A stretch of 64,000 bases of DNA from Prochlorococcus sp. AG-418-M08 (GTDB lineage Bacteria; Cyanobacteriota; Cyanobacteriia; PCC-6307; Cyanobiaceae): positions 62,001 to 126,000 of the forward strand of contig QCMG01000004.1 of assembly GCA_003213955.1 (NCBI GenBank), in the 5' to 3' direction. Position 1 is the stretch's first letter; each line of letters begins with the position of its first letter. A program made the position numbers and the translations under genes. Positions 1-64,000 of the stretch are shown here, piece after piece. The notes beneath the pieces are model-generated. The model saw only the letters and a list, made by a program, of their open reading frames with translations, made no database searches and had not been told where the DNA came from.

Positions 1-30
1 TGGGTTCAAATCTTAAAAGTTAAAATTTAA
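1..30 (+). CDS. 3' end of an upstream gene, probably mreC (partial)
   Basis: The first nine codons in frame 1 read WVQILKVKI and end in TAA at 28-30, with the next gene's ATG immediately after. An mreC-type gene is expected upstream of mreD, so this is probably its C-terminus. The assignment is by context only, since nine residues carry no family signal. Confidence 0.35.
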   Translation, partial: WVQILKVKI

Positions 31-570
31 ATGGAAAAATACTTAAATAAACATTCTTCATTAATTTCCTTTTTATTTATACCAGTAATTTATTTTTGGG
101 ATCCTAGTTGGCTTAGTTTTTTTGGAGTTCAACCTTATTGGCCTTTATTTTGGTTATTGCCTTGGTCTATGATCCATGGATCAATTGATGGTTTATTTGT
201 TGGTTTATGTATAGGACTTGTCTTAGATTCAATAAGTCAGGAAAGTAGTTTTACACAAATTCCAGGTTTGATTTTATGTGGTATATGGTTTGGAAAATTA
301 AATCTTTCCAGTAAAGTTATTATAGGTCACTTTAGATATGGATTTATTTGTTCCATTGCTAGTTTTATATGTGGATCAATATACTTTTCTCAAATCTTGA
401 TTAAGAATTTTTCTGAAAATAGTATTTCTTTTTATTTACCTAGTATTAGAAATATTTTTGCAGAAGTATTTATTACTGGATTATTCGCTCCATTACTATG
501 CTCATTACTATTCGATCTCTTTAAGAGATCAAAAGGAAGATATAAAATAATTAGTTTTAAAAAAAATTAA
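31..570 (+). CDS. mreD: MreD-like rod shape-determining membrane protein
   Basis: A 179-residue, highly hydrophobic protein with about five predicted membrane segments (roughly residues 10-25, 38-55, 58-75, 100-120, 143-165) and a basic C-terminal tail, as in MreD. MreD spans the inner membrane and works with MreB, MreC and RodA in lateral wall synthesis. The ATG follows directly on the stop of the upstream partial gene, so the two are probably co-transcribed. MreD diverges quickly in sequence, so the call rests on topology, size and position. It could also be described simply as a conserved membrane protein. Confidence 0.6.
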   Translation: MEKYLNKHSSLISFLFIPVIYFWDPSWLSFFGVQPYWPLFWLLPWSMIHGSIDGLFVGLCIGLVLDSISQESSFTQIPGLILCGIWFGKLNLSSKVIIGHFRYGFICSIASFICGSIYFSQILIKNFSENSISFYLPSIRNIFAEVFITGLFAPLLCSLLFDLFKRSKGRYKIISFKKN

Positions 571-745
571 AAATTTAAGAAATTATAAAAGGAACATATT
601 TCAATAATAAAAAAATTTTGTAAATTTAAGGAATTTATCTTTTAGGGTTCGTAATGTTATATTTTTAATTGTTAGATTAAACAAGAATATTTCCTTAGCA
701 AAATATATTTGCTTTGAAATATCTGCTAAAAAAATTTTTTTTTCG

Positions 746-1492
746 ATGTCAAAAGCAAGCATTTTAGTTGTTGATGATGAACCAGCTGTTTTGAAAGTAT
801 TAGTTACTAGACTTCAATTGGCGGGATATCAAGTACACCAAGCTACTAATGGTGAAGAAGCTCTTGAAGTCTTTCATAGAGAATCTCCGGATTTGATAGT
901 ACTTGATGTAATGCTTCCAAAAATGGATGGATTCGCGGTTTGCAGAAGAATTAGGGCTGAATCTGTTGTGCCTATTATATTTTTAACTGCTTTAGAGGCT
1001 ATTTCTGAGAGGGTAGCTGGTTTAGATTTAGGTGCTGATGATTATTTGTCAAAGCCATTTAGCCCTAAAGAATTAGAAGCAAGAATAGCTACAATCCTTA
1101 GACGTATGGGTCCTAGTATTACTGTAACTGAAACCAAAGAAGTCGCTTCTGGTAAAGGGGTTATGAAATTTGGAAATTTGGTAGTTGATACGAACAGAAG
1201 ACAAGTTTCTAGAGCAGGAGAAAGAATAAGCTTAACTTATACAGAATTTAGTCTTCTTGAACTTTTATTTGATGAGCCAGGCAAGGTTGTTCCAAGAGCT
1301 GAAATACTAGAGCAACTTTGGGGATATCCGCCAAGGCGTGCAGCAGATTTAAGGGTTGTAGATGTTTATGTTGCAAGATTAAGAGGTAAGCTGGAGCCAG
1401 ATCCAAGAAATCCAGAATTAATACTTACTGTTAGAGGAATAGGTTATGCTTCTCAAAGAGTAGGAGAAACAGCAACATCTTTGGCAAGTTGA
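746..1492 (+). CDS. rpaB: OmpR/PhoB-type response regulator RpaB (Ycf27)
   Basis: A 248-residue OmpR-family regulator. The N-terminal receiver domain (about 1-120) shows the acidic pair D10/D11, the phospho-acceptor D54 in the VLDVMLP motif and the conserved Lys in LSKPF. The C-terminal winged helix (about 145-240) contains YTEFSLLELL and the VVDVYVARLRGKL recognition helix. The overall pattern matches RpaB, which in cyanobacteria controls high-light and photosystem I genes through HLR1 sites. It stands alone between the mreD-like gene and lysS, with 175 bp of A+T-rich DNA upstream that probably holds its promoter. RpaA is the nearest alternative. Confidence 0.85.
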   Translation: MSKASILVVDDEPAVLKVLVTRLQLAGYQVHQATNGEEALEVFHRESPDLIVLDVMLPKMDGFAVCRRIRAESVVPIIFLTALEAISERVAGLDLGADDYLSKPFSPKELEARIATILRRMGPSITVTETKEVASGKGVMKFGNLVVDTNRRQVSRAGERISLTYTEFSLLELLFDEPGKVVPRAEILEQLWGYPPRRAADLRVVDVYVARLRGKLEPDPRNPELILTVRGIGYASQRVGETATSLAS

Positions 1493-1542
1493 TCATTATT
1501 TTGATAACTTTATTAAATAAAACATAAATATTGAATTAAATT

Positions 1543-3054
1543 TTGTCAGAAATAAGAGAATCTCGCTTGTTAAAAGCTAATTCACTAATCAATAAAGGAT
1601 TTGAACCCTACGCAGAAACTTTTAAAATATCTCATTCCACAAAATTTCTCTTTGAGAAATTTGGTTATTTAGAGAGTGGTCAGGAATTTAACTTAAATGT
1701 TTCACTTGCAGGAAGAGTTTTAGCAAAAAGAGTAATGGGAAAAATTGCTTTTTTTACAATTACTGACCAAGAAGGTAAAATTCAGCTTTATCTAGAGAAA
1801 AAAGTTATTGATGATTTTGAAATAAGCTCAAATCAACTTTCTTTTGAAGATCTTAAAGAAATTGTAGATATTGGAGATTGGATAGGAGTTTACGGAACTA
1901 TTAAGAAAACTAATAAAGGCGAATTATCAATAAAAGTATCTAAGTGGGAAATGTTATCAAAGTCATTACAGCCGTTGCCTGATAAATGGCATGGTTTAAC
2001 AGATATAGAAAAAAGGTATAGACAAAGATATTTGGATTTAATAGTTAATCCTCTTTCCAAAAATGTATTCAAGACAAGAGCCAAGTGTATTAGTTTAATA
2101 AGAAGATGGTTAGATGAAAAAGATTTTTTAGAGATAGAGACTCCAATACTACAATCTGAGGCTGGAGGAGCTGATGCTAGACCATTTATTACTCATCACA
2201 ATACACTCGATATGCCTTTGTACTTAAGAATAGCTACAGAATTACATCTAAAAAGAATGGTAGTTGGAGGGTTTGAGAAAGTATATGAGTTAGGACGTAT
2301 TTTTCGTAATGAAGGGATAAGTACAAAGCATAATCCTGAATTTACCTCAGTGGAAATATATCAAGCATTCACTAATTATATTGATATGATGAATTTAACT
2401 GAAGATCTAATAAAAAATATTATATCTAGCTGCTGTGATTCTTTAGTTATTAATTATCAAGAAAATGTAATTGATTTTTCAAAACCTTGGAAAAGAATAA
2501 CAATGAAAAATGTTGTTATGGAATATACAGGGATTAATTTTGATTCTTTTAATGGTGATTTGAATAAAGCTATAAAGAATTTAGAGGATATTAATATTGA
2601 AATTCCTCCTAAAATAAATTCCCTAGGTAAAGTTTTAAATGAAGTTTTTGAGCAAAAGGTTGAATCTCAACTGATTGAGCCAACATTTGTGACTGATTAT
2701 CCAATTGAAATTTCTCCTCTTGCAAGACCTCATCCTGGGAATAAAGATATGGTTCAGAGATTTGAGTTATTTATTGCAGGCCGTGAACTTGCTAATGCAT
2801 TTAGTGAATTAATAGATCCAGTTGATCAAAGGCAAAGAATGCAATTGCAGCAATCTTTGCGAGATGCGGGTGATCTTGAAGCACATTGTATTGATGAAGA
2901 TTTTTTACAAGCATTAGAAATAGGTATGCCACCTACTGGAGGTCTAGGTATTGGAATTGATAGACTTATTATGTTACTCACAAATAGCCCCTCAATTAGG
3001 GATGTAATACCTTTCCCATTGTTAAAACCAGCAATAACTTCTACTAAATCTTAA
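1543..3054 (+). CDS. lysS: lysyl-tRNA synthetase, class II
   Basis: 503 residues, the usual length for class II LysRS, which charges tRNA-Lys with lysine using ATP. The N-terminal OB-fold anticodon-binding domain spans about 55-160. The class II catalytic core shows motif 2 (GRIFRNEG) near residue 252 and motif 3 (GLGIGIDRL) near residue 470. The start is TTG at 1543. There is no ATG near the expected N-terminus, and the TTG start gives MSEIRES, a normal beginning. It lies 50 bp behind rpaB on the same strand. Confidence 0.95.
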
Positions 3055-3107
3055 AAATTAACCTCGAATGAAGTAAAATAAAAATAATCCAATACGAAAT
3101 TTTTTAA

Positions 3108-3359
3108 ATGAGTGGTGAACGTGTTGGTTTCCGTTTCAAGCACGCAGATGCAGTTGTGAAAAGAAATCCTCAAGGCCGATCAAGAAGAGGCTGGGTTATG
3201 GAACCAGTTGAACAAACTACAAGTAGAGGTACTAAGATGCCTGCTTATAGAATTCGCTGGAGAGATAGTGAAAGGCCTGAAACTGTTTTACAGCATATGT
3301 TAATTGCTGATCCAGATCCATCTCCTCCTCCAATTTCAGTAAGTTTAGATTCTGATTAA
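3108..3359 (+). CDS. small conserved cyanobacterial hypothetical protein
   Basis: An 83-residue basic protein with no membrane segment or signal peptide. It resembles small hypothetical proteins of marine picocyanobacteria and I assign no function. The N-terminal half is rich in Arg and Lys (GFRFKHADAVVKRNPQGRSR), the middle has a WxxEP and a YRIRWRD motif that look like strands of a small beta barrel, and the C-terminus is Pro/Asp-rich. It sits 53 bp after lysS and is convergent with smpB, whose stop is about 24 bp away. Confidence 0.7.
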   Translation: MSGERVGFRFKHADAVVKRNPQGRSRRGWVMEPVEQTTSRGTKMPAYRIRWRDSERPETVLQHMLIADPDPSPPPISVSLDSD

Positions 3360-3382
3360 TTATTCTATAGCAGTTCCTCTTT

Positions 3383-3877
3383 TTATCTTTTAAGGGCGAT
3401 TTTTATTTCTCTCTTAACGTCTTTTTGTTTATCAGCTTGTCTTTTATCATGTAATTTTTTACCCTTACCAATCCCAATTGTTAATTTTATCCATGATCCC
3501 TTTAAATAAATAGATAAGGGAATAATAGTTAACCCCTTTTTTTCAGTATTAGATTTAAGCTTTATGATCTCTTTTTTATGTAATAATAATTTTCTGTTTC
3601 GTAATGGGTCGTGATTAAAAAAAGACCCCACGTTTTTATGTGGTGAAATGTGAACATTTAACAAAAATATTTCACTATCTCTGAAAGAACAATACCCATC
3701 TCTTAAATTAACGTTGCCGTTTCTTATGGATTTTACTTCAGTCCCTAAAAGTTCAATTCCAGCTTCAATTGTTTCAAGTATTTCATACTGAAATTTTGCA
3801 TAACGATTTTCTGCAAGACGTTTAAAAACTGCTTCTTTTTTTATGCTTTTATTTGCTTTGTTTGAAACTTTTGTCAT
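3383..3877 (-). CDS. smpB: SsrA-binding protein SmpB
   Basis: A 164-residue protein that binds tmRNA and escorts it to stalled ribosomes in trans-translation. Visible family motifs are the [13 protein letters not shown] strand, the NLRDGYC stretch, NVHISPH, and the C-terminal GKKLHDKRQ segment followed by a basic tail that enters the decoding centre. An upstream in-frame ATG at 3910 would add eleven residues, but the start at 3877 ([11 protein letters not shown]) fits family length better. It is divergent from ruvB, with their starts about 50 bp apart. Confidence 0.93.
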
Positions 3878-3929
3878 TGTAGTTTTAAAAAATCTTTCCC
3901 CAATGAACAATTGCCATTAATCTTTAATT

Positions 3930-4988
3930 ATGGCAATAATTTCTTCAAGTTTAGATGAATCTAATATTTCTCGCTCGAGAAAAGAGCTGAGGTTAGTTGA
4001 TTCAGAGATTATTGGCGAAGACAAAATAAACAAAAATTTAAATTTAGCAAGGCCAAATTCTTTTAAAGAATTCATTGGACAAGAGCAAATTAAATCTTCA
4101 TTAAAAATAGCTATAGATGCTTCTAAATATAGGAAAGAAGCATTAGAACATACACTTTTATATGGCCAACCTGGTTTAGGAAAAACTACATTAGCATTTT
4201 TGATCTCTTCTGAAATGAATACAAAATGTAGAGTAGCAAGCGCACCTTCAATTGAAAGGCCAAGAGATATTGTGGGATTACTCCTTGGATTAAAAGAAGG
4301 AGAGATTTTATTTATTGATGAAATACATCGTTTAAATAAATTAACTGAAGAGCTTTTATATTCAGCTATGGAAGACTTTAGGTTGGATTTAACAATGGGA
4401 GCAAATAGAGGGGCTCGTTGCAGAACAATAAATTTACCGAAATTTACTTTGATTGGGGCAACAACTAAACTTGCATCAATCAGTGCTCCACTAAGAGATA
4501 GATTTGGAATATGTCAGAAAATTGAATTTTATTCAATTGATGAATTGCAACAAATAATTTTAAATTTTTCTAATTCGATCAATCTTCAATTCGAAAATGA
4601 TGCTTGCTGCGCTTTAGCTAACATCTCTAGAGGAACTCCAAGAATTGCATTACGATTCTTGAAAAGAATAAGAGATTATGCTCAGGTTATAAAAAATACT
4701 AATAAAATATCCTTAGAAATTATTGAAAAAGCTTTAAATTCTCAAAATATAGATAATAAAGGCTTGGATAACGTAGATAGAAAATTCTTGTCTTTTTTAA
4801 ATCTTAATAATAATAATCCTATTGGCTTAGATGCAATTGCTGCTGGTATGGGAGAGGAATCTTCAATGTTAGAGTTTGTAGTTGAGCCATATTTAATTCA
4901 AATTGGATTTATTATGAGGACTCCCCGAGGAAGAAAACTTACATCTTTAGGAAAAAAATATATTAGTTCCAAAAATGAAAATCACTAA
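3930..4988 (+). CDS. ruvB: Holliday junction branch-migration ATPase RuvB
   Basis: A 352-residue AAA+ motor that drives Holliday junction migration with RuvA. Walker A (GQPGLGKTT) is at residues 79-87, Walker B reads [10 protein letters not shown] near residue 130, sensor 1 lies in the LIGATTK strand, and the arginine-finger region contains APLRDRFG. The C-terminal winged helix ends in the conserved [10 protein letters not shown]. The N-terminus carries about 30 residues more than E. coli RuvB, as cyanobacterial forms often do. Its last 14 bases overlap the next gene, suggesting translational coupling. Confidence 0.95.
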
Positions 4989-5763
4989 CAACACTAAGCT
5001 TTATCTTTTGTTAATTTGCTTTGTCATAAATTTTTTATATGTTGCTCCAAGTTATTCATTAAACTCACAGGAAGATTTATTTAAAAAAGCTTTAAATTTA
5101 AGCTCCAGAGGAGAATTTAATCTCGCATTAAACCAATGGAACAAGTATTTGGAATTATTTCCTGGTGATGCAGCTGCTTTGAGTAATAGAGGAAATATAA
5201 AACTTGTGATTGGAGATCCTGAGGGCGCAATAGATGATCAAAATAAAGCCATTGATTTAGATCCAGATGAGGTGGATCCATATATCAATAGAGGTATTGC
5301 AGAAGAATCATTAGGACTTTGGGTTCAAGCAAAAAATGATTATTTATATGTAATTTCAAAAGATAATGAGAATTTTTCTGCTTTATATAATTTTGCTAAT
5401 GTTGAAGGGTCTTTGTCACATTGGCAGAGTGCAAGAAATTTGTTTTCTAGAGCTTCAGAATCAAATCCTGGCTTTGCTATGGCAAGATCTAGCATGGCTT
5501 TGGCTGACTACCAATTAGGCAATATGGAAGAGAGTGAAAAGGAATTGAAAAAATTGATCAGACGTTACCCAACTTTCGCCGATGCTAGAGCAGCATTAAC
5601 AGCCTTGGAATGGTCAAAAGGGATTTCAGGTGAAGCTGAAAGTAACTGGATTGCAGTTACCGAATTAGATTCAAGATATGCAAATGAGGAATGGTTAATG
5701 AATGTTCGCAGATGGCCTCAAAAACCAATTAAAGACTTGATGAAATTCATAGCTCTTAAATAA
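4975..5763 (+). CDS. exported TPR-repeat protein, probably lumenal or periplasmic
   Basis: 262 residues. The first 29 or so form a signal peptide: a basic start, a hydrophobic core ([16 protein letters not shown]) and an APSYS-type cleavage region. The rest is built of tetratricopeptide repeats, clearest at about 30-63, 64-97 ([19 protein letters not shown]) and 98-131 ([15 protein letters not shown]), with weaker repeats to about 200. Such proteins act as scaffolds in photosystem assembly or envelope processes, but the partner cannot be read from sequence. It overlaps ruvB by 14 bp and is followed 3 bp later by the amidohydrolase. Confidence 0.8.
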
Positions 5764-5766
5764 AAA

Positions 5767-6927
5767 ATGAATACAGATAAAATGATAAAAAAAATTGATT
5801 CGTTTAATGGTGAACTAATTGATATTAGAAGGCATATTCATGCTCATCCAGAATTAAGTGGATTAGAAAATCAAACGGCAATTTTAATAAGTGGTTATCT
5901 AAAAAAAATTGGTTGGCGAGTTAAAGAATCTGTTGGAAGAACAGGAATTGTAGCTGATTTTGGTCCAGAGGATAAAGGTTTTATAGGTTTGAGAGTTGAT
6001 ATGGATGCTCTCCCAATATCTGAGAATACTAACTTAAGTTTTTCTTCAAAAATCGATGGGGTCATGCATGCTTGTGGGCATGATTTACATATATGTATTG
6101 GATTGGGGGTGGCAAAAATTATTAAGGATTTAAAACTTAAATTTGGGACAAGAATAATTTTTCAACCTGCTGAAGAAATTGCTTGTGGAGCAAGGTGGAT
6201 GATTGATGATGGCGTAACTAATGAGTTAAAACAAATTTTAGGAGTGCATGTGTTTCCTGAATTATTCGTAGGAACTGTTGGGATTAAGGAAGGAAGTTTA
6301 ACAGCAGCGGCTGGAGAACTTTCGATTGAGATAATAGGAAAATCAGGACATGGTGCTAGACCTCATGAAGGTGTAGATGCTATTTGGGCAGCATCCAAAG
6401 TTATATCTGGTATTCAAGAAGCAATAACAAGAAAATTAGACCCTTTGGATCCTGTCGTTATTACCTTTGGTAAAATAAATGGAGGAAATGCATATAATAT
6501 TTTGTCTGAAAAGGTAAATATAACTGGAACAATTAGATGCACAAGCTTGCAATTGTTTAGGGAAATGGGTGATTGGCTTAATTTTAATATTTCATCTATT
6601 GCAAATAGTTGTGGAGCTGAAGCTAAAATAAAATTTAGAGAGATTGTTCCCCCGGTTAATAATGATTTTGATATGAATAAGGTTTTAAGGGATTCTGCAA
6701 TTCAAATATTAGGACATGAAAATGTTATCGAATTGCAAAAACCATCCTTAGGAGCTGAGGATTTTGCTGAGTTTTTAAATGAAGTACCTGGCGCAATGTT
6801 TAGGCTTGGTGTGTCTGGGAAGAAAGGTTGTGCACCACTACATAGCTCAGAATTTGATCCAGATGAAAGTGCTATTAGTGTAGGAATTAAAGTAATAACG
6901 GAATCTATTGTGAAATTAAATAATTAA
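5767..6927 (+). CDS. M20-family amidohydrolase (N-acyl amino acid / hippurate hydrolase type)
   Basis: 386 residues matching the M20D metallopeptidase family, zinc- or manganese-dependent enzymes that hydrolyse N-acyl or amide-linked amino acids. The metal-site motifs are the DMDALPI segment, HACGHDLH near residue 100 and QPAEE near residue 135. The lid/dimerisation domain begins at about 180 (GKSGHGARPHEG), and the last metal-binding His is in APLHSSEF near the C-terminus. The true substrate cannot be told within this family. It follows the TPR gene by 3 bp, so ruvB, the TPR gene and this gene probably share a transcript. Confidence 0.85.
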   Translation: MNTDKMIKKIDSFNGELIDIRRHIHAHPELSGLENQTAILISGYLKKIGWRVKESVGRTGIVADFGPEDKGFIGLRVDMDALPISENTNLSFSSKIDGVMHACGHDLHICIGLGVAKIIKDLKLKFGTRIIFQPAEEIACGARWMIDDGVTNELKQILGVHVFPELFVGTVGIKEGSLTAAAGELSIEIIGKSGHGARPHEGVDAIWAASKVISGIQEAITRKLDPLDPVVITFGKINGGNAYNILSEKVNITGTIRCTSLQLFREMGDWLNFNISSIANSCGAEAKIKFREIVPPVNNDFDMNKVLRDSAIQILGHENVIELQKPSLGAEDFAEFLNEVPGAMFRLGVSGKKGCAPLHSSEFDPDESAISVGIKVITESIVKLNN

Positions 6928-6945
6928 TTTGGTAAAGTTATATAC

Positions 6946-7161
6946 ATGAAATTTGGAAAATCATATATTTTTTCTCTTGTTGCACCTTTAATGATTTTGT
7001 TATCAATAATAGGATTAATAACAAGGAAAGATACTAAAAAAATCTTTTATTTGCCAATAGGTTTGATGGGAATTATTATAATTTTGGATAAGGAACTTAG
7101 AAGAGGAATTAAAAGAAAAAAAATTTTAAACAAAATAAAATCTTATAAAAAAATTAAATAA
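6946..7161 (+). CDS. small two-helix membrane protein, DUF3188-like
   Basis: A 71-residue protein with two hydrophobic stretches (about 8-26 and 33-50) separated by a short basic loop, ending in a strongly Lys/Arg-rich tail. The pattern recalls the DUF3188 small membrane proteins of cyanobacteria, but I did not confirm this and no function is known. It starts 18 bp behind the amidohydrolase and precedes the thiC riboswitch region. Confidence 0.6.
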   Translation: MKFGKSYIFSLVAPLMILLSIIGLITRKDTKKIFYLPIGLMGIIIILDKELRRGIKRKKILNKIKSYKKIK

Positions 7162-7223
7162 AAAATATTTTCTATATTTTTAAGTAATAAAAGATGACTA
7201 ATCTTTTAAAAGGAGCTATTTTT

Positions 7224-7318
7224 TAATTAAAGCTAGGGGTGCTAAGAATAATGTCTTAGCTGAGATCATACCCTTTGAACCTGAAACAGTTAAAACTGGC
7301 GAAGGAAAGTTTAAATTT
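7224..7318 (+). promoter_or_regulatory. TPP (THI-box) riboswitch upstream of thiC
   Basis: The conserved TPP aptamer elements occur in order: GGGGTGC at 7236-7242, CTGAGA at 7260-7265 and ACCCTTTGAACCTGA at 7270-7284, followed by the GGCGAAGGAAAG-type closing region near 7298-7310. Binding of thiamine pyrophosphate to this leader lowers expression of the downstream thiamine gene. The aptamer ends about 40 bases before the thiC ATG. No strong terminator hairpin is evident there, so control of translation initiation is the likelier mechanism (inference). The outer ends of P1 are approximate. Confidence 0.92.
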
Positions 7319-7320
7319 GA

Positions 7321-8730
<1,410 letters not shown>

Positions 8731-8737
8731 TCGCAGC

Positions 8738-10744
8738 CTATAAAATTGCTTTTGTCTTGTTTATAACATTTTCAACTGTAAATCCAAAATTAGTCATACA
8801 TTTACCCCCAGGAGCAGAAGCGCCAAATCTATCCATAGTAATACAAATCCCATCAAGTCCAGTATATTTGTGCCATCCGAACGAATGTGCAGCTTCAACC
8901 ACAACTCTCTTTTTGACACTACTAGGTAAAATACTTTCTTTGTAAGAATCTTCTTGCTCTTCAAATAGCTCCACGCACGGCATTGAAATAACTCTGGTTT
9001 TGGTACCTAATTTTGAGAGTTCTTTACTTGCTTCAATACAGAGGTTTAGTTCACTACCAGTACCGATAAATATTACATCAGGAGTTCCTGCACAATCAGA
9101 AACTATGTATCCACCTAATGCAACTTTTTCAATTGAGGTATTCTCTTGATTTGGCATGGCTTGTCTACTTAAGCAAAGAGAAGAAGGCCTTTTCCTGTTT
9201 TTAATAGCAATCTTGTAAGCGCCACTTGTTTCATTACCATCTCCAGGTCTAAAAACAAGCATATTTGGCATTGCCCGAAGAGAAGGGATAGTTTCCACCG
9301 GTTGATGTGTTGGGCCATCTTCGCCAACTCCAATTGAATCATGAGTTAATACATAAATAACTCCTAGCTCACTGAGAGCAGATAGTCTCATTGAACCTCG
9401 CATATAATCAGCGAAAACGAGAAAAGTTCCACCATAAGGTATAAGTCCACTATTGTGATAAGCAATTCCATTTAATATTGCTGCCATGGCATGTTCTCTA
9501 ACACCAAAATGCAAATATCTCTTTTCTGGAGAATGTGCCTGGAATGAGCCTATTTCTCCCTTTATATCTGTGTAATTAGAATGTGTTAAGTCTGCTGAAC
9601 CTCCAATTAATTCAGGAAGATTAGGTCCAAGAGCTCCTAGGCATATTTGAGAATGTTTTCTTGTCGCTAGACCTTTATCATCTGGGGTATATGAAGGTAA
9701 ATCTGAATCCCAGTTTTCTGGTAATTGACCTTGGATCATTCTTTTTAATTCTGCACCCTCAGAAGGATATAAGTTTTGATACTCCTGAAACTTCAAATTC
9801 CATTTTTTCTCAGAGTCTGTTCCTTTTGTAATAGCTTGTCTAAATTGAGTATATACTTCCTCGGGAATTTCAAAAGGAGGATATTCCCAATTTAAAAACT
9901 CTCTTGTTAAGGAAGCTTCTTCTTCACCTACTGCAGCTCCATGAATACCTGCAGTATCAGACTTATTTGGAGAACCATAGCCTATTGTTGTAGAAATTTT
10001 GATTAAAGAAGGTTTATCTTTTACAGATTTAGCATTTTCAATAGCTTTGGTTATTCCTTTTACATCATGATTTCCATCTTCAACATGTTGCACATGCCAT
10101 CCATATGCTTCATATCTCTTTGAAACGTCTTCTGTAAATGAAACATCTGTACGTCCATCAATGGTGATTTGATTATCATCATATAGAGCGATCAATTTTC
10201 CAAGTTTGAGATGTCCAGCAAGTGAACAAGCTTCAGATGCAATACCCTCTTGATTACATCCGTCACCCATAATGACGTAAGTATAATGATCAACAATTTC
10301 GCAATCTGGTTTATTAAATTTAGCAGCTAAGTGTGTTTCTGCGATTGCCAAACCAACTGCATTAGAAATTCCTGCTCCTAATGGTCCTGCTGTAACTTCA
10401 ACCCCCTCAGTTTCGAATGTTTCTGGATGTCCAGGTGTTTTGGATCCCCATTGTCTAAATTCTTTGATATCTTCGATGGAAACTGATTTGTATCCAGTCA
10501 GGTGTAATAGAGAATACAACAACATACATCCGTGGCCGGCAGATAATACAAACCTATCTCTATTAAACCAATTTGGATTATTGGGATTATGATTAAGAAC
10601 GTTGTGCCATAATGCATAACCCATTGGAGCGCAACCCATAGGTAATCCTGGATGCCCACTATTAGATTTATTTACTGCATCTACAGCCAGCATTCTTATA
10701 CTATTTACACATAGCGATTCTAATGAAACAGATGCAGCGACCAT
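8738..10744 (-). CDS. tkt: transketolase
   Basis: A 668-residue thiamine-diphosphate enzyme that moves two-carbon units between sugar phosphates in the Calvin cycle and pentose phosphate pathway. The TPP-binding motif MGDGCNQEG lies near residue 160. Substrate- and cofactor-binding segments include [38 protein letters not shown] and the [13 protein letters not shown] loop. The length matches full-size transketolases. It is the third gene of a minus-strand group acpP-fabF-tkt, 42 bp behind fabF, and converges on thiC, which makes a precursor of its cofactor. Confidence 0.97.
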
Positions 10745-10786
10745 TGTTTTAAATAAGGTAATTTGTGAATGTAAAATTGGTTTTCA

Positions 10787-12031
10787 TCAATCTAGCTTGC
10801 TAAAAGCTAAACAAACATTGTGTCCACCAAAGCCGAATGAATTAGAAAGAGCAACTCTTATTTGAGCTTCTCTAGCATTATTTGGTACATAATCAAGATC
10901 ACAATCTGGATCTGGATTAACGTAGTTAATTGTAGGAGGGATAAAATTATGTGTCAAAGAGAGAATACAAGCTACCGCTTCTATACCTCCTGAACCCCCT
11001 AAGAGATGACCAGTCATCGACTTAGTAGAGCTTACAGGAATGAGGTAAGATCTGTCTTTAAATATAGATTTAATTGCAGAAGTTTCATTTTTGTCATTTG
11101 CTGCGGTACTAGTTCCATGAGCATTTATGTAATCAACTTGATCAAGATTGATTGAACCATCATCAATAGCCAGCTTGATTGCTGCTGCTCCTCCAGTTCC
11201 ACCTGGAGAAGGTGAGGTAATGTGATGTGCATCACACGTTGTTCCGTAACCTATTATTTCAGCATAGATTCTTGCGTTTCTTTTTTGTGCGTTTTCTAAG
11301 GTTTCCAAAACAAGAATTCCTGACCCTTCTCCTATTACAAATCCATCTCTTTCTGCATCAAAAGGTCTACTCGCAGTTTGAGGACTATCATTTCTAAAAG
11401 ATAAAGCTTTAGCGCTAGCAAAGCCTGCTACCCCAAGGGGGGTAATACTCGCTTCAGCGCCTCCGCAAATCATAGCGTCTGCCTTTCCTAGTTGTAACAA
11501 CCTAAAAGAATCGCCAATAGCATTTGATCCGGCAGCACAGGCTGTAGATACAGCAGAGCTTGGCCCTTTTGCTCCAAGAGCTATAGCAGCAAGTCCTGTT
11601 GCCATATTGGGAATCATCATTGGAACTGTAAATGGACTTACTCTTTTAGGTCCTTTATGACTCAATATTTGAGCTTGACTTTCCATTGTTAATAAGCCTC
11701 CTACACCCGAACCAATAATTACTCCAATCCTTGATGCATTGGATTCATTTATTTCAAGTCCAGAATCATAGAATGCTTGTTTTGCCGCTATTACTCCAAA
11801 TTGAGAAAAGCGATCCCATCTCTTAGATTCTTTAGGTTCAATAAATTTTTCGAGTTGAAGATTTTTTACTTCAGCTGCAAATTTGCAAGGATGCTCTTCA
11901 GGATTAAAAAGAGTAATACCTGAAACTCCATTGGTACCCGTTTTTAGGCCGAGTAAATATTCATCAATGTTGTTACCAATTGGAGTTACTGCTCCAATGC
12001 CAGTAACAACTACTCGATGGAAATTTGGCAT
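10787..12031 (-). CDS. fabF: 3-oxoacyl-[acyl-carrier-protein] synthase II (FabF)
   Basis: A 414-residue condensing enzyme of fatty acid elongation that joins malonyl-ACP to acyl-ACP. The catalytic Cys sits in STACAAGSNAIG, the two His in NAHGTSTAAND and SMTGHLLGGSGG, and the conserved Lys in STKSMTGH. Its start is 6 bp after the stop of acpP, which encodes its carrier protein, an arrangement common in bacteria. FabF is preferred over FabB on length and on the Gly-rich C-terminal motif NSFGFGGHN. Confidence 0.96.
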   Translation of the reverse strand: MPNFHRVVVTGIGAVTPIGNNIDEYLLGLKTGTNGVSGITLFNPEEHPCKFAAEVKNLQLEKFIEPKESKRWDRFSQFGVIAAKQAFYDSGLEINESNASRIGVIIGSGVGGLLTMESQAQILSHKGPKRVSPFTVPMMIPNMATGLAAIALGAKGPSSAVSTACAAGSNAIGDSFRLLQLGKADAMICGGAEASITPLGVAGFASAKALSFRNDSPQTASRPFDAERDGFVIGEGSGILVLETLENAQKRNARIYAEIIGYGTTCDAHHITSPSPGGTGGAAAIKLAIDDGSINLDQVDYINAHGTSTAANDKNETSAIKSIFKDRSYLIPVSSTKSMTGHLLGGSGGIEAVACILSLTHNFIPPTINYVNPDPDCDLDYVPNNAREAQIRVALSNSFGFGGHNVCLAFSKLD

Positions 12032-12037
12032 CCTAAA

Positions 12038-12280
12038 TTAACCTTTTTTTTCTTCGATAAATTTAACAGCATCACCCACTGTTGCTATACCCTCAGCTGC
12101 TTCGTCAGGTATCTCGATATCAAATGCTTCTTCAAGAGCCATAACTAGCTCTACAGTGTCAAGGGAGTCGGCACCTAAATCGTTTTGAAAATTTGAATCA
12201 GATTTAACTTCTCCAGATTCAACACTTAGTTGCTCAGAAACAATAGAGCAAACTTTTTGAAGGATTTCTTCTTGTGACAT
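12038..12280 (-). CDS. acpP: acyl carrier protein
   Basis: An 80-residue acidic four-helix protein that carries growing acyl chains on a phosphopantetheine arm. The arm attaches to Ser39 in the [16 protein letters not shown] motif. It is the first gene of the minus-strand acpP-fabF-tkt group. It is divergent from psaC, with 134 bp between the two starts that must hold both promoters. Confidence 0.97.
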
Positions 12281-12360
12281 AGTTTATGGAATTTACTAAT
12301 TATCTATAAGATTTTATGCCCTAGAGTTAACAAGAGTGAAGCATATCTTAATTTTTTTAA

Positions 12361-12660
<300 letters not shown>

Positions 12661-12741
12661 TTTTTATAGTGCAGTTTTAAGACAGTCCATGTTGCCTTGA
12701 ATACTTAATTTTTTTCTCCTATATTGAAAAAAATTATTGAT

Positions 12742-14638
12742 ATGTGTGGAATAGTTGCTGTTACTGGATATAAAAAAGCCTTGCCATTACTACTAAATGG
12801 TTTAGAAAAGCTTGAATATAGAGGATATGATTCTGCAGGTATCGCGGTAATAAACTCTGAAACAAAAAAAATAGTTTGCAATAAGGCAGAAGGGAAACTT
12901 AATAATTTAAAAAATATTGTAAAAAATATAAATTTAACTGGCACTGTAGGAATAGGTCATACTCGCTGGGCTACTCACGGAAAACCAGAGGTTAGAAATG
13001 CACATCCTCATGTTGATAGTTCAGGAAAAGTCGCAGTTGTCCAAAATGGAATTATAGAAAATTATCAGGAATTAAAAAGTAAGTTAGAGAAAGAAGGAAT
13101 TATTTTTAATTCGGATACTGATACAGAAGTTATTCCACACTTAATTAACAAAGAGTTATTTGCTTTGAGTCAACTGAAGCTTGAAAATAACGGCTCAACT
13201 TTGTTGGTAGCAGTAAGAAATGTAATTTCCGATTTAGAGGGATCTTATGCTTTAGCAGTGCTATGGTCTGGCGCGCCTGATTCATTAGTTGTTGCTAGGA
13301 GGCAGGCACCTTTAATAATTGGTTTAGGTGAAGGAGAATTTATATGCGCAAGTGATACCCCAGCAATAGCTAGTTTTACAAAGACAATTTTACCTTTGGA
13401 GGATGAGGAAATAGCTCTTTTGACTCCTTTAGGAATAGAAATTTATGATTCAAATAATGAAAGACAATATCGAAATCCAATTTCTCTACAAATTGCCGAA
13501 CAAGTAATTGATAAAAAGAATTTTAGACATTACATGTTGAAAGAAATCTATGATCAGCCTGATATCGCCAAATATTGGGTAGAAAAATATTTAGTAAAGG
13601 ATTCACAGACTGGTAAATTCAAAATTAATTACCCCTTTGATACGAAGTTTTTTGAATCTATTGAAAGAATTGAAATTGTTGCTTGTGGAACTAGTAAACA
13701 TGCTGCTATGGTAGGAAAATTTTTGTTAGAACAATTCTCAGGTATAACTACCAATGTTTTTTTTGCAAGTGAATTTAGATATTCACCCCCCCCCATTACT
13801 TCCCAATACTTTAACGATCGGAGTAACTCAGTCTGGAGAAACAGCTGATACCATTGCTGCTATCAATATGGAAATTGAAAGGAGATCTTCAATGAGGAAT
13901 ATTAACTATAAACCAAATTTAGTTGCGATTACTAATAGAATTGAAAGTTCAATTGGTAGACAAATATCAAATATAATTGATATCGGGGCAGGAATTGAAA
14001 TTGGAGTTGCGGCTACAAAAACTTTCTTTGCTCAACTCCTCTCTTTTTATGGATTAGCTATTAAATTTGCTCAAATTAAGGAAAGTCAAAGTAATGAAAA
14101 TATTAATCAATTAATTTCAGGATTAACTGAGTTACCTCCATTAGTTGAAGAACTTTTGGTAAAACATAATCAATCTTCAGAAAAACTTGCCCATGATTTT
14201 TTTAATATTAAAGATGTTATTTTTTTGGGTAGAGGAATAAATTATCCCATTGCTCTCGAAGGAGCTTTGAAGTTGAAGGAAATTAGTTATATTCATGCTG
14301 CTGGTTATCCTGCTGGAGAAATGAAGCATGGCCCAATAGCTTTATTAGATAAAAAAGTACCTGTAATTTCAATAGCTACTCCAGGACCAGTATTTGATAA
14401 AGTTATAAGTAATGCGCAGGAAGCAAAAGCTAGAGATTCTTATTTGATTGGAATAGCGCCAGGATGCAAAGGTACAGAAATTTTTGATTATTTAATGATG
14501 ATACCTGAGACAAATGAGTGGATTTCGCCATTACTAGCAATTATTCCTCTACAATTATTGAGTTATCACATTGCTGCTCATAGAGGACTAGATATTGATC
14601 AACCAAGAAATCTAGCTAAAAGTGTTACTGTGGAGTGA
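12742..14638 (+). pseudogene. glmS: glutamine-fructose-6-phosphate aminotransferase (GlmS), reading frame broken by +1 frameshift
   Basis: GlmS makes glucosamine-6-phosphate from fructose-6-phosphate and glutamine, the entry to cell-wall amino sugars. The N-terminal glutaminase domain begins MCGIVAVTGY with the nucleophile Cys2, and the ATG at 12742 places it correctly; an upstream TTG at 12724 would misplace it. The SIS isomerase domains continue in another frame. The first frame runs to a stop at 13848. The continuation (PPPLLPNTLTIGVTQSGET and onward) is in frame from 13787 to 14638. The switch falls in nine C at 13786-13794, and eight C would restore one 631-residue protein with family-typical sequence across the join. 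All other motifs (GRGINYPIALEGALKLKE, HGPIAL, C-terminal QPRNLAKSVTVE) are intact. A sequencing or assembly error, or a very recent mutation, is likelier than an old pseudogene. Confidence 0.93.
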
Positions 14639-14733
14639 GGTTTTGCAGTATTCATATTTTTATATCTTTTTGTATCTAACAGGAAGATTTTGAGGGGAAA
14701 GGCATTTTTTCTTTATTTTGAACAAGATGAAAT

Positions 14734-15273
14734 TTATAGCTCCATGAGACCTAAAGGGGGAGTAATTATTATAAATTTATTTTTAATATCTACCACTGGA
14801 ACTATTTCTTTAACAAATGGTATGAGAACTTTTTTATTATTTTTTATTAGCTGAATCACAAGTAAATTATTTTTTTCGTTTTCTAAATTAATAATTTTTC
14901 CTATTATTTTAAATTTGTCTTTTTCTAAAATTTTGACTTTTAAATTTAATAGTTGGGATAAGTGAAATTCATCCTGTTTTAATTGTGGAATGGAACGAGC
15001 TTTTACGAGGATTTTATATCCCTTTAAGTTTTCTGCTTGATTTCTGTTGGTTATTTCTCTAAATCTAATTATGAAGGATTCTTTACCTGGCTTCTTAAAA
15101 CCAGAGGTGAGTTCTAATTCTATAGGAATCTCTTTTGCTTTTTGAATCCATCTTTTTCCAGGCTTTGTAAATCTCTCTTCAAAATCACTGAGAGACTTAA
15201 CTTGAATTTTTCCATTAATTCCTTGAGGAGATGTTATTAATCCAACAACCAACCATTCATTATCATCTATCAT
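14734..15273 (-). CDS. rimM: ribosome maturation factor RimM
   Basis: A 179-residue protein for 30S subunit assembly and 16S rRNA processing that binds ribosomal protein S19. The N-terminal beta-barrel domain shows [22 protein letters not shown]. The C-terminal PRC-barrel contains [14 protein letters not shown] and ends [26 protein letters not shown], a typical RimM ending. It is divergent from ndhS with a 22 bp gap. The middle region is Lys/Asn-rich, as in other A+T-rich genomes. Confidence 0.9.
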
Positions 15274-15295
15274 AGTATGTAGGTAAATTATTTCT

Positions 15296-15481
15296 ATGGA
15301 ATTATCGAATAAACCAATACTTCCTGGTTCTATAGTAGTTGTTAAAGATGTTAATTCTATTTATAGAGGATATAAAGGATTTGTTCAAAGAGTTACTAAT
15401 AAGACAGCAGCTGTTCTTTTTGAAGGAGGAAATTGGGATAAGCTCGTAACATTTAAATTAAAAAATTTAGAAATAGTTTAA
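15296..15481 (+). CDS. ndhS: NAD(P)H dehydrogenase (NDH-1) subunit S, SH3-like
   Basis: A 61-residue protein matching NdhS (DUF3252), the SH3-like subunit that helps dock ferredoxin on the cyanobacterial NDH-1 complex during cyclic electron flow. The signature is a small beta barrel: [43 protein letters not shown]. Its length is close to known NdhS. It is convergent with rnc, with stops 4 bp apart. Confidence 0.8.
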
Positions 15482-15485
15482 ATAT

Positions 15486-16235
15486 TTAACTTTTATCTTT
15501 CTGAAAAATCTTTTCTATTAGGACACTAGCAGCGTTTTTTTCTGCTTTTTTATGAGAATGTCCGAAGCTACAGGCTTCTTTAGATCCATTAATATATATT
15601 TCACAAGAGAATCTTTTTGGGTCTCCGTGATTTTGTGATATTTCATTTATTTTATAATCAGGTAAATCATATCCATGGCTTTGACACCACTCTTGCAATG
15701 CTGATTTAGCATTAAATTTATATGGTGCTTTTAAAAACAATTCTGAATCCTTCTCCCAAAAATTATCCAACCAAATATTTACTTCATATATTGAATTAGA
15801 ACACTTATATATCGCTCCAATTAATGCTTCAGTACTCTCAGCGATTATAGTGTCTTTTGAATTCTTATCACCCATAGCTTTTGGACCTTTGATTATTACT
15901 TTTTCGATTAAGATTTTTTTACCTAATTCAGCTAACCATTCATCACTTACAATTTGAGATCTTAATTCTGATCTCTCTCCAACACTTATATTTTTATATT
16001 TTCTCTCTATAAAATCTGATGCTGATAATCTGAGAACAGCATCACCAAAGAATTCTAATTTTTCATAATTAACTAACTTATTTGCGGAGGAGTGGGTTAA
16101 TGCTTCATTGAAAGTGTTAATTATAAATTTATCTTTTTTATTTATGATTGCCACAAACCTTTTCGATTTAATATTCAGAGAATTTAAAAACTTAGTAATT
16201 TTTTCGGTTCTTTCTTCATCAATTAAGTTATCCAT
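15486..16235 (-). CDS. rnc: ribonuclease III
   Basis: A 249-residue double-strand-specific endoribonuclease that processes rRNA precursors and structured RNAs. The catalytic signature reads KLEFFGDAVLRL (about 75-86) and the second acidic site is AESTEALIGAIY. The dsRNA-binding domain begins near residue 175 (NAKSALQEWCQSHG) and ends KKAEKNAASVLIEKI. In-frame codons run on upstream to 16310, but they lie in the 3' end of rnpB, so the ATG at 16235 (MDNLIDEER) is the credible start. It begins about 25 bp after the rnpB end and is probably co-transcribed with it. Confidence 0.93.
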   Translation of the reverse strand: MDNLIDEERTEKITKFLNSLNIKSKRFVAIINKKDKFIINTFNEALTHSSANKLVNYEKLEFFGDAVLRLSASDFIERKYKNISVGERSELRSQIVSDEWLAELGKKILIEKVIIKGPKAMGDKNSKDTIIAESTEALIGAIYKCSNSIYEVNIWLDNFWEKDSELFLKAPYKFNAKSALQEWCQSHGYDLPDYKINEISQNHGDPKRFSCEIYINGSKEACSFGHSHKKAEKNAASVLIEKIFQKDKS

Positions 16236-16258
16236 ATAGATTAAAAGTTTTTCATTCG

Positions 16259-16637
16259 GTAGAAAGCAGGGCATAAGCCGGGTTCTGTTCATCTTAATTA
16301 AGATGGGCAATCATCTATCTAGGACTGGAATTACTTCACAGCCTCAAGCGGCGCTTAAAAGTAGATTATTAATGGTCATAAATCTACTTAGCCTTGCTCC
16401 CAGCCGGGGTTTACCTAGCCAACACCTCTCGATGTTGCTGGTGCGCTCTTACCGCACCCTTGCACCCTTGCCATACTAAAAAGTATTAGGCGGTATGTTT
16501 CTGTGGCACTATCCTCACGGTTACCCGCACTGGGAATTACCCAGCAAGCCTTACCATATGGGAGCCCGGACTTTCCTCAAAAAAGTTTTATTTTCAAAAC
16601 GAAATAAAACTTTTTCGCGATTGCCTCTCCTGCTTAC
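16259..16637 (-). ncRNA. rnpB: RNase P RNA (rnpB)
   Basis: Read on the minus strand, this stretch contains the conserved 5' core GAGGAAAGTCCGGGCTCC (complement of about 16561-16579) and the conserved 3' end ACAGAACCCGGCTTATG (about 16270-16288). The P1 helix pairs AAGCAGG near 16629-16635 with CCTGCTT near 16264-16270. The strong P3 hairpin is visible as a long A/T stem at about 16580-16615. The RNA cuts 5' leaders from tRNA precursors. The ends are set from P1 pairing and are good to a few bases. It is followed by rnc, another RNA-processing enzyme, and is divergent from tRNA-Arg. Confidence 0.95.
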
Positions 16638-16675
16638 CTTTAGCATAATGCTTATTAACCTAAAAAACATCTCTT

Positions 16676-16749
<74 letters not shown>

Positions 16750-16828
16750 TTAAACTTAATAAACTATATGTAGTATGTGTGCAATTTTGTAACTCTCTAG
16801 CTAGCGTGTATATAGTAATAAAGCTTTT

Positions 16829-17161
16829 ATGGCTAAGCTTCACGATATGCGTCTAAAACTCTTAATTCAACAAGAGCATGAACGTATTTCTAAATCTCAA
16901 CCTAAAGATCTAGACCTATCAATAGTTCAAGCAAGATGTCTTTGCTGGCTTTCTTTATTAGCAGAGGCTCATGAAGATCAAGCAAATGATGCAGAAAAGA
17001 GAGGAGATGCTGAACAGGCGATGGGATGGTTTGCAGATTCAATGAGATTAAGAGATGTCATTACTTTGGTGACTAGTATTGAAATTCCCTTACCGGATAG
17101 CCCTGACTCTCTTGATGATAATGATGAATTATTCGATGGTCCTACAATAATGCCTAAATAA
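16829..17161 (+). CDS. conserved hypothetical protein of marine picocyanobacteria
   Basis: A 110-residue soluble, mostly helical protein that I cannot assign to a function. The N-terminal two thirds look alpha-helical with heptad-like spacing (KLLIQQEHERISK; ARCLCWLSLLAEAHEDQANDAEKRGDAEQAMGWFADSMRLRD), giving a TPR-like helical hairpin around 35-80. The C-terminus is acidic and Pro-rich (LPDSPDSLDDNDELFDGP). It follows tRNA-Arg by about 80 bp, and no gene follows it on this strand for some distance. Confidence 0.65.
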   Translation: MAKLHDMRLKLLIQQEHERISKSQPKDLDLSIVQARCLCWLSLLAEAHEDQANDAEKRGDAEQAMGWFADSMRLRDVITLVTSIEIPLPDSPDSLDDNDELFDGPTIMPK

Positions 17162-17620
17162 TCAAATGATATAAATATGGTGATTCATTCTATTGAAAAA
17201 AGAACTAGTAAATCACTTGATTATCTTAAATTCTATAAAGAATAAAATCGTTAAACTCGATTTTAGAAAGTAATAGGAATTCAACGGTCATCTACCTAAA
17301 CTATTAGGAAAACTGGTTGTATCGTTTCTGAAGAATTAAAAAAGCAATTATATGCCGAACATATTTGAGATAATTTGATAAAAGATAAGAAACATATTTC
17401 TGATATGTAATGAGTACAGATGTAATAGATAAAAATTAAAATTAAAGCTTATTTAGCTTCGAATGAAGCTTTGATGGAGAAAATTATTGATATTTAACTT
17501 TCTAAAAATATTGATGTAAATTTTCATGAAATTAAAAATAACTTGACTACTTATATAGGGTCTTTGATTAATATCGAATAAATTATTTTTTGCTTGCAGT
17601 TTTGATTGATAAGAGTAATT
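17162..17620. other. gene-poor A+T-rich stretch, no secure feature
   Basis: About 460 bp between a small hypothetical gene and the end of glgP. A plus-strand frame from 17312 to 17582 gives protein-like fragments (TGCIVSEELKKQLYAEH; IKAYLASNEALMEKI; LSKNIDVNFHEIKNN) but holds about six stops, roughly what chance gives at this base composition. A 22-codon ORF begins with ATG at 17177. The stretch may be the remains of a lost gene, but I cannot support that firmly. Confidence 0.4.
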
Positions 17621-20167
17621 CTAATTAGAAACTTCTTCAATATCACATGTGATTTCAACTGGCATAGGTGAAACTTTCCAAATAGATTCACAATATTCTC
17701 TAATTGATCTATCTGAAGAAAAATATCCTGATCTTGCAGTATTTAATAAAGCCATTTTATTCCAGGCTTTTTTGTTATTCCAACAGTTACTAACTTCATC
17801 TTGTTTGGCTAGATAGTCTTCGAAATCAGCCATTATGAAAAATGGATCATGACCAGTAAGGCTATTTAAGAGAGGTTTGAATAATTCTTTATCTCCATTA
17901 CTAAAATGACCTATTTCTATTAAACGAATTACCTCTTTTAACTCTGGACACTTATTAATGAAAGACTGGGGAGAATATCCATTATTTTTTAAGTTCATTA
18001 TTTCACTTTCAGTCTTTCCGAAAAGGAAGAAATTTTCTTTTTTCACTAGATCTCTTAACTCTACATTCGCTCCATCAAGAGTTCCTATAGTCAAAGCTCC
18101 ATTCATAGCAAATTTCATATTTCCAGTTCCCGAAGCTTCTTTTCCTGCAGTTGAAATCTGTTCAGATAAATCTGTTGCTGGATATACTATTTCTCCAAGT
18201 TTCACATTATAGTCTGGTAAGAAAACTACTCTTAAGAGACCTTCCATATCCGGGTCTGAATTAACTACATCTGCAATACCATTAATAAATCTGATCATCA
18301 ATTTAGCCATAAAGTAACCTGGAGCAGCTTTACCGCCAAAAATTACCGTTCTGGGAGCTTTATAGTTACTTAACCCATTTTTTATTCTTAAATACTGCGC
18401 AATAATTTGTAGAGCATTTAAATGTTGTCTTTTATATTGGTGAATTCTTTTTACTTGAACATCAAACATACTTGAGGGATCAACAAGTATTCCAGTTTTA
18501 GAATGAATAAAGCTAGCTAGTTTACGTTTTCCAATTAATTTAGTTTCTTCAAACTTTTTTAGAAAACTCGCATCATCTTTTTTATTTTCTAAGTTCTTCA
18601 AAAGTTCCATATTGGTTATCCAATCTGGACCTACTTCTTTTTCTAATAAATTAGATAAGGATGGATTCGCTAATGCAACCCATCTTCTAGGAGTTACACC
18701 ATTAGTTACGTTCGTAAACTTTTCTGGCCAAAGCTCTGCAAATTCTGGAAGAAGTTGCCTCTTGATTAGATCAGAGTGAAGGGCAGCAACTCCATTTATA
18801 TGATGAGCTCCAATAGTAGCCAAATGAGCCATTCTCACTGACTTAGAACCTTCCTCATCGATAATTGATAGTTTTTGTAAAATCTTGTCATCACCTGGAT
18901 AACGAAGTCTTAGTTGCTGCAAAAATCTCCAATTTACTTCGTAAATAATTTCTAAATGACGAGGAAGTAAATCACTAAAAAGGGTTAAATCCCATTTTTC
19001 CAATGCTTCAGGAAGCAAAGTATGGTTTGTATAAGCAACTGATGAAGTGGTTATATTCCACGCCTTATCCCAACTAACTTGATACTGATCAATTAGTAGA
19101 CGCATTAATTCAGCTACTGCAATCGCAGGATGAGTATCATTTAACTGAACAGTCCAATGTTTAGCGAATTCTGTTATTGGGATAGATCTTTTTTCAAGAC
19201 TTCTCAACATATCTTGAAGCGAACAACTAACGAAAAAGTGTTGTTGTTTAAGTCTTAATCTTCTACCTTCATCAGTTCCATCATTTGGATAAAGAACTTT
19301 TGATAAAGTTTCAGAGGCAACTTTTTCTTCTACCGCACCATAATAATCACCAATATTAAAAGCATAAAAATCGAAACTTTCTGTTGCGTCAGCTCTCCAT
19401 AATCTTAATCTGTCACAGGTATTGACCCTATAGCCTAATACTGGAACATCATGAGGAACACCAATTGCATGTTCAGAGGGCACCCATCTTGACCGGTAGT
19501 TGCCTTTATCGTCTCTATAACTTTCAGTTCTTCCTCCAAATCCAACAAAACAAGATTCGTCAGGTTGAGGTAATTCCCAGGGCCACCCCCCTTTAAGCCA
19601 TTTATCAGTAACTTCCACTTGCCAACCATCTCTAATTAACTGGTTAAATATTCCGAATTCGTATCTAATACCATAGCCAACAGCAGGAACTTGTAAGGAA
19701 GCTAAAGATTCCATATAACAAGCAGCAAGTCTACCGAGACCGCCATTACCTAAACCTGGCTCTTCTTCGACTTCAAGAATTGTTGCCAATGATTCTACTC
19801 CAAACCTTTTTAAAGCATCTTCTGCTTCTTGTGTAATGCCAAGATTTAACAAGTTATTGCTTAATTGTGGTCCTATTAAAAATTCTGCTGATAGGTAAGC
19901 GACAGTTTTTTGTGGTTTTTTCCGTATTACTTCTTGGCTAGCTAAATATCTTGTCATTAATCTATCTTTTACCGCATAACTTAGAGCCATGTACAAGTCA
20001 TGGGAGCTTGCTGAAGTTGCTAGTTTCCCAATAGTAAAGAATAGATGCGCTGTCATTCCTTTGAAAAGCGCATCAGAATCCATGCCAGCTTTCTCAGGAT
20101 CTAAATAGCAGCCTGGAGTAGGCAAGCGTAGATCAAAGGGTTCGTTGGAATTCATTGGATTTAACAT
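17621..20167 (-). CDS. glgP: glycogen phosphorylase
   Basis: An 848-residue PLP enzyme that releases glucose-1-phosphate from glycogen, the night-time carbon store. Family landmarks are the N-terminal TVAYLSAEFLIG, LEEEPGLGNGGLGRLAACY near residue 125, VQLNDTHPA, the DVQVKRIHQYKRQ segment, and the cofactor-binding EASGTGNMKFAMNGALTIGTLDGANVE near residue 660, whose Lys forms the Schiff base. Length is normal. The start MLNPMNSNEPF is the first available, and a second ATG four codons in is equally possible. It is divergent from the antiporter gene. Confidence 0.96.
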   Translation of the reverse strand: MLNPMNSNEPFDLRLPTPGCYLDPEKAGMDSDALFKGMTAHLFFTIGKLATSASSHDLYMALSYAVKDRLMTRYLASQEVIRKKPQKTVAYLSAEFLIGPQLSNNLLNLGITQEAEDALKRFGVESLATILEVEEEPGLGNGGLGRLAACYMESLASLQVPAVGYGIRYEFGIFNQLIRDGWQVEVTDKWLKGGWPWELPQPDESCFVGFGGRTESYRDDKGNYRSRWVPSEHAIGVPHDVPVLGYRVNTCDRLRLWRADATESFDFYAFNIGDYYGAVEEKVASETLSKVLYPNDGTDEGRRLRLKQQHFFVSCSLQDMLRSLEKRSIPITEFAKHWTVQLNDTHPAIAVAELMRLLIDQYQVSWDKAWNITTSSVAYTNHTLLPEALEKWDLTLFSDLLPRHLEIIYEVNWRFLQQLRLRYPGDDKILQKLSIIDEEGSKSVRMAHLATIGAHHINGVAALHSDLIKRQLLPEFAELWPEKFTNVTNGVTPRRWVALANPSLSNLLEKEVGPDWITNMELLKNLENKKDDASFLKKFEETKLIGKRKLASFIHSKTGILVDPSSMFDVQVKRIHQYKRQHLNALQIIAQYLRIKNGLSNYKAPRTVIFGGKAAPGYFMAKLMIRFINGIADVVNSDPDMEGLLRVVFLPDYNVKLGEIVYPATDLSEQISTAGKEASGTGNMKFAMNGALTIGTLDGANVELRDLVKKENFFLFGKTESEIMNLKNNGYSPQSFINKCPELKEVIRLIEIGHFSNGDKELFKPLLNSLTGHDPFFIMADFEDYLAKQDEVSNCWNNKKAWNKMALLNTARSGYFSSDRSIREYCESIWKVSPMPVEITCDIEEVSN

Positions 20168-20319
20168 ATATATGACAATAGCCAGTTTTTTAAAAAATTC
20201 TGTATTGTAACTTCAGATCCACACTTGTTGAGTATTTTTGCTTTTTTTTACATACTTCGTAAAGTGGGCCCTTAATAAACTATCTTCCAAATATATAGTT
20301 TATTTACTTAGCATTTGAA

Positions 20320-21687
20320 ATGTACCCTTTACTTGCTGAATTAAGTGCACACGATTTAGAAGTTGCTGAGACGCTAATAGGAGTTATAAGATTTCTATTA
20401 ATATTTTTAGCTGCTAGAGCATTAGCTGAAGTTTTAGTAAGACTTAGTTTGCCTACCATTGTCGGAGAGCTTTTGGCAGGTGTTGTTATAGGAGCTTCTG
20501 GTTTTCATTTGCTAATACCTCCTTCAGCGCATACTGAGTTAAATCAAGGCTTAGTTAATGTAATAAGCTCTTTAGCATCAATACCGCCTGAAGCTGTTCC
20601 TGATGTTTATTTTGAAAGTTTTCCTTCTCTTCAGGCTGTTGCAACGCTTGGATTATATGCGCTTCTTTTCTTAACAGGATTAGAAAGTGAATTGGAGGAA
20701 TTAGTTGCCGTCGGCGCCCAAGCTTTTACGGTCGCTATGGCGGGTGTAATTCTGCCTTTTGCTTTTGGTACTTTAGGATTAATGTTTATTTTTCAGGTGG
20801 ATCTTGTTCCAGCAGTTTTTGCAGGAGCATCAATGACTGCTACAAGTATTGGTATCACAGCAAGTGTTTTTGGAGAATTAGGGTATTTGAAAACTAGGGA
20901 AGGTCAAATTGTTATTGGTGCAGCAGTTCTTGACGATATTTTAGGCATTGTTATTCTGGCAGTTGTTGTAGCGTTAGCTGCTGGAGGTTCTTTAGAAATA
21001 GCTCCTATCGTCAAATTAGTTGCTGCAGCTGTTGTATTTGTAATTGCTGCTATTGCATTAAGTAGAACAGCCGCTCCTGGTTTTGATTGGCTCCTTGATA
21101 GATTAAAAGCACCCGGAGCAGTAGTTGTGGCATCTTTCGTGATTCTTGTTTTATGTTGCTTTGTAGCGACAGCGATAGGATTAGAAGCAGCTTTAGGTGC
21201 TTTTGCAGCTGGATTAATCCTAAGTAGTTCTAAAAATAATCATGCAATACAGCAATCAGTTTTACCATTGGTTTCATTATTCGCAACTATTTTTTTCGTA
21301 TTGGTAGGGGCTGGCATGGATTTATCAGTTATTAATCCTCTAGATCCTGCAAGTAGATCTGCACTAATAGTTGCAGGATTTTTATTAGTTGTGGCAATTA
21401 TTGGAAAAATTGCAGCTGGATGGGTCTTTTCAAGTGATAAGCCTACGAATAGATTAGTTGTAGGCTTAGGCATGATGCCCAGAGGAGAGGTTGGATTGAT
21501 TTTTCTTGGATTGGGAACAAGTGCTAAGCTTTTGACCCCATCCCTCGAAGCAGCAATTTTATTAATGGTTATTGGTACAACATTCCTTGCTCCTGTACTT
21601 TTAAGAATTGTTTTGAAAGATAAGCCTCCTGGTGGTGATAATAAAATTTCAGATGATGTTGCGGCTGATCCCGTAGGTCTTCTTTAG
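20320..21687 (+). CDS. CPA2-family monovalent cation:proton antiporter (NapA/KefB type)
   Basis: A 455-residue integral membrane protein with about 12-13 predicted helices, exchanging Na+ or K+ for protons. The inverted-repeat CPA2 fold is recognisable from PTIVGELLAGVVIGASG in helix 2, GLYALLFLTGLESELEEL, the TATSIGITASVFGELG helix, and the ion-site acidic residues of the AAVLDDILGIVILAVV helix. The second half has LEAALGAFAAGLILSSS and MMPRGEVGLIFLGLG. There is no C-terminal TrkA domain. Which cation is carried cannot be read here. It stands alone, divergent from glgP. Confidence 0.88.
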   Translation: MYPLLAELSAHDLEVAETLIGVIRFLLIFLAARALAEVLVRLSLPTIVGELLAGVVIGASGFHLLIPPSAHTELNQGLVNVISSLASIPPEAVPDVYFESFPSLQAVATLGLYALLFLTGLESELEELVAVGAQAFTVAMAGVILPFAFGTLGLMFIFQVDLVPAVFAGASMTATSIGITASVFGELGYLKTREGQIVIGAAVLDDILGIVILAVVVALAAGGSLEIAPIVKLVAAAVVFVIAAIALSRTAAPGFDWLLDRLKAPGAVVVASFVILVLCCFVATAIGLEAALGAFAAGLILSSSKNNHAIQQSVLPLVSLFATIFFVLVGAGMDLSVINPLDPASRSALIVAGFLLVVAIIGKIAAGWVFSSDKPTNRLVVGLGMMPRGEVGLIFLGLGTSAKLLTPSLEAAILLMVIGTTFLAPVLLRIVLKDKPPGGDNKISDDVAADPVGLL

Positions 21688-21728
21688 GCAATAATTTTAT
21701 TAGAATTATTCAAAATAAAATTTGATAA

Positions 21729-22628
21729 ATGGAAAAAACAGTTCCAATAGATAGTGATGTGAATTATTCCTGGAATTTTTTAAATTACCCAATACATACT
21801 GTTTCAGCTAAGCCAGAACATATCTCAAAAGAATGTGCAATTTTATTAATTCATGGTTTTGGAGCCTCCACAGATCATTGGAGATTTAATATCCCTATTT
21901 TGAGTAAAAAATACGAAGTTCATGCTATGGATCTATTGGGTTTTGGAAAAAGTCCTAAGCCTCAAGATGTTGAATACTCAGGATCTTTATGGAAAGATCA
22001 AGTTGTAGCTTATGTAAAAGAGAAAATAAAAAAACCGACAATTGTTGTTGGAAATTCATTAGGTGGTTATGCAGCATTAGCAGCTGGTTCAGAATTAAAT
22101 GAACTAAACGCAGGAGTGATATTACTTAATGCTGCAGGGTACTTTAGTGAAGAAAAAACTATCAAAAAGAATATGTTGCAAACTTCTATTGAAACAGTTG
22201 CCGGCATATTTTTGAAAAATATTGTTCTTCAACGTTTGATTTTTGAGAATATGAGAAATCCAAAAAATATTAAAAAAACTTTGAATCAAGTTTATGTTGA
22301 TAAAAAAAATGTTGACGATTTTTTAGTTGAGTCAATACGAAAGCCTTCACTAGATTTCGGAGCTTTTAATGTTTTTAGAAGTGTATTTAACCCATCAGGT
22401 CCTCAGGGATTACCTTTGGATAAGTTATTCTCAAAACTTGATTCACCATTATTACTGCTCTGGGGAGGAAAAGATCCTTGGATGAACACTCCAAAAAAGA
22501 GAAATCTTTATAAAAAATTTACACCAAAGAATACAAAAGAAATAATTCTTGAAGCTGGACATTGTCCCCATGATGAAATACCTGAATTAGTTAATCAGCA
22601 TATTTTGGATTGGGTTGATTCTCTTTAA
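21729..22628 (+). CDS. alpha/beta-fold hydrolase
   Basis: 299 residues with the alpha/beta-hydrolase catalytic triad: the nucleophile Ser in GNSLGGYAALAAG (about 118), an acid in LLLWGGKDPW, and the His in EAGHCPHDEIPE near residue 282. The oxyanion loop reads LIHGFGASTDHWR (about 40-52). Substrates of this family range from esters to epoxides and cannot be inferred here. Similar proteins in cyanobacteria are annotated only as hydrolases. It begins 41 bp behind the antiporter gene and ends 9 bp before the epimerase-like gene. Confidence 0.85.
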   Translation: MEKTVPIDSDVNYSWNFLNYPIHTVSAKPEHISKECAILLIHGFGASTDHWRFNIPILSKKYEVHAMDLLGFGKSPKPQDVEYSGSLWKDQVVAYVKEKIKKPTIVVGNSLGGYAALAAGSELNELNAGVILLNAAGYFSEEKTIKKNMLQTSIETVAGIFLKNIVLQRLIFENMRNPKNIKKTLNQVYVDKKNVDDFLVESIRKPSLDFGAFNVFRSVFNPSGPQGLPLDKLFSKLDSPLLLLWGGKDPWMNTPKKRNLYKKFTPKNTKEIILEAGHCPHDEIPELVNQHILDWVDSL

Positions 22629-22637
22629 GTAATAATT

Positions 22638-23492
22638 GTGCAAATTATATTATCTAATAAAGACCAAAGAATTTTTGTATTTCAATTAGATCAAAATAAC
22701 TACATTAAATTTTGTCCTGAGAGAGGGGGTGTTATTACAAATTGGATTTCGGATGGTAAAGAGATACTTTATTTCGATGAAAAAAGGTTTATGGATAAGA
22801 CAAAAAGTATTAGGGGAGGCATCCCTATCTTGTTTCCCATTTGCGGTAATCTCAACACCTCTATGTCAGTATTTGGAAAAGAGTATTTGCAATTAACACA
22901 ACATGGTTTCGCTAGGGATTTGCAATGGCAACACTCTTTTAATGAAAATGAAAAATCTTTATGCTTATTTTTAAATGAATCTAAAAAAACTAAAAAATAT
23001 TATCCTTTCGATTTCGAACTAAGAATTGAAGTTTACTTAAAAATTAATTGTTTAGAATTTGAAATTACAATCCATAACAAAACAGACTTTGCTATGCCTA
23101 TAAATTTTGGTTTACATCCTTATTTTAATGTTTCAGATTTCAAAAATTTAGAGTTTATTGATAATCCACTTAATTGTCAGGATCAAGAAAGAAACACTAT
23201 AAGTAATACTTTAGATGAATTAAACAAAATTAATTTAGGAGTTGATCTACTTATGTATACTTCTGGTAGAAGCTCTTTTCGAGATAAAATTTTTAAAAGA
23301 GAGGTGACTTTAAATCATCCATATCCTTTTGATTTGGGAGTTATTTGGAGTGATCCTCCAAGAAAAATGATATGTCTCGAACCTTGGACTAGTCCAAGAA
23401 ATTCTTTTGTTGATGGATTAAGAAACATTATGATTCCTTCAAATGATATTAAAAGGTTAAATGCCTCAATACAAATAAACTCTCTTAAGTAA
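22638..23492 (+). CDS. aldose 1-epimerase family protein (hexose-6-phosphate mutarotase-like)
   Basis: 284 residues with the galactose-mutarotase beta-sandwich pattern: the N-terminal GGVITNWIS strand, RGGIPILFPICGNL near residue 60, HGFARDLQW near 92, and the His-containing GLHPYFNV near 157 and LEPWTSP near the end. Members interconvert anomers of hexoses or hexose-6-phosphates. The start is GTG at 22638. It lies 9 bp after the hydrolase gene and 13 bp before the DUF1537 kinase gene, so the three may form one unit. Confidence 0.8.
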   Translation: MQIILSNKDQRIFVFQLDQNNYIKFCPERGGVITNWISDGKEILYFDEKRFMDKTKSIRGGIPILFPICGNLNTSMSVFGKEYLQLTQHGFARDLQWQHSFNENEKSLCLFLNESKKTKKYYPFDFELRIEVYLKINCLEFEITIHNKTDFAMPINFGLHPYFNVSDFKNLEFIDNPLNCQDQERNTISNTLDELNKINLGVDLLMYTSGRSSFRDKIFKREVTLNHPYPFDLGVIWSDPPRKMICLEPWTSPRNSFVDGLRNIMIPSNDIKRLNASIQINSLK

Positions 23493-23505
23493 TTATTCAA
23501 TACTT

Positions 23506-24855
23506 ATGAAATTTGTGGTTATAGATGATGATCCGACGGGCTCTCAAACTGTTTACGATTGCTTATTACTGCTTAAGTGGGACTGCTCAACTTTAGTCAA
23601 AGGTTTTGAATCTAAATCTAATTTATTTTTTATTTTGGCTAATACTCGCTCACTAGCTGAGAATGATGCGAGATTAACAATAAAGGAAATTTGCAAAAAT
23701 CTTAAGACCGTTATAGCTTCTCAAGCTTATGAAGAAGAAATTATTTTTATAAGTAGAGGAGACTCTACTCTACGAGGACATAACTTTTTAGAGCCAAGTG
23801 TCCTAAATAGTTGCTTGGGTCCTTTTGATGCTACTTTTCATATTCCAGCTTTCATAGAGGGTAAAAGATTAACAATTAATGGATTACATTTTGTTGATAA
23901 AACCCCTATAAGTCAAACAATTTTTGCAACAGATAAAATTTTTGGATATGAGACAAGTAATGTCAAGAATCTTTTATTTCAGCAGAGTAAATCGCAAATA
24001 AATTTTGAAGATATTCAAAATCTTTTATTGTCAGATATCGAAATGCTAAATGATGAAGAGAATAATATTGTTTTTAAAACATTAAAAAACTTGAAGAAAA
24101 ATAAACATGTAATTGTAGATGTAGAAAATTATTCTCAACTAAAAAAATTTTCTTTAGTAATTAAAAAATTAATTAAACAAAAAAAATTCCTTTTTCGAAC
24201 TGCAGCAAGTTTTATAAGTTCAATTTCTGAGAAAAAAACTGTTTCTCAGAGTGAAATATTTTTCTCTAATTTAAGAATAAGAAATAAAGCAAAGAGTTTT
24301 CTTCCAGGATTGATAATAGTTGGATCTTATGTAGAACTTTCAACAATACAATTGAATAATTTATTAGAGATAAGTAATTGCAATCCAGTTGAACTAGATG
24401 TTTTTGAATTCTTCAAAATTACTTCATCAGATAATAATCAGAAACGAAGGAATTTATTTAAAAATAAATTTTTGAAAGAAATTAGATTTTCTTTTGAGAA
24501 AGGTAAAACTCCTGTTTTGTTTACTTCAAGAAAATTTATGTCCTTAGATTCTTCTGAACTATTTAATTTTTATAATTTACTCGCTTGTTTTATTGCTGAA
24601 TTAGTCGCAGATTTGAAGTATGAGATAGGATATTTGATTTCAAAAGGTGGAATAACAACTAATTTGATTCTTAGTAATGGACTTAATGCAGATTATGTTT
24701 ATCTTGAGGGACAGATTTTAACAGGCATTTCAGTGGTGACTTATAACCTAAAAAATGACGAAAAACTTCCTATTGTTACTCATCCTGGAAACATTGGCAC
24801 TAAAGATTCACTGGTTAATATTTGGAAAGTTTTTGAAAATAAAAATAATTTTTAA
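23506..24855 (+). CDS. four-carbon acid sugar kinase family protein (DUF1537)
   Basis: 449 residues. The N-terminal domain opens with the family motif VIDDDPTGSQTV (about 5-16) and continues SRGDSTLRGH (about 85-94). The C-terminal nucleotide-binding domain ends with SKGGITTNLIL and THPGNIGTKDSL. Characterised relatives phosphorylate four-carbon sugar acids such as threonate or 3-oxo-tetronate. The middle of this protein is Lys/Asn-rich and divergent. No tetronate dehydrogenase, isomerase or aldolase partner lies nearby, so the substrate is open. It is convergent with icd, with stops 2 bp apart. Confidence 0.8.
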   Translation: MKFVVIDDDPTGSQTVYDCLLLLKWDCSTLVKGFESKSNLFFILANTRSLAENDARLTIKEICKNLKTVIASQAYEEEIIFISRGDSTLRGHNFLEPSVLNSCLGPFDATFHIPAFIEGKRLTINGLHFVDKTPISQTIFATDKIFGYETSNVKNLLFQQSKSQINFEDIQNLLLSDIEMLNDEENNIVFKTLKNLKKNKHVIVDVENYSQLKKFSLVIKKLIKQKKFLFRTAASFISSISEKKTVSQSEIFFSNLRIRNKAKSFLPGLIIVGSYVELSTIQLNNLLEISNCNPVELDVFEFFKITSSDNNQKRRNLFKNKFLKEIRFSFEKGKTPVLFTSRKFMSLDSSELFNFYNLLACFIAELVADLKYEIGYLISKGGITTNLILSNGLNADYVYLEGQILTGISVVTYNLKNDEKLPIVTHPGNIGTKDSLVNIWKVFENKNNF

Positions 24856-24857
24856 AA

Positions 24858-26282
24858 TTAGAAATTTGAGATAATTTCTTCAGCAAAATTGCTGCAGGAT
24901 AAGGGTTCTACTTTTGGTTCCATTAAGCGTGCTAGGTCATAGGTAACTTTTTTTTGCTCTATTGCCTTACTTAAACCATTAGTAATTAAGTTAGCTGCTT
25001 CATCCCAACCAAAATATTCAAGCATCATTACACCACTAAGAATTACTGAGCCTGGATTAATCTTGTTTAAGCCTGCATGTTTTGGAGCGGTACCGTGCGT
25101 AGCTTCGAAAATTGCTGCATTATCTCCAATATTTGCTCCTGGAGCCATACCTAGGCCTCCAACAATTGCTGCAGCTGCATCAGAAACATAGTCTCCATTA
25201 AGGTTTAATGTTGCAAGAATTGAATATTCTTGAGGTCTAGTTTGAATTTGTTGAAATATACTATCAGCTATCCGATCATCAACAAGAATAAGCTCTCTCC
25301 ATTTTTCATCTCCGTGTGAATTTGATATTGATGCAATAACTTCTTTAATTTCCTCGCAAATGAATGCTTTTTTGTTATTTGTGAGCTTATCAAAACCTGG
25401 TTCAATTTTTCGAGCATTATTTTCAATTGTAATTTCTGGATTTTTCTGAATATTATCTAAAATCCAGCTTTCTCTTTCTGTAATGCAATCTTCTCTAAAT
25501 TCATTTACTGCTAATTCATATCCCCAATCTCTAAATGCACCCTCTGTATATTTCATAATATTCCCTTTATGTACAAGAGTTACATGCCTTTTATTTCCTG
25601 ATAATCTTTTAGCATGTTCTATAGCTTTTCTGATATGCCTTTGGCTACCAGATTTACTCACCGGTTTTATTCCAATACCTGATCCGTCTGGTATGGATCT
25701 ATTTTTTAAATTTTTACTGTTTGGTATGACAACATTATTTAAGTGATTAATTAATTCAAGACAATTATTATCCTCCGCTTCCCATTCAATTCCCATGTAG
25801 ATATCCTCAGTATTTTCTCTGTAAACAATAACGTCTAAATTTTGGGGATTTTTGTGAGGGCTTGGAGTTCCTGAGTAATATTTGCATGGTCTAACACAAC
25901 TATATAAATCAAAGATTTGTCTTAATGCAACGTTAAGAGATCTAATTCCTCCACCGATGGGAGTTGTTAAAGGACCTTTGATGGCCACACCAAAGTGTCT
26001 GATTGCTTCAATGGTATCTTGAGGTAGATAGTTATATGTTCCATAAAGTTCACAAGCTTCATCGCCTGCATAGACTTTAAACCAATTAATTTTTCTTTCA
26101 TCTCCATAGCTTTTTTTAATCGCCGAATCAAGAACGATTTGAGTAGCAGGCCAAATATCAACTCCAGTACCATCACCCCTAATAAATGGGACAATTGGAT
26201 TGTTAGGAACATTAGGTTTGCCTTGATTAAAAGTTATTATCTCGCCTTCATTAGGTAAAGTTAATTTTTCAAATTTTGGCAT
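24858..26282 (-). CDS. icd: isocitrate dehydrogenase (NADP+)
   Basis: A 474-residue enzyme converting isocitrate to 2-oxoglutarate, the main carbon skeleton for nitrogen assimilation in cyanobacteria. The substrate-binding stretch GGGIRSLNVALRQIFDLYSCVRP contains the phosphorylatable-Ser region. Also visible are YRENTEDIYMGIEWEA, LVHKGNIMKYTEGAF and ATHGTAPKHAG. The length, with a longer middle domain, is typical of cyanobacterial Icd. An inverted repeat lies just upstream (26302-26345). Confidence 0.95.
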   Translation of the reverse strand: MPKFEKLTLPNEGEIITFNQGKPNVPNNPIVPFIRGDGTGVDIWPATQIVLDSAIKKSYGDERKINWFKVYAGDEACELYGTYNYLPQDTIEAIRHFGVAIKGPLTTPIGGGIRSLNVALRQIFDLYSCVRPCKYYSGTPSPHKNPQNLDVIVYRENTEDIYMGIEWEAEDNNCLELINHLNNVVIPNSKNLKNRSIPDGSGIGIKPVSKSGSQRHIRKAIEHAKRLSGNKRHVTLVHKGNIMKYTEGAFRDWGYELAVNEFREDCITERESWILDNIQKNPEITIENNARKIEPGFDKLTNNKKAFICEEIKEVIASISNSHGDEKWRELILVDDRIADSIFQQIQTRPQEYSILATLNLNGDYVSDAAAAIVGGLGMAPGANIGDNAAIFEATHGTAPKHAGLNKINPGSVILSGVMMLEYFGWDEAANLITNGLSKAIEQKKVTYDLARLMEPKVEPLSCSNFAEEIISNF

Positions 26283-26301
26283 AGCATTGAATTAATTTGG
26301 G

Positions 26302-26345
26302 ATAACTCATTGAATTTCCTCGTATTGTAATTTGCGATGAGTTAT
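26302..26345. repeat. 9-bp inverted repeat upstream of icd
   Basis: ATAACTCAT at 26302-26310 is matched exactly by ATGAGTTAT at 26337-26345, with 26 bases between. It begins 20 bp before the icd start on its upstream side, so it falls in the icd leader or promoter. It could form a leader hairpin or a protein-binding site; neither is shown. Confidence 0.5.
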
Positions 26346-26492
26346 TTTCTTTAAAACCTAGAAATTTATTATTCAAATGTGAATAGAGAATACTTTATTG
26401 ATCAGCATTTCAACATCTTTATTAAAATATAAAGTAGTTAATAAGCAAGTTAAAGCAAATTATGTCATTTTCAAAAAAATACTCAGCTACTT

Positions 26493-26924
26493 ATGAATGC
26501 GAGTTCAAATGTAAGTAATGTTGAAATAGCTAATAAAATTGCTTCTACTGCAGCTTTGTTTCGGAAATATTTTCCGGATGCCAATGTAAACTTCAGTCCC
26601 TGGGACAATTTAAATAATGAATCCATGCAAGATACTATTGATTTTGCGTTCCATTTTCCTGGTTGGAGTCCTCTCATTGAATGTAGAGCGATACTCTTAC
26701 AATTAAGAATTGAAAATGATAATAATGACAGAGTACCGAAATTGTTGGGAATAATAATGCGAGGTATGATAGTTCCCTCTGAGAGATGGAGAGTGGCTAC
26801 CATCGGTGATTGGGAAATGACTGGCACTCATCTACCGCAAAAGGAACAAAAAGATAACCTTTTTTTGGTTTGTAAAGAACTTTATAAGCTATTCTCTACA
26901 ACATCCGCTGGTAACAAAAATTAG
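26493..26924 (+). CDS. conserved hypothetical protein
   Basis: 143 residues, soluble, with no motif that I recognise. The central part (about 20-110) looks like a compact alpha/beta domain with Trp-rich conserved-looking stretches (FSPWDNLN, FAFHFPGWSPLIECRAILLQLRI, SERWRVATIGDWEMTG). The family seems limited to marine picocyanobacteria. It lies 57 bp upstream of ho1 on the same strand and could be transcribed with the bilin genes, but nothing in the protein shows a bilin or haem role. Confidence 0.65.
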   Translation: MNASSNVSNVEIANKIASTAALFRKYFPDANVNFSPWDNLNNESMQDTIDFAFHFPGWSPLIECRAILLQLRIENDNNDRVPKLLGIIMRGMIVPSERWRVATIGDWEMTGTHLPQKEQKDNLFLVCKELYKLFSTTSAGNKN

Positions 26925-26981
26925 CTGTTTTATGTATTTTCCTTGTAGATTAAATACACTTACACAAATAATTCAAAATAT

Positions 26982-27692
26982 ATGGCAGTCGCTCTTGCAG
27001 GACAATTAAGAGAAGGGACAAAAAAATCCCACACTATGGCAGAAAATACTGGCTTTGTGGCTTGTTTTTTAAAAGGAGTAGTTGAAAAAAAATCTTATAG
27101 AAAATTAATTAGTGATTTATATTTTGTTTATGAAGCTATGGAAGAAGAAATCGAAAGACTGGTCAATGAGGAACATCCCGTAATAAAACCTATAGGTTTT
27201 AAATCATTATTCAGGAAAGAAACTCTTGTAAATGATCTTAAATTTTATTTTGGTGATAATTGGAAGAATGAAATAAATATTTCTCACTCAGCAAAAGAAT
27301 ACGTTGAAAGAATCCGAGAGGTTGCAAAAAATTCACCAGAGCTATTGGTTGGTCACCACTACACTCGATATATAGGAGATTTATCTGGGGGGCAAATTTT
27401 GAAAAGGATCGCTAAAAAAGCATTAAATTTGCAGGGAAATGATGGTTTAAATTTTTATGAGTTTGAATTAATTGCTGATGAAAAGAAATTCAAGGAAGAA
27501 TATTCCCTTACTTTGAATCAACTTCCAATAAATCAAAAGACTGCTGATCAAATTATTGATGAAGCTAATCAAGCTTTTACTTACAATATGAAAATGTTTA
27601 AGGAGCTTGAAGGTAACTTGATTGCAGTTTTAGGCAAGATTGTATTTAATTACATTACAAAAAAAGTAAGGAAAGGAAGCACCGAGACCTAG
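26982..27692 (+). CDS. ho1: heme oxygenase
   Basis: A 236-residue enzyme that opens haem to biliverdin IX-alpha, releasing iron and CO, with ferredoxin as electron source. The axial haem ligand is His17 in LREGTKKSHTMAE. The distal helix reads YIGDLSGGQILKRIA, with the flexible Gly residues needed for oxygen activation. Length matches cyanobacterial HO1. Its stop is 6 bp before pebA, and pebB follows pebA directly, so the three genes make phycoerythrobilin from haem as one operon. Confidence 0.96.
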   Translation: MAVALAGQLREGTKKSHTMAENTGFVACFLKGVVEKKSYRKLISDLYFVYEAMEEEIERLVNEEHPVIKPIGFKSLFRKETLVNDLKFYFGDNWKNEINISHSAKEYVERIREVAKNSPELLVGHHYTRYIGDLSGGQILKRIAKKALNLQGNDGLNFYEFELIADEKKFKEEYSLTLNQLPINQKTADQIIDEANQAFTYNMKMFKELEGNLIAVLGKIVFNYITKKVRKGSTET

Positions 27693-27698
27693 TAATTT

Positions 27699-28409
27699 AT
27701 GTTTGATTCATTAGTTGATTTCCTTAAAACCAATATTGATGAATTAAATGGTCATGAAGTACAAATATCTAGCGATTTCAAAGAACATCACAATGAAGGC
27801 TCAAAATATATTATTAAAAATTGGCTTTTTTCATCTCCCGAATATAGAAAGTGGCGAATAACAAGACTAGATGGCGGCAAAAAACTGCAAGTGTTTAATA
27901 CGGTCGCATATCCAAATTTTGATAGTGAAATGCCTATTTTAGGAGCTGATATTTTATGGTTTGGAACTTCTCAAAAGTTACTAGCAATACTCGATTATCA
28001 ACCTTTAATTCAAGAAGGCAAGTATCTTGAAAAATATTGTTCAAGTTTAGGAATTATTAAGAAAAAATATTCTGCATTTGATAACAATAAAATGAAAAAT
28101 ATATATGATTCAAAAAAGTACTTTTCCCCATGGGTGATTATATGTAGAGGAAATAAATTAAATCTTGATAGAGATTTAAATAATATATTCCATTCATTTG
28201 TAAAAAATTATTTGAATATTTATAAATCGAATCCTGTGAATCAATTTTTAAACTTAGAACAAATAAAGATTAATCAAATTAAATATGATAAGTACAGTTT
28301 TGAAAAAGATCCTGCTGATAAGTTGTTTAAATCTTTTTTTGGAGAAAAATGGACAAAAAAATTTATCAATAAATTTCTTTTTACGTTAAATAATGAAATT
28401 ATTCATTGA
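27699..28409 (+). CDS. pebA: 15,16-dihydrobiliverdin:ferredoxin oxidoreductase PebA
   Basis: A 236-residue ferredoxin-dependent bilin reductase that takes biliverdin to 15,16-dihydrobiliverdin. FDBR motifs visible are [44 protein letters not shown] and SPWVIICRG. It lies between ho1 (6 bp) and pebB (0 bp). It is called PebA rather than PcyA or HY2 from operon order and the pairing with a second, distinct FDBR. Paralogue assignment within this family is less certain than the family itself. Confidence 0.92.
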
Positions 28410-29171
28410 ATGTTAATACAAGATACTATTTTTTACAGGCCAGATTGGAGATGGCATAATTTTCTAAAATATATAACTAATAATTTAAGTAAATATAACT
28501 GTTTAGAAAAAATAATTCCCTCGGAATATTCTTATAAAGATTCAACTTATGGTTCAAAAAAATCAAAAAAGAATGTGAATCTCTCTACTTGGGGTGTTAC
28601 TCATAAAAAAAGAATTCAATTCGCTAGAGCAGTGTGTATAAATAGTCCAAATTATTCTGTTTTAAATTTTTTAATTATTCCTAATACTATTTATAACGTC
28701 CCATTTTTTGGAGTAGATTTTGTTTCTCTACCTAATAGTCATTTATTAGTAATAGATTTTCAGCCTTCATTAAAAATAAAAAATCAATACAATAATGAGT
28801 TATTAGAAAAACTTATAAAACTCAAAAATAATTGTCATTCATCAATCCCATTAGCTGAAAAAATGTCTGCAGATGTAGATAGATTTTTTTCTCCAGGAGT
28901 AATCTGGTCAAAATTACCTAAAGAAGAAAGAAGTGATTTTTTAATTTCTAATCAGCTTTATACCTCATTTAAGGAATACCTTGATTTGTATTTGGAAATT
29001 CTTTTCGAAAGCAAAGAAGCCAATATGGAACTGCAAAAAGAATTAATTAATGGTCAAAATAATTATTTGAAATACAGAAGAGATAACGATCCAGCAAGGC
29101 CAATGTTGTCGAGTTTGTTTGGTAAAGAATTTACTGAATCTTTAATTAAAGAAGTTTTATTTACTACTTAA
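28410..29171 (+). CDS. pebB: phycoerythrobilin:ferredoxin oxidoreductase PebB
   Basis: A 253-residue second bilin reductase, taking 15,16-dihydrobiliverdin to phycoerythrobilin, normally by channelling from PebA. FDBR motifs are [41 protein letters not shown] and [17 protein letters not shown]. The C-terminal [25 protein letters not shown] is typical of PebB. The ATG follows immediately on the pebA stop codon, an arrangement that favours coupled translation of the two partners. Confidence 0.93.
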
Positions 29172-29203
29172 AAGTCTTATAATTTACTGAAATTTGAAAT
29201 CAT

Positions 29204-29677
29204 ATGAAAAAAATTTCTGTTCTTTTTGTATGTTTAGGAAATATTTGTAGGTCTCCTGCAGCAGAAGCTATCTTTATAAGTCTACTCGAAAAGAAGGGAT
29301 TAACTGATGGCTTTATTGTAGATTCTGCTGGAACTGGGAGTTGGCATATTGGAAAAAAAGCTGACTCTAGGATGAGAATTGCAGCAGAAAGAAGAGATAT
29401 AAATATCTTAAGCAGGGCTCGTCAAATTACTAGCAAAGATTTTGACAATTTTAACTATATTCTTGCTATGGACGACTCAAATTTTAGAAATATTCAAGAT
29501 CTTAAAAATAGAACAGCTTCAACTGATTTTGCATCAATTAAAAAAATACAAGATTTTAGATCAGTTTTTAATGAAAAAGAAGTTCCTGACCCATATTTTG
29601 GAGGTGATGAGGGCTTCGATTATGTGCTTGATATTTTAGAAGACTCAGTAAACGGTTTTTTGGAAAGTATTTCTTGA
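29204..29677 (+). CDS. low-molecular-weight protein-tyrosine phosphatase
   Basis: A 157-residue phosphatase of the LMW-PTP fold. The P-loop VCLGNICRSPAAEAIF near residues 8-23 contains the C(X5)R nucleophile signature, and the general acid Asp lies in VPDPYFGG near residue 127. Bacterial members often dephosphorylate tyrosine kinases that control exopolysaccharide export, but no such kinase is seen in this window. It starts 32 bp behind pebB and is convergent with panC/cmk, with stops 2 bp apart. Confidence 0.9.
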   Translation: MKKISVLFVCLGNICRSPAAEAIFISLLEKKGLTDGFIVDSAGTGSWHIGKKADSRMRIAAERRDINILSRARQITSKDFDNFNYILAMDDSNFRNIQDLKNRTASTDFASIKKIQDFRSVFNEKEVPDPYFGGDEGFDYVLDILEDSVNGFLESIS

Positions 29678-29679
29678 AT

Positions 29680-31212
29680 TTATTTGATTTCAGTCTCCTT
29701 AGGTATCTTCTCATTATAAAGATCAATAATTTTATCCACTACCTCATTAATTGAATATCCATCAGTAATAATTTCTATTGCGTCATTCGCTTTTCTTAGA
29801 GGTGAAATTTCCCTATTGGAATCTTCAAAATCTCTTTTCTTTATAAGTTCTTTTAATGTATTAAGATCTATTTCTTGCGAGTCTTTACTACTTTTATCAG
29901 ATTTTCTTCTTTTTGCTCTTTCATCGATGCTAGCAGTTAAAAATATTTTAAGTTCTGCATGAGGAAAAACAGTAGTTCCTATATCTCTTCCCTCAGCTAC
30001 AAGTCCGCCTGATTCTCCAATTTTTCTTTGTTCTTTTACTAAGAATTTTCTTACTTTGTTTATTGAGGAAATTTTGGAAACGATGGAACTTATCTTTTGC
30101 GATCTAATTTCTTCAGTAACACAGTAGTTATTAATATAAACATCCTGTTTTGAATTTGTATTCGACTTGAAAACAATAGATATATCTTTAAGAATATCCT
30201 GTAATTTTTTTTCTTTTTTATAATCAATACTTTCTTTTATCAGAAGCCAACTTAATGCCCTGTACATTGCTCCAGTATCTAAATATAAAAGTTTAAGTTT
30301 CTTTGCTATTAACTTTGTTACCGTACTTTTACCTGAGCCTGCAGGACCATCAATTGCAATAATCGGCCTTCTTTTCATTAGAAAAACGTGATCAATTAAT
30401 CTTGTCTCTCCACATCTTATCGCACCAGCTAGTAACGAAATATTATCCTCAAGTCTTACTTTTTGTAGTGTATAAGGGTGTAAATGTTCTAAATATTCAA
30501 TTGAAATTTTTTTTGCTGATAGCTTTTTAATTATTTCGTTTAAATTGATCTTTTTTTCTTGTTGAAAAATTTTTTTTGCTTCTAATAACTCACTTGAAAA
30601 AAACCTAATCAATTGCCTTTCTTTTTTTGATAAATTTACATTACGCGAACTTAAAGGAATTCCATCAAAATCTCTTTGTGTAGGAATAGATTTAATAGCA
30701 ACATTTAATTTTTTTCTTAGGACAAGATTTTTTAAAATTAAAAGTTGTTGCCAATCTTTTTCTCCTAAGTAAAGATTTTTTGGCTTGATGAGACTTAGTA
30801 ATCTATAAACTACTGTACAAACGCCATCAAAGTGTCCAATTCGATTTAATCCGCATAATGCAGAAGATAATTCGATTGGAGCTTTTAGGAATTTAATATT
30901 TTTATTATTCGGAGGATATATATCTTCATTACTTGGGATGAAGATGGCATCTGCCCCATTTGAAAAGGAGATTTTTATATCATTATCAATTGTTTTAGGG
31001 TAATTCTCTAAATCTAATTTGTTATCAAATTGAAGTGGATTAATAAAAATACTTACTAAATTAACATTAGAGTTGTCATTTTTTGCTGTTGATATTAGTT
31101 TGATATGTCCATTGTGAAGATTACCCATTGTTGGAATGAAGTTAATATCATTATTTATATTTCTTCTCCAATTTTCTATTTCTTCAGTTTTTCTTATGAT
31201 TACTTTCTTCAC
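29680..31212 (-). CDS. panC/cmk: bifunctional pantothenate synthetase / cytidylate kinase
   Basis: A 510-residue fusion. Residues 1-275 are PanC (beta-alanine plus pantoate gives pantothenate): FIPTMGNLHNGHIKLI near the N-terminus carries the HxGH-type nucleotide motif, with FINPLQF and LYLGEKDWQQL further on. Residues from about 280 are cytidylate kinase, with the P-loop AIDGPAGSGKSTVT, LYLDTGAMYRAL and VAEGRDIGTTVFP. The fusion is characteristic of cyanobacteria. It is divergent from purM, with 98 bp between the starts. Confidence 0.96.
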   Translation of the reverse strand: MKKVIIRKTEEIENWRRNINNDINFIPTMGNLHNGHIKLISTAKNDNSNVNLVSIFINPLQFDNKLDLENYPKTIDNDIKISFSNGADAIFIPSNEDIYPPNNKNIKFLKAPIELSSALCGLNRIGHFDGVCTVVYRLLSLIKPKNLYLGEKDWQQLLILKNLVLRKKLNVAIKSIPTQRDFDGIPLSSRNVNLSKKERQLIRFFSSELLEAKKIFQQEKKINLNEIIKKLSAKKISIEYLEHLHPYTLQKVRLEDNISLLAGAIRCGETRLIDHVFLMKRRPIIAIDGPAGSGKSTVTKLIAKKLKLLYLDTGAMYRALSWLLIKESIDYKKEKKLQDILKDISIVFKSNTNSKQDVYINNYCVTEEIRSQKISSIVSKISSINKVRKFLVKEQRKIGESGGLVAEGRDIGTTVFPHAELKIFLTASIDERAKRRKSDKSSKDSQEIDLNTLKELIKKRDFEDSNREISPLRKANDAIEIITDGYSINEVVDKIIDLYNEKIPKETEIK

Positions 31213-31310
31213 TTTGTTTTTAAAAAATAAATCTATTTGATAAATAATTACTGGACAAAAGCAATCTTAGGAGGAATATCTATATAGAGAAAGTCTATCA
31301 TTTTTATTTC

Positions 31311-32354
31311 ATGGATTACAAAACATCAGGTGTTGATATAGAAGCTGGGAGAGAATTTGTTTCCGAAATTAAACAGTCAGTTGAAAGAACTCATACATCT
31401 AATGTGATTGAGGGTATTGGTGGGTTCGGAGGTTTGTTTAGAATTCCTATCGATGGTTTTAAAAAACCAGTTCTTGTTTCAGGAACTGATGGTGTTGGAA
31501 CAAAATTAGAATTAGCCCAAAGTAAAAACTTTCACTTTGAGGTTGGTATTGATTTAGTTGCTATGTGCATGAACGATATAATTACTAGTGGGGCAAAACC
31601 TTTATTTTTTCTGGATTATATTGCTACTGGTAAACTTGATAAGAAACAATTATTGAGAGTTGTTCAGGGAATTTCACACGGCTGCGGAGAAAATAACTGT
31701 TCATTACTCGGCGGAGAAACTGCTGAAATGCCTGGATTTTATTCAAAAAATAAGTATGATCTTGCAGGATTTTGTGTTGGAATTGTTGATGAGGATAAGC
31801 TTATTAATGGTAAAAAAGTATCTGAAAATGACTTAATAATTGCTTTGAAAAGTAATGGAGTTCATAGTAACGGATTTAGTTTAGTAAGAAAAATTATTCA
31901 AAACAATAATCAAATAGATAAAGAATTTGAAAAAGTTTTTCACTTAAATTTTTATGATGAGTTATTGAAACCTACAAAAATTTACAATAATGTAATTAAC
32001 CAAATTTTATCTGAAAATGTAGAAATTAAAGCAATGTCTCATATTACTGGAGGAGGAATTCCAGAAAATTTACCTAGATGTATGCCTTCTGATTTTATTC
32101 CTTATATAGATAAGAAATCTTGGGATATTCCTATATTATTTGAATTTTTAAAGGATATAGGTCAGATTCCTGAAAAAGATTTCTGGAATACTTTTAATCT
32201 AGGCGTCGGATTTTGTTTGATAATTGATAAGAGATTTAAGGATAAAATTTTTAATATTTGCGATGCCTATGATATAAAAAGTTGGGTTTTAGGAAAGGTT
32301 CTGAAGAAAGATAATTCAAAAGTTAATAAATTTTTGCCTGAAATTTTAATATAA
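31311..32354 (+). CDS. purM: phosphoribosylformylglycinamidine cyclo-ligase
   Basis: A 347-residue ATP-dependent enzyme that closes the imidazole ring to give aminoimidazole ribotide in purine synthesis. AIR is also the precursor that ThiC uses. Motifs include GGFGGLFRIP, VSGTDGVGTKLELA, the AMCMNDI metal segment, GGETAEMPGFY, SNGVHSNGFSLVR and MSHITGGGIPENLPR. Length is normal. It is divergent from panC/cmk and has a small hairpin just after its stop. Confidence 0.96.
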   Translation: MDYKTSGVDIEAGREFVSEIKQSVERTHTSNVIEGIGGFGGLFRIPIDGFKKPVLVSGTDGVGTKLELAQSKNFHFEVGIDLVAMCMNDIITSGAKPLFFLDYIATGKLDKKQLLRVVQGISHGCGENNCSLLGGETAEMPGFYSKNKYDLAGFCVGIVDEDKLINGKKVSENDLIIALKSNGVHSNGFSLVRKIIQNNNQIDKEFEKVFHLNFYDELLKPTKIYNNVINQILSENVEIKAMSHITGGGIPENLPRCMPSDFIPYIDKKSWDIPILFEFLKDIGQIPEKDFWNTFNLGVGFCLIIDKRFKDKIFNICDAYDIKSWVLGKVLKKDNSKVNKFLPEILI

Positions 32355-32355
32355 G

Positions 32356-32382
32356 TTTCTCAAACAAACTTTTATTGAGAAA
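32356..32382 (+). terminator. hairpin after purM, possible terminator
   Basis: TTTCTCAA at 32356-32363 pairs perfectly with TTGAGAAA at 32375-32382 across an 11-base loop, starting 2 bases after the purM stop. It is A+T-rich and has no U tract behind it, so termination or 3'-end protection is only a suggestion. Confidence 0.35.
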
Positions 32383-32495
32383 TTACAAATTAAATTTATC
32401 TACACAAATGAAAAAGTTGCGTGTATTATAATAAAATAACAAAACACTGCCGAATTATATCGGAGCTTTAAGCAAGTAGATTTAACTTTAATTCA

Positions 32496-33131
32496 ATGCC
32501 CTTTGAAAATAATCAAAGAATTACACGTAGACGTAGTTCAGCTGGACCTACACCTCCTAAAAGACCATTAGGTAATAATTCAGATTTTAATGGGCGCCAA
32601 AATCAAGGCCCTAGACCAACTTTTCTAACTTTAAGAGATCATGGAAAGGTTTTTGTAGCTGATTTGCCTAATTTATCTGATGGACAATTATCTCATATAA
32701 GTAAAGAAGCTAATGAGGTTTTAAATAGTCTCGAGAAAAGGTTAAGCGATCTCGAAAATGAACCAAATTCTACAAATCCTGAAAATGATACTCTCATAAA
32801 AGCCTCTACTAAAAGAGATGTTACGCTTAGATTTATAAAATCAATTGAAGAAGAACAAGATCATAGAAAGAATAATCCTGCCTTAAGAGATGCTGCTTCT
32901 GAATCATTACCAAGAACTTTTCTTGAGGTTGCAAGACATAGATTACCTGGTGCAACTTTTGACTCTCTTTTGAGAGAAGCCTTAGAGGCCTGTGCGGTAG
33001 ATGAGGATCCTAAGAAAAGTGAAGTAATTGATGAGCCTAAAGAAACTGTAAAAATTATGGATATTCCATCTGCAAGCACTAATCCTTCTCTAGTTGTTAG
33101 TATCGATACAGGTAAAAATAGTGAAACCTAA
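32496..33131 (+). CDS. conserved hypothetical protein of picocyanobacteria
   Basis: A 211-residue soluble protein with no family that I recognise. The first 45 residues are basic, Pro- and Asn-rich and probably disordered (RRRSSAGPTPPKRPLG). A helical region (about 60-125) follows, with coiled-coil-like spacing (LSHISKEANEVLNSLEKRLSDLE). After that comes a second conserved-looking segment (RTFLEVARHRLPGATFDSLLREALEACAVDE). The C-terminus is acidic. Its TAA shares one base with the ATG of the next small gene. Confidence 0.7.
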   Translation: MPFENNQRITRRRSSAGPTPPKRPLGNNSDFNGRQNQGPRPTFLTLRDHGKVFVADLPNLSDGQLSHISKEANEVLNSLEKRLSDLENEPNSTNPENDTLIKASTKRDVTLRFIKSIEEEQDHRKNNPALRDAASESLPRTFLEVARHRLPGATFDSLLREALEACAVDEDPKKSEVIDEPKETVKIMDIPSASTNPSLVVSIDTGKNSET

Positions 33132-33286
33132 TGAACTCTACTATTGATAATATAAGAGGTAAAAATAAAATAAATGAAGTCCGAGTCTCTATAAATAAAG
33201 AGAAAATTTTATGTGATCATTGTAAAAGAACCGCTTCAAATGGAATACGATGTATGGGTATATGTGTTGCTGATAATGAATATTAG
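33131..33286 (+). CDS. 51-residue Cys-containing small protein, unknown function
   Basis: An ORF of 51 codons plus stop, whose ATG overlaps the preceding stop by one base (TAATG), which supports coupled translation. The C-terminal half holds four Cys in a CDHCKR...CMGIC arrangement (residues 28, 31, 41, 45), resembling a tiny zinc-ribbon or metal-binding knuckle. The N-terminal half is Lys/Asn-rich. The coupling and the cysteine pattern are the reasons to consider it real. No homologue was recognised by eye. Confidence 0.6.
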   Translation: MNSTIDNIRGKNKINEVRVSINKEKILCDHCKRTASNGIRCMGICVADNEY

Positions 33287-33402
33287 AAAGATTAACTTTT
33301 TAAAAATAATTAATACTTAATTTTGCTTTGTGATAGAGAAAGGTAATAAAATTATTGAAGTATTTAAAATTTAATTAAATAACTAAAAATATAAATAATT
33401 TA

Positions 33403-34188
33403 ATGGAATCGCTTATTATCATCCCAGCAAGGAGTGGATCTACTAGAGTACCTAATAAGAATTTAGCTGTAATTAATGGCAAACCTCTAATTTATTATTC
33501 TATAAAGGCCTCGTTAAAAACAGATGCTTCACAGGTAATAGTTAGTACTGACTCAAACGAAATTGCGGATATATCAAAAAGTTTTGGTGCAGAAGTTCCT
33601 TTTCTTCGCCCTAGATCTTTATCTCATTCAACAAGTTCTTCAATTAGTGTAATAATTCATACTCTTCTAAAATTAATTGAAAATAAAAATCAAATACCAG
33701 AAGTAATTATTTTTAAGCCACCAACTAATCCTTTTTTGAGTGGGAATTCAATTCAAGAAATGCTTAACTTTAAGTTAAGTAATCGTAATATAGATTCTTT
33801 AATGAGTATTCATATTCCAAAAATAAGTGCTTTAAGTTTTCTTTCTTTTTCAAATGAAAGTAAAAAAATAAAAACTCAAATATACGACATTAATGGTGTG
33901 AGATTATATGATATTGAAAGGAGTCAAGATAGGCCAATATCTTATGCAAGTTCACCTGCATGCAAAATAACAGAATCAAGATATTTCTTAGAAAAATATA
34001 TTGATAAAAAAATAGCTCTTGAAAAATGCGCTGGCCCAACTTTTAATTATGAGAATTCAAGTGGATATTTAATAGATAGTTTAGAAGCTCATGATATAGA
34101 TAATATTGCTGATTTTGAGTTAGCTAAATTAATTATAGAAAATGGAAAAAAGCTTATTAATGGTTCAAAGTTTTCTCATTTACATTAA
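33403..34188 (+). CDS. acylneuraminate-type cytidylyltransferase (CMP-sugar synthetase, NeuA-like)
   Basis: 261 residues of the CMP-NeuNAc/CMP-Kdo synthetase superfamily, which couples CTP to the anomeric hydroxyl of 3-deoxy-ulosonic acids. The nucleotide-binding signature IIIPARSGSTRVPNKNL is at residues 5-21. VSTDSNEIADI lies near 48, the KPPTNPFLS segment (QPTSPLR-type) near 103, and the metal-binding tail HDIDNIADFELA near 227-238. All catalytic motifs look intact, so it is probably active. It is the first gene of the accessory island. Its acyl-sugar substrate is unknown, and no NeuB-type synthase is present here. Confidence 0.85.
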   Translation: MESLIIIPARSGSTRVPNKNLAVINGKPLIYYSIKASLKTDASQVIVSTDSNEIADISKSFGAEVPFLRPRSLSHSTSSSISVIIHTLLKLIENKNQIPEVIIFKPPTNPFLSGNSIQEMLNFKLSNRNIDSLMSIHIPKISALSFLSFSNESKKIKTQIYDINGVRLYDIERSQDRPISYASSPACKITESRYFLEKYIDKKIALEKCAGPTFNYENSSGYLIDSLEAHDIDNIADFELAKLIIENGKKLINGSKFSHLH

Positions 34189-34489
34189 TTATGAGAATTG
34201 AATTAATGCAAATTTTTCAAATCAATCTATCTAAGTCCTGGCCATAATTTAAGAACGTTTACTTTTTGAATCATGGATTTTTATAGTTAAGGTTGATTTA
34301 TAATTTTATTCTTATTCAAACACTTTTATCCTAAAAATTATTGTTATTTTCCACGAAATTTTATTTAAATTTATGATCAACCTGATATTTAATATTTAAT
34401 TACAACTAATTTTCAAAAAGTGTTATATGTTTAATTAACATACAAAAATAATAAAAATAATATTTTATGGCTTTAGTTTTATTTTAAAT
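34189..34489. other. A+T-rich spacer inside the island
   Basis: About 300 bp between the cytidylyltransferase and the glycosyltransferase. An 18-codon ORF starts at 34191. No tRNA, repeat or clear hairpin was seen. The rest of the island genes that follow are closely packed, so a promoter for them may lie here. Confidence 0.4.
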
Positions 34490-35854
34490 ATGGATAAATT
34501 ATGCTCAATAATCATAAGAACTAAGAACGAAGAGCAATGGATAAGTAAATGCTTAGAGGCTGTTTTTGGTCAATCTTATAAAAATATCGAAGTAATAATC
34601 GTAGATAATTGTTCTACAGATACAACTATCAAAAGAGCCGAGGAGTTTCCTGTTAAAATTTTAAATATTAAAAAATTTGTCCCGGGTAGAGCCATAAACT
34701 TAGGGATTAATTCCTCAAATGGAGAATATATTTGTTGTTTAAGTGCACATTGCATTCCTACAAACAATCTATGGTTAGAAAATCTCCTTAGACCGTTATC
34801 CGATAAATCAATAGCAGGAACATATGGACGACAAGAGCCTACACCAAACAGTAGTGATATTGATAAACGAGATTTGCTTTTGGTTTTTGGACTAGATAGT
34901 TACATACAATATAAAGATTCTTTTTTTCATAATGCTAATAGTGCTTTTAGAAAAGAAGTATGGGAGAAATATCCATTTTGTGATAATGCAACGAATATTG
35001 AAGATAGAATTTGGGGGGAAGAAGTTATTAAAAATGGATATAAAATTGCATATATTGCCGAATCAAGTGTTTTTCATTGGCACGGAATTCATCATGAATT
35101 AAATCCGGAAAGAGCTAAAAATATAGTTAAAATTTTGGATAAGATTCCAAGACTAAATAGTTATAACAATGAAAAATTTAATATTTTAAGAAAAAATCAT
35201 TGTTGTTATTGTGTAATCCCTATTAAGTCAGTGGATATCAATCTTAAAAATATAAAATTGATTCGTACAACCATAAATTGTTTAAAGAAAAGTAAATTAA
35301 TAAAAAAAATAGTAATTTCTACTGATTATGAAAAAGATTTTTCAATAGTAGAGGATCCAAAAATTGAAATTATTAAAAGACCTCATAATCTTTCAGATAG
35401 AGAATCTTCACTCGAAGATGTCTTAAAATATACTTTAGAAAAGATAGAGTCTACTGGAGAGTTTTGTGATTCAATCTCAGTAGCAGAGATCATCTATCCT
35501 TTTAGAGATATTGAAGTAGTAGATGAGATGATTAAAATAATTTTTGATGAGTCAATTGATACTGTTTTTGCTAGCTGGAAAGAATCAAGAGCAACTTGGT
35601 TCGGAGAAAATGATGAATTAAGAATGCTAGGTGGAAGCTCTTGGACTATTCCATCACAAAAAAGATTTGGACAAACCATTACTTCTTTGATTGGATATTT
35701 CACTGTAACAAAACCAAAAAATGTCAGAAATAAAACTGTTTTTGAAGGAAATATTAAAGCGCATCTTTTAAAAAATAGGAATAACACAATTGTTTGTAGA
35801 AATAACATCGAATATAATGATCTCTGTAATCAACTAAACCAAAAATTAATTTAA
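34490..35854 (+). CDS. family 2 glycosyltransferase fused to a degenerate cytidylyltransferase-like domain
   Basis: 454 residues in two parts. Residues 1 to about 240 are a GT-A family 2 transferase: IIIRTKNEEQWISKCLEAVFGQSYKNIEVIIVDNCSTD, an AHCIPTNNLWLENLL segment in place of a classic DXD line, YGRQEPTP, and the acceptor-side motif NIEDRIWGEEVIKNG followed by FHWHGIHHE. Residues about 250-454 resemble a CMP-acylneuraminate synthetase (YCVIPIKSVDINLKNIKLI; VISTDYEKDF; IIYPFRDIEVVDEMI), but the ARxGSKR nucleotide loop has become IKSVDI. It probably transfers a sugar onto a surface glycan. The second domain may bind substrate without catalysis. Confidence 0.82.
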   Translation: MDKLCSIIIRTKNEEQWISKCLEAVFGQSYKNIEVIIVDNCSTDTTIKRAEEFPVKILNIKKFVPGRAINLGINSSNGEYICCLSAHCIPTNNLWLENLLRPLSDKSIAGTYGRQEPTPNSSDIDKRDLLLVFGLDSYIQYKDSFFHNANSAFRKEVWEKYPFCDNATNIEDRIWGEEVIKNGYKIAYIAESSVFHWHGIHHELNPERAKNIVKILDKIPRLNSYNNEKFNILRKNHCCYCVIPIKSVDINLKNIKLIRTTINCLKKSKLIKKIVISTDYEKDFSIVEDPKIEIIKRPHNLSDRESSLEDVLKYTLEKIESTGEFCDSISVAEIIYPFRDIEVVDEMIKIIFDESIDTVFASWKESRATWFGENDELRMLGGSSWTIPSQKRFGQTITSLIGYFTVTKPKNVRNKTVFEGNIKAHLLKNRNNTIVCRNNIEYNDLCNQLNQKLI

Positions 35855-35870
35855 TAAGGAATTAGATTAA

Positions 35871-36917
35871 ATGAAAATATGTATTTTAGGTTTAGGAAGA
35901 GTTTTTCAACATTATGAAAAAAACTTCATACATGATTTACTTATAAATAATCATAAAATATATGTTTTTGATTCAGAAGTAAAAAAACTTGATTCTCTTA
36001 GGAAAGAATATAATTATTTTAAATTGTCATCTATAGATCAATTAATTAAGGAAAAAATAGATATTGGTATAGTATCAACTCCATCTGGTACTCATTATGA
36101 AATCGCAAAATTACTTTTAGAAAATGGAATTAATGTTTTGACTGAAAAGCCACCAGCTATGAATGAAAAAGAATTAAAAGAATTGATAAATTTAGCTAAT
36201 AATAAATATCTAAAATATGGAGTCATTTTTCAAAATAGACTAAATTCATCAATGCAGATCGCAAAGGAAATTATAAGTAGAGAACTATTAGGTCAAATAA
36301 AAGTTTGCTCAATTAAATTACACTGGTGTAGAGAACAAGAATATTATGACGATGAATGGCACGGTACTTGGAGACAAGATGGCGGTGTTATTAATCAGCA
36401 AGCGATTCATCATATAGATGCTATGCAATGGCTTAACGGCCCATTACTTAGGGTCTCTGCATATTCTGGTAATCTTATAAATAATTTGGAAGCAGAGGAT
36501 ACCATGATCGGATTAGTTAAATTTAAAAATGAATCTTTAGGTACTATCGAAGCAACTACGGCAATTAGACCGAAAGATAAGGAAGCTTCAATTTTTTTAG
36601 CAGGAACTAAAGGGTACCTGAAAGTAGGAGGTATTGCTCTAAACTTAATTGAAGATTTTAGTTTAAATTGTGAAGATAAACTTTTTTTAGAAAGATTAAA
36701 TAATGCTTCTAAAAATGTAGAAACGGGATATGGGACATCTCATAAAAGGGTCATAAAAGACTTTATTAATGCCGTTACAGATAATTATGAACCTTGCATA
36801 ACTGCCACCTCAACAATAAATACTGTAAGGGCTATAAATGCTTTGTATATGAGTTGTGAATCAAAGCAATGGGCTGATGTAGATGAAAACTCAATTTCAT
36901 CTTATCTAGGGAAATAA
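35871..36917 (+). CDS. Gfo/Idh/MocA-family NAD(P)-dependent sugar dehydrogenase
   Basis: 348 residues. The N-terminal Rossmann domain opens ICILGLGRVFQ and contains the family's catalytic EKP motif in VLTEKPPAM (about 92-100). The C-terminal substrate domain has DGGVINQQAIHHIDAMQWL (about 167-185), the pattern seen in nucleotide-sugar and cyclitol dehydrogenases. Members oxidise or reduce sugars, inositols or UDP-sugars; the substrate is not evident. It starts 16 bp after the glycosyltransferase, and its stop overlaps the start of the DAHP-synthase-like gene by one base. Confidence 0.85.
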   Translation: MKICILGLGRVFQHYEKNFIHDLLINNHKIYVFDSEVKKLDSLRKEYNYFKLSSIDQLIKEKIDIGIVSTPSGTHYEIAKLLLENGINVLTEKPPAMNEKELKELINLANNKYLKYGVIFQNRLNSSMQIAKEIISRELLGQIKVCSIKLHWCREQEYYDDEWHGTWRQDGGVINQQAIHHIDAMQWLNGPLLRVSAYSGNLINNLEAEDTMIGLVKFKNESLGTIEATTAIRPKDKEASIFLAGTKGYLKVGGIALNLIEDFSLNCEDKLFLERLNNASKNVETGYGTSHKRVIKDFINAVTDNYEPCITATSTINTVRAINALYMSCESKQWADVDENSISSYLGK

Positions 36918-37804
36918 TGGATAACAGTAATCCTGGAAAAGATATATCTTCAGAGGATATAAAATCAAAATTTCCTTTAAGTGCGAAAAAAAATGATAAT
37001 CATTTTTCTGAATTCTTAATATCTGGAGTAAAATTTGGCCCAGCTAATTGTCCGATATTTGCAGGCCCAAATATGGTTGAATCTGAGGAACTTATTAAAG
37101 ATATTGCTATAAATGTAAAAGAAAGAGGTGCATCATTTCTAAGAGGGGGCGCCTTTAAACCACTTACATTTCCATATCGCTCCGAAAAGTATAACGAAAC
37201 TAGAGAGAAAGGAATTGAATGGATGCAAGCAGCAAGTTATTCTGCTGGGATACCTATAATTACAGAAATAATGGAAGAGAAATATATCCCATTAGTTAGT
37301 GAAGTATCGGACATTATTCAAATAGGAACAAGAAATATGCAAAATTATCCACTTTTAACTGCATGCGCGAGAACTAAAAAGCCAATTATGTTAAAAAGAG
37401 GTTTTGGATGTTCATTAAGAGATTGGCTTGGTGCCGCAGAGTATATTCTGGTTGAAGGTAATGAAAGAGTGATTCTTTGTGAAAGAGGAATTGTTGCACC
37501 TCATACACATAGGTCTTCTTCAAGATTTTTGCTTGATTTGCAAGTTGTTCCAGCAGCACAGGAAATAACTCATTTGCCTATTGTGACAGATCCCTCTCAT
37601 GCCTGTTTTTGGAGGCCTTGGGTACCAAATCTTGCAAAAGCCTGCGTTGCCGTTGGTTCTAATGGTTTAATGATGGAGGTTCATCCAAATCCAAGTGAGG
37701 CAGCAGTTGATCCTTTACAAGCTATTGATTATGAAACCTTTGGAAATCTTGTTGTTCAATTAAAAGCTATTGGAAAAGCTTGTAATATAAAAGTAGGTGA
37801 TTAA
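36917..37804 (+). CDS. DAHP-synthase-like (class I-beta) PEP-dependent aldol synthase, diverged
   Basis: 295 residues of the DAHP/KDO8P synthase fold, which condenses PEP with a sugar aldehyde to a 3-deoxy-ulosonate. Landmarks are FAGPNMVESEEL (48-59), FLRGGAFKPLTFPY (74-87), QIGTRNMQNYPLL, IMLKRGFG, VILCERGI, IVTDPSHACFW and MMEVHPNPSEAAVDP. Two changes stand out. The metal-binding Cys of GPC(S/A)xES is Asn52, as in metal-independent KDO8P synthases. The Arg of KPR(T/S), which contacts the erythrose-4-phosphate phosphate, is Leu83. The other metal-site His, Glu and Asp remain. It may use another acceptor aldehyde. It sits between two dehydrogenase genes in the island. Confidence 0.85.
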   Translation: MDNSNPGKDISSEDIKSKFPLSAKKNDNHFSEFLISGVKFGPANCPIFAGPNMVESEELIKDIAINVKERGASFLRGGAFKPLTFPYRSEKYNETREKGIEWMQAASYSAGIPIITEIMEEKYIPLVSEVSDIIQIGTRNMQNYPLLTACARTKKPIMLKRGFGCSLRDWLGAAEYILVEGNERVILCERGIVAPHTHRSSSRFLLDLQVVPAAQEITHLPIVTDPSHACFWRPWVPNLAKACVAVGSNGLMMEVHPNPSEAAVDPLQAIDYETFGNLVVQLKAIGKACNIKVGD

Positions 37805-37811
37805 ATAAAAG

Positions 37812-38660
37812 ATGTATTCATTAATAATTGGCCTTTCTCCAAGTAAGGGTGCAAGATCTCCAATATTGTGGAATAGAGCTTTCAAAAAATATAATATTAA
37901 TTGTTTAATGAGCCCTTTAGATATTCCATCGATAGAAGATTTAAAAAATAATATTCAAAGATTGAAGGAGGATAATCTTTTTTTGGGTGGAAGTGTTACT
38001 TTCCCTTATAAAGAATTAGTAGCAGAAATATTATTTAAGAATTTAGAAAATGAAGCGACTAAGAAAATAAATTCAGTAAATTCTTTATATCGTAATGAAT
38101 CTGGAGAGTTATGCGCTGGTAATACAGATGGAATGGCCGCACTCAATTGTATTGAAAAAAAATTTTTTATGAACTTTAAGCAACCAACTAAAATTCTGGT
38201 TTTAGGAGGAGGCGGGGTAGGTAAAGCAGTCATATCATTCTTACATGATCAATTTCTAATTGAAAAGAAAAATATTCAGTTATTTAATTCTTCACGAAAA
38301 AAAAATATAAGTTTTGAATCTAAATTTAATAATTGTAAATTTGTAGAATGGGGAGAAAGAAATAAAGTTGTTGATTCTTCTACATTAATTGTTAATTGCA
38401 CTTCGATGGGAGATTATGAAAATATTGATCTTATTCCATTGGATATTCGAGAAATTATAAAAGATAAGTATCCTTTTGGAATTTATGATGTTATTTATAA
38501 TCCTTTGAAAAGTAAACTCATTAAATTTGCAGAAGAAAATAATATAATATACGAAAATGGATTAGAGATGAACCTTCTTCAAGCAGCCATAGCATTTAAA
38601 TTAGCGACTAGAATTTCAGACAGTATTGAGGATATTAGTTTAGTTATGTCTAAAGATTAA
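37812..38660 (+). CDS. shikimate dehydrogenase-like oxidoreductase (AroE/quinate DH family), diverged
   Basis: 282 residues with the two-domain AroE layout. The catalytic Lys and Asp are kept (GGSVTFPYKE; AGNTDGMAAL), as is the SVN segment. The dinucleotide loop is VLGGGGVGKAV (about 135-145), followed later by NCTSMGDY, IYDVIYNPLKS and the C-terminal ENGLEMNLLQAAIAF. The N-terminal SxSPxxH substrate motif reads ARSPILW, so the first Ser and the His are replaced, and the N of NVT is Ser. This suggests a related but different polyol or cyclitol substrate. It is 7 bp behind the DAHP-synthase-like gene. Confidence 0.82.
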   Translation: MYSLIIGLSPSKGARSPILWNRAFKKYNINCLMSPLDIPSIEDLKNNIQRLKEDNLFLGGSVTFPYKELVAEILFKNLENEATKKINSVNSLYRNESGELCAGNTDGMAALNCIEKKFFMNFKQPTKILVLGGGGVGKAVISFLHDQFLIEKKNIQLFNSSRKKNISFESKFNNCKFVEWGERNKVVDSSTLIVNCTSMGDYENIDLIPLDIREIIKDKYPFGIYDVIYNPLKSKLIKFAEENNIIYENGLEMNLLQAAIAFKLATRISDSIEDISLVMSKD

Positions 38661-38709
38661 TTTTAAAATAAATTTCCTAAATCTATATAAAAAAATAATA
38701 AACCAACCA

Positions 38710-39561
38710 ATGAATACTCTTTTTACGTATGCAAATATTTGTCCACTATGCAATCAAGAGAAGATTTCTCTGATTTGTAGTCCCAGAATCGAAAAAGATA
38801 TCTATTTTCAAAAATTAAATATCAGAAATGAAAAAAAAGTTTATTCAGGTTGGTATTTCTGCAAAAGTTGTGAAGGCGCATTTAACAACATTCGTTTAAC
38901 AAATAAAGGCATGTTAAAAATGTATTCTTCTTCAATCACATCAATGGATAATAAAAATGCTTTAGAGAGATTTAAAACTATTTCAGAATTAAATAAAAAC
39001 GAATCAGAGACTTTTCTGAAATCAAATTGGTTTGTATCTAATTCGAGTGTTTTTAATTCAAAAAATTTAAATTTTTTAGATTTTGGCTGTGGTATGGGAA
39101 TTTTTCAATGGTATTTAAAAAATTATTTTTCAAAAACAAAACTTTTTGCATATGGCATTGATCCTTCTAAAGATTATATTGAGTGCTGCAAAAAAAAAAT
39201 TAAGGGAAAATTCATGTGTGGTTCAGATGAAAAATTAAATTTTTTTTCTGATTCCTTTTTTGATTTAATTAGTTCAATAACAGTATTAGAACATTTGTTA
39301 GATCCTTATTTAAACTTGGTTAATTTAAGAAAAAAACTCTCGACTAATGGAGAGCTTTGGATAGAAGTTCCTAGTATAAAGAATTTTGAAATACTTTCAG
39401 CTGATCATGATAATTTTCGATGCCAACATCTTTTTATGCATTCTGAAAATTCAATTGAAAAACTTTTATCAAAAGTAGGTTTCGTTATCAAAGAATTTTC
39501 TCATAAAAAATCAATTAGAGGAAAATTTATGTTGAAACTTATCGCAAAAACTAAAAATTAA
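38710..39561 (+). CDS. SAM-dependent methyltransferase with N-terminal zinc ribbon
   Basis: 283 residues. Two CxxC pairs, CPLCNQ near residue 15 and CKSCEG near residue 52, make a zinc ribbon like that of sugar C-methyltransferases. The class I methyltransferase domain starts near 118 with FLDFGCGMGIFQ, continues with GIDPSKDYIECC, and has the post-I motif FDLISSITVLEHLLDP (about 190). In surface-polysaccharide clusters such enzymes methylate a nucleotide-linked or ulosonate sugar. The substrate here is unknown. It is the last island gene, 49 bp behind the AroE-like gene. Confidence 0.8.
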   Translation: MNTLFTYANICPLCNQEKISLICSPRIEKDIYFQKLNIRNEKKVYSGWYFCKSCEGAFNNIRLTNKGMLKMYSSSITSMDNKNALERFKTISELNKNESETFLKSNWFVSNSSVFNSKNLNFLDFGCGMGIFQWYLKNYFSKTKLFAYGIDPSKDYIECCKKKIKGKFMCGSDEKLNFFSDSFFDLISSITVLEHLLDPYLNLVNLRKKLSTNGELWIEVPSIKNFEILSADHDNFRCQHLFMHSENSIEKLLSKVGFVIKEFSHKKSIRGKFMLKLIAKTKN

Positions 39562-39918
39562 TTTTTTAAATAATAAGATTTATAATCATTAAATTATCAA
39601 ATTATAAAAAATTAAAAGATTTCTTTAAAAAAACTATTAAGTTTCTCTTATCAATATTGATACATTTTTGAATTAAATTCTTAACTAATATTTGAAATCA
39701 AATTTAAAACATTTTTTTGTAAAAGGGAAAATAATCTTTGTTCAGTAGATGACATAATAAAATAAATATAAATATTATAAAATCAAAAAATTTGGTCAAA
39801 TTGCGGACTACTTGCAGACCAAAGATTTTAGTAAATTTTCCCTATCAAATGTATAAGAGGTACACAAAACTAAAGTTTTTAGAAAGGTTTATAGGCAATT
39901 TAGTAACTAATTTGAAAA
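39562..39918. other. A+T-rich stretch at the right edge of the island
   Basis: About 357 bp between the methyltransferase and tRNA-Cys. It is nearly all A and T in its first 200 bases. In-frame codons of the LpxB-like gene run back into it from the right, but this is antisense to the tRNA and not credible coding. I see no integrase, no copy of the tRNA 3' end and no transposon end. Confidence 0.4.
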
Positions 39919-39989
39919 AGGCGGCACCCAGATTCGAACTGGGGATAAAGGATTTGCAATCCTCTGCCTTACCACTTGGCCATGCCGCC
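39919..39989 (-). tRNA. tRNA-Cys (anticodon GCA)
   Basis: A 71-base cloverleaf on the minus strand. Acceptor GGCGGCA pairs perfectly with TGCCGCC and the discriminator is U, as in tRNA-Cys. The anticodon loop TTGCAAA sits on the stem AGGAT/ATCCT, and the T arm is CCCAG TTCGAAT CTGGG. No CCA is encoded. Its 3' end faces the accessory island, the usual orientation when a tRNA serves as an integration site. Confidence 0.96.
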
Positions 39990-40031
39990 GATAGAGACTC
40001 ATTTGAATCATTTAATGATCTTAACAGCAAC

Positions 40032-41261
40032 GTGCCTCATTCACTATTAATTATATCTAATGGCCATGGAGAAGATGTTATTGCTTTAGAAATAATAAAA
40101 CGACTTTTAAAAAAAATAAAAATAAAAACCATTGAGGTTATGCCTTTGGTCGGTAATGGTAATATCTTTGATTCCATAAAGTCGAAGAATTTTCATAAAA
40201 TTGGTCATCTTAAAAATCTACCAAGCGGTGGTTTTAGTAATCAAAGTTTGAAAGGTTTTTTACTTGATTTTTTTTCAGGATTTTTAGTTGATATTTTTAA
40301 AAATTTTTTAATTGTAATAGGTAAATCAAAAAATAATTATAAAATTATTGCTGTTGGCGATTTTTTACCTTTATTTTTTGCGTGGAGCTCAAAATGTGAA
40401 TTTGCTTTCGTAGGCATGCCAAAAAGTGATCATACTTGGAGCAATGGACCAGGATGGGAGTTTAGTGATTTTTATCATAAATTGAAAGGCTCAGAATGGG
40501 ATCCTTGGGAAATGTTTCTTATGAAATCTGGAAGATGCAAAAGTTTAATAATGCGAGACGAAATAACAGCAAATAATCTAAATAAAAAATTGATAAATGC
40601 AAAATATTTAGGTAATCCAATGATGGATTTTGTCCATCAGAAAAATGAAAATATTTCTAATATTATTATGTTTTACAGAATAATTATATTAATTGGTAGT
40701 AGATTTCCTGAAGCACTAAATAACCTTGATCGCTTTTTAGATTCTTTAAATCAACTTAATTTACCAAAAGATTTGATTATTCTTTTGCCTTTAAGTATGA
40801 ATGCAAATATATTACAAATTAAAAGTCGTTTTAAAAAACATGGTTATTTAGAAGATAAGAGTTGTCATTTTATGGTAGGGGAAGATTCGGTTTGGAAAAA
40901 AAAAGATAAGTATATTTTGTTAGGCAAAAATACATTTAATTTATGGGCAAACATGGCTACTGTTGGTTTATCAAATGCAGGAACTGCTACGGAACAAATT
41001 GCTGGACTTGGTGTTCCTTCTTTATCTCTTCCTGGTAATGGGCCCCAATTCACAAAATCATTCGCAAATAGACAATCTAGGTTATTGGGAGGAGGTGTTT
41101 TAGTTTGTCAAAATAAAAAAATTCTTTTGCATAATTTAGAAATGCTTTTAAATGATAGACAATGTAGATTAAATCAAGTAAAAGTTGGCATGAAAAGAAT
41201 GGGCAAAAGTGGTGCTAGTAAGAAAATTGTAGATTATTTGAATTTAAATTTGTTATCTTGA
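40032..41261 (+). CDS. LpxB-related glycosyltransferase (lipid-A-disaccharide synthase-like protein)
   Basis: About 409 residues with the GT-B features of the LpxB-related family: LLIISNGHGEDVIA at the N-terminus, VGNGNIFDS, the GDFLPLFFAW segment, and the C-terminal nucleotide-sugar site VGLSNAGTATEQIAGLGVPSLSLPGNGPQF (about 310-340). Cyanobacteria carry this paralogue in addition to LpxB itself; its acceptor is unknown. The open frame continues upstream to 39792, but that part is antisense to tRNA-Cys. The GTG at 40032 (VPHSLLIISNG) just after the tRNA 5' end is the best start. It precedes a small conserved gene by about 36 bp. Confidence 0.8.
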   Translation: MPHSLLIISNGHGEDVIALEIIKRLLKKIKIKTIEVMPLVGNGNIFDSIKSKNFHKIGHLKNLPSGGFSNQSLKGFLLDFFSGFLVDIFKNFLIVIGKSKNNYKIIAVGDFLPLFFAWSSKCEFAFVGMPKSDHTWSNGPGWEFSDFYHKLKGSEWDPWEMFLMKSGRCKSLIMRDEITANNLNKKLINAKYLGNPMMDFVHQKNENISNIIMFYRIIILIGSRFPEALNNLDRFLDSLNQLNLPKDLIILLPLSMNANILQIKSRFKKHGYLEDKSCHFMVGEDSVWKKKDKYILLGKNTFNLWANMATVGLSNAGTATEQIAGLGVPSLSLPGNGPQFTKSFANRQSRLLGGGVLVCQNKKILLHNLEMLLNDRQCRLNQVKVGMKRMGKSGASKKIVDYLNLNLLS

Positions 41262-41297
41262 TAAAGTAAAATCTTCATATGGTTTTATGAATTGTTT

Positions 41298-41564
41298 ATG
41301 TACCCAATTAATGATCGAGAATATCTAATTATATGTTCAGAAATAGCTAAAGTTATGAGCGTAAGTTTGTCTTCAGCAAAAAAAAAGGTAGAGATTCAAA
41401 TTGCTAAACAAGGTTCTAAAACTATTGAAGAAAAAAGAAAAGTTGCTAAAGATCTATTAGAAATTTGTGAAAAGAATGATGATAAAAAACAAAGTTCTTC
41501 AAAAATATTAGATAAACTTATGTCTGCTCTAGAAAATGAAGATAATTTCTTGACTGAAGATTAA
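41298..41564 (+). CDS. small conserved hypothetical protein
   Basis: An 88-residue helical, Lys-rich protein of unknown function. The first third is the most conserved-looking (YPINDREYLIICSEIAKVMSVSLSSAKKKVEIQIA) and could form a small helical DNA- or RNA-binding fold. The last third is low-complexity and acidic. ATG at 41298 is preferred over a TTG two codons upstream. It is convergent with the RNase D-like gene, with adjoining stops. Confidence 0.65.
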   Translation: MYPINDREYLIICSEIAKVMSVSLSSAKKKVEIQIAKQGSKTIEEKRKVAKDLLEICEKNDDKKQSSSKILDKLMSALENEDNFLTED

Positions 41565-42206
41565 CTAATGTTCAAATACATTGGTAAATTTTAATATATC
41601 TAATTCAGAATGAACTGGAATACTTTTAAAACATTTTTGAGCCAATTCGTATCTGCCCTCTCTCTCAAGTATTATTTTTAATTTGTGCATTGCCTTAATT
41701 AGATACCTTACGTCATTAGCAGCATAATCAATTTGCTGATTGGATAAATTCTCGTTACTACCCCAATCACTACATTGCGAGCTTTTATCTAATTCTACGC
41801 CTATTAATTCATGAATTAAATCCTTTAATCCATGTTTATTCGTATATGTCCTGGCCAGTTTACTAGCTATTTTTGTACAAAAAATATTATTTGTATTGAT
41901 CTTAAGATTACATTTTAGAGCTGCTACATCAAATCTAGCATAATGAAATATTTTCATTATATTATCATTTTCAAATAATTTTTTTATATTGGGTGAATCT
42001 GAGTTATTAAGTTCTATTTTAATGCATGAAGTTAAACTTGATTCATTACATATTTGAATTAAACATAGTCTATCTCTTCCATGTATTAATCCCATTGCCT
42101 CAGTATCAACAGCTAAATAAGATGAATTTTTGTAGAGATTATATAAATCAAAATTTATATCATTTTGGAAAAAAGTTATTTTTTTATTTTGTTCAATATT
42201 ATTCAT
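41565..42206 (-). CDS. RNase D-like 3'-5' exonuclease
   Basis: A 213-residue DEDDy exonuclease domain protein. Exo I is YLAVDTEAMGL (about 32-42), Exo II is KIFHYARFDVAAL (about 85-97) and Exo III is QIDYAANDVRYLIKAM (about 158-173), carrying the four acidic residues and the Tyr. It lacks the C-terminal HRDC domains of E. coli RNase D and is the short form common in cyanobacteria and alphaproteobacteria. RNase D-type enzymes trim the 3' ends of stable RNAs such as tRNA precursors. Confidence 0.88.
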   Translation of the reverse strand: MNNIEQNKKITFFQNDINFDLYNLYKNSSYLAVDTEAMGLIHGRDRLCLIQICNESSLTSCIKIELNNSDSPNIKKLFENDNIMKIFHYARFDVAALKCNLKINTNNIFCTKIASKLARTYTNKHGLKDLIHELIGVELDKSSQCSDWGSNENLSNQQIDYAANDVRYLIKAMHKLKIILEREGRYELAQKCFKSIPVHSELDILKFTNVFEH

Positions 42207-42375
42207 TAGTATTAACTATAAATAAATCCAATATTTACTTTACATTATTCTTATAAATTTGTGATTTAGCTATTCCTTAAGAATTAAAGTTATTTTAATC
42301 GTAGTAATCATAATTTATATTAAGATGAACTTTAAAATTTTAAAATAGTAATTTATTAAAAGAAATTTTATATAT

Positions 42376-42936
42376 ATGACGTATTCTCTTCAATCAACAT
42401 TATTACTTACGATTCTTCTTGCAATTGGCTTATTCTTTTTTTTAAGAGCTTCTAGTAAAGATAGAACAACAGTATGTGAAATAACTTCTACTAAAAATCC
42501 AGTAGAAGTATTAAACGTAATGTGCGAATGGCTTAATTTAAGAGGCTGGGAGCAGTCAGGTGGAGATTTTGATCAAAGAATTTTAATATTTAAAGGACAG
42601 GTCTTATCTAGTAAATTGTTGGCAATTTTTTTAAGTTTATTAGGTGGATTTGGATCTTGCGCTTTAGGGTTAGTAATTATTCAGATATATCCAAATTTAA
42701 GTTGGTGGCCTATTCTTTTGGGTCTAATTGGAGGGCCTGTATCAGGACTTATTTATTTCAAGAAGTCAGCTAGGGAAGAAAAATTTGAATTAAGATTAAT
42801 AAGTAATGATGATAATGAAGAAATGACCTCAATGAGATTCAGAGCCCATAGAGATGAATTGATATCCCTAGAAAATGAATTAAGCGATAGATTAGGTTTA
42901 AAAAGTGACGGTTCTTTATTCAAGACTCCAATCTAG
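42376..42936 (+). CDS. cofactor assembly of complex C (CCB)-like membrane protein
   Basis: A 186-residue protein with an N-terminal membrane helix (about 8-25), a soluble stretch (DRTTVCEITSTKNPVEVLNVMCEWLNLRGW), a helical hairpin in the membrane (about 78-125, with GGFGSCALGLVIIQIYP and LLGLIGGPVSGLIYF), and an acidic C-terminal domain. The layout resembles CCB-type proteins (DUF2930), which in chloroplasts attach haem ci to cytochrome b6. The function is by family resemblance only. It stands between the convergent RNase D-like gene and hemF. Confidence 0.65.
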   Translation: MTYSLQSTLLLTILLAIGLFFFLRASSKDRTTVCEITSTKNPVEVLNVMCEWLNLRGWEQSGGDFDQRILIFKGQVLSSKLLAIFLSLLGGFGSCALGLVIIQIYPNLSWWPILLGLIGGPVSGLIYFKKSAREEKFELRLISNDDNEEMTSMRFRAHRDELISLENELSDRLGLKSDGSLFKTPI

Positions 42937-42966
42937 TACGAAATTTCTCGCAAATTTTCGGAATAT

Positions 42967-43995
42967 TTAATCAAACATATCATTTTCTAAACAAAATTTT
43001 TCTAAAAATTTATCATTTTGCCAGTCTTGAGGTTTTGTAAAAATTTTAGTGAGGTAATCCTCTTTAGATTCTTTTTTTGCTTTATACCCATATTCCCATC
43101 TGGCTAAGGGTGGTAACGACATTAATATAGATTCAGTTCTACCATTTGTTTGCAACCCAAAAATTGTTCCTCTGTCCCAAACTAAATTAAATTCAACGTA
43201 TCTTCCTCTTCTATAAAGTTGAAATTCTCTCTCTTCTGTTGTGTAGTTTTGTTTAATTCTTTTTTCTACTATTGGTAGATAGGAACTAAGAAACGCTTCG
43301 CCACAATTTTCTGCTAATGAAAATAAATTATTCCAATTTAAGTCTAACTCGCCAACATTATTAGATTCTTTAGAGGCTGTACCATCTTTGTTTTTACCTT
43401 TATAAAGGCTTCCAGAACCATCTTGATAGTCATAAAAGATACCTCCAACGCCTCTAGATTCATTTCTGTGTTTTAAAAAGAAATATTCATCACACCATGG
43501 CTTAAATACCTTGTGGAGATTTTTATTTACTTTCTTGCAGGCATTACTAAGTTCTTTATGAAAGTGTCTCACGTCAGTTAGATAAGGGTAATATGGCGTT
43601 AGATCTGCACCTCCACCAAACCACCAAACTGGTCCTGCTTCGAAATAACGATAATTAAGATGAACTGTAGGTATAAAAGGATTTTTCGGATGCAATACCA
43701 TTGACGTTCCTGTAGCAAACCATTCGTGGCCTTTAGCTTCTGGTCTTTGTGAAATGATTGACTGAGGTAGTTCTTTACCATATACCTCTGAGAAATTGAC
43801 TCCAGCTTGTTCAAAAATCGAGCCATTTTTTAAAACTCTTGATCTTCCCCCTCCACCTTCTTCTCTTAACCAAGTTTCTTCAGTAAATTTAGCTTTACCA
43901 TCAGTATTTTCTAATCCTTTGCAAATATTATCTTGTAATTTTATTAAGAGATTCTTAGTTTTCTCTCTTGAATTCTTAGGGGGTTCTTTAGACAT
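42967..43995 (-). CDS. hemF: oxygen-dependent coproporphyrinogen III oxidase
   Basis: A 342-residue aerobic enzyme making protoporphyrinogen IX by two oxidative decarboxylations, on the path to haem and chlorophyll. Conserved segments include [90 protein letters not shown]. Length is normal. It is divergent from mrp, with about 160 bp between, where a short A/T palindrome lies at 44014-44028. Confidence 0.97.
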
Positions 43996-44154
43996 TTATT
44001 TGACTTTTTATTTAAGAATTAAATTCTTGGTTAATTAGTAGTTTCCCTTTATAATTTCTCTTAAGGGGGAGTATTTTCTTATTATTTGATAGTTCGACAT
44101 AGTTCTTAATCTTTTAATGAGTCAAATAACCTATAAAATAATTTAAAAACTTTG

Positions 44155-45222
44155 ATGACTACAGTCGAAGATGCGAATAATGCTTTATCAGGGATTCTAG
44201 ATTCTGGATCGAAGAAAAATCTAATTGAATTGGCTTGGATTAAAAACGTTAGAGTAATTTCACCCAGAATAATAATCACTCTTTCATTACCTTCATTTGC
44301 AAATTCTCAGAGAGACAGAATAGTACAAGAGGTTAGAAATAAACTGCTTAAATTCGAGGATATCAACGATGTGCAAATTGAGATAGATAATGACGTATCT
44401 CAAGCAAATTCCAAAAATGAAAGTAATGTCCCTGAGTTAAAGAATATAAAAGGTATAAAACATATTATTGCTATAAGTAGTGGTAAAGGAGGTGTAGGGA
44501 AAAGTACAATTGCAGTTAATATTGCATGCTCATTAGCAAAATTAGGATTGAATACTGGTTTATTAGATGCAGATATATATGGGCCTAATACTCCTTCTAT
44601 GTTAGGAGTTAATGAAGAAAATCCAAAAGTTACAGATGGTAGTGGTAACGAGCAAAGATTAATCCCAATTAATAAGTTTGGGATTTCATTAGTTTCAATG
44701 GGTTTTTTGATAGAAGAGGGACAACCGGTCATATGGCGAGGACCAATGCTGAATAGCATAATAAAACAATTTCTTTATCAAGTTGAATGGAATAATCTTG
44801 ATTTCTTGGTTATTGATTTACCTCCAGGTACAGGTGATGCTCAGATTTCTTTATCTCAATCTGTACCTATTTCTGGAGCGATTGTTGTAACAACCCCTCA
44901 ACAAGTATCTTTGCAAGATGCAAGGAGAGGTTTGGCAATGTTTAAGCAACTTGGAGTCCCATTATTGGGTGTTATAGAAAATATGTCTGTATTTATTCCA
45001 CCTGATATGCCAAATAAAAAATATGAAATCTTTGGTAAAGGTGGCGGAAAAATCTTAGCTAAAGAAAATAATTTACCATTACTTGCTCAAATTCCTATTG
45101 AAATGATACTTGTTAATGAGAGTAATAAGGGAATTCCAATCTCAATCAGTGAACCAGATAAAGAAAGTTCTATTAGATTTAAAGAGTTGGCTCAATTAAT
45201 TAAACAACAATTTATTAATTAG
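44155..45222 (+). CDS. mrp: Mrp/ApbC-family iron-sulfur cluster carrier ATPase
   Basis: A 355-residue P-loop ATPase that carries or delivers Fe-S clusters. The N-terminal DUF59-like domain spans about 5-85. The deviant Walker A SSGKGGVGKSTIAVN is near 107-121, followed by GLLDADIYGPNTPSMLG and VIDLPPGTGDAQISL. The cluster-binding CxxC usual near the C-terminus of many Mrp proteins is not seen: the region after GVIENMS has no CxxC. The ATG at 44155 is preferred to the TTG one codon earlier. It is 6 bp upstream of rodA. Confidence 0.9.
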   Translation: MTTVEDANNALSGILDSGSKKNLIELAWIKNVRVISPRIIITLSLPSFANSQRDRIVQEVRNKLLKFEDINDVQIEIDNDVSQANSKNESNVPELKNIKGIKHIIAISSGKGGVGKSTIAVNIACSLAKLGLNTGLLDADIYGPNTPSMLGVNEENPKVTDGSGNEQRLIPINKFGISLVSMGFLIEEGQPVIWRGPMLNSIIKQFLYQVEWNNLDFLVIDLPPGTGDAQISLSQSVPISGAIVVTTPQQVSLQDARRGLAMFKQLGVPLLGVIENMSVFIPPDMPNKKYEIFGKGGGKILAKENNLPLLAQIPIEMILVNESNKGIPISISEPDKESSIRFKELAQLIKQQFIN

Positions 45223-45228
45223 TAATAA

Positions 45229-46500
45229 ATGTTTAATGGAACTTCTTTACTAAAGAATAAGAGATTGTTTCAAAAGAAATATTCAATTAATCGAAAAATT
45301 GTTTTTTCACCTTTACTAGTCATACCTTTATCTTTGGTAATTATTTCAAGTATTTTAATAAAAAGTGTACAAAGAGAATTTTTACAATCAGATTTTTTAA
45401 ATCATCTTTGCACAGGCTTGTTGGGATATCTTTTAGCCATTTTTATTTCATATATACCAATAGAAAGAATTAAAAAATATTTGATCCCATTTTATTTTTG
45501 TTCTTTAATTTCATTACTTTTAATCTATTTTTTTGGAGTCTCAATTTATGGAGCTCAAAGATGGCTAAACTTAGGAATTTTTTCTTTTCAACCATCGGAA
45601 GTCGCTAAATTGAGTACGATATTAATTCTTGCTTTAGTGCTAGAAAGAAAATATATTTCTTCTATAAAAGATCTAATATTACCTTTTTTAATTGTTATTG
45701 TTCCTTGGTTATTAATATTTTTTCAACCTGATTTGGGAACTTCATTAGTCTTAATAGTATTGACTTTTGTAATGCTTTATTGGTCCCAAATGCCTATAGA
45801 GTGGATACTCATTTTAGGTTTTTGTATTGTTACATCAATATTTTATTTGGTCTTTCCAAACTTGCTTATCTTTTGGATTCCTTTAATGGGTTACTTGGGT
45901 TATAGATCCTCGCAAAAGAAAATTATCTTCTCGATTTTCACGTTAGTTCTTCATTCATTAGTTATTAAGTTGACACCTAATATATGGGAATATGGCTTAA
46001 AAGATTATCAAAAAGATAGATTAATTTTGTTCTTAGATCCTAGTAGGGACCCTTTAGGTGGAGGATATCATTTATTGCAAAGTAAAATAGCTATTGGATC
46101 AGGAGGCCTTTTGGGCACGGGTTTATTAAATGGTAAATTGACAAATTTACAATTTATACCTGAACAACATACAGATTTTATATTTAGTGCTTTAGGGGAG
46201 GAATTAGGATTTTTAGGATCAATTCTAATTCTACTTTTGTTCTTTATTTTGATTACTCATCTTCTAAAGATTTCAAAAAATGCTAGAACAAATTTTGAGT
46301 CATTAATAGTTATTGGAATAACTTCAACATTCTTATTTCAAATCATCATTAACTTATTTATGACTATTGGATTAGGTCCAGTAACGGGAATTCCTCTACC
46401 TTTTATGAGTTATGGTAGAACTTCTTTGTTAATTAATTTTATATTCATTGGTCTGGCATTATCTACATTAAATCGCTCTAGATCATTAAGAAATCAATGA
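45229..46500 (+). CDS. rodA: rod shape-determining protein RodA (SEDS glycosyltransferase)
   Basis: A 423-residue SEDS-family peptidoglycan polymerase with about ten membrane helices. Family motifs are GAQRWLNLGIFSFQPSEVAKLS, FFQPDLGTSLVL, QSKIAIGSGGLLGTGLLNG, HTDFIFSALGEELGFLG and GIPLPFMSYGRTSLL. RodA is preferred to FtsW on the periplasmic loop sequence DPLGGGYHLLQSKIAIGSGG. It starts 6 bp after mrp, and its stop overlaps the start of the histidine-kinase-like gene by 4 bp (ATGA). Confidence 0.92.
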   Translation: MFNGTSLLKNKRLFQKKYSINRKIVFSPLLVIPLSLVIISSILIKSVQREFLQSDFLNHLCTGLLGYLLAIFISYIPIERIKKYLIPFYFCSLISLLLIYFFGVSIYGAQRWLNLGIFSFQPSEVAKLSTILILALVLERKYISSIKDLILPFLIVIVPWLLIFFQPDLGTSLVLIVLTFVMLYWSQMPIEWILILGFCIVTSIFYLVFPNLLIFWIPLMGYLGYRSSQKKIIFSIFTLVLHSLVIKLTPNIWEYGLKDYQKDRLILFLDPSRDPLGGGYHLLQSKIAIGSGGLLGTGLLNGKLTNLQFIPEQHTDFIFSALGEELGFLGSILILLLFFILITHLLKISKNARTNFESLIVIGITSTFLFQIIINLFMTIGLGPVTGIPLPFMSYGRTSLLINFIFIGLALSTLNRSRSLRNQ

Positions 46501-47867
46501 AATCTTTTATAACTATAAAAAAAATTCAAGATTTACTTTTGCAAGGATTAAATACTAAATATGTTGATGATGAAACTTCTAGGCGGATGTGGTGGGCCTC
46601 TTTAGAAGTTATTCAAAAAGAGTTCCTTTCTAATTCCTACAAAGAAGGAGGATTGTGGGTTGCTTCTCCTTTGCCTGTTCTCACCGATAAAAAATATTTA
46701 ACTAAAATGAAGGGTTGGTTATGGTCTCCAGAGGGTTTTCCATATTTTCAAAGGGATAGTGCTGGGTTCTTACCTGTAGAGCACTCTAGAAAAATTAAAG
46801 AAGATAGTAATTTTATTAGGAATTACAAAGTATTAAATTTAAATAGTAAAGATGGTTTTGAACCTTTTTTAATAATTATTACTAAAAATTTTCAATGTCT
46901 TTTAACAATTGCAGGAGAAAAAGATAAGAAAACATTACTCATGAGATGTGATGAAAAGAGCCTAAAAACTGCAATTAAATTGATTGATGCGAAATTGAAT
47001 CAAGATAATTTTCAAGAGTCACTTAATTTTCGTAATGCAATTAAAAATTTAGGAAATCTTAATATAAATGATGAATTTGAAAATAATTTTTGGCCCAGTT
47101 TATCAACTAAGTTGGCAAACTTAATTCCTAAATTAAGTGTTCAGAATGCAATTAAAAATGATGATAAAAATGATCAATTAACGGAGGCAAAGTTATTACA
47201 AGCAATTTCTCATGAAGTTAGAACTCCTTTAGCAACAATAAGGACCTTAATAAGCTCTACTCTTAGAAAATATAATATGGACGAATCAATGAGAAATCGC
47301 TTAATTCAAATTGATAATGAGTGTAATGAGCAAATTGATCGATTTGGTCTTATTTTTAATGCTGCGGAACTTGTAAGTAATAATATATCTCCCCCAAATC
47401 AACTGGCAAGAATAAATTTAGGGGAAATTTTATTTAAATTGGAACCTATTTGGGATAAACAATTGAAGCGCCGAGGTATCTCATTGAAAATTGATATACC
47501 GAAACAACTTCCTGAAATTTTTAGTGATTCTGAAAAACTTGAATTAATGTTAAGAGGACTTATTGATAAGAATACTAGAGGACTAAGAGAAGGTAGTAGT
47601 CTAATATTAGAGTTACAACCTGCAGGCCAAAAATTAAAACTTCAATTAAAAGTAAAAAAATTTGATAGGGGTAAAAATGAAATTGGCAATAAAGATCATG
47701 GTTCGGATATTAGTCCTGTACTAAATTGGAATCCTCAGACGGGAAGCTTGCAATTGAGTCAGATTGCAACTCAAAAATTATTGGCAAGTTTAGGAGGTCA
47801 TGTCACTCAAAGAAGAGATACTGGCTTGACAGTATTTTTCCCAATTGCTGATAAGGATTATATTTAA
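46497..47867 (+). CDS. histidine-kinase-like protein with degenerate ATPase domain
   Basis: 456 residues, soluble. The N-terminal half (about 20-170) is an undefined sensor-like domain. The dimerisation/phosphotransfer helix is clear: LLQAISHEVRTPLATIRTL with His239. The ATP-binding half is poorly conserved. The N box reads LMLRGLIDKNTRGLREGS instead of NLxxNAxxxT, no DxGxG box is visible, and the GLGL segment has become SLQLSQIATQKLL. It may be a kinase of a divergent cyanobacterial family or a pseudokinase. The ATGA overlap with rodA implies coupled translation. psaD follows 110 bp later. Confidence 0.75.
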   Translation: MKSFITIKKIQDLLLQGLNTKYVDDETSRRMWWASLEVIQKEFLSNSYKEGGLWVASPLPVLTDKKYLTKMKGWLWSPEGFPYFQRDSAGFLPVEHSRKIKEDSNFIRNYKVLNLNSKDGFEPFLIIITKNFQCLLTIAGEKDKKTLLMRCDEKSLKTAIKLIDAKLNQDNFQESLNFRNAIKNLGNLNINDEFENNFWPSLSTKLANLIPKLSVQNAIKNDDKNDQLTEAKLLQAISHEVRTPLATIRTLISSTLRKYNMDESMRNRLIQIDNECNEQIDRFGLIFNAAELVSNNISPPNQLARINLGEILFKLEPIWDKQLKRRGISLKIDIPKQLPEIFSDSEKLELMLRGLIDKNTRGLREGSSLILELQPAGQKLKLQLKVKKFDRGKNEIGNKDHGSDISPVLNWNPQTGSLQLSQIATQKLLASLGGHVTQRRDTGLTVFFPIADKDYI

Positions 47868-47978
47868 TTGAATATTTATTTTGTAAATTTATTAAATAAT
47901 GTAGAAACTTTTTTAATAATAAGGAAATTTGTAAAACATGAATGCTAGTTTCTTATTATAAATAACTTTAAAAATAGG

Positions 47979-48401
47979 ATGACTGAAACTTTAGTTGGTC
48001 AATTTCCAAAGCATATAGGTAGTACTGGGGGTTTATTAAACTCTGCAGAAACAGAAGAAAAATATGCAATTTCATGGAATAGCTCCAAAGAACAAGCATT
48101 TGAAATGCCTACTGGTGGAGCTGCTGTTATGCATGAGGGAGATAATTTGATGTACTTTGCAAGAAAGGAACAATGTCTTGCTCTTGGTACACAATTGAGG
48201 GGTTTAAAACCTAGGATTGAAAATTTTAAAATTTATAGAATTTTTCCTGGTGGAGATATTGAATTCTTACATCCTAAAGATGGAGTTTTCCCCGAAAAAG
48301 TTAATGAGGGCAGAGAGAAAGTTGGTCATAATCCAAGAAGAATAGGCGAGAATCCAAATCCTGCCGGTTTAAAATTTACAACTAAAAAAACTTTTGAATA
48401 A
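47979..48401 (+). CDS. psaD: photosystem I subunit II PsaD
   Basis: A 140-residue stromal-side subunit of photosystem I that docks ferredoxin and stabilises PsaC. The typical sequence is intact: [77 protein letters not shown] and [11 protein letters not shown]. Length is as in other cyanobacteria. Upstream, 110 bp of A+T-rich DNA probably holds a strong promoter. A hairpin covers the stop codon. Confidence 0.99.
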
Positions 48402-48414
48402 ATTTTCGAAAGTT
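48389..48414 (+). terminator. 10-bp hairpin over the psaD stop codon
   Basis: AACTTTTGAA (48389-48398) pairs with TTCGAAAGTT (48405-48414), ten pairs with one G-U, around a 6-base loop that contains the TAA stop. No U run follows. It may terminate the transcript or protect the 3' end of an abundant mRNA. Position and stem are seen; the role is inferred. Confidence 0.45.
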
Positions 48415-48460
48415 GATATAAAAGACAAATATAATTATAATTTGGGCTGAAACTACTAGT

Positions 48461-49981
48461 ATGATCAGTTCTCAAAAAGATAGTTTTTTAAAGGCTTATA
48501 AAGAAGGTAAAAATTTTATACCTATCCTCAAAACTTGGCCTGCAGATTTGGAAACTCCACTATCAACATGGCTTAAATTATCAAATAAAGACTCACATGG
48601 TGTTTTTCTTGAATCCGTTGAAGGTGGAGAAAATTTAGGCAGATGGAGTATTGTTGCTAATAATCCTCTTTGGGAAGCAGTTTGTATTGGAGAAGAAACT
48701 ATAAAAGCCTGGAATAATGGGAAAAGGGAAATATTTAAAGGTGATCCTTTTACTTTATTAAAAACTTGGACTGAAGAATACAAGTCATATATTATTGATA
48801 ATTTACCTTATGTTGGCCAATTATATGGTTCTTGGGGTTACGAATTAATTAATCGCATAGAGCCTAATGTACCTATCAATCGTCTAGAAAAGAATGAGAT
48901 ACCTTATGGATCTTGGATGTTTTTTGATCAATTAGTCATTTTTGATCAAATGAAAAGATGTATAACAGTAGTCGTATATGCTGACACATCCAATTCAACA
49001 GAATCTTTGATTGAGGAAATATATCAAAACTCTATTGCAAAAATCAATAAAATTAGAGAATTAATGAGAGCCCCAATTAATGAAAAACATTCTCTTAACT
49101 GGAATGATAATAAAGATTTGAATATTGATATTTCAAGTAATTGGAATAAAAAAGAGTTTGAAGATGCTGTAGTTTCTGCAAAAGAGTATATAAAACAAGG
49201 GGATATCTTTCAAATTGTTATTAGCCAAAAATTTCAGTCTAAAGTTAAAAGTGATCCTTTTAATTTATATAGGAGTTTAAGGATGGTAAATCCTTCACCT
49301 TATATGGCTTTCTTTGACTTTGGATCATGGTATCTCATAGGTTCTAGTCCTGAAGTAATGGTCAAAGCAGAGAAGAATAAAAATAATCAAATTGTTGCAA
49401 GCTTAAGACCGATTGCTGGGACAAGGCCAAGGGGTAAAGATGCTGAAGAAGATTTGAAATTTGAGCAGGATTTATTAAAAGATCCTAAAGAGATATCAGA
49501 ACATGTAATGCTTATCGATCTTGGGAGAAATGATTTAGGAAGAGTATGTGAAACAGGTACAGTAGAGGTCAAAGATTTGATGATAATAGAAAAATATTCA
49601 CACGTAATGCATATTGTGAGTGAAGTTGAGGGAATCTTAAAAAGTAATACTGGGGTCTGGGACTTGTTAAAAGCATGTTTTCCTGCTGGTACAGTAACTG
49701 GGGCTCCAAAAATAAGAGCTATGCAATTAATTAAGAACTTTGAAAAAAATGCTAGGGGACCATATGCTGGGGTTTATGGATCCATAGATATTAATGGAGC
49801 ACTAAATACTGCTATAACGATACGAACAATGATTGTTCAGCCTTCTAATGAAGGGGAATATATGGTTTCTGTTCAAGCTGGTGCTGGAATAGTTGCAGAT
49901 TCATCTCCTGAGAATGAATATCAAGAAACTATTAATAAAGCTAAAGGAATATTGATAGCATTAGCTTGTTTGGATAGATAA
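48461..49981 (+). CDS. trpE: anthranilate synthase component I
   Basis: A 506-residue chorismate-using enzyme making anthranilate for tryptophan, with TrpG supplying ammonia. The feedback-site motif LESVEGGENLGRWS (LLES type) is near residue 46. The catalytic core has FQIVISQKF, SPSPY-type PSPYMAFFDFG, RPIAGTRPRGKD, LIDLGRNDLGRV, FPAGTVTGAPKIRAMQLI and GPYAGVYGSIDINGALNTAITIRT, ending in VQAGAGIVADSSPENEYQET. TrpE is preferred over PabB on the LLES motif and length. Its stop abuts the ATG of gshA. Confidence 0.95.
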   Translation: MISSQKDSFLKAYKEGKNFIPILKTWPADLETPLSTWLKLSNKDSHGVFLESVEGGENLGRWSIVANNPLWEAVCIGEETIKAWNNGKREIFKGDPFTLLKTWTEEYKSYIIDNLPYVGQLYGSWGYELINRIEPNVPINRLEKNEIPYGSWMFFDQLVIFDQMKRCITVVVYADTSNSTESLIEEIYQNSIAKINKIRELMRAPINEKHSLNWNDNKDLNIDISSNWNKKEFEDAVVSAKEYIKQGDIFQIVISQKFQSKVKSDPFNLYRSLRMVNPSPYMAFFDFGSWYLIGSSPEVMVKAEKNKNNQIVASLRPIAGTRPRGKDAEEDLKFEQDLLKDPKEISEHVMLIDLGRNDLGRVCETGTVEVKDLMIIEKYSHVMHIVSEVEGILKSNTGVWDLLKACFPAGTVTGAPKIRAMQLIKNFEKNARGPYAGVYGSIDINGALNTAITIRTMIVQPSNEGEYMVSVQAGAGIVADSSPENEYQETINKAKGILIALACLDR

Positions 49982-51100
49982 ATGAATAATGATAATTTAT
50001 ATAAAGGTTTTGAAGTCGAACTCTTTACTGGTTCTCACAATAATCATGTTGGAGTTTCAGATGATATTGAAAAAACATTTTCTGATTTTGTCAAAGAGCC
50101 GGATAACAGAAATGTTGAATATATTACAAATCCAGAAAAAGACTATAAGGTTAATTTTAAAAACATATTAGAACCCAGAAAAAAATTAAGGCAATGGCTA
50201 GTTAAAAGAGAATTGACAATAATCCCTTCATCTACATTATGTTTTAAACATGATAGTAAGTTTCAACGTTCTGATAAAAATAATGATTATCATCAATTTA
50301 TTCAAGATAAATACGGCATATCAATTGCTACTTCAAGTGTTCACATAAATTTAGGTATTGATAATTTAGATAAACTTTTTGCTGCTATCCGACTTGTAAG
50401 GTGTGAGGCTTCCTTGTATCTATCTTTAAGTGCTAGTTCTCCTTTTTTGAATAATAAACTTACTAAAAATCACTCACAGAGATGGATTCAATTCCCTAAA
50501 ACACCTAACAAAGTGCCATTTTTTATCACTCATGAAAACTATATAAAATGGATTGAGGAAAATATTAAAAAGGGAAATATGCAAAATATTAGACATTTTT
50601 GGTCTTCTATTCGCCCAAATGGTCCTAAGAGACCTCATGTATTAGACCGTTTAGAATTAAGAATTTGCGATTACGTCTCAGATATTGACTTATTGTTGGC
50701 AATAACGGCTTTTCTTGAACTTAGAGTCATTCATCTTTTTGAAAATATGGAGACTTTAGATCCATTAATTGCTAGTCAGTTTTCTATGGACCAATTAATA
50801 AAAATATGTGATGAAAATGAAATAAAAGCTGCACAAAATAGCTTAGATGCTGAATTAGTTCATTGGAAAGATGGAAAAAAAATTATTTGTAGAGAATGGA
50901 TAAAAAATTTATTGGTGGATTTATCTGTAACTGCAGAAAAGTTAAATATGATTCATCTTTTGCAACCTATCTATAAAGTTCTTCAGGAGGGAAATCAATC
51001 TATGAATTGGATAAAACAATACAGAAAGGGATTATCTATTGAGGATATTATGAAATATACTATTAAAAAAATGATAAAAACTGAAGAAGAAAGTATTTAA
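49982..51100 (+). CDS. gshA: glutamate-cysteine ligase, cyanobacterial type
   Basis: 372 residues matching the cyanobacterial glutamate-cysteine ligase family, which makes gamma-glutamylcysteine, the first step to glutathione. Recognisable are the N-terminal KGFEVELFTG with the Mg-binding Glu, SSVHINLGIDN, VRCEASLYLSLSASSPFLNN, and the SIRPNGPKRPHVLDRLELRICD segment. The family is distinct from E. coli GshA. The gene starts on the base after the trpE stop and is followed 53 bp later by ppc. Confidence 0.88.
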   Translation: MNNDNLYKGFEVELFTGSHNNHVGVSDDIEKTFSDFVKEPDNRNVEYITNPEKDYKVNFKNILEPRKKLRQWLVKRELTIIPSSTLCFKHDSKFQRSDKNNDYHQFIQDKYGISIATSSVHINLGIDNLDKLFAAIRLVRCEASLYLSLSASSPFLNNKLTKNHSQRWIQFPKTPNKVPFFITHENYIKWIEENIKKGNMQNIRHFWSSIRPNGPKRPHVLDRLELRICDYVSDIDLLLAITAFLELRVIHLFENMETLDPLIASQFSMDQLIKICDENEIKAAQNSLDAELVHWKDGKKIICREWIKNLLVDLSVTAEKLNMIHLLQPIYKVLQEGNQSMNWIKQYRKGLSIEDIMKYTIKKMIKTEEESI

Positions 51101-51153
51101 TCATTTAAAGAAATATTTGATCTCAATATATTCACTTATGACATAATAATTAT

Positions 51154-54123
51154 ATGGAATCTATCAAAAAACTTAAAAGTCATAATGTGGATCTTATAAG
51201 TAGCAATGATCCGTTAGATAAAAATCGTTTATTGATAGAGGAATTGTGGGAATCAGTATTAAGAGAAGAATGCCCAAATGATCAGGCAAACCGTTTAATA
51301 CAGCTCAAAGAACTAAGTTATACTAATCAAGTCGAAGAAGAAAGTTCAAAAAATTTTAAAAACGAAATAGTTAATATTGTGAATGCTATGGATTTAGCTG
51401 AATCTATATCTGCAGCTAGAGCTTTTTCATTATATTTCCAGTTAGTTAATATTTTGGAACAAAGAGTAGAGGAAGATAGATACATTCAAAGCTTTACAAA
51501 TAAAAACACCCATAAATCTCATGATAATCTAGATCCATTTGCACCAGCCTTAGCAAGGCAAAATGCACCTGTTACATTTAGAGAACTATTTTATAGGCTT
51601 AGAAGATTAAATGTTCCTCCAGGTAAATTAGAGGAACTATTACAAGAAATGGATATTCGCTTAGTTTTTACTGCGCATCCTACTGAAATAGTTAGACATA
51701 CAATTAGACATAAGCAAACTAGAGTAGCTAGCTTGCTTCAAAAAATACAGGTTGAAAAATTCTTAACAGTTGATGATATTAAATCACTAAAAATACAACT
51801 AAAAGAAGAGATCAGACTGTGGTGGAGAACAGATGAGTTACATCAGTTCAAACCATCGGTTATAGATGAAGTTGATTATGCTTTGCATTATTTTCAACAA
51901 GTTCTTTTTAATGCCATGCCTCAGTTAAGAGGGCGAATTTCTTCAGCTCTTACTGAAAATTATCCAGATGTTCAAATGCCAACTGAATCTTTTTGTACGT
52001 TTGGATCATGGGTTGGCTCTGATAGAGATGGGAATCCTTCAGTAACTCCAGAAATAACATGGAAGACTGCCTGTTATCAGAGGCAATTAATGTTAGAAAG
52101 GTATATAAATGCGACATCTAATCTTAGAGATCAATTAAGTGTTTCAATGCAATGGAGTCAAGTTAGCACGTCCCTTTTAGAATCGTTAGAAACAGATAGA
52201 GTGAAGTTTCCTGAAATTTATGAATCTAGGGCAACAAGATATAGATCAGAGCCTTATAGATTGAAATTGAGTTATATTTTAGAAAAATTAAGATTAACCC
52301 AAGAAAGAAATAATTTACTTGCAAAAGCAGGCTGGAAACTATCTTTAGAAAGGGAATCAGATACTAAAAATATAGATTTAGTTGAAAAATTACATTATAG
52401 ATCTGTTGACGAATTTACTTATGATCTTGAATTGATTAAAAATAGTCTTAATAGTACAGATTTGACATGTGATGCAGTAAATAAATTATTAACTCAGGTA
52501 CATATTTTCGGTTTTTCTTTAGCAAGTTTGGATATACGCCAGGAGAGCACTAGACATAGCGATGCAATAAATGAATTAACTAATTATCTTGAGTTACCTA
52601 AACAATATGATCAAATGACAGAAACAGAGAAAATAAAATGGCTTAAAGATGAATTAAACACAAAAAGGCCTTTAATTCCATCTGAAATTAGCTGGACTAA
52701 AAGTACTGAAGAAACGTTTTCAGTTTTTAGAATGGTCAAAAGATTACAAGAAGAATTTGGCAGCCGTATTTGTCATTCATATGTAATTTCAATGAGCCAT
52801 AGTGCATCTGATCTACTTGAAGTACTTCTTTTGGCAAAAGAAATGGGACTTATTGATCAAAATTCAAAAAAATCGAAGTTGCTAGTTGTCCCTCTTTTTG
52901 AAACTGTTGAGGATCTTCAAAGAGCTCCAGAAGTAATGGAGCAACTATTTTGTTTAGATTTTTATCGATCATTATTACCAAAAGTAGGAGAAAGTTTTAA
53001 ACCTATCCAAGAGTTGATGTTGGGCTATTCTGATAGTAATAAAGATTCAGGGTTTTTATCTAGTAATTGGGAAATACATAGGGCTCAAATTGCTCTTCAA
53101 AATCTTTCAAGTAAAAATAATATACTTTTAAGACTTTTCCACGGCAGGGGAGGTTCAGTAGGTAGAGGAGGAGGCCCTGCTTATCAAGCTATATTAGCTC
53201 AACCAAGCGGCACACTTAAAGGCAGAATAAAAATTACAGAACAAGGAGAAGTTTTAGCTTCTAAATATAGTCTTCCTGAGTTGGCTTTATATAATCTAGA
53301 GACTGTTACAACAGCAGTTATTCAAAACAGTTTAGTTAATAATAGGCTTGATGCTACGCCAGAATGGAATGATTTAATGACTAGATTGGCAGAAACTTCG
53401 AGAATTCAATATAGAAAATTAGTACATGAGAATCCTAATTTACTCACTTTTTTTCAAGAAGTGACTCCAATCGAGGAAATTAGTAAATTACAAATATCAA
53501 GTAGGCCTGCTAGAAGAAAAAAGGGTGCAAAGGATTTATCAAGTTTAAGAGCAATTCCATGGGTTTTTGGATGGACGCAGAGTAGATTCCTTCTGCCAAG
53601 TTGGTTTGGTGTGGGAACCGCGTTATCAGTTGAATTGAAATCAGATCCTGAACAGATTGAATTATTAAGAGTACTTCATCAAAGATGGCCTTTTTTTAGG
53701 ATGCTCATATCAAAGGTGGAAATGACATTATCCAAAGTTGATTTAGAAGTTGCCAAATATTATGTGGATACCCTTGGGAGTGAAGCAAATTCAAAGTCAT
53801 TTGAAGAGATTTTTGATGTTATTCATAAAGAATATACTCTAACTAAATCTTTAGTCCTTAAAATCACTGGTAAAAATAAGCTCTTAGAATCTGATAGAGA
53901 CTTGCGATCATCTGTAAACTTAAGAAATAAAACAATAATCCCACTGGGATTTTTGCAAGTTTCACTTTTAAGGAGACTGAGAGATCAAACAAGACAACCT
54001 CCAATTAGTGAATTTTTAAATGATAGGAATGAATCTAAAAGAGCCTATAGTCGGAGTGAACTTTTAAGAGGAGCACTTTTAACAATTAATGGAATTGCGG
54101 CAGGGATGAGAAATACAGGATAA
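51154..54123 (+). CDS. ppc: phosphoenolpyruvate carboxylase
   Basis: A 989-residue enzyme adding bicarbonate to PEP to give oxaloacetate, the anaplerotic step that feeds the TCA branches used for amino acids. The catalytic motifs are [15 protein letters not shown] (His near residue 174), [11 protein letters not shown] and [17 protein letters not shown], with [14 protein letters not shown] and the C-terminal [12 protein letters not shown]. The length is slightly above E. coli Ppc, as is usual in cyanobacteria. It is 3 bp upstream of the GNAT gene. Confidence 0.97.
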
Positions 54124-54126
54124 TCG

Positions 54127-54573
54127 TTGCAATATTTTTCTACTAAAAAGTTAATTCTTCCAGAGGGTTATTTTATTAATTCTACTCAAGTTCCAAAATT
54201 TAAGGATCTTAATAGACTTTTGGTAAATTGTGGTTGTGATTCATTCCCTATTCAAAAGTTATCTCTTGCTATAAAGAATAGTAATTTTTTCTTCACGATC
54301 CAAAGTAAATCAATCAAAAAGCTCTGTGGCTTTGTAAGGGTCACATCCGATAGAGGACTGAATGCTAACTTATGGAATCTAAGCGCTGAGCAAGGTAATA
54401 ATCAAAATCTTTTTTATTCAGTATTACTTCAAGCGACTCTTGAAAAAATAAATAGGGAAATGCCAGGATGTAGTATTTCTGTACAGGCCCCTGTATCTTC
54501 ATTTAAAAGTTTAGAAAAAAGTGGGTTTATATTGGACCCAAATGGTATAAGGGTAATGGGTTATAGACTTTAA
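54127..54573 (+). CDS. GNAT-family N-acetyltransferase-like protein
   Basis: 148 residues with a weak GNAT pattern: KLCGFVRVTSDRGLNANLWNLSA in the central strands and a helix after FYSVLLQATLEKI, ending in a FKSLEKSGFILDPNGIRVMGYRL tail of the kind that closes GNAT folds. The acetyl-CoA loop (Q/RxxGxG/A) is not well conserved, so activity is uncertain. The start is TTG at 54127, 3 bp after ppc, and no ATG lies near the N-terminus. The next feature is tRNA-Arg on the other strand. Confidence 0.65.
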   Translation: MQYFSTKKLILPEGYFINSTQVPKFKDLNRLLVNCGCDSFPIQKLSLAIKNSNFFFTIQSKSIKKLCGFVRVTSDRGLNANLWNLSAEQGNNQNLFYSVLLQATLEKINREMPGCSISVQAPVSSFKSLEKSGFILDPNGIRVMGYRL

Positions 54574-54584
54574 ATCTTTATTCA

Positions 54585-54658
54585 CGAGCATGGAGGGAGT
54601 CGAACCCCCGACACTCAGAACCGGAATCTGATGCTCTATCCAACTGAGCTACATGCCC
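54585..54658 (-). tRNA. tRNA-Arg (anticodon CCG)
   Basis: A 74-base cloverleaf on the minus strand. Acceptor GGGCATG pairs with CATGCTC, with one G-U pair, and the discriminator is G. The D arm is GCTCAGTTGGATAGAGC, the anticodon loop TTCCGGT sits on TCAGA/TCTGA, and the T arm is GGGGG TTCGACT CCCTC. It reads the rare CGG codon. No CCA is encoded. Confidence 0.95.
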
Positions 54659-54735
54659 TTAATTTTTCAATTTCTTTAAAGAAATTCTAAATATCTTAAA
54701 CTTAGCTACTTTAACTAAGTAACGCATTAAAAAAA

Positions 54736-55824
54736 ATTTTTTTAAATAACTTAAAAATTAATAATTTTCGAAACCATAAAAGTTTTGAGATAGAACTTAA
54801 TGAGCAACGAGCCATTGTTCTTGGTTGTAATGGTATTGGTAAGTCCAATTTGCTTGAATCAGTAGAATTTCTTAGTCAATTAAGGTCTAGTAGAGCACTA
54901 AGTGATAAGGATTTAATAGAGAATGATAGCGAGATGGCAGCTATTTTTGGTCAAATTGATTTTACTAATGATTTGAAAGTAAATTTATACAGGAAAGGAG
55001 CTAAAAAAATTTATGTTAATGACTCTTTATTAAAAAAACAAAGTGAAATAAAAAATTATATTAGAAGTGTATGTTTCTGTTCTAATGATATCAATATTGT
55101 TAAAAGTGAACCTAGCTATAGAAGAATATGGATTGATAAAGTTGTATCTCAACTTGAACCGGTATATGTAGAATTGATTCATAAATTTAATAGAATCTTA
55201 AAACAAAGAAGTTATTTTTGGCGTTCAGAGAACTTTCAAAAAGATCAATCTGCAGAAGTGATTGAAAGTTTTGATATTCAAATGTCATTAATTAGTACAA
55301 GAATTTTTAGGCGCAGGAGGAGGGCTTTATCAAAAATTAAACCATATGTAGAATATTGGCACAATCATTTAAGTAAATCCAAAGAGCAAATCGGTATAAA
55401 TTATCTTTCCGGTATTGAAAACATAAATCAGGAAGAAGAAGAGGGGATAATAAGTAAGAAAATATTAGAGCAGTTACAAAAGCAGAGGTCAATAGAGGCG
55501 ATAACTGGTAAATGTAGCTTTGGGCCTCATCGTGATGATATAGAATTTCTTATTAATGATATCTCCATAAGAAAATATGGCTCTTCTGGTCAGCAAAGGA
55601 CCTTTATTTTGGCACTAAAAATGGCTGAACTAGATTTACTTCGCAAGATGATCAATTTACCTCCGCTTCTTATATTGGATGACGTCTTGGCTGAGCTTGA
55701 TATCACTAGGCAAAATTTGTTATTGAATTCTGTTGGGAAAGATAGTCAATGTTTTATAAGTGCGACTCATTTAGATAAATTCAATCAATCTTTTATAAGC
55801 TCTTCGCAAATGATTCATTTATAA
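54736..55824 (+). CDS. recF: DNA replication and repair ATPase RecF, probable ATT start
   Basis: An SMC-like ABC ATPase that loads RecA at gaps with RecO and RecR. The N-terminal NNLKINNFRNHKSFEIEL and Walker A GCNGIGKSNLLE (54820s-54850s) are in frame upstream of the first standard start codon, a TTG at 54850. The C-terminal half has KCSFGPHRDDIEF, the ABC signature SSGQQRTFILALK and Walker B LLILDDVLAELD. The only plausible start before Walker A is ATT at 54736, which gives 362 residues, the normal RecF length. No ATG, GTG or TTG lies between the in-frame stop at 54712 and 54850. Confidence 0.85.
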   Translation: MFLNNLKINNFRNHKSFEIELNEQRAIVLGCNGIGKSNLLESVEFLSQLRSSRALSDKDLIENDSEMAAIFGQIDFTNDLKVNLYRKGAKKIYVNDSLLKKQSEIKNYIRSVCFCSNDINIVKSEPSYRRIWIDKVVSQLEPVYVELIHKFNRILKQRSYFWRSENFQKDQSAEVIESFDIQMSLISTRIFRRRRRALSKIKPYVEYWHNHLSKSKEQIGINYLSGIENINQEEEEGIISKKILEQLQKQRSIEAITGKCSFGPHRDDIEFLINDISIRKYGSSGQQRTFILALKMAELDLLRKMINLPPLLILDDVLAELDITRQNLLLNSVGKDSQCFISATHLDKFNQSFISSSQMIHL

Positions 55825-55865
55825 TTATAAGATGTTGTAATTTTTAGCTAATCAAAAACCCATTA

Positions 55866-56300
55866 ATGGAAGTCCCCAAAAAAAAGAAAACTTTTAAAGC
55901 ATTAAGTGATGAGAAGAAATTAGTTTTTAGAAGTAAGCACTTTTTGCTAGAGCTTTATAGATGTGATTACGAAAAATTGAATGATGAATCCTTCTTGCGT
56001 TGTACATTAAATAATGCTGCTAAATTGGCTAATGCTACAGTTTTGAATCTATTAAGTAATAAATTTGAACCTCAAGGAGTTACGGCAATTGCTTTACTCG
56101 CTGAATCTCATCTTTCAATACATACATGGCCTGAAGCTCAATATTCTGCAGTTGATATTTTTACATGTGGACAAAACATGAAGCCAGAAATATCTTGTGA
56201 ATATTTAATTCAATCTTTAATGGCTGAAGAGCATCTTTTGAGAGTAATTAATAGAAATCCTCCTTTAGAAGTTCATAATCAAGTAAGAAAAATAAAATAA
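55866..56300 (+). CDS. speD: S-adenosylmethionine decarboxylase proenzyme
   Basis: A 144-residue proenzyme that cleaves itself to form a pyruvoyl cofactor and supplies the aminopropyl donor for spermidine. The processing site is Glu80-Ser81 in LLAESHLSIHTWPE; Ser81 becomes the pyruvoyl group. The catalytic Cys is in AVDIFTCGQ. This is the short prokaryotic class (SpeH/SpeD type 1B). It lies 41 bp behind recF and is convergent with the larE-like gene, with stops 10 bp apart. Confidence 0.95.
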   Translation: MEVPKKKKTFKALSDEKKLVFRSKHFLLELYRCDYEKLNDESFLRCTLNNAAKLANATVLNLLSNKFEPQGVTAIALLAESHLSIHTWPEAQYSAVDIFTCGQNMKPEISCEYLIQSLMAEEHLLRVINRNPPLEVHNQVRKIK

Positions 56301-56310
56301 TTTTTATTAT

Positions 56311-57135
56311 TTATCTATTTAGCTTGCCGCTTATTAAACCTTCAAGATCTAGGCTTGTACATTTAAAACCGAGATTAGAGAAATAGTTTATTATTTGATT
56401 AAAATCATATTCTTTACAAAATATTTTTAATTCATCTTGGGGAATTTCTATTCTCGCTGTTGAGCCGTGACATCTTACTCTGACTTCTGATATTCCTCCT
56501 TTTTTAATAAACTCTTCAGCTTTTTCTACCATTTTTAGTCTTTTATTTGTAATTTGATGACCATAAGGGAATCTTGATGATAAACACGGTTGAGCAGGTT
56601 TATCCCACCAAGGGAAGCCTAATGCTCTAGATATATCTCTTATATCTTTTTTTGTAAATTTAAATTTTGCTAGGGGGGACACAACTCCTGCTTCTCTTGC
56701 CGCCTGAATCCCAGGCCTGTAATCCTTTAGATCATCAAAATTAACTCCGTCACACACATTTTTGTAATTAAGTTTTTCTGATAAATATTTAGTGTGCTTG
56801 TGAAGCTCTTTTTTGCATGCAAAACATCTGTTTTTAGGATTTGCACTATAACTTAATTGATCTAGTTCTGATGTCTCTACTTCTAAATGTTGAATCCCAA
56901 TCCATTTTGCTTGGCTTTTTGCCTCATCCAGTAATGTTTTGGCTAATGCAGGTGAAACTCCAGTAATAGCTACTGCTTTGCTACCTAATTGCTCGAATGC
57001 TAAAGATGCAACTAATGTACTATCTACTCCTCCTGAATAGGCTACGCAAACACTATTGAGATTTTTGATAAAATTTCTAATTGTTTGAAGTTTCCCAGTT
57101 TGTTCATTAGATAGAGTTTCAAGTTGATAAAACAT
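56311..57135 (-). CDS. larE: LarE-like ATP-dependent sulfur transferase
   Basis: A 274-residue PP-loop ATPase with SGGVDS at 34-39, matching the LarE family. LarE gives its own Cys sulfur to the nickel-pincer cofactor of lactate racemase. Further family segments are NRCFACKKELH (a Cys pair near 118-122), VCDGVNFDDLKDYRPG, SPLAKFKFTKKDIR and WDKPAQPCLSSRFPYG with the Cys expected for sulfur donation. No larA, larB or larC is in this window, so the target may be something else. It is divergent from the tandem CobO-like gene. Confidence 0.82.
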   Translation of the reverse strand: MFYQLETLSNEQTGKLQTIRNFIKNLNSVCVAYSGGVDSTLVASLAFEQLGSKAVAITGVSPALAKTLLDEAKSQAKWIGIQHLEVETSELDQLSYSANPKNRCFACKKELHKHTKYLSEKLNYKNVCDGVNFDDLKDYRPGIQAAREAGVVSPLAKFKFTKKDIRDISRALGFPWWDKPAQPCLSSRFPYGHQITNKRLKMVEKAEEFIKKGGISEVRVRCHGSTARIEIPQDELKIFCKEYDFNQIINYFSNLGFKCTSLDLEGLISGKLNR

Positions 57136-57244
57136 CCTAAAGTTTTTAAAATTTAAGTAGAGTATGAAAAGGTTATATTTATTATTAAATTTTCTAATAA
57201 TAATGTTAACTATACCTTAGATTAAATTTACTAACCTTTTTCAA

Positions 57245-58405
57245 TTGGCAAACACAAGTAAAAATAGAGGTATTGGAATTGTAACTGCAAATGACAGTCA
57301 AGAAAGATCCAAAGGGCAATTACATATATATGATGGCGAAGGAAAAGGTAAAAGTCAGGCTGCCTTAGGTGTGGTACTTAGAACAATAGGTTTAGGGATA
57401 TGTGAAAAAAGACAATCAAGAGTACTCTTACTAAGATTCTTAAAAGGACCTGAGAGGTCATATGATGAAGATTCTGCCATAGAAGCATTGCAGAGAGGTT
57501 TTCCACACTTAATTGATCATGTAAGAACAGGGAGATCTGAATTTTTTAACGCTGATCAAGTTACAAAATCTGATATTAAGGAGGCTGAAAGAGGTTGGAA
57601 TATTGCAAAAGGAGCAATCGCCAGCTCACTTTATTCAGTCGTTGTTCTTGATGAATTGAATCCGGTTTTAGATTTAGGGATGCTAAATATTGAGGAAGTA
57701 GTTAATTCTCTTCAACAAAGACCTGATGGTTTAGAAATAATTATCACAGGCAGGGCAGCACCTTCTTCATTGATAAGAATATCTCAACTTCATTCAGAGA
57801 TGAGACCTCGTTTTAGGGGCGATTTAAATACATCCGATAGAAGAATTAATAATTCCGGTGGAATTGAAATATACACTGGTGAGGGTAAAGGAAAATCTAC
57901 CAGCGCACTTGGTAAAGCTCTTCAAGCTATTGGTAAGGGAATTTCTCAAGATAAGAGTCATAGAGTTTTAATATTGCAATGGCTAAAAGGTGGTAATGGT
58001 TATACCGAAGATGCTGCTATTGAGGCTTTGAGAGAGAGTTATCCGCATTTAGTTGATCACCTACGCTCTGGCAGAGACGCCATAGTATGGAGGGGTCAGC
58101 AACAACCAATCGATTATGTAGAAGCAGAAAGAGCTTGGGAAATTGCTAAAGCAGCTATTCTGAGTGGTTTATATAAGACTATTATTCTAGATGAACTTAA
58201 TCCAACTGTTGATTTAGAACTTTTACCTGTTGAATCAATACATCAAACACTCCTTAAAAAACCTATGGATACAGAAGTTGTTATTACTGGAAGATGTAAA
58301 AATGAACCTTCATACTTCGAATTGGCAGATGTCTACTCTGAAATGGTTTGTCACAAGCATTATGCCAATATTGGAGTTGATCTAAAAAGAGGGGTAGATT
58401 ATTAA
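57245..58405 (+). CDS. tandem-duplicated CobO/BtuR-like corrinoid adenosyltransferase
   Basis: 386 residues made of two homologous CobO-like P-loop domains. Domain 1 (about 24-195) has YDGEGKGKSQAALG, RVLLLRFLKG, DEDSAIEALQRGFPHLIDHVRTGR and VVLDELNPVLD. Domain 2 (about 206-375) repeats these as YTGEGKGKSTSALG (from residue 212), RVLILQWLKG, TEDAAIEALRESYPHLVDHLRSGR and IILDELNPTVD. CobO transfers adenosyl from ATP to cob(I)yrinate or cobinamide. Both Walker A loops are intact. The start is TTG at 57245. Most CobO proteins are single-domain and act as dimers, so this may be a fused dimer. Confidence 0.85.
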   Translation: MANTSKNRGIGIVTANDSQERSKGQLHIYDGEGKGKSQAALGVVLRTIGLGICEKRQSRVLLLRFLKGPERSYDEDSAIEALQRGFPHLIDHVRTGRSEFFNADQVTKSDIKEAERGWNIAKGAIASSLYSVVVLDELNPVLDLGMLNIEEVVNSLQQRPDGLEIIITGRAAPSSLIRISQLHSEMRPRFRGDLNTSDRRINNSGGIEIYTGEGKGKSTSALGKALQAIGKGISQDKSHRVLILQWLKGGNGYTEDAAIEALRESYPHLVDHLRSGRDAIVWRGQQQPIDYVEAERAWEIAKAAILSGLYKTIILDELNPTVDLELLPVESIHQTLLKKPMDTEVVITGRCKNEPSYFELADVYSEMVCHKHYANIGVDLKRGVDY

Positions 58406-58420
58406 ATATTCTTCAGATAA

Positions 58421-59569
58421 TTAACTAAGTATTTCTTGATTGATTTTTTTAATGCCTCCCTCAATTGATTTTGATGGAATTTTGAATTTCATCAAAATCT
58501 TTGATGCTCTTTCTGAACGTTTTCCTACTGCGCATATTGTGAAAACTTCTTTATTCAAACTTTCTTTTTTAATAAATTCTAGGTTTGATTTTTGGTCTAT
58601 ATTATTAAGAGGTATAGATATTGAACCTTTAAGAGAGGATTTGTTAAATTCTTTATTTTCTCTAACATCTATTAGAAGTATATTGTTATGTTTTGCTTTA
58701 TATAAAGTTTCAAATTCATTAGCATTTATTTTATTGATTTTTATATTATCCTGGCATTCAATTTCTTTATAAAAATCTTCAAACTGAGAAAGGTTTTTAA
58801 TTGTTTTATTTAATTCATCAGCTTGTAAATTTAATGTTTTAATATTCATATTTAGTAAATTGAAAATCATAATTTTCCCATCAAGAATCCCCCCTTTTTT
58901 TAAGATGATTTTTATTATCTCATTTACTTGTAAAACACCTATAAGGCCAGTTGAAACTCCTATAACTCCAAATTCTTCGCAACTAGGAACATTATTTTTC
59001 GAAGGCGATTCTGGTAGTAAGTCTCTCAAATTAGGACTATTTTTATTTAGATTAAAGACGCTTATTTGGCCTTCAAATCCTTGAACACTTCCAAAAACCA
59101 AGGGCTTATCAAGTATTATGCAAGCATCATTTATCAAATATCGAGTACCAAAGTTATCTGAACAATCACAAATAATATCAAATTCATTAATGATATCAAG
59201 AATATTATCTGAATTGATTCTTTCATCAAATGTTACTACTTGAGTATTAGGATTAAATCTATTAATTCTTTCTCGGGCGGAATCAATTTTTAAATGTCCA
59301 ACAGTATTAGTTTCATGAATGATCTGTCTTTGTAAATTTGACTTCTCAACAAGATCATTATCAACTATCCCAATTCTTCCAATTCCTGCAGCCGCAAGAT
59401 AAAGCAAAACTGAAGAGCCTAATCCTCCTGCACCAATACAAACTACTGAACTGTTTTTAAGTTTTAATTGACCTTCAAATCCTATTTCACTAAGTGTTAA
59501 ATGCTTTTTGTATCTTTCTATTTCATCTACAGATAAAAAATTTGATTTAAGATTATTTGATATCGTCAT
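58421..59569 (-). CDS. moeB: MoeB/ThiF-type E1-like enzyme with C-terminal rhodanese domain
   Basis: 382 residues. The E1-like adenylation domain (about 15-260) has VVCIGAGGLGSSVLLYLAAAGIG, DNDLVEKSNLQRQIIH, CDCSDNFGTRYLIND and VPSCEEFGVIGVSTGLIG. The rhodanese domain (about 285-380) carries DVRENKEFNKSSLKGSISIPL and the active-site Cys in TICAVGKRSERA. Such fusions activate and thiolate the C-terminus of ubiquitin-like sulfur carriers (MoaD or ThiS) for molybdopterin or thiamine synthesis. Which carrier it serves is not shown. A 10-bp inverted repeat lies 31 bp upstream of its start. Confidence 0.87.
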   Translation of the reverse strand: MTISNNLKSNFLSVDEIERYKKHLTLSEIGFEGQLKLKNSSVVCIGAGGLGSSVLLYLAAAGIGRIGIVDNDLVEKSNLQRQIIHETNTVGHLKIDSARERINRFNPNTQVVTFDERINSDNILDIINEFDIICDCSDNFGTRYLINDACIILDKPLVFGSVQGFEGQISVFNLNKNSPNLRDLLPESPSKNNVPSCEEFGVIGVSTGLIGVLQVNEIIKIILKKGGILDGKIMIFNLLNMNIKTLNLQADELNKTIKNLSQFEDFYKEIECQDNIKINKINANEFETLYKAKHNNILLIDVRENKEFNKSSLKGSISIPLNNIDQKSNLEFIKKESLNKEVFTICAVGKRSERASKILMKFKIPSKSIEGGIKKINQEILS

Positions 59570-59600
59570 TACTTTTTTAAAAAAAAACTATAAAAATATA

Positions 59601-59623
59601 CTAAATTAAATTGTTTAATTTAG
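59601..59623. repeat. perfect 10-bp inverted repeat upstream of moeB
   Basis: CTAAATTAAA (59601-59610) and TTTAATTTAG (59614-59623) are exact reverse complements around a TTG loop. It lies in the 284-bp gap between the divergent moeB-like and CAAD genes, about 31 bp from the moeB start. It could be a leader hairpin or an operator; it is entirely A+T-rich but for the end pairs. Confidence 0.55.
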
Positions 59624-59796
59624 ACTTTTAAATTTTTTGTTGATGAAGTTTTTTAATGTTTTTTGTTAGAACAAGATAATATTGTGAAGTTTTTGTAAAT
59701 CAAATTTCAGGTTAAATATCTTAAAACTTCAGATATATCAATAGATCTTGCGAAATGTAGAATGTTTCGGTTCGGAATTATGCATAACAAAAAGGT

Positions 59797-59847
59797 AGTC
59801 AACAGACAATTTTTCCGATACTGTCTGGTTCATATATTAAGTTGACT
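59797..59847 (+). promoter_or_regulatory. structured leader just before the CAAD gene
   Basis: Two nested inverted repeats sit before the start codon: CAGACA (59803-59808) with TGTCTG (59822-59827), and AGTCAAC (59797-59803) with GTTGACT (59841-59847), which ends 6 bases before the ATG at 59854. Folding would bury the initiation region. Any regulatory role is inferred. Confidence 0.4.
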
Positions 59848-59853
59848 GAATTC

Positions 59854-60219
59854 ATGAGTGATAACACTCCTGAGTCAAATCAAGACTCCGGCTCCGATAC
59901 AAACTCAGAAAATAAAAGCTTTTCAGAGAAGTATTCTGATGTAATGGGAAAAATCAATGAAACACTTGGAACGATTGATTGGACCCAAATGGGAAAATAT
60001 GGTAAAGCAGCAGGCATAATAGCTGTTGTAGTTATCGCTCAAATAATAATTAAAGTCGTTATTGACACGATTAATTTTTTCCCAATTCTACCTGGCCTTC
60101 TAGAACTTCTAGGTGTTGTTGTTGTCGGTCAATGGAGTTGGGAAAATCTACGTACGAGTGAAAATCGTGAAGCAGTTTTAGAAAAAGTGCAAAATCTCAA
60201 AAAAACGTATTTAGGGTAA
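59854..60219 (+). CDS. CAAD-domain (CURT1-like) thylakoid membrane protein
   Basis: A 121-residue protein. The first 28 residues are Ser/Asp/Asn-rich and probably disordered. The rest matches a CAAD domain: an amphipathic helix (FSEKYSDVMGKINETLG), two membrane helices (about 53-75 and 80-98, AAGIIAVVVIAQIIIKVV and FFPILPGLLELLGVVVVGQW) and a C-terminal amphipathic helix. Relatives are the CurT/CURT1 proteins that bend thylakoid membranes and the CAAD domains appended to some aminoacyl-tRNA synthetases. The ATG at 59854 is preferred to a TTG four codons upstream, which lies inside the leader structure. Confidence 0.82.
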   Translation: MSDNTPESNQDSGSDTNSENKSFSEKYSDVMGKINETLGTIDWTQMGKYGKAAGIIAVVVIAQIIIKVVIDTINFFPILPGLLELLGVVVVGQWSWENLRTSENREAVLEKVQNLKKTYLG

Positions 60220-60226
60220 ATATAGA

Positions 60227-61105
60227 TTACATATTCAATATCTTTTTGATGTAGCTATGAACTTGATAAAGATATGAACCTCCAAACATATTGGCATGAT
60301 TTAAAATGTGATAAAAATTATAAATAATAGTTCTTTTCTCGAATCCTTTTTTAATTGGTACTATTTTGTAGTAATTTTCATAAAACTCACTTCTGAAATT
60401 CCCAAATAATCTTGTCATTGCTATATCTACTTCACAATCTGCCCACCAACATGCAGGGTCAAATATTACACCTTTATTTGTTTGATTTACTCCAATGTTT
60501 CCTGACCACAAATCACCATGCACAAGGGAGTTAAATGGCTCATGTTCACTTAATTCCAATTCAATTTTTGATTTTAATTGATTTTTAATATCAAAATCTA
60601 AAAAGTCTTTTTCAAAAATTGCTAATTGAGGTTCAATTCTTAAATTTATAAAACATTTAATCCAATTCTTTTCCCATCCTTTTTTTTGATTTGTAGTGCC
60701 TATATAACCATCAATTGGATAACCAAAATTTTTTGGATTAAATTTATTTGATTCAATATGCATTTCTCCTAAACCTTTTCCTAATTTTTGCTGATCAGTA
60801 TTGTTCATATTTATCCATTCCATTAATAAAAGTTCTACATTATTAACTTCCAAATAGAAAAAAACTTCAGGAATGACTAAGTTCTCATTATTAATATATT
60901 TTTGTAGATTCTTAAGACAATATTCTTCAAATTTAAGAAATTTTTCTTTTCTTTCATTTCTTTTAAGAAAGAATTTGGCATTATCAAATTCTACCTGCCA
61001 TGACTTATGTATATCTCCACCAAAAACTTGTTTAATATTTTTTGGTGCTAATTCTCCTAATTGATTACAAATTTCGTTAACTTCGGTGTAAGGTATCGTT
61101 TGCAT
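60227..61105 (-). CDS. fructosamine kinase family protein
   Basis: 292 residues of the fructosamine/ketosamine-3-kinase family, which phosphorylates sugars attached to protein lysines so that they fall off, repairing glycation. The kinase motifs are LLMEWINM (hinge), LVHGDLWSGNIGVN (catalytic loop with Asp near residue 197) and GVIFDPACWWADCEVDIAMTRLFG (metal-binding Asp and family signature). It is divergent from the following flavoprotein gene, with starts only 4 bp apart, so their promoters must lie within each other's coding sequence or overlap. Confidence 0.87.
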   Translation of the reverse strand: MQTIPYTEVNEICNQLGELAPKNIKQVFGGDIHKSWQVEFDNAKFFLKRNERKEKFLKFEEYCLKNLQKYINNENLVIPEVFFYLEVNNVELLLMEWINMNNTDQQKLGKGLGEMHIESNKFNPKNFGYPIDGYIGTTNQKKGWEKNWIKCFINLRIEPQLAIFEKDFLDFDIKNQLKSKIELELSEHEPFNSLVHGDLWSGNIGVNQTNKGVIFDPACWWADCEVDIAMTRLFGNFRSEFYENYYKIVPIKKGFEKRTIIYNFYHILNHANMFGGSYLYQVHSYIKKILNM

Positions 61106-61108
61106 TAA

Positions 61109-62614
61109 ATGTCTAAGAGTGAAATTGTTGTAGTTGGTGCTGGAATAGCAGGATTAACTTCTGCAGCAATTTTATCAAAACTAGGCTTTTCGGTGACTTT
61201 GATTGAATCACACACTCAATCAGGAGGCTGTGCAGGAACCTTCAAAAGAAAGAAATATATCTTTGATGTAGGAGCTACACAAGTTGCAGGTTTGGAAGAA
61301 GGGGGAATACACTTTAAAATTTTTAAATTTCTAGAAATTCCTCTTCCAGAAGCCTCTATTTTAAACCCAGCTTGTATTGTTGATTTGAATGATGGAAGTA
61401 AGCCAATACCTATTTGGTATGATAAAAATAAGTGGATTAAAGAAAGGGAGACTCAGTTCCCAGGTAGTAGTAACTTTTGGAAAATATGTAATTTAATTCA
61501 TAAGAGTAATTGGACTTTCGCTAATAAAAACCCTGTATTACCAATAAAAAATCTGTGGGATTTTTCACAACTCTTTAAAGCATTAGATCCTACAAATTTA
61601 GCAACAGGACTATTACTTAAATCTACTATTTTTGATCTTTTAGGTATTTGTGGATTATCTAAAGATCATAGATTAATTAACTTTCTTAATTTGCAATTAA
61701 AGCTTTATTCTCAAGAAGATGTTTATAAAACAGCAGCTCTTTATGGTTCTACAGTATTACAGATTTCTCAACAACCACATGGCCTATGGCATTTTAAAAA
61801 ATCGATGCAGGTCCTAAGTGAGGCTTTAGAAGATTCATTAAAAAAAACAGGAGTTAATATTGTTTTCGGGCAAAAAGTAAATTCTATAAATTTTGATGAT
61901 GTAAAAAATAGTTGGAAAGTTTGTGCAATATCTAAGCAAGAGAATTTAGAATACTACGCTAAAGATGTAATTTATACTCCTCCACCCCAATGTCTCCTAA
62001 AACATCTAGGAAACTCTCTTGATAGTAATCGTGATTATAAGAATAGAATAGAAAGTCTTCCTGATCCAAGTGGTGCTTTGGTCTTTTATTCGGCTTTAAG
62101 AAAAGAACATATTAATTCACAATCTTCGAATCATTATCAATTTGTTTCTAATGAATTAGGATCGCTTTTTGTATCCATAAGTGAGGATGGAGATGGTAGG
62201 GCCCCAATAGGAGAGATTACATTGATAGCAAGTCTTTTTACAAAAACGAATGACTGGTTTAATTTAGAAAAACTTGAATATAATAAGAAAAAAAAGGATT
62301 ATCTTCAAAAAATATCATTTGCATTAGAAAATCAATTTGATATAGCTTCTGAAAATTGGCTTCACAAGGAATTGGCTACCCCACTAGGATTTGAAAGATG
62401 GACTAATAGGCCAAATGGGATAGTGGGAGGTCTAGGCCAAAGTCCTGATGTTTTTGGTTTGTTTGGTTTGCCCAGTAGAACTCCTTTTAAAGGATTGTGG
62501 TTATGTGGGGATTCTATTTACCCAGGTGAGGGCACAGCAGGTGTTAGTCAGTCCGCATTGATGGTTTCAAGGCAAATTTTAGCTTCTAGAGGAATAAATG
62601 ACTTTAACTTATAA
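61109..62614 (+). CDS. carotenoid desaturase/isomerase-family flavoprotein (CrtD-like)
   Basis: A 501-residue FAD-dependent oxidoreductase of the phytoene desaturase superfamily. The N-terminal dinucleotide fold reads VVVGAGIAGLTSAAILSKLGFSVTLIES, with SGGCAGTFKRKKYIFDVGATQVAGLE behind it. The C-terminal FAD motif is GLWLCGDSIYPGEGTAGVSQSAL. The GATQVAGLE stretch and length suit CrtD (C-3',4' desaturase) better than CrtISO, but the substrate in an organism of this kind is unclear. Its last 11 bp overlap the end of tyrA, which runs the other way. Confidence 0.78.
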   Translation: MSKSEIVVVGAGIAGLTSAAILSKLGFSVTLIESHTQSGGCAGTFKRKKYIFDVGATQVAGLEEGGIHFKIFKFLEIPLPEASILNPACIVDLNDGSKPIPIWYDKNKWIKERETQFPGSSNFWKICNLIHKSNWTFANKNPVLPIKNLWDFSQLFKALDPTNLATGLLLKSTIFDLLGICGLSKDHRLINFLNLQLKLYSQEDVYKTAALYGSTVLQISQQPHGLWHFKKSMQVLSEALEDSLKKTGVNIVFGQKVNSINFDDVKNSWKVCAISKQENLEYYAKDVIYTPPPQCLLKHLGNSLDSNRDYKNRIESLPDPSGALVFYSALRKEHINSQSSNHYQFVSNELGSLFVSISEDGDGRAPIGEITLIASLFTKTNDWFNLEKLEYNKKKKDYLQKISFALENQFDIASENWLHKELATPLGFERWTNRPNGIVGGLGQSPDVFGLFGLPSRTPFKGLWLCGDSIYPGEGTAGVSQSALMVSRQILASRGINDFNL

Positions 62615-63443
62615 AATTTGATCTTACTTCCATCGCTGTTGTGAGTTTTTTAGAAAGTAATTCCCAATTTTTATTTTTGATTAGAGTTTCAATTTCATTG
62701 ATATTAGTTTTGAACTCTTTTATTGCTTTCAAGATATATTTCTGATTATTCACGGCTAAATCCAAACCCAGATTTGGATTCCCGCCGCCAACTCTTGTTG
62801 TGTCTGCAAATCCTGTGGCAGAAATTTTTATAATTAATTCTAAGAGTGATTTATTTTGTTCGGTATAAGCCGTTTTGATTAATGAAGAAGCAACAAATAT
62901 CGGTAAATGAGATATTAAAGAAACTGCTTCATCATGTTCTTTTGGAGAAGTTTTAATGATCTCACATTCCATAGAAGTTATTAAATTACTTAGAGTTTGA
63001 ACTGCAGCTAAGTTTGTTTTTGAAGTAGGAGTAATAATCCATTTCGCATTATCTAATAAACTTTCAAAACCAGAATCCACCCCTTTTTTTTCAGTACCCG
63101 CCATAGGATGTGATCCAATATATAGTGGATGTATATTTTCCCAAGTATTAATTATTGGTTCTTTAATTGAACCAACATCTGTTATTACCGCCTCTTTTGG
63201 GATTAGGCTTATTAACTCATTGGAAGGATGGATTAAATCTTTTATGGGCAATGCCAATATAATGAGAGAACATTCTTTTAAAATGCAAAAATCGCAGCTT
63301 ATAAAATTTGCAAGTTTTCTCTCCGATGCTTTTTTTTGATTGAAATTATTATTTGTAACACCATAAACCGTGTGGTTTAATCTTTGGAGCTTTAATCCTA
63401 TTGATCCACCAATAAGTCCTAATCCTACAATTCCAATCTTCAT
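62604..63443 (-). CDS. tyrA: prephenate/arogenate dehydrogenase TyrA
   Basis: A 279-residue NAD(P)-dependent enzyme for tyrosine synthesis, oxidatively decarboxylating prephenate or arogenate. The Rossmann motif IGIVGLGLIGGSIGLKL is at residues 3-19. ITDVGSIKEPI and GSHPMAGTEKKG carry the substrate residues, with the catalytic His in HPMAGTE and SLISHLPIFVA. There is no fused chorismate mutase or ACT domain. Cyanobacterial relatives usually prefer arogenate and NADP. Its 3' end overlaps the flavoprotein gene by 11 bp, and it is divergent from the last gene. Confidence 0.93.
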   Translation of the reverse strand: MKIGIVGLGLIGGSIGLKLQRLNHTVYGVTNNNFNQKKASERKLANFISCDFCILKECSLIILALPIKDLIHPSNELISLIPKEAVITDVGSIKEPIINTWENIHPLYIGSHPMAGTEKKGVDSGFESLLDNAKWIITPTSKTNLAAVQTLSNLITSMECEIIKTSPKEHDEAVSLISHLPIFVASSLIKTAYTEQNKSLLELIIKISATGFADTTRVGGGNPNLGLDLAVNNQKYILKAIKEFKTNINEIETLIKNKNWELLSKKLTTAMEVRSNFIS

Positions 63444-63535
63444 TGATTATTAATTTAAAGCTTTCATATTATTGATACCAAATTTTTGTATATTAGGATA
63501 ATGTTTTTTCTGATTTGATATTACGCGGATTATAT

Positions 63536-64000
63536 ATGCTTGAGATTTTAAGTCATCGTTACTTAAAAGAATTTATTAAATCCAATAAAACAGATTGGGA
63601 TCATATTTATTCTTTTGGGAGAATAATTTCAACATGTCTTCAAAAAAATGAAACTTATCTAATTAATTCAGAAATTTTTTCTTCATATAGTTGGATATCC
63701 CCTTTATTAATTTCTTTATTTTTATTCGAGGAAAATTCTACTTTTGTTTTAACTAAAGAAAAAATTGAATTTGTAAAAAAAAATCATTTGGAAGATTTAA
63801 AAAATCTTGGATTTGAATTTACTTTAGAAAATAATCAAATAACTTTTTCTAATCACAGAGTTTGTCTTATTACACTTGAAAATTTAATAAACGATTCAAA
63901 TATTTTTCGATTTAGTAATCATCGCATAATTCTCTCTGGGATTGAAAATATAAAAGAAGATCTAAAAAATCATTTTAGAATTTTATTGTTAAAAAAACAT
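63536..64000 (+). CDS. N-terminal part of a possible DinG/Rad3-like helicase (runs off the window)
   Basis: An open frame from ATG at 63536 to the window end, 155 codons without a stop, MLEILSHRYLKEFIKSNKTDWDHIYSFGRI and onward. It lies behind tyrA and resembles in my recollection the N-terminus of a Rad3/DinG-type helicase of marine picocyanobacteria, but no helicase motif falls within this part. The sequence is Lys/Asn/Phe-rich. The identity is uncertain; that it is coding is well supported by length in A+T-rich DNA. Confidence 0.6.
   Translation, partial: MLEILSHRYLKEFIKSNKTDWDHIYSFGRIISTCLQKNETYLINSEIFSSYSWISPLLISLFLFEENSTFVLTKEKIEFVKKNHLEDLKNLGFEFTLENNQITFSNHRVCLITLENLINDSNIFRFSNHRIILSGIENIKEDLKNHFRILLLKKH

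Follow-up and report, generated by a model that had tools for sequence, protein, structure and literature searches.

The window analysed here, a 64,000-nucleotide stretch of a Prochlorococcus-like genome, raises the question of why relatives of DAHP synthase (DAHPS) and AroE should be encoded beside genes for CMP-sugar synthesis, and what such a gene set would make. Six open reading frames lie together on the + strand between positions 33403 and 39561, as a sequence-only reading of the window had described, and the family assignments made there hold. In order, they encode a CMP-sugar (3-deoxy-ulosonate) synthetase of the NeuA/PseF/KdsB superfamily (33403..34188), a GT2 glycosyltransferase fused to a degenerate CMP-ulosonate-synthetase-like domain (34490..35854), a Gfo/Idh/MocA dehydrogenase (35871..36917), a DAHPS-like protein (36917..37804), an AroE-like dehydrogenase (37812..38660) and a methyltransferase (38710..39561; Pfam Methyltransf_23). 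A 301 bp gap separates the synthetase gene from the glycosyltransferase gene that follows it. Between 34490 and 38660 the genes are first 16 bp apart, then overlap by 1 bp and then are 7 bp apart, in agreement with the gaps of 16 bp or less given in that reading. The genes are carried on a 6.9 kb insertion that adjoins a tRNA-Cys gene at its downstream edge (39919..39989, - strand). Two flanking genes, one upstream (32496..33131, + strand) and one downstream (40035..41261, + strand; a homologue of a conserved cyanobacterial protein), served as markers for an empty-site comparison. Among relatives with both flanks on the same contig, the site is near-empty in 7 of 9, with less than 0.9 kb between the flanks. 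Purifying selection is evident across all five genes considered (pN/pS 0.10-0.27).

The reading favoured here, with confidence a little above even, is that the encoded enzymes produce an unusual 3-deoxy-2-ulosonic acid, activate it with CMP and employ it in building a surface glycan. Were no other DAHP synthase or shikimate dehydrogenase encoded in the genome, the two island genes could simply be the housekeeping copies, as the sequence-only reading had allowed. This is ruled out by the separate canonical DAHPS and canonical AroE found in the same genome. Indeed, a whole-genome search with PF00793, which also catches KdsA, returned two matches, the canonical DAHPS and the island protein, and so no KdsA. 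A separate full-length PF00793 protein is likewise present in 8 of the 9 other cyanobacterial carriers. One genome, G618 (locus L070), shows no other PF00793 protein; the island-type protein may be its sole such enzyme, or there may be a type II enzyme, or the genome may be incomplete. The earlier statement that NeuB and KdsA are both missing is thus correct for the island and, for KdsA, genome-wide, but an ordinary NeuB is encoded elsewhere (G000:C3:33890-34579), with its own cytidylyltransferase 1.5 kb away (C3:36054-36539). Because the genome has this NeuB, the gene set is best regarded as an extra pathway and not as a NeuB stand-in.

The name DAHPS-N is used here for the DAHPS-like gene product and its 20 gathered homologues. 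The sampling for homologues covered 400 members of a larger family and 385 of a larger class. The DAHPS-N loci compared number 20, of which 10 are cyanobacterial (Cyanobiaceae) and 10 alphaproteobacterial, the non-cyanobacterial members being at least this many since the genome-contig scan covered the best 80 of 594 candidates. Only the cyanobacterial 10 went into the profiles; L015 (21% match) was left out, and the genes of the high-GC locus L068 were read by hand. The DAHPS-like and AroE-like pair, which the sequence-only reading suggested seeking beside cytidylyltransferases in other genomes, does recur, and synthetase, Gfo/Idh enzyme, AroE-like enzyme and DAHPS-N are found together in 17 of the 20 loci (singly, the synthetase in 18, the Gfo/Idh enzyme in 18 and the AroE-like enzyme in 19). 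The exceptions are L172, where DAHPS-N lies on a 31 kb contig that was nearly all covered and that lacks the other three genes except for a weak Gfo match; L068, which has no Gfo gene within 8 kb of DAHPS-N; and L063, which has no synthetase and whose contig stops 0.9 kb beyond DAHPS-N. The control loci, those of canonical type Ibeta DAHPS, tend to be shorter (3.8-16.8 kb, with a median of 13.1 kb); in these, a synthetase or Gfo gene was found in 0 of 74 and an AroE relative in 10 of 74. No phosphatase, cyclase, dehydroquinate synthase, dehydratase, kinase, aminotransferase or acetyltransferase family occurs in more than 4 of 16 loci. The methyltransferase recurs in just 3 of 16, which rules it out as a core gene; it is accessory cargo, and methylation drops out of the pathway of which the sequence-only reading had made it a part.

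By family models, residues, tree and fold, DAHPS-N derives from type Ibeta DAHP synthase. It passes the model for that family, TIGR01361, by 2 bits (269.9 bits against a cut-off of 267.75) and does not pass NF006421 (302.1 against 335), and in both fold and sequence it matches DAHPS best. Since this model is passed and the fold is closest to DAHPS, a DAHP product is conceivable. An N-terminal extension is conserved, without an ACT or chorismate mutase domain. In the tree the DAHPS-N proteins form a single clade (support 100/99) apart from KDO8P synthase (KDO8PS), and their residue changes have one origin in that clade, so that the counts of 20 in 20 below are not 20 independent observations.

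Alignment with 88 canonical enzymes (not counting L013, a canonical sequence that is incomplete) places these changes precisely. At the metal position, 20 of 20 DAHPS-N proteins have Asn52 (codon AAT, checked at 37070..37072, + strand), whereas 88 of 88 canonical enzymes have Cys; the other metal ligands, His, Glu and Asp, are retained. The KPRTS motif, whose residues we take to serve the aldehyde site, reads KPLTF here (37157..37171, + strand) and KPL[TS]F across the members, with Leu83 and Phe85 in 20/20 where the canonical enzymes have Arg (88/88) and Ser (∼ 99%). Two further loops are altered, one carrying His196-Thr-His198 (37502..37510, + strand) in place of a canonical Arg (99%) and, usually, Phe (82%) and rewritten in all members, the other with S/C-D-G changed to V-D-P; AlphaFold pLDDT is below 50 in both, including residues 194-203. 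The PEP-side residues R76, K81, K160, R190, H228, E254 and D265 are common to DAHPS-N and the canonical enzymes. The characterised DAHP synthases in an extract of one published account have a common divalent metal site in every example (PMC6435475), and exchange of the metal Cys for Asn is the criterion of the metal-independent KDO8P synthase class (PMC3052366). Read on KDO8P synthases, this criterion gives Asn in Prochlorococcus L042 and L044 and Cys in L033, L036 and L039. DAHPS-N is altered exactly at the metal- and aldehyde-binding places, which makes a NeuB- or KdsA-like role, as proposed from the sequence, plausible in terms of residues, if as an addition to NeuB and not in its place. 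Because Asn replaces the metal-binding Cys, the enzyme is probably metal-free. Its aldehyde is probably other than erythrose 4-phosphate (E4P) and perhaps unphosphorylated, since the KPRTS Arg is lost and no phosphatase recurs.

The kinship of DAHPS-N with metal-independent KDO8P synthase is close in several respects. Both belong to the same PEP-dependent superfamily, with Asn for the metal Cys, the other three ligands retained and a CMP-ulosonate synthetase (KdsB) as partner. The product might be one of the sugar acids already known (Kdo, Kdn or a DAH-type heptulosonate), reached with a different synthase, that is, an ordinary product of unusual chemistry. A synthetase resembling PseF, NeuA and KdsB is consistent with this, and with no KdsA in the genome a replacement Kdo route is conceivable. 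Nevertheless, such an outcome is unlikely. DAHPS-N lies outside the KDO8PS clade (support 100/100), scores 94.3 bits with the KDO8P synthase model TIGR01362 against a cut-off of 314, lacks the KANRS motif of that enzyme and a recurring phosphatase, and is paired with two extra dehydrogenases that would be left without a role. Residues Asn57 and Arg58 are presumably positions of KANRS. Both touch one phosphate of a bound inhibitor, a phosphate for which the label in the table of the source conflicts with its text (PMC6650799). For the contacts of the E4P phosphate itself, the literature search yielded no clear account. The proposed set also resembles the NeuB/PseI/LegI pathways, in which a PEP-dependent synthase acts ahead of a synthetase of NeuA/PseF type and a glycosyltransferase and, as proposed here too, the aldose need not be phosphorylated. 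It differs from them in the two dehydrogenases and in that DAHPS-N is not NeuB by profile (20.9 bits against a Pfam cut-off of 22.1) and gave no SAF domain match in a Pfam search.

The dehydrogenases are themselves informative. The AroE-like enzyme shares the AroE fold and retains catalytic Lys67 and Asp106 together with Asn90 and Gln257; the catalytic Lys and Asp are present in 16 of 16 AroE-like proteins and in 3 of 3 further ones. Its changes fall on the carboxylate side, where Ser is replaced by Ala14, Tyr by Met33 and Leu by Asn254, and a new Arg15 is invariant. The first Ser of the AroE Ser-x-Ser site, to which we ascribe carboxylate binding, is Ala in 14 of 16 and Pro in 2 of 16. In addition, the protein falls far under every listed NCBIfam AroE cut-off (at best 127.1 bits against 252). 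These data bear on a further alternative, in which DAHPS-N is a divergent second DAHP synthase and the AroE-like protein a second shikimate dehydrogenase, both of them feeding a side pathway, aromatic or of aminoshikimate type, whose place in a glycan locus is due to chance. Retention of the AroE catalytic pair is compatible with this, as are the TIGR01361 score and the closeness of DAHPS-N to DAHPS in fold and sequence. We consider it distinctly improbable, given the loss of the metal Cys and KPRTS in 20/20, the AroE-like scores and altered Ser, the lack of a recurring dehydroquinate synthase, dehydratase, kinase or aminotransferase, and a CMP-sugar synthetase as constant neighbour. The sequence-only reading had likewise remarked that the aminoshikimate aminotransferase, kinase, cyclase and dehydratase are absent, and none was read among the window neighbours at 27.7-45 kb. 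Its suggestion of a 3-deoxy-ulosonic acid or a cyclitol retains the first part; a cyclitol or aminoshikimate product is made less likely, as no cyclase recurs in the 16 loci. It is very unlikely that DAHPS-N has lost its activity or kept only a regulatory role, while the neighbouring genes and the NeuB encoded elsewhere yield an ordinary nonulosonate. The lost metal ligand and the presence of that NeuB would fit such a case, but the PEP-side residues of DAHPS-N are invariant, its pN/pS between two genomes (0.126) is as low as that of the flanking genes (0.181 and 0.268), no other protein in the comparison of the first three carriers is as well conserved, and NeuB has a cytidylyltransferase of its own.

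The nearest solved relatives of the Gfo/Idh enzyme are 3q2i and 3q2k, which we take to be WlbA, a UDP-GlcNAcA 3-dehydrogenase, and the glucuronide-3-dehydrogenase 8tdi; YjhC (6o15) is also a relative. An extract of work on YjhC describes action on forms of Neu5Ac via presumed 4-keto intermediates (PMC7315737). The set thus shares with WlbA/WbpB and YjhC a Gfo/Idh/MocA enzyme family that works on carboxylated pyranoses, and differs from the WlbA pathway in that aminotransferase and acetyltransferase partners do not recur. These relatives point to a sugar with a carboxylate as the substrate, on which a ring hydroxyl would be oxidized, and the sequence-only proposal that this dehydrogenase supplies the aldehyde found no support. 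A Bradyrhizose-like inositol sugar was also weighed because a Gfo enzyme is present; in an extract of the relevant paper, genes for such a sugar are known just as an 11-gene candidate cluster, and DAHP and shikimate are unmentioned (PMC4743980).

The synthetase has an intact N-terminal nucleotide-loop motif, IPARSGSTRVPNKN, in its translation and matches Pfam CTP_transf_3 at 86.4 bits (cut-off 22.6). It scores 118.6 bits with the PseF model TIGR03584, under the cut-off of 205.7, and its best PDB match is NeuA (9ftb), followed by KdsB. In the glycosyltransferase fusion, the GT2 domain spans approximately residues 1-230 (Pfam, 92.5 bits) and the second domain starts at about residue 237 (base 35198). 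The fusion to a second cytidylyltransferase-like domain had been recognized from the sequence and is real, but the second domain matches CTP_transf_3 only weakly (22.3 bits, under the cut-off of 22.6, residues 251-318) and has lost the GSxxxxxKN nucleotide loop in 10 of 10 fused members. Consistent with this architecture, a Foldseek search with the AlphaFold model of the fusion gave GT2 synthases and the CMP-Pse5Ac7Ac synthetase 9ftc. In Thalassobaculum fulvum KCTC 42651 (L068), a cultured carrier, the GT2 and synthetase-like domains are encoded by separate genes.

In the pathway proposed, DAHPS-N would condense PEP with an aldose, as judged from its family and residues, probably without a metal and with an aldehyde that is probably not E4P and perhaps lacks a phosphate. 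The Gfo/Idh and AroE-like enzymes would act on a ring hydroxyl, by oxidation, reduction or both, either in the product or in its precursor. Relatives of each enzyme work on the hydroxyl two positions away from the ring carbon that bears the carboxyl group, a position that would correspond to C4 of a 3-deoxy-ulosonate. The NeuA-type enzyme would then form the CMP-sugar, and the GT2 enzyme would transfer it, aided by the fused or partner synthetase-like domain. A bolder version, possible if doubtful, is that sugar-acid synthases arose independently three times in the DAHPS superfamily, giving KdsA, NeuB and DAHPS-N. In the last case a type Ibeta enzyme would have been turned metal-free by the Cys-to-Asn change also seen in KDO8P synthase, and would now feed a new class of CMP-ulosonic acid. 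The two dehydrogenases, one oxidizing and one reducing, both at C3 of shikimate or uronates and hence C4 of the 3-deoxy-ulosonate, would give a C4-epimer or 4-keto form beyond the reach of the aldol step.

A clade with Asn for the metal Cys and an unaltered PEP site would mean that nature has repeated the metal-to-metal-free change studied in KDO8P synthase. The pathway would also be a case in which two shikimate-pathway enzymes were taken over together for the synthesis of surface glycans, in Prochlorococcus and in SAR11 relatives. These organisms rank with the most abundant bacteria of the sea, and their surface sugars bear on recognition by phages and on grazing. In the open-licence PMC literature, a scope outside which supplements and preprints fall, no published description of the gene set was found, nor one of a route to an acidic surface sugar with altered copies of two amino-acid-pathway enzymes.

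The four-gene set has probably spread horizontally and is found in both Cyanobiaceae and alphaproteobacteria. A phage or plasmid origin was considered and rejected. A viral-contig scan with the single DAHPS-N protein gave no match, and one with the alignment gave 12 loci of 34-43% identity that keep the metal Cys in 12/12; matches in phage and plasmid records are all below 60% identity. The same tRNA-Cys gene also adjoins the gene set in L047, L061 and L062.

The window comes from a genome that its flanking genes and low GC suggest to be Prochlorococcus-like, with relatives in one cyanobacterial genus of 266 genomes. Searches against Pfam and NCBIfam recovered six ORFs on one strand of the window, at exactly the positions assigned to them by the sequence-only reading, whose observation is confirmed overall. 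They encode a CMP-sugar synthetase (33403-34188), a GT2 fusion protein (34490-35854) whose second, synthetase-like domain is a weak match, a Gfo/Idh/MocA dehydrogenase, a relative of DAHP synthase (DAHPS-N, 36917-37804), an AroE relative and a methyltransferase. In nine related genomes with both flanking genes on a single contig, the flank-to-flank distance is 397-815 bp in seven and 1.3 and 3.1 kb in the other two, compared with 6.9 kb here, and the six-gene stretch is therefore an island. In a tenth genome, G006, the left flanking gene is only a fragment, and in G003 the flanking genes are split over two contigs. A tRNA-Cys lies at the island edge. The same tRNA-Cys adjoins the set in loci L047, L061 and L062 (three genera, this one included) and a tRNA-Gly in L058 and L060, while more distant tRNAs lie inside the fetched stretches of L059 (Ala) and L064 (Arg); those of L048 and L063 contain no tRNA. 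ORF 39792-41261 starts antisense to the tRNA-Cys (peptide RFELGIKDLQSSALPLGHAA, also seen next to the tRNA-Cys of L047, L061 and L062), so its genuine start is probably downstream of the one listed. Elsewhere in the window, a single ORF at 29680-31212 appears, from its translation read by eye, to resemble a PanC-cytidylate kinase fusion.

Within the genus, 3 of 266 genomes carry a close homologue of DAHPS-N; among genomes sampled from the family the figure is 9 of 400, and among those sampled from the class to which one alphaproteobacterial carrier belongs, that carrier counted, it is 5 of 385. A genome-contig scan gave, among the matches listed, at least six alphaproteobacterial loci (48-67% identity). 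The 32 other matches in the genus are weak (21-31% identity); of the eight sampled for the tree with cyanobacterial KDO8P synthases (KDO8PS), seven group with KDO8PS. These samples and the scan yielded 20 DAHPS-N loci, the alphaproteobacterial share being a minimum, to which neighbour profiles built on ten cyanobacterial loci were applied. An AroE-like protein was found at 19 loci, and the synthetase and a clear Gfo match at 18 each. The pairing of DAHPS-like and AroE-like proteins near CMP-sugar synthetases thus recurs in other genomes, all four families occurring together at 17 of the 20 loci. The exceptions are L063, which lacks the synthetase and lies near a contig end, L068, with no Gfo protein within 8 kb, and L172, with just a weak Gfo match over nearly the entire contig. 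At 74 control loci around canonical type Iβ DAHP synthases, taken from the matches listed in the same scan and covering somewhat shorter stretches, the synthetase and Gfo protein were each found in 0/74 and an AroE relative in 10/74. An all-against-all comparison of neighbours at the first 16 loci placed five families in 13-16 of them and no further family in more than four; the fifth conserved family is the GT2 protein with the synthetase-like domain. One locus, L059, has a broken second DAHPS-N copy (7378-8036, genome G364; a 172 aa ORF and another fragment) beside the intact one.

The suggestion that the island enzymes are simply housekeeping copies can be dismissed. The window's own genome (G000; 1.66 Mb in 29 contigs) has two PF00793 proteins, the canonical enzyme on contig C9 (308.5 bits) and DAHPS-N (168.4 bits), and two PF08501 proteins, again on C9 (96.1 bits) and in the island (41.2 bits). 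A full-length second PF00793 protein is present in eight of the nine other cyanobacterial carriers and only as a fragment in the ninth (G611, 51% complete). Five of six alphaproteobacterial carriers have a further PF00793 protein, of the DAHPS or KDO8PS kind; the PF00793 search found no other in G618. G000 also encodes a NeuB with its own cytidylyltransferase 1.5 kb away (C3:33890-36539), on a contig other than the island's, making this a second nonulosonic acid locus. Its presence shows that the island pathway is additional to the genome's NeuB route, a correction to an interpretation that was otherwise right in outline.

By sequence and predicted fold, DAHPS-N reads as a relative of the type Iβ DAHP synthases: it passes TIGR01361 by a margin of 2 bits, and the top Foldseek match of its model is 1vs1 (43% identity). 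In a tree of 16 DAHPS-N, 30 canonical and 8 KDO8PS sequences, DAHPS-N forms a single clade (100/99) on a long stem, separate from KDO8PS (100/100); the canonical grouping is poorly supported (41/28). Cyanobacterial and alphaproteobacterial members interleave (supports 88/87 and 91/93), which makes transfer between the two groups likely, if not firm.

In a comparison of 16 DAHPS-N with 88 canonical sequences (four more members were read separately), R76, K81, K160, R190, H228, E254 and D265 are common to both. Six substitutions are fixed in DAHPS-N: the metal-binding Cys has become Asn52, the Arg and Ser of the KPRTS motif are Leu83 and Phe85, a further Arg is His196, and two Gly residues are Phe231 and Pro266. 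In this enzyme family the shared residues bind PEP and metal, and the changed ones metal and aldehyde. For metal-independent KDO8P synthases, PMC3052366 describes Asn in place of the metal Cys as absolutely required, with changes close to the metal-binding Asp needed too; DAHPS-N carries both kinds. As a check on the method, KDO8P synthases from the genus were read in the same way: L042 and L044 have Asn, the metal-independent type, and L033, L036 and L039 have Cys, the metal type. Both types are found within this one genus. The AlphaFold model (mean pLDDT 84.8) is confident over most of DAHPS-N, but not in 81-88 and 194-203, the rewritten loops. The five genes all show purifying selection between G000 and G175 (pN/pS 0.10-0.27; flanking genes 0.18 and 0.27), and DAHPS-N is thus no decaying copy here.

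Sixteen members of the AroE-like family were compared with 15 AroE sequences, and three more members fit the same pattern. Lys67, Asn90, Asp106 and Gln257 are kept in 16/16, the Ser-x-Ser carboxylate site has its leading Ser replaced by Ala (14) or Pro (2), and invariant Arg15, Tyr to Met33 and Leu to Asn254 are new. The best PDB matches of the Gfo protein are 3q2i (1.1e-56) and 3q2k, presumably both WlbA although labelled just dehydrogenase and oxidoreductase, followed by glucuronide-3-dehydrogenase. According to PMC10622841, WbpB/WlbA oxidises UDP-GlcNAcA at C3. A weaker match (4.7e-13) is YjhC, which acts on Neu5Ac forms via keto, presumably 4-keto, intermediates (PMC7315737). In shikimate and uronates C3, and in ulosonates C4, would be the second carbon along from the ring carbon that bears the carboxyl group, and this common distance is the basis for the more speculative proposal that both dehydrogenases act at C4 of an ulosonate.

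In Thalassobaculum (L068) the GT2 and synthetase-like domains are neighbouring separate genes, which supports a fusion of two putatively interacting parts. The fusion model is moderate (mean pLDDT 78.3, pTM 0.53, weak at 364-402). GT2 polymerases head its Foldseek matches; further down, in places 37 and 39, comes the CMP-Pse5Ac7Ac synthetase 9ftc (E 4e-11, TM 0.60-0.64 by target length), a likeness that, to judge from the Pfam match, would fall in the C-terminal half. The synthetase nucleotide loop is absent in 10/10 aligned fusions.

In the pathway that seems most likely, DAHPS-N would condense PEP with an aldose to a 3-deoxy-ulosonate, the Gfo and AroE-like proteins would perform redox editing before or after condensation, the synthetase would supply CMP activation and GT2 the transfer step. 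An aldose without phosphate is suggested, because the KPRTS Arg is lost and no phosphatase recurs in the set; alternatively, a general phosphatase elsewhere in the genome could act. The set would thus be a form of CMP-ulosonate synthesis, itself a known process, with a synthase of separate origin; no description of the gene set was found in open-licence PMC literature, which is no proof of absence.

Possible hints to the aldose come from L172 (3150-5354, genome G740), where DAHPS-N occurs without the rest of the set, next to a SIS-domain (isomerase-like) protein and a transaldolase-family protein, and from L048, with an SIS protein and an HAD phosphatase close to the set. In Thalassobaculum fulvum a stand-alone SAF-domain protein (L068:9787-10311; 22.4 bits, cut-off 21) lies between the AroE-like and GT2 genes; since NeuB, too, ends in a SAF domain, this protein may by analogy partner DAHPS-N. 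Finally, Synechococcus phage S-SCSM2R (PQ898602.1:212611-213312) gave a weak match (24.9% identity), with KdsA and KdsB annotated.
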